From a virus, in IMG/VR virus record IMGVR_UViG_3300042935_000384, positions 1-24,513 of that record: a stretch of 24,513 nucleotides of DNA; one strand, given 5' to 3'. Below are positions 1 through 24,513 of this stretch, piece after piece. Made by a program: the position numbers and the translations under genes. The notes beneath the pieces were generated by a model. That model had not been told where the DNA came from, did not search any database, and saw only the letters and a program-made list of their open reading frames with translations. How positions within the stretch are numbered: the stretch's first letter is position 1; every line of letters starts with the position of its first letter.

Positions 1-367
1 CTAGGAACATGCGTCGCATCTCTGATGCGGGTACAAGTTCTGTTGCGAACACCCAAATGTGATAGCCACGCCTTGTGCGTTCTACCCAGGACTTGACACC
101 GACTGACTCGAATGCGTCATGGAGCGTCCATGCTTCTTCAGGGTTGTCGTAGTCAATGTCTGTGCAACCCCACACGCATTTGGTTTCACCTTTGTAGTAC
201 ACGCATGGGTATACGCCTACGAATGTGTCACCGAATAGGTGCTGTCTGAATGTGTCGTCCGTGAGTGGTTCTCTTACACAGCCACCGTCCCACGAACCGT
301 GTGCGTCTCCACGACCACGGAACAAGGCGATGTACTGTGCAAGTACGTCATCTAGTTCGTTAGTCAT
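1..367 (-). CDS. Archaeo-eukaryotic-type primase, N-terminal part (runs off window)
   Basis: The first 122 residues of a primase-like protein are visible and the rest lies beyond base 1. Seen: an early ALFRGRGDAHGSW segment (residues 14-26), a WGCTDID block with the paired acids D70 and D72, and a RRGYHIWVF block with H103. An acidic DxD followed by an sxH motif is the catalytic signature of the AEP (PrimPol-like) superfamily, and the wording resembles the primase domain known from TOTE-type proteins and phage PrimPols. It would make primers, and possibly DNA, at the phage fork. The start ATG (365-367) has GAGG six bases upstream and overlaps the last 8 bases of the helicase gene, so the two are probably translated together. 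Whether a helicase or zinc domain follows cannot be seen. Confidence 0.82.
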   Translation of the reverse strand, partial: MTNELDDVLAQYIALFRGRGDAHGSWDGGCVREPLTDDTFRQHLFGDTFVGVYPCVYYKGETKCVWGCTDIDYDNPEEAWTLHDAFESVGVKSWVERTRRGYHIWVFATELVPASEMRRMFL

Positions 368-1400
368 GGCGAGCCTCACGTAGGAACTGTGACGGTAACT
401 CACCCTCGCTCAGTCTCGTCAAACGTCCTGTGCCTTGCTCAATCTCAAAGTCAATGTCATCTATGAGGTTGCCTGCTGGACGCTTGTTCTTGACCAGGTT
501 GAGTGTGAGTGTGTGGGTGTGGATACGAGCCTCGTAACGTAGATTGTCAAGTTGTTCCATCGCCCGTTCGGACGCTGACGACTTGTCAAGTTTAGTTTCA
601 AGTTCACGGATCTGTGAGTCAATCTCAAAGCGTTTGCGACGCACACCAATGATGTGTGTCGCTTGCTGTTCACCACCGAACGCACCTGATGAGATGGTCA
701 TACGTTTACCATCTGCACCTGATGTGCGTGAAGTTTGGTGTAGGGCAATGAGTGGGACATCATGTCGTCGTCCCCATGCTTTGAGTGTGTTGGCTTTAGA
801 AGCGACATCCTCGCCACCACCTTGCAATAGTTCTAAGTAGTCAAACACAATGAGGTCAGGTTTCTGACCCCACATGTTTGACACTTCGCTCATTGATTTC
901 TCCATGTCTGACAAGGCCATAGGCTGATCAAACACAGCAAGGTTGGGGAAGTGTTCATTGGCTGTCTGCTTGAGCAGATCAATAGCACCAGCGTCGTCCT
1001 GAGCAATTGAACGCTCAAGATCTATGGCGTTGACACCGTGAGTTACGCAAGCCAACTTGATGAGAACGAGTGTGCGTGGTTCGTCAGGGACGAAGTAAAC
1101 CACGTTCTTATTCTGATTCGCTTTGAGTATCTCTAATGTAACCAATGTCTTGCCACTGTGGCTGTAACCAATGATGTTGCACATCTCGCCTGAAGCGATG
1201 CCACGCATCTCACGATCAAGATCACCGAAGCCTGTGTAGATACGTTCGTGTGGCGATTGCGCCCAACGAACAAACTCTTCAGCCGCTTCCTCTAGTGGTC
1301 TGTAGTAATGCATTTGTTTTGGTTCAGGGAGTGAGGACGGGGGGCTTTCGCCCCCCGCTTTCAACGCTTCCCATTTTGATGCGAAGTCCTCAAGGCTCAT
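360..1400 (-). CDS. DnaB-like / RecA-fold replicative helicase
   Basis: A 346-residue RecA-fold ATPase. Seen: Walker A GYSHSGKT at about residues 78-85, Walker B LIVFDYLELL with its aspartate near 187, and a LIALHQTSR segment near 218-226 that matches the glutamine sensor of DnaB-type helicases. It most likely unwinds DNA ahead of the primase encoded next. It is shorter than a full DnaB and has no recognisable N-terminal primase-interaction domain, so a single-domain DnaB-like helicase or another RecA-like ATPase are the alternatives. Start choice: an in-frame TTG lies 21 bases upstream, but ATG 1398-1400 is preferred because GAAAGG sits six bases before it and it overlaps the stop of the preceding gene as ATGA. 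A very stable stem-loop lies in codons about 15-21 (1338-1357). Confidence 0.85.
   Translation of the reverse strand: MSLEDFASKWEALKAGGESPPSSLPEPKQMHYYRPLEEAAEEFVRWAQSPHERIYTGFGDLDREMRGIASGEMCNIIGYSHSGKTLVTLEILKANQNKNVVYFVPDEPRTLVLIKLACVTHGVNAIDLERSIAQDDAGAIDLLKQTANEHFPNLAVFDQPMALSDMEKSMSEVSNMWGQKPDLIVFDYLELLQGGGEDVASKANTLKAWGRRHDVPLIALHQTSRTSGADGKRMTISSGAFGGEQQATHIIGVRRKRFEIDSQIRELETKLDKSSASERAMEQLDNLRYEARIHTHTLTLNLVKNKRPAGNLIDDIDFEIEQGTGRLTRLSEGELPSQFLREARHD
1338..1357 (-). other. GAAA-tetraloop hairpin inside the helicase coding sequence
   Basis: In the mRNA sense, an 8-bp perfect, all-GC stem (CGGGGGGC with GCCCCCCG) closes a GAAA loop. This is a classic GNRA tetraloop. It lies about 43-62 bases after the helicase start codon. 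No T-run follows it on the minus strand, so it is not a standard terminator. It encodes a Gly-Gly-Glu-Ser-Pro-Pro stretch in a probable linker, so codon choice could have avoided it. Confidence 0.6.
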
Positions 1401-1876
1401 GCTGAACCTTTCGGTGGCCAAAAGGCAACAGCCTCTTGTCCATCAACTGTGTCTGCCTGCTTGAACCAAGGACGCTTCGTGCCAACTGCTTGGTCACGGT
1501 TGTCCCATACTCGTCCAACGCCAGCCTTCTGACATGCGGTGATCAACCAGTTCGGTAAATCGCCGTGTTGCTTGCCAGCAATTTCAACGCTTCCCTTAGC
1601 CGACATGGTGGGGGGTGTAGCGATCATTGCCTTGGCTGGTGCTGGCGTGTATTCCTCAACAGTGCTATTCGGGAATGCTTCCTGCATGAGTTGCATGCCG
1701 TGTTCAATGTTGTTCCCATGAGCACCCTGCAAGACTTCGTTAACGAAATCAAAATGGCTGAGGAAAGTTGACTGAATGTTTGTCATGCTTCCGTCATTCA
1801 AGTCGGTCTTGCATGTTAACTCGCTCGCAATTTTTGCGGCTACTTGTGTCACGATGGACTGGTCTTTGCTAATCAT
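1397..1876 (-). CDS. Conserved phage protein of unknown function (159 aa)
   Basis: No known catalytic motif was recognised. The N-terminal ~70 residues look helical. A Pro/Ala-rich linker (about 77-95) follows, and the C-terminal ~55 residues form a compact segment with DLPNWLITACQKAG, VWDNRD and KRPWFKQAD, ending AFWPPKG. Sitting between a nuclease gene and the helicase, it probably serves DNA replication or recombination, for example as a DNA-binding or helicase-loading factor, but this is inferred from position only. The start ATG (1874-1876) has AAGGAA seven bases upstream and overlaps the nuclease stop as ATGA. Its own stop overlaps the helicase start in the same way. Confidence 0.8.
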   Translation of the reverse strand: MISKDQSIVTQVAAKIASELTCKTDLNDGSMTNIQSTFLSHFDFVNEVLQGAHGNNIEHGMQLMQEAFPNSTVEEYTPAPAKAMIATPPTMSAKGSVEIAGKQHGDLPNWLITACQKAGVGRVWDNRDQAVGTKRPWFKQADTVDGQEAVAFWPPKGSA

Positions 1877-2694
1877 GATTGTTCCTTAGGGATAATGTCC
1901 GCAGGGGACAGTTTGCTACCTTTGCATACTGACCAATACGAGCACCAGGTTTGACTACACAAGTAGTGTGTGTCATTCTTAGTCCACGATTCGTCTGTTC
2001 CGATTAAGAGTGCTGTCCGCACAAGCGGTCGCACTTGCTCTTTAAGCCAATCGGTATGGCTTTCGTTACGGTGAACAGGAACGATCTGTCCCTTTCCACC
2101 ACGAACTAGAACGCCGTATTTGAATGTCACAGGATACTCGTGAGTTCCTTTGGCAACCATCGCGGCTGAATACATTGTTGGCTGTACTGCCTGAGATTGT
2201 TTGTCACGGGCAGAGTATTTCCTAGCCGATGTTTTCCAATCCCAAATATCTGTCTCGGTCACACAGTCAATTGTACCCTTGCCGTAAACGGTGACGGGTG
2301 TTCCATTGATTTCAAACTTGTCAAATTCAAAGTGGAATGGTTCTTCAACACCAGTGACCTTGCCAAGAGTGGGGGCGATTGATTTTTCCCACTCATCACA
2401 AAGATCGTTGGCGTAGTTGAACAGTTCATGGTCTGTGTACTTGACACGTTGGAATGGTTCGCTGAGCAACCGTTGTAGTTCCTCGTGTGCTACCTCACGG
2501 GCGTTGCCCTCGCCTAGCAACACGCTGGCGATGCCTGCGTGTACTGCTGTGCCAAGGATTGTTGCGTCGTTAGGCATTGACCATTCGGGGCGCAGAATGT
2601 TATTGCGTCCTCGTTCGTTACACATGAGTGCGTCACCAATCCACGACTGACGGACATAAACATCTATGCCGTGTTCTCTGTGTTCAATTCTCAT
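1873..2694 (-). CDS. PD-(D/E)XK nuclease, RecB/Cas4-like, probable Fe-S cluster
   Basis: A 273-residue nuclease of the RecB/Cas4 type. Seen: GTAVHAG with H52, GTIDCV with D143, DWKTS with D152 and K154, and QPTMY (171-175), in the order expected for the RecB motifs. One cysteine near the N-terminus (C25, in ALMCNERGR) and three near the C-terminus (C246, C251, C257) match the layout of the Fe-S cluster in Cas4 and AddB nucleases, although the spacing x4/x5 differs from the common x2/x5. It probably resects DNA ends during replication or recombination, or degrades host DNA. The start has AAAGGAG upstream and overlaps the preceding stop (ATGA). The gene lies in a five-gene coupled operon with helicase and primase. 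Confidence 0.85.
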   Translation of the reverse strand: MRIEHREHGIDVYVRQSWIGDALMCNERGRNNILRPEWSMPNDATILGTAVHAGIASVLLGEGNAREVAHEELQRLLSEPFQRVKYTDHELFNYANDLCDEWEKSIAPTLGKVTGVEEPFHFEFDKFEINGTPVTVYGKGTIDCVTETDIWDWKTSARKYSARDKQSQAVQPTMYSAAMVAKGTHEYPVTFKYGVLVRGGKGQIVPVHRNESHTDWLKEQVRPLVRTALLIGTDESWTKNDTHYLCSQTWCSYWSVCKGSKLSPADIIPKEQS

Positions 2695-3137
2695 TGCTGT
2701 TCTCCTTTGTGTTCTGCTACTAGCAGGTTCGCTTGATAATGCGACATTGTGACACCGAACTTACACAGTGCGTAAACACGGACAGCGACAGATGGCATAC
2801 CTAATTGTATACGACCGACTATCTCATTGTGTTCTTCCTCTGTGAATTCGTACGGCGTCATCTTGCGTCGTTGGTTGCGGTCGGACTCTGAGAGTCTCGC
2901 CTCTTTCCGTATGATGATGTATTCGTCATGGAACATGAGTTGCGCTGTCAGGAACTTGAATATGCTTGCGTCCGTCCAAGGAACGCATAGGTCAAGGAAC
3001 TCGGCAATGTGTTCTCCTTGCCAGCCATCAACGGGGTCAACGAGTATCGGCGTTGGAGTCGTTACAACGACATCGCAGAGACAGTCAATCTCATGAGCGA
3101 CGACACCGCAGGTGTATACGGGTAATTTTGGGGACAT
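2691..3137 (-). CDS. Unknown protein, first gene of the replication operon (148 aa)
   Basis: Not recognised. Seen: an N-terminal segment with several cysteines (YTCGVVAHEIDCLCDVV), a central LDLCVPWTDASIFKFLTAQLMFHDEYI helical stretch, a charged Arg/Glu-rich part, and a C-terminal segment (about 100-140) that could be a helix-turn-helix (TEEEHNEIVGRIQLG, then PSVAVRVYALCKFG). A DNA-binding role is possible but unproven. A longer reading frame exists upstream, but ATG 3135-3137 is chosen because AAAGGAAA precedes it and the 18-bp palindrome and stem-loop lie just before it. It is the first gene after the terminator at 3,303-3,334, so it should head a new transcript. Confidence 0.72.
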   Translation of the reverse strand: MSPKLPVYTCGVVAHEIDCLCDVVVTTPTPILVDPVDGWQGEHIAEFLDLCVPWTDASIFKFLTAQLMFHDEYIIIRKEARLSESDRNQRRKMTPYEFTEEEHNEIVGRIQLGMPSVAVRVYALCKFGVTMSHYQANLLVAEHKGEQQ

Positions 3138-3158
3138 TCTTTTTCCTTTGTTTTGAAC

Positions 3159-3176
3159 GTGACTTAAATAAGTCAC
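3159..3176. promoter_or_regulatory. Palindromic element, copy 1 (GTGACTTA-AA-TAAGTCAC)
   Basis: Two perfect 8-bp arms flank a 2-base centre. It lies 21 bases before the start codon of the replication operon (ATG 3,135-3,137), immediately upstream of the ribosome binding site. The same sequence recurs at 7,232-7,249, 8,170-8,187 and 8,719-8,736, always between minus-strand genes. It is probably an operator for a dimeric regulator. A hairpin in the mRNA leader is the alternative. Confidence 0.75.
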
Positions 3177-3193
3177 TTTTGATTGGTTACTGT

Positions 3194-3222
3194 ATCGGGC
3201 AAGCCTCAGGGCTTGTCCCGAT
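3194..3222 (-). other. Stem-loop in the leader of the replication operon
   Basis: Inverted arms of 12 and 13 bases (ATCGGGCAAGCC on the plus strand, pairing with GGCTTGTCCCGAT with a one-base bulge) surround a 4-base loop. No T-run follows on either strand, so it is not a clear terminator. It lies between the terminator of the upstream unit and palindrome copy 1. It may be an mRNA leader structure, a protein-binding site or an origin element. Confidence 0.5.
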
Positions 3223-3250
3223 CTAGTGCTTGTGGCTCTCTGACGAGAGC

Positions 3251-3256
3251 AGTATA
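3251..3256 (-). promoter_or_regulatory. Candidate -10 box of the replication operon
   Basis: TATACT on the minus strand, five of six matches to TATAAT, lies between the upstream terminator and the first gene of the operon, where a promoter is needed. No convincing -35 box was found 16-18 bases away, so this is a weak call. Transcription from here would place the stem-loop and palindrome copy 1 in the untranslated leader. Confidence 0.3.
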
Positions 3257-3302
3257 ACATCATGTCGTTGCGTAAGCGGTGGATTGGGTCAGGGGAGAAA
3301 CA

Positions 3303-3334
3303 GAAAAAGCCCCCACCGCCGAAGCGATGGAGGC
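3303..3334 (-). terminator. Intrinsic terminator ending the amidoligase-side operon
   Basis: Minus-strand sense: an 11-bp stem (GCCTCCATCGC with GCGGTGGGGGC, including two G-T pairs) closes a TTCG loop and is followed directly by five T residues. It sits about 30 bases past the stop of the zinc-ribbon gene and should separate that operon from the replication operon. Confidence 0.85.
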
Positions 3335-3365
3335 GTTCTCTGAGTTGCAAGACCCTGTTTCAGGC

Positions 3366-3506
3366 TCACTTATTGGTGGGTTTCATTTCCCTCCCACCCC
3401 GTGTGTGCTTGGCACAGACAGGGGGAGAGTTCAATGGTACATGGGTGACTATCGTGTTATCACACGATGGGCACTTCCATGTGGTAGAGTTAGAACGGCT
3501 CGTCAT
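3366..3506 (-). CDS. Small zinc-ribbon protein (46 aa)
   Basis: A 46-residue protein with a C-x2-C knuckle (WKCPSCDNTIVTHVPL) and a second C-x2-H pair (PPVCAKHT), which together should bind one zinc ion. Small ribbons of this type are common in phages and usually bind nucleic acid or another protein. Its partner is unknown here. The start ATG (3504-3506) lies inside the end of the preceding gene in another frame, with GAGG five bases upstream, so translation is probably coupled. It is the last gene before the terminator at 3,303-3,334. Antisense reading frames across this stretch contain no recognisable protein. Confidence 0.78.
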   Translation of the reverse strand: MTSRSNSTTWKCPSCDNTIVTHVPLNSPPVCAKHTRGGREMKPTNK

Positions 3507-3720
3507 TAGAGCCTCGTGGATAGCCCTGAATACCTAGTGCGTTCAGGAATGTACGGGCGTTACCGCCAATGTCATCGTGGTCTATGCCTCGAATGGTCTT
3601 GCCTGTCTCAAGTTCTTTAGAGACGACATAGGAGTCCTCCCATTCAATCTTGAAGTCGGCAATGGTCAGGTCATCGTTGAGTAACACTTCAATGACAGGA
3701 ATGAATGTGGCTACTTTCAT
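3490..3720 (-). CDS. Unknown small acidic protein (76 aa)
   Basis: Not recognised. It begins MKVATFIPVIEVLLND and is acidic overall, with a predicted alternating strand/helix pattern (DFKIEWEDSYVVSKELETG) and a C-terminal DIGGNARTFLNALGIQGYP segment. ATG 3718-3720 is preferred over an in-frame upstream ATG because it overlaps the previous gene's stop as ATGA. The last 17 bases overlap the zinc-ribbon gene. It belongs to the chain of coupled small genes downstream of the amidotransferase gene. Confidence 0.72.
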   Translation of the reverse strand: MKVATFIPVIEVLLNDDLTIADFKIEWEDSYVVSKELETGKTIRGIDHDDIGGNARTFLNALGIQGYPRGSNDEPF

Positions 3721-3977
3721 TTGTACACCACTTTCTGTCCGAACCATCTGACCGAGATGTAGGTCATGAACTGTTCTATGGCACGCTCCTGGATTTCCTG
3801 TGGCGTTGGTTCACCACGGTTGTCTGTGGTCATGATCAGCAGTTGGTCGGCTTTCAATGTCGCCAACCTGCCTATCCGTACCTCAATAGGTTCAACAACC
3901 AAACCGTCAGCATCTGTGACCACAGTGATCTCGGGTGCAAAGGTGTGATAGTACAGTGTGTCGGGGTGCTCACCCAT
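3717..3977 (-). CDS. Unknown small protein (86 aa)
   Basis: Not recognised. It is acidic and probably globular, with a strand-rich first half (PEITVVTDADGLVVEPIEV) and a helical PTPQEIQERAIEQFMTYISV segment near the C-terminus. A very good ribosome binding site (GGGGAGGA) precedes the ATG, which overlaps the preceding stop by 8 bases. Position in a tight operon with the amidoligase pair makes it a candidate accessory protein or substrate, which is inference only. Confidence 0.75.
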   Translation of the reverse strand: MGEHPDTLYYHTFAPEITVVTDADGLVVEPIEVRIGRLATLKADQLLIMTTDNRGEPTPQEIQERAIEQFMTYISVRWFGQKVVYK

Positions 3978-4182
3978 TGTATTCCTCCCCTAATGCTTCG
4001 TGAATACGGACAGCACAATCCCATAAGGCACTGCGGTCAGCCTTGGCGGTACGGCCTAGAGGGCTTTCCGCACCATGCTTGTTGATTTTCTGTGTCAGAT
4101 TGTCAATGGCAATGCCGACAGTTTTGTTGAGTGCCTCAAGTTCTGTGATCGTGAGGTCTAGTGGATATGTTGTTTCAGACAT
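3970..4182 (-). CDS. Unknown small helical protein (70 aa)
   Basis: Begins MSETTYPLDLTITELEALNK and continues as two amphipathic helices (ALNKTVGIAIDNLTQKINK and SALWDCAVRIHEALG) joined by a charged loop. It may dimerise. An in-frame ATG at 4,255-4,257 would add 25 residues, but the internal ATG has the strong AAGGAG site and a perfect TATAAT lies between the two, so the shorter form is preferred. No function is recognised. Confidence 0.7.
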   Translation of the reverse strand: MSETTYPLDLTITELEALNKTVGIAIDNLTQKINKHGAESPLGRTAKADRSALWDCAVRIHEALGEEYNG

Positions 4183-4224
4183 TGTTGTCTCCTTATTTAA
4201 TTCGCCGTTCGTGGCGTTAGATGA

Positions 4225-4230
4225 ATTATA
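4225..4230 (-). promoter_or_regulatory. Candidate internal -10 box (TATAAT)
   Basis: A perfect TATAAT on the minus strand in the short gap (4,183-4,260) between two left-arm genes. No good -35 box was seen. It could start a secondary transcript for the run of small genes ending at 3,366. Confidence 0.3.
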
Positions 4231-4260
4231 GTTGATGGCTTTGAGTATGCGGTTCATAGA

Positions 4261-4857
4261 TCACCACGGGCTTTCGTTATTGTTGATCTGTCCACGGTTC
4301 CACACAGTCCACTCAGTCTCACAGACTTCATGTGCGACGACAGTGATGGCTACGCCACCGAGTTGAGTGATGTCTTGGAAGTCAGTACGGGTGAACTCAC
4401 CAGCAAGAGTGGCAGAGCGCAAAATATCTTGCGCTCGTTCCTCTGTCATGTCCCAAGGAAACTCAATGTCGTAGTTGTCTCTCTCTGCCTTGTTTACCTG
4501 CATACGGTACACACGCTTACGAGGGTCAGCGAGTAGTCCGTTCTCAAACATTCCGTCAAGCATTTCCCAAATGTCATCTTGTTTATCAACCTGATAGTTG
4601 TTGATGACCCACTTAAGGAAAGTGTTGATGGCATGAAATTGATTTTTGTGCATGGCTTCATCGTAGTTCATACGATCATTCAGACATCTGATCTCGTGTT
4701 GTTGTGACGTAATGGTTTTCATAAAGGTGTCAAGCAACTCCTCGTTCTTTTCTATCTGCTGACGCAAGAGAGCGTTCTCAGGATACACACCCCAAATATC
4801 AGGGGTGGTATCAGTTTCAGGGACACATTCGTATGGAAGTGGATTGTTAATAGTCAT
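4261..4857 (-). CDS. Unknown protein with central coiled coil (198 aa)
   Basis: Not recognised. Residues about 28-60 (ENALLRQQIEKNEELLD, then a QQHEIRCLNDRM stretch) look like a coiled coil. The middle (residues about 80-110) is acidic and aromatic, and the C-terminal part (FTRTDFQDITQLGGVAITVVAHEV) looks like a small alpha/beta domain. A clear AAAAGGAAAAATC ribosome binding site fixes the start at 4,857. It follows the amidotransferase gene by 30 bases and should be on the same transcript, so it may act with that enzyme. Confidence 0.75.
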   Translation of the reverse strand: MTINNPLPYECVPETDTTPDIWGVYPENALLRQQIEKNEELLDTFMKTITSQQHEIRCLNDRMNYDEAMHKNQFHAINTFLKWVINNYQVDKQDDIWEMLDGMFENGLLADPRKRVYRMQVNKAERDNYDIEFPWDMTEERAQDILRSATLAGEFTRTDFQDITQLGGVAITVVAHEVCETEWTVWNRGQINNNESPW

Positions 4858-4887
4858 GATTTTTCCTTTTCTATTTGTTGTTGGTTG

Positions 4888-5823
4888 TTATTTCTCATCG
4901 CCAAATGGCGCATAGCAGGCACAGGCTTCGGTGTCAGCGTCGCAGAAGTAGCACGTGCCACACTCTGTACACAACTGAACATCGTCATTGACTAGATCAA
5001 AGATGGCAACATTGTGGCAGGTGTGACATTCCCACTGAACGATGTCAGAGATCTCATCTGCATCATCAGGGTGAACCCATGTACCCTCAATGTGATCGTA
5101 CATAAGATCACCATCAAGCCAAGTGCGTGCCACATATGAATCAACCACATGATTGTAGTCATCAGTGAACGTGTCCTCGTCATCAAACAAATACTGATCG
5201 TCTAATGCGGGCGTGGTCTTGGTCGGATTGTATGTGCCGTACGAAGTGCTTGAACTGTACGATGGATACCACACAGTCTCTTTGTACGAACTATTGCTGT
5301 ACCACACACCATCTTTCCAATGACCAAGATGTTCGTTGATGATATAGAACGGGTTGGCTAACTGTGAACCCGTGTTGAGGAACGCAAGTTTAGAACCGCT
5401 AGCAAACTTGCTGAGTTCGGCAACACCAGCCTGCGTGTCAAGCAGATCGGCCATATCAAACTGAGGCAACCATTCAGTAGCGAACAAGTGCGTATCGGAC
5501 TTACCGTTCTCCTCTTTGATTGGCAACATACCGTTATGACCCATCACTAATTCCTCATTGACTTGGAATGGGTGACAGTTCTCAACATTGGTAACACCGT
5601 GAGTGGTGATACGCAAGTGAAAGATTGCGTGACCCTTAGGGAAGCTCTCTCTCATGTCGTAGAAGTTGCCGATGGTGTCCTCAAGATCCATTGACTTGTA
5701 AGTATGGATTTTGTTGTTGCCGATAATGGCGAAGCCGAAACCGTCAGGGTTGGCTTTGCCTGCTCGGCGTAGTGATTTCTTGGAAGGCGTTGAACCGCCC
5801 TTGGCTAGGATTAGTAAACACAT
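4888..5823 (-). CDS. Class II glutamine amidotransferase with C-terminal cysteine-rich module
   Basis: A 311-residue Ntn-type amidotransferase. Seen: Cys2 directly after the initiator Met (the expected catalytic nucleophile once Met is removed), NPDGFG (25-30), HLRITTHG (69-76), NCHPF (82-86), GHNGML (95-100) and SDTHLF (109-114). These are the glutamine-binding and active-site blocks of class II enzymes. The family hydrolyses glutamine or a similar amide and releases ammonia. A Tyr/Ser/Asp-rich linker follows, then eight cysteines between 266 and 303 arranged as CxxC, CxxC, CxxC and CxC, which should bind one or two zinc ions. The start at 5,823 is certain because it must place Cys at position 2 and has AAAGG upstream. 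A longer frame reading into the amidoligase gene is rejected. It lies directly downstream of the amidoligase gene. Confidence 0.9.
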   Translation of the reverse strand: MCLLILAKGGSTPSKKSLRRAGKANPDGFGFAIIGNNKIHTYKSMDLEDTIGNFYDMRESFPKGHAIFHLRITTHGVTNVENCHPFQVNEELVMGHNGMLPIKEENGKSDTHLFATEWLPQFDMADLLDTQAGVAELSKFASGSKLAFLNTGSQLANPFYIINEHLGHWKDGVWYSNSSYKETVWYPSYSSSTSYGTYNPTKTTPALDDQYLFDDEDTFTDDYNHVVDSYVARTWLDGDLMYDHIEGTWVHPDDADEISDIVQWECHTCHNVAIFDLVNDDVQLCTECGTCYFCDADTEACACYAPFGDEK

Positions 5824-5878
5824 GATTGTGCCTTTCTGTTTGTGATTGTTTGTGATTGGTTGTAGGGATAAGGATAGG

Positions 5879-7138
5879 TCACACGCAACGAGTTGCCATG
5901 ACAGATGGAAGGAACTCATATGACTGTTCAGACAGCCACATCTTATATGAACCCCATGCGAGGTGACCGTTAGCAACTTCCTTAGCGGTCAGCAACTTGG
6001 TGTATGAGTGAACGCTATGGCAGAACTCAACAACACCGAGAATAGTCTCAGGCTTGAGCGAACCACGGAAGTAACGCAACTCAATGGTGTCGCGGTTCTG
6101 AAAGTTGAGCGCACTGTAACGATTGTTCTGTGTGCGATTGCCCTTACAGATTTCAACCATGTTGTCATAGCCGTAGTCAGTCGGATCGGTGGTGCGACGG
6201 AATGTTGCCCAACGCTCAGAGTCACGGCCAGCAAACTTCTTGATGGTATCCGCATTACGATAGTGGAACATCTGAAACTTGTACTGATGTGACGCACCAG
6301 CAAAAGACTTCTTACTGATGTGGACATGAAGCCCTGCGCCTGTACCGTTCACCGATGACCATGATGACAGTGAGTATTGCGACGACAAAGCAGAGATCGC
6401 TTCACGAGGTAGCAACATCTTGTGTGCCTCAAGTGTGAACGGGTGTGTCACAATCTCAAACCCTGAGATTGAACCGTCCTCCTTGTTGTACAAGTATTCG
6501 TCGGGTGCTTCACTCATAAGGAAGTCGCTTGCGTCAGTGACACGAGAACGGTCACGGGCGTTCGTCTCCACCTCAAGTCCGAACATCGGCTCGCTGACAA
6601 TCGCACGAGGCACCATCAAGCCACGCACCAACTGCGACTCAACAACCCAACCGAATACAGCAGTAGGTTTGGCTGAGTACGACAGAATAGTGGACTGCCG
6701 TTGATTGTCGGGGTTCTGATCGTGTTCCGACCAGCAGTCCTCACAGTACGGGTCACCATCATCATCGTGATACGAGTAGTCGCAATGGACTACAGTTCCG
6801 CAACGATAACAGTCACTGTAGTTCTCGTCGCAACTACTGCAACGCCCTGTGTCCTCGTTGAACAAGGCGTAATGAAAGTGTTCGTTGCAATCGTCACAGT
6901 AGTGAACTAACTCAACACCCAAAGCCTCAATGACATCAGTTGTGTAGTGAATGTCCTCAGTATCGTGACGATAACCGAACGACATGGTTTCATTATCCCA
7001 GCCCACAACAGCGTCACGGCGGAACGTCACTGTCTCATAACCATGATTGTCGTCGTTCAAGACAACACCAGTGAAATGACACAGTTCAATTTCCTCCTCG
7101 TCATCGTCGGGGATTTCGTTTTCTATTTGATTAGGCAT
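5879..7138 (-). CDS. Amidoligase (glutamine-synthetase-like COOH-NH2 ligase) with N-terminal cysteine-rich module
   Basis: A 419-residue protein. The C-terminal ~240 residues carry the blocks of the Amidoligase_2 type: FGLEVET (186-192), NKEDGSISGFEIVTHP (218-233), GLHVHIS (269-275), NRYSALNFQNRDTIELR (339-355) and FRGSL. The conserved acids, histidines and arginines are all present. The family joins a carboxyl group to an amine using ATP. The N-terminal third is acidic and contains nine cysteines between 81 and 135 (C81, C84, C100, C103, C110, C113, C119, C132, C135) plus several histidines, probably two or more zinc-binding knuckles. AAAAGGAG precedes the ATG. A palindrome (7,232-7,249) lies 93 bases upstream, and the next gene is the class II amidotransferase. 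Substrate and target cannot be read from the sequence. Confidence 0.88.
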   Translation of the reverse strand: MPNQIENEIPDDDEEEIELCHFTGVVLNDDNHGYETVTFRRDAVVGWDNETMSFGYRHDTEDIHYTTDVIEALGVELVHYCDDCNEHFHYALFNEDTGRCSSCDENYSDCYRCGTVVHCDYSYHDDDGDPYCEDCWSEHDQNPDNQRQSTILSYSAKPTAVFGWVVESQLVRGLMVPRAIVSEPMFGLEVETNARDRSRVTDASDFLMSEAPDEYLYNKEDGSISGFEIVTHPFTLEAHKMLLPREAISALSSQYSLSSWSSVNGTGAGLHVHISKKSFAGASHQYKFQMFHYRNADTIKKFAGRDSERWATFRRTTDPTDYGYDNMVEICKGNRTQNNRYSALNFQNRDTIELRYFRGSLKPETILGVVEFCHSVHSYTKLLTAKEVANGHLAWGSYKMWLSEQSYEFLPSVMATRCV

Positions 7139-7209
7139 TGCTTTCTCCTTTTATGTAACCGACACGGTATTGTGTTCGGTAGTGCGTAGTCGGGTTGCGA
7201 ACACCGACA

Positions 7210-7223
7210 AGCCACGCATGGCT
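7210..7223 (-). other. Small hairpin in the amidoligase leader
   Basis: AGCCA and TGGCT arms (5 bp) flank a 4-base loop, in the 93-base leader between palindrome copy 2 and the amidoligase start. No T-run follows. A similar small hairpin follows palindrome copy 3 (8,146-8,159). Confidence 0.35.
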
Positions 7224-7231
7224 ACGCAAAT

Positions 7232-7249
7232 GTGACTTATTTAAGTCAC
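7232..7249. promoter_or_regulatory. Palindromic element, copy 2
   Basis: On the minus strand it reads GTGACTTAAATAAGTCAC, identical to copy 1 read on the plus strand. The perfect arms extend to 9 bp (7,231-7,250). It begins within a few bases of the stop of the preceding gene and lies 93 bases upstream of the amidoligase start, so it heads the amidoligase operon. Confidence 0.75.
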
Positions 7250-7251
7250 AA

Positions 7252-7689
7252 TCAGAACGGGAAACCTCGCTCTGCCATGTACGAATACACAGAACACATC
7301 GTGCTCTCTGTCGTACCACTTTCGTTGATCACATAGATATTGCGATCATGCTTAAGATAAGCACGAGATATATCTAATGCAAGATTGACAGCCTTGCCCA
7401 TCAACACGAATGTGTCACCACCACCCCATGAACCAAACCAAGTGTTCGGAATGCAATCCTCGTCATCATCTGCGTCATAATTGACAACGATAATCTCACG
7501 AAGTTGAGGCAACAAACCAAATTGAGGTTCGCCATAACTATCAACAAACATTTGCACATACAAAGAAACGCTCGCACCACCTAAACCCTCAGGTGCATCA
7601 CGGTTCACAATATAGATGTCATGAGAAAACTCTGCGAGTTCATCAAGACTGCAATGCTTTTCATTGTCCATTTGGAAAACGATTTCCAT
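7252..7689 (-). CDS. Unknown acidic protein (145 aa)
   Basis: Not recognised. It begins MEIVFQMDNEKHCSLDELAE and is acidic, with a DADDDEDCIPNTWFGSWGGGD loop in the centre and strand-rich flanks. It is probably a compact alpha/beta protein. ATG 7,687-7,689 is chosen because AGGAAA precedes it and the upstream membrane-protein gene stops one base before it (TAAATG). A much longer frame upstream would run through that gene and is rejected. Its stop abuts palindrome copy 2. Confidence 0.75.
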   Translation of the reverse strand: MEIVFQMDNEKHCSLDELAEFSHDIYIVNRDAPEGLGGASVSLYVQMFVDSYGEPQFGLLPQLREIIVVNYDADDDEDCIPNTWFGSWGGGDTFVLMGKAVNLALDISRAYLKHDRNIYVINESGTTESTMCSVYSYMAERGFPF

Positions 7690-7690
7690 T

Positions 7691-7855
7691 TTATTTCCTG
7701 CTTTCTGTTTGTTGTGGATTGACACGCCAATTCGGGTGGCGATAATTACGCTGTGTCTCGTATGTGCCGACACGCTTGCCCATCTCGTAGGCAAAGCCGA
7801 CGCACGCCACGAACAGTAGCGATGCAAGAGCGAGTAGAATGTATGGATACATCAT
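7691..7855 (-). CDS. Small single-pass membrane protein (54 aa)
   Basis: Residues about 3-23 (YPYILLALASLLFVACVGFA) form one hydrophobic helix, followed by a short basic and polar tail (EMGKRVGTYETQRNYRHPNW). The orientation is probably N-out, C-in, judged from the positive tail. The start ATG overlaps the previous stop as ATGA, and the stop TAA lies one base before the next start, so all three genes should be translated as a block. The role is unknown. Small early-expressed membrane proteins in phages include superinfection-exclusion and host-takeover factors, but nothing here selects between these. Confidence 0.72.
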   Translation of the reverse strand: MMYPYILLALASLLFVACVGFAYEMGKRVGTYETQRNYRHPNWRVNPQQTESRK

Positions 7856-8088
7856 TCACCCACCGACAAAATAGGACGAGCAGGATACTTGGCTTGCAAC
7901 TCAGCCAACTTTGCACGACGCTCAAGAGCACGAGCCTGGTTGTTAGTCAAAGCAACAGACAAAATGTCTCTCGCCTGCTGTAATCCTGCAATCACACTTG
8001 CGGTATCTATCCGCTGTTGTGCAACGACAGACTCAAGATGAAGCAGGTAACCTGCGACATCGTAGAGTTCCTCTTGGTTGATATTCAT
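7852..8088 (-). CDS. Unknown small helical protein (78 aa)
   Basis: Almost entirely alpha-helical. It begins MNINQEELYDVAGYLLHLES, then an AQQRIDTASVIAGLQQARD helix and an Arg/Ala/Leu helix (RALERRAKLAELQAKYP). It may form a helical hairpin or oligomer. AAGGAAA lies upstream of ATG 8,086-8,088. It is the first gene after palindrome copy 3 and its stop overlaps the membrane-protein start. No function is recognised. Confidence 0.75.
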   Translation of the reverse strand: MNINQEELYDVAGYLLHLESVVAQQRIDTASVIAGLQQARDILSVALTNNQARALERRAKLAELQAKYPARPILSVGE

Positions 8089-8122
8089 TATGATTTCCTT
8101 TCGGTTGCGCCTGTATCATCAG

Positions 8123-8159
8123 TAGCAGTAGGCGAACTCTGCTATACGCCTCACGGCGT
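8123..8159 (-). other. Two hairpins in the leader downstream of palindrome copy 3
   Basis: One hairpin has perfect 5-bp arms ACGCC/GGCGT with a 4-base loop (8,146-8,159). The other has perfect 6-bp arms TAGCAG/CTGCTA with a 10-base loop (8,123-8,144). Neither has a T-run. They occupy the 81-base leader of the small helical gene. Confidence 0.35.
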
Positions 8160-8169
8160 TTCAACAATT

Positions 8170-8187
8170 CTGACTTAATTAAGTCAC
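8170..8187. promoter_or_regulatory. Palindromic element, copy 3 (TGACTTAATTAAGTCA core)
   Basis: A 16-bp perfect palindrome (8,171-8,186). The outermost base pair of the 18-bp consensus is mismatched. The stop codon TGA of the preceding gene (8,184-8,186) lies inside the palindrome. It heads the three-gene run 8,088-7,252. Confidence 0.72.
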
Positions 8188-8699
8188 TTATTACCAAGCG
8201 CACCAAAGGCGAGCAAAGAAGCAACTTCACGATCAGTGAAACCAGCCTTGCGCAACACGCTAGCGGCCTTCTCCTTTTTCTCACGATTGAAACGAACACT
8301 CGGTGCTTCCTTAACAACAGCCTTGCCCTTGTTTTTCTTAGCAGTGATATCTGCGTCAAGGCGAGCAAGCATTGCAAAGTTCGTAATCGTCGCAGGCTTG
8401 TAAACGACAGCGACACGGTTCATCGCCTCAACCTGATTCTTTAACGACTTCGCACTTTTCTGAATGTCAAGATCAGGCATGGACTCAACCCACTCACCGA
8501 TGAACTTGCCGATGGTGTAACCAACCTTGCCGTACTTAGTCACTTTCAATTTGCTCAACCGATTGTTCTCCTTTTTCCAAACGAGGTAAAGGTCAATGAC
8601 TAGAGCAATGTTCTGCTTGCCAATTTTTTCTAAAGCCGTTGTCAATGGCTTGAAGTTGATGTTGCTTTCGGCGGGTACGCCGTGTTCCTGAATGGGCAA
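8184..8699 (-). CDS. Unknown basic protein, TTG start (171 aa)
   Basis: Not recognised. It is lysine-rich. An N-terminal part (residues 15-60) has LTTALEKIGKQNIALVIDL and an ENNRLSKLKVTKYGKVGYT stretch, and the C-terminal part (about 130-171) is a basic linker followed by a helical KAGFTDREVASLLAFGALG segment that could be a small helix-turn-helix. Nucleic-acid binding is plausible but not shown. The start is TTG (8,697-8,699): AAAGGAG lies six bases upstream and no ATG occurs in frame for more than 70 codons. Palindrome copy 4 is 19 bases upstream, and copy 3 overlaps the stop, so the gene is bracketed by two copies. Confidence 0.75.
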   Translation of the reverse strand: MPIQEHGVPAESNINFKPLTTALEKIGKQNIALVIDLYLVWKKENNRLSKLKVTKYGKVGYTIGKFIGEWVESMPDLDIQKSAKSLKNQVEAMNRVAVVYKPATITNFAMLARLDADITAKKNKGKAVVKEAPSVRFNREKKEKAASVLRKAGFTDREVASLLAFGALGNK

Positions 8700-8718
8700 T
8701 GTATTCTCCTTTGGTTAA

Positions 8719-8736
8719 GTGACTTAATTAAGTCAC
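8719..8736. promoter_or_regulatory. Palindromic element, copy 4 (perfect 18-bp)
   Basis: GTGACTTAATTAAGTCAC is a perfect 18-bp palindrome. It lies 19 bases upstream of the TTG start at 8,699, just before the ribosome binding site, the same geometry as copy 1. Both copies 1 and 4 are preceded on the minus strand by a similar TAACC-(A/C)ATCAAA stretch. Confidence 0.78.
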
Positions 8737-9042
8737 ATTTGATTTGATGGGTTAGATACCAACAACTCACGCTAGAACTAGGATTGCTGTTGGCAGGAAC
8801 GCCCTGTTCCTATCTATTGTGGAGACGGGAAATATGGCGCAGAACGGCTCATCGGGCTTGTTTGCGCATATGGGCGTTTTTGTCGTGTCAAGGGGGGGCA
8901 TGGGGGGGCGCGCTAGTTACAATATAAAGGAGTCTCTCGGGGTGTAGCCGAATCGTGATAGTTGTATATGTTAGGGTGACGATGGTCACAAAGGCCCAGT
9001 TGTGTTGCCTTTTAACTCTGTCGTCGCAGGTAAGAATATGTT
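8737..9042. other. 306-base stretch without a convincing gene
   Basis: It holds a run of seven G, CAT, and seven more G (8,892-8,908), a 6-bp hairpin AGGAAC/GTTCCT (about 8,795-8,812), a GTGAC/GTCAC hairpin and an AAAGGC/GCCTTT inverted repeat (about 8,975-9,015). A TTGACA on the minus strand (8,886-8,891) has only a poor -10 partner at a short spacing. Short open frames of 37-44 codons exist on both strands but lack good support. It may contain promoter, packaging or origin signals. Confidence 0.5.
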
Positions 9043-9315
9043 TTAATGTATTTTACGGGCTGGAGTATGCTCATTAAAGTAGGTGACGCAGTTCTTGAGA
9101 ACTGCTGTCCCTGCACTATAGTTTCCTGTAGCTAATTCGTACGTACAAGTGACCCAATAGTACTGGGCATCTTCAGCGACAAGGTAGCCTACTGCTGATA
9201 GTACGCATGGTTCGTGTTTGGCTCCTGGTTCGTGCCAATCGTCTCCCATGCTGTAGTGATCTTCCCAAAAGATTTCTACTAAGGGTGGTATTTTAGGGGT
9301 TTTCTTTTTTACCAT
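9043..9315 (-). CDS. Unknown small phage protein with VGYLVAE motif (90 aa)
   Basis: The N-terminus is basic (MVKKKTPKIPPLVEIFWED). The centre has an aromatic SMGDDWHEPG loop and a strand-rich AVGYLVAEDAQYYWVTCTYE segment. Short proteins with a similar VGYLVxE core are frequent in phage genomes, in my recollection, with no assigned role. The ATG overlaps the preceding stop by 7 bases, which argues for co-translation. It is the last gene before the 306-base gap. Confidence 0.75.
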   Translation of the reverse strand: MVKKKTPKIPPLVEIFWEDHYSMGDDWHEPGAKHEPCVLSAVGYLVAEDAQYYWVTCTYELATGNYSAGTAVLKNCVTYFNEHTPARKIH

Positions 9316-9599
9316 TTTACTTTGTCAGCCCAATATGCCGCGGACATTGGTCCTCTAGCAATGTTAGAAGCATGACGTGCCTTAAAGGAGGCACGTTTCT
9401 TGCTCATGCGGTCAGATTCACCTGCTTTAGGTTTCCCTGCTGTCGATGCACCTTGTTCACCAAAGCGGATAGTCTTAACTTGTGACCCTGATTTAGCCAC
9501 GACAATATGGGACTTCTTAGGATGGTCAGGAGTACGCTTTGGTTTATTGTAACCTGCTACTCCTGCTCGTGCTAGACGAGGATCTTTACTGGATGCCAT
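9309..9599 (-). CDS. Small basic conserved phage protein (96 aa)
   Basis: Rich in Lys, Arg, Gly and Ser, with DPRLARAGVAGYNKPKRTP at the start, then HPKKSHIVVAK and IRFGEQGASTAGKPK, and a FKARHASNIARGPMSAAYWA ending. This pattern matches a widespread family of ~90-residue phage proteins of unknown function (from memory, a Pfam DUF, possibly DUF6321; unverified). The pI must be very high, so nucleic-acid binding or a virion role is likely. No clear ribosome binding site precedes the ATG, and the upstream gene ends three bases away. Confidence 0.85.
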   Translation of the reverse strand: MASSKDPRLARAGVAGYNKPKRTPDHPKKSHIVVAKSGSQVKTIRFGEQGASTAGKPKAGESDRMSKKRASFKARHASNIARGPMSAAYWADKVKW

Positions 9600-9602
9600 G
9601 AC

Positions 9603-9755
9603 TCAGTAATCCATGTTGTTAACACGAGTCTGAGAACGCTTTTTGGGTGCGGCTTTACCAGCCGACACCTTCATCCCCGACTTAGCGGCCGCCTTCTTAG
9701 CGGCAGCCTTACCCTTCGCTGTATAAGGAAAAGTCTTGTTTCCCACCTTAGGCAT
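9603..9755 (-). CDS. Small Lys/Ala-rich basic protein (50 aa)
   Basis: Begins MPKVGNKTFPYTAKGKAAAK and continues with Ala/Lys repeats of histone-H1 type, ending VNNMDY. AGGAG lies five bases before ATG 9,753-9,755. It is the first gene of the left arm. It probably binds nucleic acid or a capsid component, and its Lys/Ala style recurs in the virion-arm protein at 16,431-16,850. Too short for a confident family assignment. Confidence 0.75.
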   Translation of the reverse strand: MPKVGNKTFPYTAKGKAAAKKAAAKSGMKVSAGKAAPKKRSQTRVNNMDY

Positions 9756-9895
9756 ATCAGCTCCTGTCGTCGCAACTTGTTTCTAGGTCACTAGATCCGT
9801 CCCGCCCCTGCGGTAGGTACGGATTACTTGATGGCCCCTAACCTAAGCGTTACCCGTTACATCCCTAAACAGGTAACGAAGTTGCCTGTATTTTG
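9756..9895. promoter_or_regulatory. Divergent promoter region between the two arms
   Basis: The 140 bases separate the leftward and rightward genes and must contain promoters for both. The sequence shows GTAACG pointing right at 9,873-9,878 and two copies pointing left (CGTTAC on the plus strand) at 9,848-9,853 and 9,855-9,860, one base apart. No standard -35/-10 pair was convincing in either direction. Confidence 0.55.
9873..9878 (+). promoter_or_regulatory. GTAACG boundary motif ahead of the small terminase gene
   Basis: In ACAGGTAACGAA, 17 bases before ATG 9,896. The same ACAGGTAACGAA string recurs at 12,021-12,032, 16 bases before another gene with no visible ribosome binding site. Confidence 0.5.
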
Positions 9896-10324
9896 ATGGG
9901 ACTTGAAGAAAATGTTTTGGATTCGCGCCAAGAAGCGTATATCAGTTGGTTGTGTACACCACCTTCTGAAAGGACACCTGCGTCCAAAGAAAAGTACGCT
10001 CAATCTATTGGCGTCAATATTACTACTCTTCGCCGTTGGGAAAAGAAAGACGTTTTCCGTAAAGAATGGCAGTCCAAGGTTGATGATGTACAGGGTTCTC
10101 CTGAGCGTTCTCAGCGTCTGCTGGACACTCTGTATGAAAAGGCATTGGGCGGCGACATCAAGGCTGCCCAGTTGTACTTGCAGGCTACAAACAGAATGGC
10201 TCCCCCAACCCTTACCGTTAAATCTGAGACAAATATCGGTCAGTTGTCAGACAAGGAACTTGAAGATCTAATTGCTGCTGTTGCTACGCAGGAAAAAGAA
10301 TCTCGCAAACTTCGTGTGGTATGA
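9896..10324 (+). CDS. Probable small terminase subunit / helix-turn-helix protein (142 aa)
   Basis: Residues about 31-55 (SKEKYAQSIGVNITTLRRWE) form a helix-turn-helix of the kind found at the N-terminus of small terminase subunits. A helical oligomerisation part follows (SQRLLDTLYEKALGGDIKAAQLYLQ), then a C-terminal acidic tail (LSDKELEDLIAAV). Its place at the start of the packaging arm and just before the large subunit supports the role of recognising the packaging site. ATG 9,896 is preferred over an in-frame TTG three bases earlier. No ribosome binding site is visible, so initiation may be leaderless or guided by the GTAACG element 17 bases upstream. Confidence 0.75.
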   Translation: MGLEENVLDSRQEAYISWLCTPPSERTPASKEKYAQSIGVNITTLRRWEKKDVFRKEWQSKVDDVQGSPERSQRLLDTLYEKALGGDIKAAQLYLQATNRMAPPTLTVKSETNIGQLSDKELEDLIAAVATQEKESRKLRVV

Positions 10325-10449
10325 CCGAATACGTTGAATGTCTTGTTTGTGGTGAAGAGTATCCACCACTGGCTTGTAAGTGGCAATGTCCCGCCTGTGG
10401 CGAATTGGATGATGAGCCTCTTAAGATGAGGAACAATGGATCTGAATGA
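10321..10449 (+). CDS. Small zinc-ribbon protein between terminase genes (42 aa)
   Basis: Reads MTEYVECLVCGEEYPPLACK and then WQCPACGELDDE. Two CxxC knuckles (C7/C10 and C23/C26) plus C19 should bind zinc. It overlaps the small-terminase stop as ATGA and runs 14 bases into the large-terminase gene in another frame, so it is translated with them. It could assist packaging or be an independent regulator. No function is recognised. Confidence 0.75.
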   Translation: MTEYVECLVCGEEYPPLACKWQCPACGELDDEPLKMRNNGSE

Positions 10450-12028
10450 ACTACTCAACGAACGTGAGTGGCGTAAATGTAAAGGACCTCAGGACGCCAG
10501 TATTGACGACCTCGTGGACGCATTTGAGCACTTCTGTACCAACTATTGGTATATCAAACATCCTGAGCGAGGACGTATCCCTTTTGAAATGCGTGAAGCC
10601 CAGATTGAAACTATCCGAGCATGGTTGTCTAACCGTTACAGTGTGGTTTTAAAAGCACGTCAGATCGGGTTTTCTACTCTTGGTGCTGCTTACGCGTTTT
10701 GGTTGACATTCTTTTGGCAGGACCGTTTTGTGGTCATGTTGTCTCGTACTGAACGAGAAGCCGCCAAGTTGCTACAGAAGTCTAAGTATGGCTTTAAGTT
10801 TGTCCCTCAGTGGATGAAAGAACGTGGTCCTCAGATCACATCTGATAACCAGTTAAAGATGACTTTTTCTAATGAGTCTGCGATTGAATCATTACCATCG
10901 GGTAATGATCCTGCTCGTGGTGAATCTGTGTATCTTGTTATTGTTGACGAGATGGCGTTCTTACCTAACTCGGAAGAAGCGTGGGCTTCTATTGAGCCGA
11001 TTGCTGACGTTGGTGGTCGTGTTATTTGTTTGAGTACGGCTAACGGGTCAGGTAACTTCTTTCATCATCTTTGGACTGGCTCACAGACGGGAGCAAACCT
11101 TTTCAAAGGCATCTTTTGGCCTTGGTCTGCTGGCGACCGTGACGAAGAATGGTATGAATCTAAATGTAGAACTATGCCTGGTTGGCAATTGCACCAGGAA
11201 TACCCTCGCACACCCGAAGAAGCGTTCATTAAGTCAGGTAACCCTGTCTTTGATATTGATTTACTGGATTCATTAGAAACTATTGAACCTGCCCGCGGAT
11301 ATTTGCATACTATTTCTAAAAAGAACTGTGACTTCAGAATAGTTCCTGAAGGAGAGTTCGCTATTTGGGAATACCCCAAACCTGAAGGTGTGTATGTTGT
11401 CGGTGCTGACGTTGCCGAAGGTCTTGTTCACGGCGACTATTCTACCGCACATATTATTGAGGCTAGATCGTTAGAAGTTGTAGGACACTGGCATGGCCAT
11501 ATTGAACCTGACCTTTTTGGTGATCTACTTGCCGAAATAGGCTGGTGGTATAACGGCGCTCTTGTGGGTGTAGAAAATAACAACCACGGTCTAACTACTC
11601 TGAAAGCTTTACAACGATATGGTTACAAAAATATTTACCGCACTCGCAGATTACAGCAACGTCGCCCTGAGGCGACTGAACAGTTGGGTTGGCGTACTAC
11701 GACAGCCACAAAACCTTTGGCTATTGACGAACTTTCTGCTTCTATCCGTGACTCTGAGCTTGGTTTGTTTGATAGCCGCACTATTGCAGAATTAAGAACA
11801 TTCGTCCGTGACCCCAATGGTAAAATGCATGGTTCACCCCATGACGACCGTGTAATGTCCTTGGCTATCACATATCAAATGTTGAAATATGTGTGGTTGC
11901 CCGAATATCGCGCCGAAGCCCCTATACCTAAATATAGTTTGCATTGGTTTGAACGATTTGTTATGAGTGAAGATCATGGTACAGGAACGATACCTATCGG
12001 CGCATATAACACTAGAAACAACAGGTAA
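10436..12028 (+). CDS. terL: Terminase large subunit
   Basis: A 530-residue DNA-packaging motor. Seen in the ATPase half: a variant Walker A KARQIGFST (73-81), Walker B LVIVDE (167-172) and coupling motif STANG (200-204). Seen in the nuclease half (RNase H fold): GADVAEG with D325, GVENNNHG with E380, and SPHDDRVMS with D470 and D471. It pumps DNA into the prohead and cuts the concatemer. The length is normal for the family and all catalytic residues are present. GAGG lies before ATG 10,436. Downstream are a zinc-binding protein, a putative holin pair and the portal. Confidence 0.95.
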   Translation: MDLNELLNEREWRKCKGPQDASIDDLVDAFEHFCTNYWYIKHPERGRIPFEMREAQIETIRAWLSNRYSVVLKARQIGFSTLGAAYAFWLTFFWQDRFVVMLSRTEREAAKLLQKSKYGFKFVPQWMKERGPQITSDNQLKMTFSNESAIESLPSGNDPARGESVYLVIVDEMAFLPNSEEAWASIEPIADVGGRVICLSTANGSGNFFHHLWTGSQTGANLFKGIFWPWSAGDRDEEWYESKCRTMPGWQLHQEYPRTPEEAFIKSGNPVFDIDLLDSLETIEPARGYLHTISKKNCDFRIVPEGEFAIWEYPKPEGVYVVGADVAEGLVHGDYSTAHIIEARSLEVVGHWHGHIEPDLFGDLLAEIGWWYNGALVGVENNNHGLTTLKALQRYGYKNIYRTRRLQQRRPEATEQLGWRTTTATKPLAIDELSASIRDSELGLFDSRTIAELRTFVRDPNGKMHGSPHDDRVMSLAITYQMLKYVWLPEYRAEAPIPKYSLHWFERFVMSEDHGTGTIPIGAYNTRNNR

Positions 12029-12030
12029 CG
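12025..12030 (+). promoter_or_regulatory. GTAACG boundary motif after terL
   Basis: Overlaps the terL stop codon and lies 16 bases before ATG 12,047. It shares a 12-base string with the copy at 9,873-9,878. Confidence 0.5.
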
Positions 12031-12046
12031 AAACATTCTTAATGTG

Positions 12047-12274
12047 ATGGGATCTATTAACTGCACAGAGTGTTCAAAATTGTTCTCCTTTGACGTACTT
12101 CCGCGTAGAGGTGCGGTATGTTTCGCATGCCACATAAAAGGCATCCGTCTAGGATTTGCACATGGTAAAGAGGACTTTCATGGCCCGACCATCAAACAGC
12201 GTCAAGATGAACAGATGAGGCAAGCCACTGCTGCTGGCATTAAAGCCGAACCCGTTGGGACTCGTTGGATCTGA
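12047..12274 (+). CDS. Small zinc-binding protein (75 aa)
   Basis: Reads MGSINCTECSKLFSFDVLPR, then GAVCFACH, two CxxC-type pairs suited to one zinc ion, followed by an IRLGFAHGKEDFHGPTI block and a basic/Gln-rich helix. Similar terminase-linked small proteins occur in other phages, in my recollection, without a known role. ATG 12,047 is taken, with an in-frame GTG just before it. No ribosome binding site is visible. GTAACG (12,025-12,030) overlaps the terminase stop and lies 16 bases before the ATG. Confidence 0.72.
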   Translation: MGSINCTECSKLFSFDVLPRRGAVCFACHIKGIRLGFAHGKEDFHGPTIKQRQDEQMRQATAAGIKAEPVGTRWI

Positions 12275-12275
12275 C

Positions 12276-12470
12276 ATGTATTGGATCACCCCCATTGTCG
12301 TCGCGCTTATTGGTGGTCCTTTAATGTTGGCTTTAAAAAGATATGACACTCGCAATACTAAAGAACACGGCGAGAACTATAAAGTTCTTCGCCGTATTGA
12401 AGAAAAAGTTGACCACATAGATGATCGTTTGGACGATCATGTTGAATACCACTTGAAAGAGGGATTATGA
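12276..12470 (+). CDS. Small membrane-anchored coiled-coil protein (64 aa)
   Basis: Residues about 3-20 (WITPIVVALIGGPLMLAL) are one hydrophobic helix. The rest is hydrophilic, with a charged amphipathic region (YKVLRRIEEKVDHIDDRLDD) likely to coil. ATG 12,276 follows the previous stop by one base. A longer form starting at 12,255 would overlap the previous gene and is less likely. Located just before the putative holin, it could be a second lysis component such as an antiholin or a spanin-like protein. This is inferred from topology and position. Confidence 0.7.
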   Translation: MYWITPIVVALIGGPLMLALKRYDTRNTKEHGENYKVLRRIEEKVDHIDDRLDDHVEYHLKEGL

Positions 12471-12655
12471 AATATTCAGAATCAGCCAAGAAAGCAATCG
12501 CAACATTTATTTTTGCATCAACAGGTATTCTTGTAGGTGGTGCTGTGGGCGGTTTAGAAATTTGGAAAACCGCTTTGTGGACTGGTTTTGGCGCACTCAT
12601 TAACTTTGTTTATCGTGCTTCTGAAGAGTACATTAATAGCATTGATGGTGAATAA
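12467..12655 (+). CDS. Putative holin (62 aa, two membrane helices)
   Basis: Two hydrophobic segments at about 10-30 (AIATFIFASTGILVGGAVGG) and 34-49 (KTALWTGFGALINFVY) with a short turn between them, a basic N-terminus and an acidic C-terminus fit a small class II holin, which perforates the inner membrane at lysis. The start overlaps the previous stop as ATGA. No endolysin gene is present in this window, so the lysis role is not confirmed by a neighbour. Confidence 0.6.
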   Translation: MKYSESAKKAIATFIFASTGILVGGAVGGLEIWKTALWTGFGALINFVYRASEEYINSIDGE

Positions 12656-12657
12656 TA

Positions 12658-14511
12658 ATGGCGCGTCAAACGCATTCAGAAACTCTTAGCAAATATAAGC
12701 AAAAGATCGCTACGACAAAACGGTGGCGTCGTGAGGAAGATTATGATGATCTTTGGCGTCGCCTAATTGACTTGTATCGAGGCAAGCAGTATGAGGACAT
12801 TTCTCCTGAGGATCGTTTGCTTGTCAATATTTCGTTTTCTACTGTAAACGTTATTGCTCCTAGCGTTGCTGTTAACTATCCTAAGATTGCTGTTAATGCT
12901 CGTCGTCCCGAGGACTCGCCTAAGGCTATTATTACTGAGGCTGTCATTAACTACTGGTGGAAGCACTATAAGATTCGTCCTGAGTTCCGTAGGGCTGTAA
13001 AAGATTTTCTTATTGTTGGTCATGGCTGGCTTAAGTGTGGTTATCGTTATGTGGAAGAAGATCAGATTTCTGAAGAAGGAGATAATTCTGATTCGCAAGT
13101 AGAAGGCAACGAAATTACGCCTACTATTATTGTTACGGAAGATCGTCCTTTTGTTGAGCGTGTGTCACCATTTGATGTGTTTGTTGATCCTGATGCTACT
13201 TCTATGCAGGACGCTCGTTGGATCGCTCAACGTATTCGTCGTACATTGACTGAAGTTAAGTCAGATAAGCGATACTCACGCGCCGCGCGCGAGAGCATCA
13301 ATGCTACTTCGTGGGGTCGTTACAACGAAGATCCAGGCAAGCGTAAAATTCAAGATACCGAAGAAGGATATGTTGAAGTTTGGGAATACTACGACATAGT
13401 TAAAAAGACTATGTGTGTATTCTGTGATGGTGGTGACCAGTATTTGGTTAAGCCTATGGATATGCCCTATACTTTTGGTCATCCTTTTGTAATGATCCGC
13501 AACTACGATATTCCCGACTACTTCTATCCTATGGGTGATCTTGAGGCTATTGAGCCGCTTCAACGTGAGTTGAACGCGACTCGTACTCAGATGATGAATC
13601 ACCGTAAACGGTACTCACGTAAATATCTATACAAGGAATCAGCATTTGATGCTGATGGTCGTGACGCTTTGGAATCAGATTACGACAACGTAATGGTTCC
13701 AGTTTCGGGTGACGAAAACCTCGCTAACGTTGTTGCTCCTTTTCCTGCTGTTATGACTCCTCCCGAGTTTTATCGTCAGTCAGACATTATTGAAGGTGAC
13801 ATTCAGACTGTTTCGGGTGTATCCGAGTATCAGCGTGGTGGTGTTCCTGAGATTCGTCGTACAGCAACAGAAGCGGCTATTGTGCAGGACGCGGCTAACG
13901 CTCGTGCTGCTGACAAGTTAGCTACCATTGAAGGTGCTATTGCTGAAGTTGCTTTGCGTCTTGTTGGTTTGGCTCAACAGTTTATGACTGGTGAGCAGGT
14001 TGCTCGTATTGTTGGTAAAGATGGTGAGCCTTTGTGGGTTACTTTTGATTCCGACTATATTGCTGGCGAGTTTGACTTTGAAGTTGAGGCAGGCTCTACT
14101 GCACCTAGCAATGAGTCGTTCCGACGACAGATGGCTTTGCAACTTGTGGATGCTATGGCCCCGTTTGCTGGTATGGGTATTGTGAACATGCCAGCGTTGG
14201 CTGGACATGTTCTGCAGTTTGGTTTTGGTATCAAGAACCCTGATCAGTTTATTCAAGAAGCACCATTACCTATGGGTCCTCCACCCGAAGAAAGTGGTAT
14301 GCCACCTGAGGGTGCTCCTATGCCTCCCGAAGAAATGGGTATGTTGCCTCCTGGTGGCGCACCTATGCCTCCTGAAGGAATGGGTATGCCTCCTACTAAT
14401 CTTGGTGCTATGGGGCCGATGCCTCAAGGTCCTGAGGCGTTGTCAGGTGTTGATCCTGCGGTGCTCGCGGCTTTGTCGCAGCGTTTGGGTATGCAATTAC
14501 CTAATACTTAA
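12658..14511 (+). CDS. Portal protein
   Basis: A 617-residue portal by order and composition: it follows the terminase and precedes scaffold and capsid genes. Characteristic pieces include the DLWRRLIDLYRGKQY start, NVIAPSVAVNYPKI, FLIVGHGWLKCGYR, the FVERVSPFDVFVDPDA wing segment and FYPMGDLEAIEPLQRELN. The protein forms the dodecameric ring through which DNA passes. The last ~80 residues are unusual, with Pro/Gly/Met/Glu repeats (GMPPEGAPMPPEEMGM and near-copies, residues about 536-590), probably a flexible tail. GGTGA lies seven bases before ATG 12,658. Confidence 0.9.
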   Translation: MARQTHSETLSKYKQKIATTKRWRREEDYDDLWRRLIDLYRGKQYEDISPEDRLLVNISFSTVNVIAPSVAVNYPKIAVNARRPEDSPKAIITEAVINYWWKHYKIRPEFRRAVKDFLIVGHGWLKCGYRYVEEDQISEEGDNSDSQVEGNEITPTIIVTEDRPFVERVSPFDVFVDPDATSMQDARWIAQRIRRTLTEVKSDKRYSRAARESINATSWGRYNEDPGKRKIQDTEEGYVEVWEYYDIVKKTMCVFCDGGDQYLVKPMDMPYTFGHPFVMIRNYDIPDYFYPMGDLEAIEPLQRELNATRTQMMNHRKRYSRKYLYKESAFDADGRDALESDYDNVMVPVSGDENLANVVAPFPAVMTPPEFYRQSDIIEGDIQTVSGVSEYQRGGVPEIRRTATEAAIVQDAANARAADKLATIEGAIAEVALRLVGLAQQFMTGEQVARIVGKDGEPLWVTFDSDYIAGEFDFEVEAGSTAPSNESFRRQMALQLVDAMAPFAGMGIVNMPALAGHVLQFGFGIKNPDQFIQEAPLPMGPPPEESGMPPEGAPMPPEEMGMLPPGGAPMPPEGMGMPPTNLGAMGPMPQGPEALSGVDPAVLAALSQRLGMQLPNT

Positions 14512-14512
14512 T

Positions 14513-14518
14513 GTAACG
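14513..14518 (+). promoter_or_regulatory. GTAACG boundary motif between portal and scaffold
   Basis: In the 57-base portal-scaffold gap. A CTATATG stretch eight bases further on could be a -10 box. Confidence 0.45.
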
Positions 14519-14568
14519 CACTATTCCTATATGTAGAGCAACCATGTGGACTCTAAAGGAGAAACAAA

Positions 14569-15342
14569 GTGTCTGACACTTTTACAAATGACTCAGAATT
14601 CGACCCCATTGATGATGGACAAGTTGAAGGGATGGGTGAAGCAGAAGAATTTGATGCACCACTTTTAGACATTGACGAATACAGCGATCATTATATCACT
14701 GTTAAAGTTGATGGAGAAGATGTTCGTGTACCTCTTTCGGAAGCAATTGCTGGTTATTCACGTCAAGCGGATTATACTCGTAAGACTCAAGAACTAGCAT
14801 CACAGAAGCAGGAACTTCAATGGGCTTCTGCCATTAGGCAGGCATTGGAAAACGATCCTGCTGGAACTATTGATTTGTTAACTAGCCATTATGGTGTGAC
14901 TCGTAAAGAGGCACAGCGTATGGTTGATGATGACTATTTCATGGATGAATTCCAGCAAGACGACCCAGTGGATAAGCGTCTGCAAGAAATTGATAAACGC
15001 GTTAGCGCGTTTGAGCAGATGCAAGCACAACAGAGGCTTGAAGAGGAAATCCAGCGACTGAAAAACACTTATGGTGAAGATTTCAACCCTCAAGAAGTGG
15101 TGGCTGCCGCGCTCGCGCAAGGCAACACTAACCTTGAAGCTGTCTTTAAGCAGGTAGCTTTTGACCGCGTTAGAACAAAGAAGGCAGAACCTTCTCGTGA
15201 TACTAAGGCTGTTGAAAGTAAACGTAATGCGTCTGTCGTTTCAGGTGCATCGTCTGCTAAGGCTGGCAAGGATGCAGTCGGCACTGTCCGTTCAATTTCT
15301 GATGCCTGGAACTCTGCAAAGAGAACCCACGGCGTCTCCTAA
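14569..15342 (+). CDS. Scaffolding protein (GTG start)
   Basis: A 257-residue acidic protein. Disordered N-terminus (MSDTFTNDSEFDPIDDGQVE), then a VKVDGEDVRVPLSEAIAGYS segment seen in many phage scaffolds, a long coiled-coil stretch (VDKRLQEIDKRVSAFEQMQ and following, about 130-175) and a basic C-terminal tail (about 200-257). Scaffolds assemble the prohead around themselves and leave before packaging, and the basic tail usually binds the coat protein. GTG 14,569 has AAAGGAGAAACAAA upstream, a near-ideal site. It sits between portal and major capsid, as in T7-like phages. Confidence 0.88.
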   Translation: MSDTFTNDSEFDPIDDGQVEGMGEAEEFDAPLLDIDEYSDHYITVKVDGEDVRVPLSEAIAGYSRQADYTRKTQELASQKQELQWASAIRQALENDPAGTIDLLTSHYGVTRKEAQRMVDDDYFMDEFQQDDPVDKRLQEIDKRVSAFEQMQAQQRLEEEIQRLKNTYGEDFNPQEVVAAALAQGNTNLEAVFKQVAFDRVRTKKAEPSRDTKAVESKRNASVVSGASSAKAGKDAVGTVRSISDAWNSAKRTHGVS

Positions 15343-15360
15343 CCCTATAAAGGAACTATC

Positions 15361-16326
15361 ATGGCTGGTAACGCTAACTTTGACGCACTTCTATCCACAA
15401 CGATTGCGAACTATCGCAAGACCCTCACTGACAACGTGTTCACTGCACGTCCTTTGACCTATCATTTGATGGACAAAGGCCGTATCCGCATGTTGAATGG
15501 TGGAACTAAGATTGTTGAACCATTGATTTATGGTGAATCATCTACTGTTGCACCTTACAGTGGCTACGACACATTGGCTTTGACTCCTCAAGAAGGAATG
15601 TCGGCTGCTGAATACGATTGGAAGCAGTACGCTGTTTCTATCGCTATCAGCGGTATTGAAGAAGCCAAGAACAATGGTGAGCAGGCTATCCTTAACCTTC
15701 TTGAAGCCAAGATTATGCAGGCTGAAGAATCAATGAAGGAAGGCTTCAACCGCATGTTCTTCGGTAACGGAACTGACACTCTTGGTGCTGCTGGCGCTGA
15801 CAGCGGTAAGTCTTGGAACGGCCTTGGTAACTTGGTTGAATCAGGCAACACTGTTGGTGGCATTAACTCGGCTTCAGGTCAGGGTAATGACTGGTGGCGT
15901 TCATACGAAGAAAACACTGCTGGTGCTTTGACACTTGCTCAGATGACGACTGCCTATAACACTGTTAGTGTTGGTAACGATCATCCTGACATGGTTCTTA
16001 CCACTCAGACATTGTTTGAAAAGTATGAGTCGTTGCTTCAACCGCAACTTCGCTACACCGACACTAAGACTGCTGATGCAGGCTTCCAAAACTTGTTGTT
16101 CAAGGCTGCTCCTGTTGCTTATGACGTTCATTGCACTTCGGGTGTTATGTACTTCCTGAACAGCAAGTACATCAGCCTTGTAGGTCACTCAGACAAGTGG
16201 TTCGCTAATACCGAATTCCTTCGTCCTGAGAACATGGATGCTCGCTATGCGCTCATCTTGTGCTACGGTAACCTTACGATTCGTAACCGCGAAAAGCAGG
16301 GTAAGCTTACGGCTAAGACTGCTTGA
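15361..16326 (+). CDS. Major capsid protein (HK97-fold)
   Basis: A 321-residue coat protein. It directly follows the scaffold gene, has an AAAGGA site before ATG 15,361 and is followed by a strong terminator, all expected for the most highly expressed virion gene. Sequence features: an N-arm (DALLSTTIANYRKTLTDNVF), an E-loop region near 48-75 (GTKIVEPLIYGESS), a spine-like helix (EAKIMQAEESMKEGFNRMFF) and an A-domain-like C-terminal part ending LILCYGNLTIRNREKQGKL. Family assignment is by position and style, not by a unique motif. Confidence 0.9.
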   Translation: MAGNANFDALLSTTIANYRKTLTDNVFTARPLTYHLMDKGRIRMLNGGTKIVEPLIYGESSTVAPYSGYDTLALTPQEGMSAAEYDWKQYAVSIAISGIEEAKNNGEQAILNLLEAKIMQAEESMKEGFNRMFFGNGTDTLGAAGADSGKSWNGLGNLVESGNTVGGINSASGQGNDWWRSYEENTAGALTLAQMTTAYNTVSVGNDHPDMVLTTQTLFEKYESLLQPQLRYTDTKTADAGFQNLLFKAAPVAYDVHCTSGVMYFLNSKYISLVGHSDKWFANTEFLRPENMDARYALILCYGNLTIRNREKQGKLTAKTA

Positions 16327-16350
16327 GTTTTTCCGACAAGGAATGCAGAG

Positions 16351-16376
16351 AACCCACCCTTCGGGGTGGGTTTTTT
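16351..16376 (+). terminator. Intrinsic terminator after the major capsid gene
   Basis: AACCCACCC and GGGTGGGTT form a 9-bp perfect stem with a TTCG loop, followed by a run of T (16,371-16,376). It ends the capsid transcript 24 bases past the stop. The next genes therefore need their own promoter, which is probably the element at 16,386-16,420. Confidence 0.92.
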
Positions 16377-16385
16377 GTTATATAA

Positions 16386-16420
16386 GTAACGCTTAATTCA
16401 TGTTATAGGAATCTATTTTA
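16386..16420 (+). promoter_or_regulatory. GTAACG element / candidate promoter, unit 1
   Basis: GTAACG, then TTAATTC, then TTATAGGAATCTATTTTA and a GGGAG ribosome binding site. Nearly the same sequence recurs at 16,851-16,889. It lies just after the capsid terminator, where a promoter is needed, so TTATAG or TATAGG could be the -10 box, 12 bases after GTAACG. Confidence 0.6.
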
Positions 16421-16430
16421 GGGAGTTATT

Positions 16431-16850
16431 ATGGCAATGAAGAAGTATGTCAAATCCAATCCTTCTGTTGACACTCGTGAAAGCAGCAAAAAAACTGCTG
16501 ATGCAGTTAATAAGGCTAAAGTGAAGCGTACTGCTGGTACTGCCGACTCTAAGACTCGTCGTAGTACTGCTGGTGTAGAAAAATATGGTGTTGCTGCTCG
16601 CAATAAGGGAACTAGTCCCGATTATCAGTATCATGTGACTGGTTCTTCTACTAAAAAAGTTAATAGTGGAAAGCGTATTTCTGAAAAAAGAACTGATAGC
16701 GGTTTTGCCCAATATCACTATGGCGATGGTTCTAGCGAGTGGGGTTCATCGGGTCGCAAGTTCAATACTTCTGATGCAATCGTAAAACCAAGAGTTGTTA
16801 AGAAGGCTGCTGCAAAAAAGACTGCTACTCCTCGTCCCAAAAAGCGTTAG
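16431..16850 (+). CDS. Basic low-complexity protein, probable minor virion component (139 aa)
   Basis: Lys, Arg, Ser and Thr rich throughout, with very few hydrophobic residues and a histone-like end (KPRVVKKAAAKKTATPRP). A QYHVTGSSTKK and QYHYGDGSSEWGSSGRKF pair in the middle looks like a weak repeat. Expressed after the capsid gene, it could coat packaged DNA or bind the inner capsid. Its own promoter (16,386-16,420) suggests separate dosage. No family is recognised. Confidence 0.75.
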   Translation: MAMKKYVKSNPSVDTRESSKKTADAVNKAKVKRTAGTADSKTRRSTAGVEKYGVAARNKGTSPDYQYHVTGSSTKKVNSGKRISEKRTDSGFAQYHYGDGSSEWGSSGRKFNTSDAIVKPRVVKKAAAKKTATPRPKKR

Positions 16851-16889
16851 GTAACGTTTAATCTGTGTTATAAGAATCTATTTATTAGG
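16851..16889 (+). promoter_or_regulatory. GTAACG element / candidate promoter, unit 2
   Basis: GTAACGTTTAATCTGTG, then TTATAAGAATCTATTTATTA and AGGAG. It differs from unit 1 (16,386-16,420) at only a few positions and starts directly after the stop codon of the preceding gene. Confidence 0.6.
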
Positions 16890-16896
16890 AGATATG

Positions 16897-17259
16897 ATGG
16901 CTGCCAAAGATGATGTTCTTAAATTGAGGAACAGTTTTACTAAATCAAAAAATTCAGGTACTGCTACACCTCGTAACTCTAGTGGCAATATCGAAGCTAA
17001 GTTAGCGTATGCCAGTAAAGTGCCTGGTGCAAAGACTGGTGCAAAGACTGGTCCAAAGGTCGGTTCAAAAATTGGTGTTGCTCCTGGTCGCGCAAAGGTT
17101 GGTTCAAAAACTGGTGTTGCTGGTACACGAAAAGGTATTGGTACTGTTGGTAAAGGAAAACGTCCTGGTACTGGTGGAGTTTATAAAACATTGCCTTACA
17201 ATGAAAAGCCAAAGTCTCGTACTGGTGGGGTTTATAAAGCATTGCCTTACAACAAGTAG
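16897..17259 (+). CDS. Basic Gly/Lys-repeat protein, probable minor virion component (120 aa)
   Basis: The centre is a run of Gly-Lys-Thr/Val units (GAKTGAKTGPKVGSK and variants, about residues 43-85), followed by two copies of TGGVYKxLPYN (about 98-108 and 109-119) separated by KPKSR. It has no hydrophobic core. It may bind DNA or line the capsid, and the C-terminal repeat could be a docking tag. Of two adjacent ATG codons the second (16,897) has the better five-base spacing from AGGAG. It follows a near-copy of the previous gene's promoter. Confidence 0.72.
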   Translation: MAAKDDVLKLRNSFTKSKNSGTATPRNSSGNIEAKLAYASKVPGAKTGAKTGPKVGSKIGVAPGRAKVGSKTGVAGTRKGIGTVGKGKRPGTGGVYKTLPYNEKPKSRTGGVYKALPYNK

Positions 17260-17265
17260 GTAACG
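17260..17265 (+). promoter_or_regulatory. GTAACG boundary motif before the small Cys/His gene
   Basis: Directly follows the stop codon of the Gly/Lys-repeat gene (TAG then GTAACG), with the chosen ATG 16 bases downstream and no ribosome binding site between. Confidence 0.45.
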
Positions 17266-17281
17266 ATTCAGCCTACTAATG

Positions 17282-17512
17282 ATGGCTGGAACACCTATAT
17301 ATTCATACTACGGAGTCTCTGCAAACATAGGCTCACGTCCTTTTGCTACAGCAGACGCTGCTCCCGCGCCTGCAGGCGGTATGCCCTATTTGGGTCATAC
17401 ACGCTGCATGGCTAACGAAGAAACATGTCAAGGCGCACGTGCCAAAGGAACTGATTACTGTATAGGTCATCTACGACAAAAAGAGAAGGAGAAAGCTAAT
17501 GAACCTAGCTGA
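17282..17512 (+). CDS. Small Cys/His protein of the virion module (76 aa)
   Basis: The first half is low-complexity (ATADAAPAPAGGMPYLGHTR). The second has C-x6-C-x10-C-x2-H (CMANEETCQGARAKGTDYCI, then GH), a pattern able to bind zinc. The end is a Lys/Glu helix. ATG 17,282 is taken, with an in-frame ATG directly before it. No ribosome binding site is visible, and GTAACG (17,260-17,265) lies 16 bases upstream. It overlaps the adaptor gene by 14 bases. Possibly a head-tail connector accessory. No function is recognised. Confidence 0.72.
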   Translation: MAGTPIYSYYGVSANIGSRPFATADAAPAPAGGMPYLGHTRCMANEETCQGARAKGTDYCIGHLRQKEKEKANEPS

Positions 17513-18191
17513 GATCCGTTCTAAGATTCGTGAGATAGTTGATCTTGATCAACAGGATGTTTCTGACACTCTTTTAACAATGTATATTAAAGATGGTTTT
17601 GATCGTATTATTGCTTTGGAACGGCGTTGGCCGTTCTATCAAAAAACGTTCACCATGACCACTATCCCTGGTCAACGTTCGTACGCTATTAACGCTATTG
17701 GTGATGGCAACTTGCGTGAGATCACTTCTATTGTTGATACCTCTACTGTTGGTAATCGTTTGGAGTATATTAGTTATGATGATGCTGAAGCGGTTTGGGT
17801 CGGATCTTATGACCAAGTTCAACGGCCATTGTATTTTACGTTGTGGCAAGACCAAGTGCATTTGTGGCCCAAGCCTGATACAACGTATCCGCTTACTATT
17901 CGTGGATATCGTAAGCCTGACGATTGGTCTGCTTCAGATTCCACGGAAGTTGACGCAGACGAACGCTTACATCAGTGTCTTGTGTACTATGGGGTGGCGC
18001 AAGTGTACCAGTTGCAAGAGGACATTGAACTCGCCTCCTTCTATCGTAAATCATTTGACGAAGCGGTACGATTAACAGCACAAGATCTTATGCGTCCTTC
18101 GTCGCAACGACCTCTTGCTGTTTCTGATGGTGCTCCACATAACTCTCGTCGCTGGTGGCTACAATCACTTGGTAGGACTCTTGGTCAATGA
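17499..18191 (+). CDS. Head-tail adaptor (tail tubular protein A-like)
   Basis: A 230-residue protein with a helical start (MNLAEIRSKIREIVDLDQQD), an ALERRWPFYQKTFTMTTIPGQ segment, strand-rich LYFTLWQDQVHLWPKPD and TIRGYRKPDD, and a helical end (CLVYYGVAQVYQLQEDIELA). This layout matches the adaptor family that sits under the portal in podoviruses (T7 gp11 and relatives). GAAGGAG lies upstream of ATG 17,499. It directly precedes the tail hub, the same order as T7 gp11-gp12. Confidence 0.78.
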   Translation: MNLAEIRSKIREIVDLDQQDVSDTLLTMYIKDGFDRIIALERRWPFYQKTFTMTTIPGQRSYAINAIGDGNLREITSIVDTSTVGNRLEYISYDDAEAVWVGSYDQVQRPLYFTLWQDQVHLWPKPDTTYPLTIRGYRKPDDWSASDSTEVDADERLHQCLVYYGVAQVYQLQEDIELASFYRKSFDEAVRLTAQDLMRPSSQRPLAVSDGAPHNSRRWWLQSLGRTLGQ

Positions 18192-19801
18192 GCCGTTTGT
18201 CGTTGCTTCGTACAGACGATTTTACTGGTGGTCTTAACCTTCGCGCTGATCCTTTCCAGTTAGGTCGTACTGAATCACCCGATCTACTTAACGTGGATAT
18301 TGATCCACGTGGTGGTTTGACTATGCGTGGTGGTATGACGAAGTTGAATACGTCTGCTATTGGGTCTATCTCGAATGGTTCGTTTACTCCCAAAGCGTTG
18401 TACGCTTGGGATAACACTACGCCACGTTTATTGTTGTCTGCTAATAGTGCTGTTTATGATGCTACGACAACAGCGTTTACTGCCATTGCTGGTATTACTA
18501 CGACTGCACCTTTTGGTGCGTCGTTTACTGCTTGGTCTGCCAGTGATCAAAGTTTTGTTTATATTGGTACTGGTGGTGCTAGTTATAAATGGGATGGTAC
18601 TACTGCTACTGCGTTGACTGATGCTAGCACTGCTTATGCGGATGATTATTCTGCTCCTGTTACTGGTTTTGCTCCCAAGTGTCGTTATATTACGTCGCAT
18701 GTTGATCGTTTGTGGTGTGCGCATGTGACTGAGGGTTCTACTGATTACCCTAACCGTGTTCGGTTTTCTCATCCTATTAATCGTGAGTCTTGGGCTACTA
18801 ATGATTACATTGATATTGTTGAGGGTGGTTCGGGTATTACTGCGATCATTCCTTTTAACGGCAACCTTCTTGTTTTTAAGAAGCGTGCCGTGTTCAGTAT
18901 TATGGGTTATTCAACTGACACGTTCCAGGTTGTTAATTTGACTGGTGAAGTTGGTGCTGTTAATCCTTTGAGTGTTGTTGCTACTGAAACTGCAGTATAT
19001 TTTTTCTCTTGGCCTGATGGACTGTTCAAGTTTGATGGTCAGCAATTTATGGATTTGTTTGCGAATATTCGTCCTTTGGTGCAGTCGGGTGGGGTTAATA
19101 ATATTGCTCAGGATGAGATTCGTGTTTCTAGTGTGAATCAAAAGATTTGGCTTTCGTTGCCTTTGGGTTCTGATACTAAAGCTACTGCTTCATATGTTTA
19201 TGATCCTACGTTGAAGCAGAATGGTGCTTGGACTAAATATCAGACTTCTGATTTAAAAGGTGTTGGTAGTGGCTGCAATTTTGTTACGTCAACTGGCACG
19301 ACTTACAATTTGGTTTGTCATCCTTCTAACGCTTATGTGTTGAAAGTTGATCAGTTGAGTGTGTACCAGGACGATGTTGGTACAGGTACTACTAATTTTA
19401 GTTCGTATTATACGACTGGGTGGCAGGATGCTAATAATGTTTCTAATCGTAAAATGTGGAGACGTCCTGATTTTGTTGTGAAGCAGACGAGTGTTGCTAC
19501 TGATTTGACTTTGAGTGTTTATCATGATTGGGAAGAGTCTATTGTGGCTAAGACGTATGTTGTGTCGTTGGATGCTTCGGGTACTTCTCTTATTTGGAAT
19601 CCTCTTGGTACTGAGGATGACGACATTGATGGTTGGAATGAAGCCAACTGGGGTTCTAGTGCTACTGGTGCTGTCTTTACTGTCGGCAAGTCTTTAGGAC
19701 TTGCTCGTAGTGTGCAATTAAGAATTCAAGGTGAGGGTGGGAAACCTTGGGGTGTTAACTCGATTACCTACAAATATAATCCAAGGAAGGTGCGTGCCTG
19801 A
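18188..19801 (+). CDS. Tail hub/nozzle protein, beta-rich (tail tubular protein B-like)
   Basis: A 537-residue protein rich in strands, Thr, Ser and Gly. Recognisable blocks: FTGGLNLRADPFQLGRTES at the start, PDLLNVDIDPRGGLTMRGG, then PNRVRFSHPINRESWATNDY and TAIIPFNGNLLVFKKRAVFS. The last two pieces are typical of podovirus tail-nozzle proteins with propeller-like folds. It would extend the portal-adaptor channel and carry the fibres. The start overlaps the adaptor stop as ATGA. Codon use is strongly T-ending (GTT, GGT, ACT), like the following genes. Confidence 0.75.
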   Translation: MSRLSLLRTDDFTGGLNLRADPFQLGRTESPDLLNVDIDPRGGLTMRGGMTKLNTSAIGSISNGSFTPKALYAWDNTTPRLLLSANSAVYDATTTAFTAIAGITTTAPFGASFTAWSASDQSFVYIGTGGASYKWDGTTATALTDASTAYADDYSAPVTGFAPKCRYITSHVDRLWCAHVTEGSTDYPNRVRFSHPINRESWATNDYIDIVEGGSGITAIIPFNGNLLVFKKRAVFSIMGYSTDTFQVVNLTGEVGAVNPLSVVATETAVYFFSWPDGLFKFDGQQFMDLFANIRPLVQSGGVNNIAQDEIRVSSVNQKIWLSLPLGSDTKATASYVYDPTLKQNGAWTKYQTSDLKGVGSGCNFVTSTGTTYNLVCHPSNAYVLKVDQLSVYQDDVGTGTTNFSSYYTTGWQDANNVSNRKMWRRPDFVVKQTSVATDLTLSVYHDWEESIVAKTYVVSLDASGTSLIWNPLGTEDDDIDGWNEANWGSSATGAVFTVGKSLGLARSVQLRIQGEGGKPWGVNSITYKYNPRKVRA

Positions 19802-20811
19802 TGGCTACTGCTGCTGTTACTTATACGTTCGCTAATGGTACTAATGCTGATGGTACTCAGGTTAACTCTAACTTTACTAGTGTTGTTAACTTTGTAAACA
19901 CTGAGGTTGTTCAGCGTGACGCAAGTATTGCGTTCACGGCTATTCCTAGTTTGCCCGCTACTGATCCTACGACCGATAATCAGGCTGTACGTAAAGCGTA
20001 TGTTGATAACTTTTTGCCTGCTGGTGTGATCACTCAGTATGGTGGTTCTTCTGCGCCGACAGGTTGGTTGTTGTGTCAGGGTCAGGCTGTTAGTCGCACT
20101 AATCCTTTGTATAGTCGTTTGTTTTCTACCATTGGCATTACGTACGGTACTGGTGATGGTACAACTACTTATAATGTTCCTAACTTACAGGGTCGTATTC
20201 CTGTTGGTAAGGATTCTACTCAGACTGAGTTTGATGCGTTGGCTGAGACTGGTGGTTCTAAGACAAGTACGTTAATTACGGCTAACTTGCCTTCTCATCA
20301 ACACGGTGTTGGAACTATTTTGCCTAACACTATTGCTGACCATGTTCATACTCATACTCTTGCTATTGCAAACCATAGTTCTAGTCACACTCATACGGTT
20401 GACCCGCCAAGTACGGCAGTTTCAGTAACTGTAGATAACAACACTGTTGATCGTGTTACTAGACTTACTGCACAAGTATCAGGTGGTTATGCTACTGGTG
20501 TTCAACCCACCACTATGAATGGTCTTTTGGCAGGAACAGCAGGATTGGGATATTCAAATACTAACGAAGGTATGGCTGTTTCGTTTGAAAACGAACATAC
20601 TCACACGGCAAGTGGTACGGTAGATATTGCTTCATTTACATCAGGTAGTGAATCAGGTTTTGCTGCGATGGTACACTCATTTACTGGTTCAATTACTGCT
20701 GGTGGTGGACACACGCACACGATGAGTGGTTCTACTGCCCTTGAAGGTAGCGGTACTGCGTTTAGTAATCTTGCTCCTTATATTGTGGTGAACTACATTA
20801 TTAAACTATGA
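19801..20811 (+). CDS. Tail fibre protein with phage tail collar domain
   Basis: A 336-residue protein. Residues about 75-135 form a Phage Tail Collar domain: GVITQYGGSSAPTGWLLCQG, SRTNPLYSRLFSTIG, YGTGDGTTTYNVPNLQGRIP and VGKD. The distal part has several HxH clusters (HVHTHTLAI, HTHTVD, HTHTASG, HTHTMSG), which in other trimeric fibres coordinate metal ions along the shaft. It would mediate host attachment. The ATG overlaps the tail-hub stop (TGATG), and AGGAAGG lies upstream. Confidence 0.88.
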   Translation: MATAAVTYTFANGTNADGTQVNSNFTSVVNFVNTEVVQRDASIAFTAIPSLPATDPTTDNQAVRKAYVDNFLPAGVITQYGGSSAPTGWLLCQGQAVSRTNPLYSRLFSTIGITYGTGDGTTTYNVPNLQGRIPVGKDSTQTEFDALAETGGSKTSTLITANLPSHQHGVGTILPNTIADHVHTHTLAIANHSSSHTHTVDPPSTAVSVTVDNNTVDRVTRLTAQVSGGYATGVQPTTMNGLLAGTAGLGYSNTNEGMAVSFENEHTHTASGTVDIASFTSGSESGFAAMVHSFTGSITAGGGHTHTMSGSTALEGSGTAFSNLAPYIVVNYIIKL

Positions 20812-22502
20812 CTAAGTGGACTGCGCCTGATATTGCATCCATTCGTGGTGACAATAGTAGACCTCTGCAAAAGATCTTTGGATCTTTAACAGAGTATCTT
20901 AAGGAATACCAAAACACTCTTGAAAGTGAGAGTGCAGAATCGTCACAGACGTTTGTACGCAATGGTGAAGCAACGACATTGACTATTGGAACTGTTGTGT
21001 ATTTGGATGCTCAACAGGGCAATAGGGCTACTGTCAAACGTGCGATTAACACGAGTGATGCTACGAGTGCTAAGACCCTTGGTGTCGTCGCAGAGTTAAT
21101 TCCTGCTCATGGTGATGGTCTTGTTACTACGTTGGGTTATTTAGAGAAGGTTAATACTTCTGCGTTTACTGCTGGGGATACTCTTTATTTAGGTGCTACT
21201 GCTGGCACGATGACGACGACTAAACCTTATGCTCCTAACCATCTTGTTTATGTTGGTGTTGTTGTTCGTGCTAATGCTGGCAACGGCATTATTTATGTCC
21301 GTTGTCAGAATGGTTATGAGTTAAACGAAATTCATGATGTTCAGATCACGTCGCCTGCTACGGGTAATATTTTAATGCGTAATGGTTCTAACTTGTGGAT
21401 TAATACTCCGCAGACTTCCATTACGAGTGTTGGTACTATTACAACTGGTACGTGGTCAGGTTCGTTTGGTGCGGTATCAGGTGCAAACTTGACTTCATTG
21501 AATGCAACAAACTTGTCTAGTGGTACTGTTGCCCCTCCTCGTATTAGTGGTTCATATACGGGTATTACTGGTGTTGGCACGTTAAGTTCGGGTTCTATTC
21601 CAGCAACATTGTTGACTGACACTATTGCCTCTGCACGTATTAGTGGTTCGTACACGGGAATTACTGGTGTAGGAACTTTGAGTGCTGGTTCTATCCCTGT
21701 GTCATTACTTACTGGCACAACTTTGCCTTCTAGCATTGTTACTTCATCGTTGACTTCTGTCGGTACTTTGACTTCTTTGACCACAACGGGTCAAGTAACA
21801 ATGACTCGTGGCGCATTAGGCACAACGGCAGGAAACGAAATCGTTTTCTTAGACCCCAATGCGACAACAACTAACGGCGACAGACTTGATACTCGCTTAA
21901 TACGAAACGGCAACGGTTCAGATTGGACTACCGCTATTTGGCGTATGGGTCGCAAAGTTGACTCAACACGCATGGGCTTCATCCAGTTTGGTGATGGTGC
22001 TGGCGCTCAAGATGTTCGGTTTGGTGTTGGTACTACAACTTACGGGATTATAACCAATGGCGGTCTTTCAGTTAGTAGCAACATTTTTGTTTCTGCATCA
22101 GGTTCAAACTTTGCTGCTCAAAACCCAACAACAGGCACGGGTAACGCTGCTCAATGGGTAAGTGTTTTGGGTATTTATGTTCTATATAGGAACACTTCAA
22201 CACGCGATGACAAAGAAAACTTCCAACCGCTGAACGGCATTGTTACGCCAAGCATGATTGATAATATTGACATCAGTTTGTGGAACAGAAAAGGTGCAAC
22301 AGGCTTTCCTGAGATTGGACCGATGGCAGAAGATATGGATGAAGTTTCTCCGTTCTTGTCGATCAGGGGTATGGACTGTGATGAAGAAGGAAACATCGTG
22401 CCAACTGCCCCTAGCGGTATCAACCAAAACTCTTGGTTAAGTTTGTTAACTTTGGGTATACAAGATCTTCGTAAACGAGTGGAAGAGTTGGAGACAGCAT
22501 GA
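20808..22502 (+). CDS. Tail fibre/spike with C-terminal S74-type intramolecular chaperone
   Basis: A 564-residue protein. It starts with an attachment part (about 1-150) that includes an ATTLTIGTVVYLDAQQGN block often found in phage fibres. A beta-helical repeat region follows, with a 32-residue unit (RISGSYTGITGVGTLS plus 16 more) present twice, 96 bases apart. The C-terminal ~100 residues resemble the Peptidase_S74 chaperone: STRDDKENF, GFPEIGPMAEDMDEVSPFL and a final helix SWLSLLTLGIQDLRKRVEEL. Serine and lysine five residues apart in STRDDK could form the self-cleavage dyad. It overlaps the collar-fibre stop as ATGA. Confidence 0.85.
   Translation: MTKWTAPDIASIRGDNSRPLQKIFGSLTEYLKEYQNTLESESAESSQTFVRNGEATTLTIGTVVYLDAQQGNRATVKRAINTSDATSAKTLGVVAELIPAHGDGLVTTLGYLEKVNTSAFTAGDTLYLGATAGTMTTTKPYAPNHLVYVGVVVRANAGNGIIYVRCQNGYELNEIHDVQITSPATGNILMRNGSNLWINTPQTSITSVGTITTGTWSGSFGAVSGANLTSLNATNLSSGTVAPPRISGSYTGITGVGTLSSGSIPATLLTDTIASARISGSYTGITGVGTLSAGSIPVSLLTGTTLPSSIVTSSLTSVGTLTSLTTTGQVTMTRGALGTTAGNEIVFLDPNATTTNGDRLDTRLIRNGNGSDWTTAIWRMGRKVDSTRMGFIQFGDGAGAQDVRFGVGTTTYGIITNGGLSVSSNIFVSASGSNFAAQNPTTGTGNAAQWVSVLGIYVLYRNTSTRDDKENFQPLNGIVTPSMIDNIDISLWNRKGATGFPEIGPMAEDMDEVSPFLSIRGMDCDEEGNIVPTAPSGINQNSWLSLLTLGIQDLRKRVEELETA
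21540..21731 (+). repeat. 96-base tandem repeat in the fibre gene (two units)
   Basis: Two in-frame 96-base units starting at 21,540 and 21,636 encode ARISGSYTGITGVGTLS-type repeats. The second unit diverges towards its end. DNA similarity is partial and protein similarity is high. Confidence 0.7.
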
Positions 22503-22636
22503 ACGAGCAGGTAGATGCAAATAAAGTTATCGAGTCTTTGCTACGACAAGTGGCAGATTATGCTCAGAAGGTTGCCTTGCTAGAGGCTTTTATTGCTTCT
22601 GTGGATAAGGGTGAGGGTAACGAAAAGGGTGATTAG
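22499..22636 (+). CDS. Small helical protein (45 aa)
   Basis: Begins MNEQVDANKVIESLLRQVAD and continues as one amphipathic helix (YAQKVALLEAFIASVDKG) with a charged tail. It could trimerise or act as a cap, as small coiled coils next to fibre genes sometimes do. GGAG lies five bases before ATG 22,499, which overlaps the fibre stop as ATGA. A GTAACG near its end (22,617-22,622) falls inside the coding sequence. Confidence 0.72.
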   Translation: MNEQVDANKVIESLLRQVADYAQKVALLEAFIASVDKGEGNEKGD

Positions 22637-22638
22637 TA

Positions 22639-23070
22639 ATGGCTTACACTGATATAGGTTTAAATTACGAACCTCAAAAGCGTGGCGCGACTAAACAGCG
22701 TGACGCTTCTTTGGCGATGAATGCGTTCAGTCGTCTTTTGTCGCAGCAACGTGGTTCTCGTGATCTTATGACTACTGACAAGACTGCGGCTAAAGGGCTT
22801 GAGGGTTTTGGTGCTGGGTATGCTAAGCGTGGTTTACGTAATAGCGGTATTTTTAAAGGTGCTGCTTCTGACTATTCGCAGAATTGGATGAATCAGCGTA
22901 ATGATCAGTTGGACGCTTTGCGTCAGCAGTTGGCTGAGTATGATTTGCAGGATGCTCAGTCTCAGGCTGGGTATGAGAGTACTTTGGGTGATATAGAGTT
23001 GGCGAAGCAGCGTGACATTCTTGACACTGCTGCTTCTTTACAGGGCTTGCGCCCATTTTTAGGAGCGTGA
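22639..23070 (+). CDS. Probable internal virion protein (143 aa)
   Basis: Hydrophilic and Gln/Ala/Arg rich, with MNAFSRLLSQQRGSRDLM and a long helical QRNDQLDALRQQLAEYDLQD stretch, ending in a short hydrophobic LRPFLG. Position after the fibre genes and the Gln-rich helical composition resemble internal (ejection) proteins of podoviruses, but no domain is certain. The ATG at 22,639 follows the previous stop by two bases. Confidence 0.7.
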   Translation: MAYTDIGLNYEPQKRGATKQRDASLAMNAFSRLLSQQRGSRDLMTTDKTAAKGLEGFGAGYAKRGLRNSGIFKGAASDYSQNWMNQRNDQLDALRQQLAEYDLQDAQSQAGYESTLGDIELAKQRDILDTAASLQGLRPFLGA

Positions 23071-23073
23071 GTT

Positions 23074-24282
23074 ATGCCTAATGCTAATGCAATGGAACGT
23101 AAAAGAACTGTTGGTAAACCAGCGACTGTTTCTAAATATGATGGTCCAAGTGGTGGTAGTGTGTACCCTGATTTTAGTGCTGATGTTCAAAACATTGCGA
23201 CTCCACAGCGTGCCGCTCATGATTTGTCGTGGATGAAAAATCCTGCTTTTGCTTCTTTTGTTGAAGAAGGCAAAAAGATTATAGTTGATGGGCGCCCTCT
23301 TGCTGGTAATGATTTAGCGAATTGGGTTAGGAAGCGTGCTTTTCCTGATGTAGACAAAGTTGATCCTCCTACTAAAACTAGTTCACGTGGCGGTGGAACT
23401 ATGACTACACAAAACGCTCCTCTCATGTCGGCGCTTACGCAGTATGCAACAAATTTAAATAACTCTGCTGTTAACCCTGCTATTAATGCAGGATATGGGC
23501 AGTTGTCTACTGATGCGCAGGCTCGTTCTAAAGCACAGCAAGATGCTATTGATTTGTTTTATGGTGGTGTTGAAACACAACTCGGTGGTTTAAACGCAGA
23601 TGCGTTAGCAATGTTGCAAAACATGTATAACCAAACTGCTGGCGAAATCACTACGCAATCTGATGCTGGTCGTGCAACTATTGATGAGAGCACCCAGCGC
23701 GCTTTAGCGGCGCTTGGTGGTCAAAGTAATCCTTATGCTGGTTTGCAGATGGCTAATATTGGTGCTGTGTCTGATCCTATGGCTGGTTATAGTCAGGCTG
23801 TTGGTGCTCCTCAGGGTGGTATTGATGCTTTGCAGCAGATGTTGCAGTCTCAGAATGCGACGACAGGTGGGGGATTCAGTAATCTTGCTCAGTTGTTAGG
23901 TGCTTCAAATCAGGCGGCTCAGCAGTCTCGTATTGGTGATGTGAGTGTGGCTCGTGCTGGTGCTCAGCAGGATTTGTCTGCTAATCAGCGTGCGGCTGGT
24001 TTGCAGGCTTTACAGCAGTCTCAGTTGGCTCAGCAGGCTCAGCAGGCTCAGTTTGCTCAGGCTATGCAACAGTTGGGTCAGTCCAAGTTGCAGTCAGGTA
24101 TTTTGAATCAAAATAGTTTAGGTGATTTTTTGAATCAACTTGGTCTTGGTCAGTTGCAAGGTAATTTGACTCAGACTTCTAATACTCAGAATCGTCAGGA
24201 TATTTTGATGCAACAGTTGTTGGGTCTTGCTGGCCAGGGTGTTGATATATCTAAGATTATGGCTCTTCTTGGAGGTCAGTGA
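23074..24282 (+). CDS. Gln/Ala-rich internal virion protein candidate (402 aa)
   Basis: The N-terminal ~105 residues contain a small folded part (PAFASFVEEGKKIIVDGRPL, then DLANWVRKRAFPDVDKVDPP). The remainder is low-complexity helix rich in Gln, Ala, Leu and Gly (for example QQSQLAQQAQQAQFAQAMQQ). Such Gln-rich helical proteins in this position are commonly ejected into the host or form an inner core. AGGAG lies eight bases before ATG 23,074. A structural or tape-like role is the alternative. Confidence 0.72.
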   Translation: MPNANAMERKRTVGKPATVSKYDGPSGGSVYPDFSADVQNIATPQRAAHDLSWMKNPAFASFVEEGKKIIVDGRPLAGNDLANWVRKRAFPDVDKVDPPTKTSSRGGGTMTTQNAPLMSALTQYATNLNNSAVNPAINAGYGQLSTDAQARSKAQQDAIDLFYGGVETQLGGLNADALAMLQNMYNQTAGEITTQSDAGRATIDESTQRALAALGGQSNPYAGLQMANIGAVSDPMAGYSQAVGAPQGGIDALQQMLQSQNATTGGGFSNLAQLLGASNQAAQQSRIGDVSVARAGAQQDLSANQRAAGLQALQQSQLAQQAQQAQFAQAMQQLGQSKLQSGILNQNSLGDFLNQLGLGQLQGNLTQTSNTQNRQDILMQQLLGLAGQGVDISKIMALLGGQ

Positions 24283-24513
24283 TGGTACAACCTAAAATTA
24301 ATGATCCTTTGGCTTTGATTCAATATTTGCAGGATAGTTCGGGTGGCAGGAAACCTCCCTCACCTTCGTCGCAATTGAATTATCAACAGGATATTATGTC
24401 GTCTGTTTTTAATCCGCAGTTTTCTGCGGCTTATGGAATGTTTGATCCTGTTGGTTTAGTTCCTGCTCCTTTTGAGTTCGCTACTCCTGAGTTAACTGGC
24501 GCGTTGAATAGTT
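24282..24513 (+). CDS. Virion-arm protein, 5' part only (runs off window)
   Basis: The first 77 residues are visible. They begin MVQPKINDPLALIQYLQDSS, have a Pro/Ser linker, and continue with NPQFSAAYGMFDPVGLVPAP. GGAGG lies six bases before the ATG, which overlaps the previous stop (TGATG). It probably continues the internal virion protein series. No family is recognisable from this piece. Confidence 0.75.
   Translation, partial: MVQPKINDPLALIQYLQDSSGGRKPPSPSSQLNYQQDIMSSVFNPQFSAAYGMFDPVGLVPAPFEFATPELTGALNS

Follow-up and report, generated by a model that had tools for sequence, protein, structure and literature searches.

Pairs of an amidoligase and a glutamine amidotransferase (GAT) have been annotated in phages for more than a decade without a tested substrate, and one such pair on a viral DNA fragment raises the question of what the two enzymes do together. 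The window analyzed here is the whole 24.5-kb fragment (24,513 nt) of IMG/VR record IMGVR_UViG_3300042935_000384. Its minus strand carries genes for a DnaB-like helicase and an exonuclease, its plus strand carries terminase, portal and virion genes, and no nucleotide relatives of it were found among phage records.

The two enzymes encoded in the window

The amidoligase gene (5879..7138, minus strand, 419 aa) lies upstream of the adjoining GAT gene (4888..5823, minus strand, 311 aa) with 55 nt between them, in agreement with the original prediction of two adjacent, co-directional genes. The former runs from ATG 7138 to a stop at 5879 and is preceded by an AAAGGAG ribosome site. The start of the latter was placed at ATG 5823 (Met-Cys) and not at the mechanical ORF start 5976, because the nucleophilic cysteine must sit right behind the start methionine. 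The further suggestion that the pair heads an operon does not strictly hold, since co-directional genes flank it on both sides.

The amidoligase scored 29.7 bits against Pfam Amidoligase_2 (PF12224), above the curated cut-off of 22, and matched phrog_22302 (1.9e-31), phrog_2443 ("amidoligase", 8e-9) and phrog_16683. Its glutamine-synthetase-fold catalytic domain (5885..6601, minus strand, about aa 180-418), delimited by invariant residues, structure model and fold match, contains the glutamine synthetase (GS)-type motifs ExE, DGS, GxHxH and ExR, found in the window as FGLEVE, DGS, GLHVH and TIELRYFRG as predicted. Alignment of 55 amidoligases revealed G187, E189, E191, K219, D221, E228, G269, H271, H273, R305, R340, N345, T351, E353 and R355 as invariant. 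Comparison of the structure model (pLDDT 82) with YbdK and glutamine synthetases gave Z scores of 12.2 to 10 (rmsd 3.4-4.8, 173-229 residues aligned, about residues 180-418), with YbdK, at Z 12.2, and glutamate-cysteine ligase among the best fold matches. The likeness to YbdK, GS and glutamate-cysteine ligase extends to the pattern of active-site motifs, whereas identity is about 10-16% and the N-terminal cysteine module of the amidoligase lies outside the matched region. This module (6734..6898, minus strand) consists of four CxxC pairs (81/84, 100/103, 110/113 and 132/135) preceding the catalytic domain; C110 and C132 are invariant among the 55 relatives, and C113 and C135 nearly so. It is weakly LIM-like, LIM-domain profiles matching it at E 0.025.

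The GAT scored 21.6 bits against Pfam GATase_4 (PF13230), just below the cut-off of 23, and is thus not a member of that Pfam model; it matched phrog_25883 (4.8e-25), and a profile built from 53 of its relatives matched PurF and GlmS chains (5e-6 to 1e-5). The expected profile match was obtained outright for the amidoligase, and for the GAT through the GlmS/PurF route and not through GATase_4. Its Ntn-hydrolase glutaminase domain (5275..5823, minus strand, aa 1-183; again defined by invariant residues, model and fold match) displays the complete class II (Ntn) signature, with Cys2 behind the start methionine, HxRxxT, the NG oxyanion pair and SDT, and the predicted blocks NPDGFG and HNG were likewise found. 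C2, N25, H69, R71, T74, N97, G98 and D110 are invariant in 53/53 GATs and T111 nearly so; C2, H69, R71, T74, N97, G98 and D110 are also invariant in a wider set of 18. The structure model (pLDDT 77.5) adopts the Ntn glutaminase fold, matching GlmS (3ooj; Z 14.1, rmsd 3.5, 171 residues aligned) and EgtC (4zfk; Z 13.5). The GAT resembles the glutaminase domains of GlmS, PurF and EgtC in fold (residues 2-183, Z 11-14), in C2, in RxxT and in NG; in contrast to them it has no fused synthase, and in its place a C-terminal eight-cysteine module (4915..5028, minus strand; C266, C269, C285, C288, C291, C294, C301 and C303). Seven of these cysteines are invariant among the 53 relatives and C301 is kept in at least 90%, a conservation equal to that of the active site. 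Almost every environmental phage GAT of the set carries the module; it is missing in MEP phages, a Manatee Spring phage and some gut phages.

Both proteins have profile matches and predicted folds of the expected kind, and no outcome that the original prediction had listed as refuting it was observed. Profiles, folds and invariant residues bear out the original enzyme assignments, and we regard the family of each protein as near certain. Judged from motifs and models, both should be active enzymes, and the cysteine modules of both likely bind metal.

Gene pairing and the putative joint reaction

Relatives were collected with an amidoligase alignment, not conditioned on the presence of a GAT, which yielded 80 viral contigs; these and other loci were reduced to 80 non-redundant phage loci (90% aa). 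A co-directional GAT is the next gene downstream in 75 of the 78 testable loci (2 of the 80 were too short), often overlapping the amidoligase gene by 31 nt. A second set of 80 cellular loci, nearly all clostridial, showed a GAT adjacent downstream in 64 by profile, and GAT is also the largest recurrent neighbor family there (73 of 80 loci). Many clostridial loci have recombinase-like or relaxase-like neighbors, indicating that they are probably mobile elements. The pairing is near-obligate, and the functional link originally proposed for the two genes is strongly supported by gene order in both phages and clostridial mobile elements.

Other partners are less constant. Neither an ATP-grasp nor a GGCT family was present among the recurrent neighbors of the phage loci. 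No GGCT gene was found in the complete Marvin genome, the complete MEP402 genome or 15 environmental contigs, while two cassette-type phages did match; none was seen in the window, itself a fragment. The COOH-NH2_lig (PF14395) profile for a second ligase matched no sequence, the positive controls included. In 48/80 loci a WhiB gene is located downstream of the pair, which indicates actinobacterial hosts for most carriers; none was found in the nearest relatives of the window. A second, shorter amidoligase-like ORF was observed about 0.4-0.5 kb upstream of the main amidoligase in three loci (L045:8700-9506, L064:8817-9467 and L072:8708-9523).

The constant GAT and the lack of any other constant partner fit a two-subunit enzyme. 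We tentatively favor, at somewhat less than an even chance, the reading that the amidoligase and the GAT are two halves of one glutamine-dependent (amidating) ligase. The GAT would hydrolyze free glutamine at Cys2 and pass the ammonia to the amidoligase, whose GS-type site would activate a carboxylate with ATP and turn it into an amide, following the logic of MurT-GatD or AsnB assembled from other parts. The cysteine modules would probably join the two subunits into a complex, or join them to their target. Our best guess for the substrate is a carboxylate of a cell-envelope peptide, with a presumed benefit to the phage. The invariance of all GS-type motifs (ExE, GxHxH and ExR), the match of the model to YbdK and GS (Z 10-12) and the missing GGCT in Marvin, MEP402 and the 15 environmental contigs would fit such a ligase. 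In the GAT, the nucleophile C2 and the oxyanion pair N97/G98 are retained, as are R71 and D110, which we take, by comparison with GlmS, to be the residues gripping the free alpha-amino acid end of glutamine. On the other side, YbdK, the closest solved relative, joins amino acids and not ammonia, and three loci with sufficient room (L023, L026 and L027) have no adjacent GAT. The GAT of a larger podovirus cassette has moreover been taken in the literature as a degrading enzyme (PMC5498523).

The published reading of that larger cassette (PMC5498523; PMC10580990) is one of making and breaking: the amidoligase would form, on a cell-wall peptide or a metabolite, a linkage of the isopeptide or gamma-glutamyl type, the GAT would hydrolyze such linkages, and the envelope would be remodeled, for example against superinfection. 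For the pair studied here we consider this somewhat unlikely. The best fold matches of the amidoligase include YbdK and glutamate-cysteine ligase, EgtC, a gamma-glutamyl hydrolase, fits the GAT about as well as GlmS does, and in phage StenR_269 the pair genes adjoin GGCT and ATP-grasp-type genes, all of which agree with it; however, the two-gene version comes without a detectable GGCT, the GAT is bound to the ligase almost one to one, and R71 and D110 suggest recognition of a free alpha-amino acid end, which is missing from the internal gamma-D-Glu of peptidoglycan.

The fold matches to YbdK, glutamate-cysteine ligase and EgtC could also point to a small soluble metabolite, a gamma-glutamyl compound resembling glutathione, mycothiol or ergothioneine, whose synthesis or destruction would alter the redox state of the host or supply phage nucleotide synthesis. 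The WhiB genes of many carriers suggest actinobacterial phages, and actinobacteria make thiols of this kind. However, the same pair is also found in clostridial mobile elements, and such thiols are generally missing from the hosts of these elements; the cysteine modules, too, suggest a macromolecular partner, so that we hold this explanation to be improbable. With the pair by itself as the constant core, in phages as in clostridial mobile elements, the problem shrinks to a two-protein reconstitution.

A tRNA-like mini-RNA and palindromes upstream of the pair

Alignment of the amidoligase leaders of close relatives revealed a T-arm enclosed by a 7-bp acceptor-like stem, with compensatory changes. 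In the relatives this mini-RNA consists of an acceptor stem plus a T-arm without an anticodon arm, on the sense strand upstream of the amidoligase. Upstream and downstream regions were scanned for this geometry (5-bp T-stem, TTCRA loop, directly stacked acceptor stem, short linker). With linkers of up to 30 nt, 28 copies were found upstream in sense orientation and 0 in antisense, while the downstream regions had 0 in sense and 1 in antisense; a stricter scan gave 10 copies, against a mean of 0.2 in Markov-simulated upstream regions. These strand and position counts, with the simulation, reject a chance origin. Across 17 aligned copies, 93.6% of the cells are paired (slid controls, 34-52%) and 11/12 pairs vary on both sides, the last T-stem pair (G53-C61) is an invariant G-C, and the TTCRA loop is stacked on the acceptor stem; 32 distinct copies gave the same pairing and covariation result. 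Because pairing was part of how copies were first chosen, the bias in strand and position is the cleaner evidence.

A covariance model, R1, identified 42 copies in 93 phage sources, all on the amidoligase strand and at most one per locus (among them L063:3993-4039, L101:9452-9498, L052:9153-9199, L107:9069-9119 and L035:8644-8690, with 37 more matches). Of the 64 non-redundant environmental loci whose upstream DNA spans 700 nt or more, 35 contain the mini-RNA, and in the other 29 it was not found; it mostly lies 0.4-1.3 kb upstream of the amidoligase, with 12-19 nt between acceptor and T-arm (29 in L030). A reverse search of all viral contigs with two patterns found 20 stretches; in all 17 with enough downstream DNA an amidoligase follows 438-675 nt downstream, and a GAT comes next wherever the DNA extends that far. 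Two lineages that differ in their terminase and portal families are among the carriers, and the copies are not all independent because of shared ancestry within each lineage. No R1 match was obtained in Marvin, MEP402 or nearly all clostridial loci, no Rfam family matched at the mini-RNA (window, L063, L101, L107 and L015), and no paper on this element was found. ARAGORN called no tRNA in the window; of 18 relatives, 17 had none, and the single call, in L039, lies elsewhere. The element is therefore termed tRNA-like and not a tRNA, as it has neither an anticodon arm nor full length.

The window itself carries a degenerate copy in the amidoligase leader (7182..7228, minus strand), recognized as an inverted repeat and in the leader alignment, in which a 7-bp acceptor-like stem (TGCGTAG/CTACGCA) surrounds a T-arm-like hairpin. 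R1 gives it only 11.0 bits (E 1.1), and in place of the canonical T-loop it has TTCGCAA, with one extra T, so any function there is doubtful. A leader hairpin, CCGAACACAATACCGTGTCGG (7159..7179, minus strand), just upstream of the ribosome site, is predicted to fold and is kept in seven aligned leaders.

In the main clade the mini-RNA lies about 10 nt behind a stop codon, and after it come a palindromic hairpin and, further on, the next ribosome site; two small genes, one encoding a single hydrophobic helix, lie between it and the amidoligase. A small hydrophobic protein is also encoded ahead of the pair in the window's relatives L033 and L035, and the small proteins between mini-RNA and amidoligase (L069:1129-1474, L063:4139-4478 and L035:8992-9165) are possible targets or partners. 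Just upstream of one clostridial amidoligase-GAT pair are two short tRNA-like sequences ending in CCA (L183:7321-7370 and 7721-7782), with two full-size tRNA-like genes further downstream.

Hairpins of an acceptor stem plus a T-arm are RNase P substrates, and RNase P also cleaves phage RNAs and mRNAs (PMC11143913). The mini-RNA has exactly the acceptor plus T-arm, in a 12-bp coaxial geometry, of the RNase P model substrates (acceptor stem, T-stem and T-loop hairpins) and the phage M3 and C4 RNAs; it differs from these as a conserved, covarying element between phage genes upstream of an amidoligase, at which cleavage is putative. The most economical reading is that it is probably a processing signal for RNase P/Z, splitting the upstream message from the amidoligase message. 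Covariation between the 5' and 3' strands of the acceptor makes a tRNA remnant or attachment site unlikely. A reading as general punctuation, repeated at many gene borders, is weakened by the single canonical copy in each whole positive contig, although the window's clade does have extra TTCGCAA variants.

The mini-RNA might instead be a working partner of the two enzymes. Charged by the host with an amino acid, a minimal tRNA would act as substrate or adaptor for the amidoligase and GAT, which would put the amino acid or an amide on a target, as a tRNA-dependent amidotransferase outside translation. The covarying acceptor and T-arm, the unfailing sense-strand position upstream of the amidoligase across lineages with different terminases, the one canonical copy per positive contig and the pair behind all 17 testable pattern-found copies would suit a partner of this kind, yet the mini-RNA is not found in 29 of 64 loci with room, nor by the model in Marvin, MEP402 and nearly all clostridial loci, the phage copies have no CCA end, the window copy is degenerate, and a place about 10 nt past a stop codon and ahead of the next ribosome site is that of a cis processing signal. 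We consider both this role and a single system of mini-RNA, amidoligase and GAT improbable. The element nevertheless offers a new handle on these phages, in which either early messages would be tagged with a minimal RNase P/Z substrate or a minimal tRNA would enter the chemistry.

Next to the degenerate element lies a palindrome with 9-nt arms, TGTGACTTATTTAAGTCACA (7231..7250), which had been proposed as the pair's own operator. Further copies occur at 3159..3176, about 20 nt ahead of the point where a minus-strand gene starts, at 8170..8187 (1 mismatch), between genes 8184-8699 and 7852-8088, and at 8719..8736, just upstream of gene 8184-8699. With four occurrences in the window, where 0.21 would be expected, GTGACTTANNTAAGTCAC forms a dispersed, phage-specific set; relatives carry other palindromes at the same position, each phage repeating its own word, and an operator private to the pair was accordingly rejected. 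Three or more copies of one palindromic word were found in 45/70 loci, against 0/70 Markov-simulated loci; the word-repeating loci include L031, L033, L034, L035, L011, L036, L039, L041, L052, L069 and L094. Going by their sequences, the palindromes look like binding sites of a regulator whose specificity would change (diversify) from phage to phage.

Comparison with known phage systems

Comparative genomics of amidoligases by Iyer, Aravind and colleagues in 2009 reportedly tied phage pairs to peptide or metabolite modification. The association of such pairs with phages, which the original prediction had mentioned, is already published (PMC10580990, PMC3890496, PMC5498523). For the phiEco32 proposal, PMC10580990 cites Iyer et al. 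2009. An amidoligase plus GAT has been described in OM43 phages (PMC10580990), in UFV-P2 together with ATP-grasp and AIG2/GGCT (PMC3890496), and in RIO-1-like podoviruses within a "peptidoglycan modification cassette" (PMC5498523). We found the pair also as gp105-gp106 of Mycobacterium phage Marvin, as gp06-gp07 of MEP402 and in a Manatee Spring podophage.

In Marvin and Marvin-like phages the same two genes are likewise adjacent and ordered as in the window (identity about 31% for the amidoligase and about 34% for the GAT), and the Marvin pair retains the N-terminal and C-terminal cysteine pairs seen in the window; it differs in lying at the right end of a complete 65-kb genome and in having no tRNA-like element that R1 detects. 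In the OM43 (Methylophilales) phages MEP401 and MEP402, whose genomes are complete, the pair is adjacent and MEP402 is without a detected GGCT, but the GAT has no eight-cysteine module and the amidoligase has a long unrelated N-terminal part. The podovirus cassette (phiEco32, RIO-1, PSA-HP1, LUZ24, tf and UFV-P2) shares Amidoligase_2 and the class II GAT, among early genes (PMC5498523, PMC3890496), whereas it adds GGCT/AIG2, ATP-grasp and a second ligase; no GGCT or ATP-grasp family recurs as a neighbor around the pair of the window type. The cassette of Stenotrophomonas phage StenR_269 (L025) contains two separate GAT genes and a GGCT-like gene, and the same run includes two tRNA genes and genes annotated as D-Ala-D-Ala ligase and glutamine synthetase; in Manatee Spring phage ctfjg026 (L020:5001-6218), GAT and GGACT domains reside in one protein, a natural fusion of the hydrolase types. 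Given the published pairs of OM43 phages, UFV-P2 and RIO-1-like podoviruses and those of Marvin, MEP402 and Manatee Spring, the pair is a known kind of phage module, and what is distinctive here is its stripped two-gene form, the cysteine modules on both partners and its surroundings.
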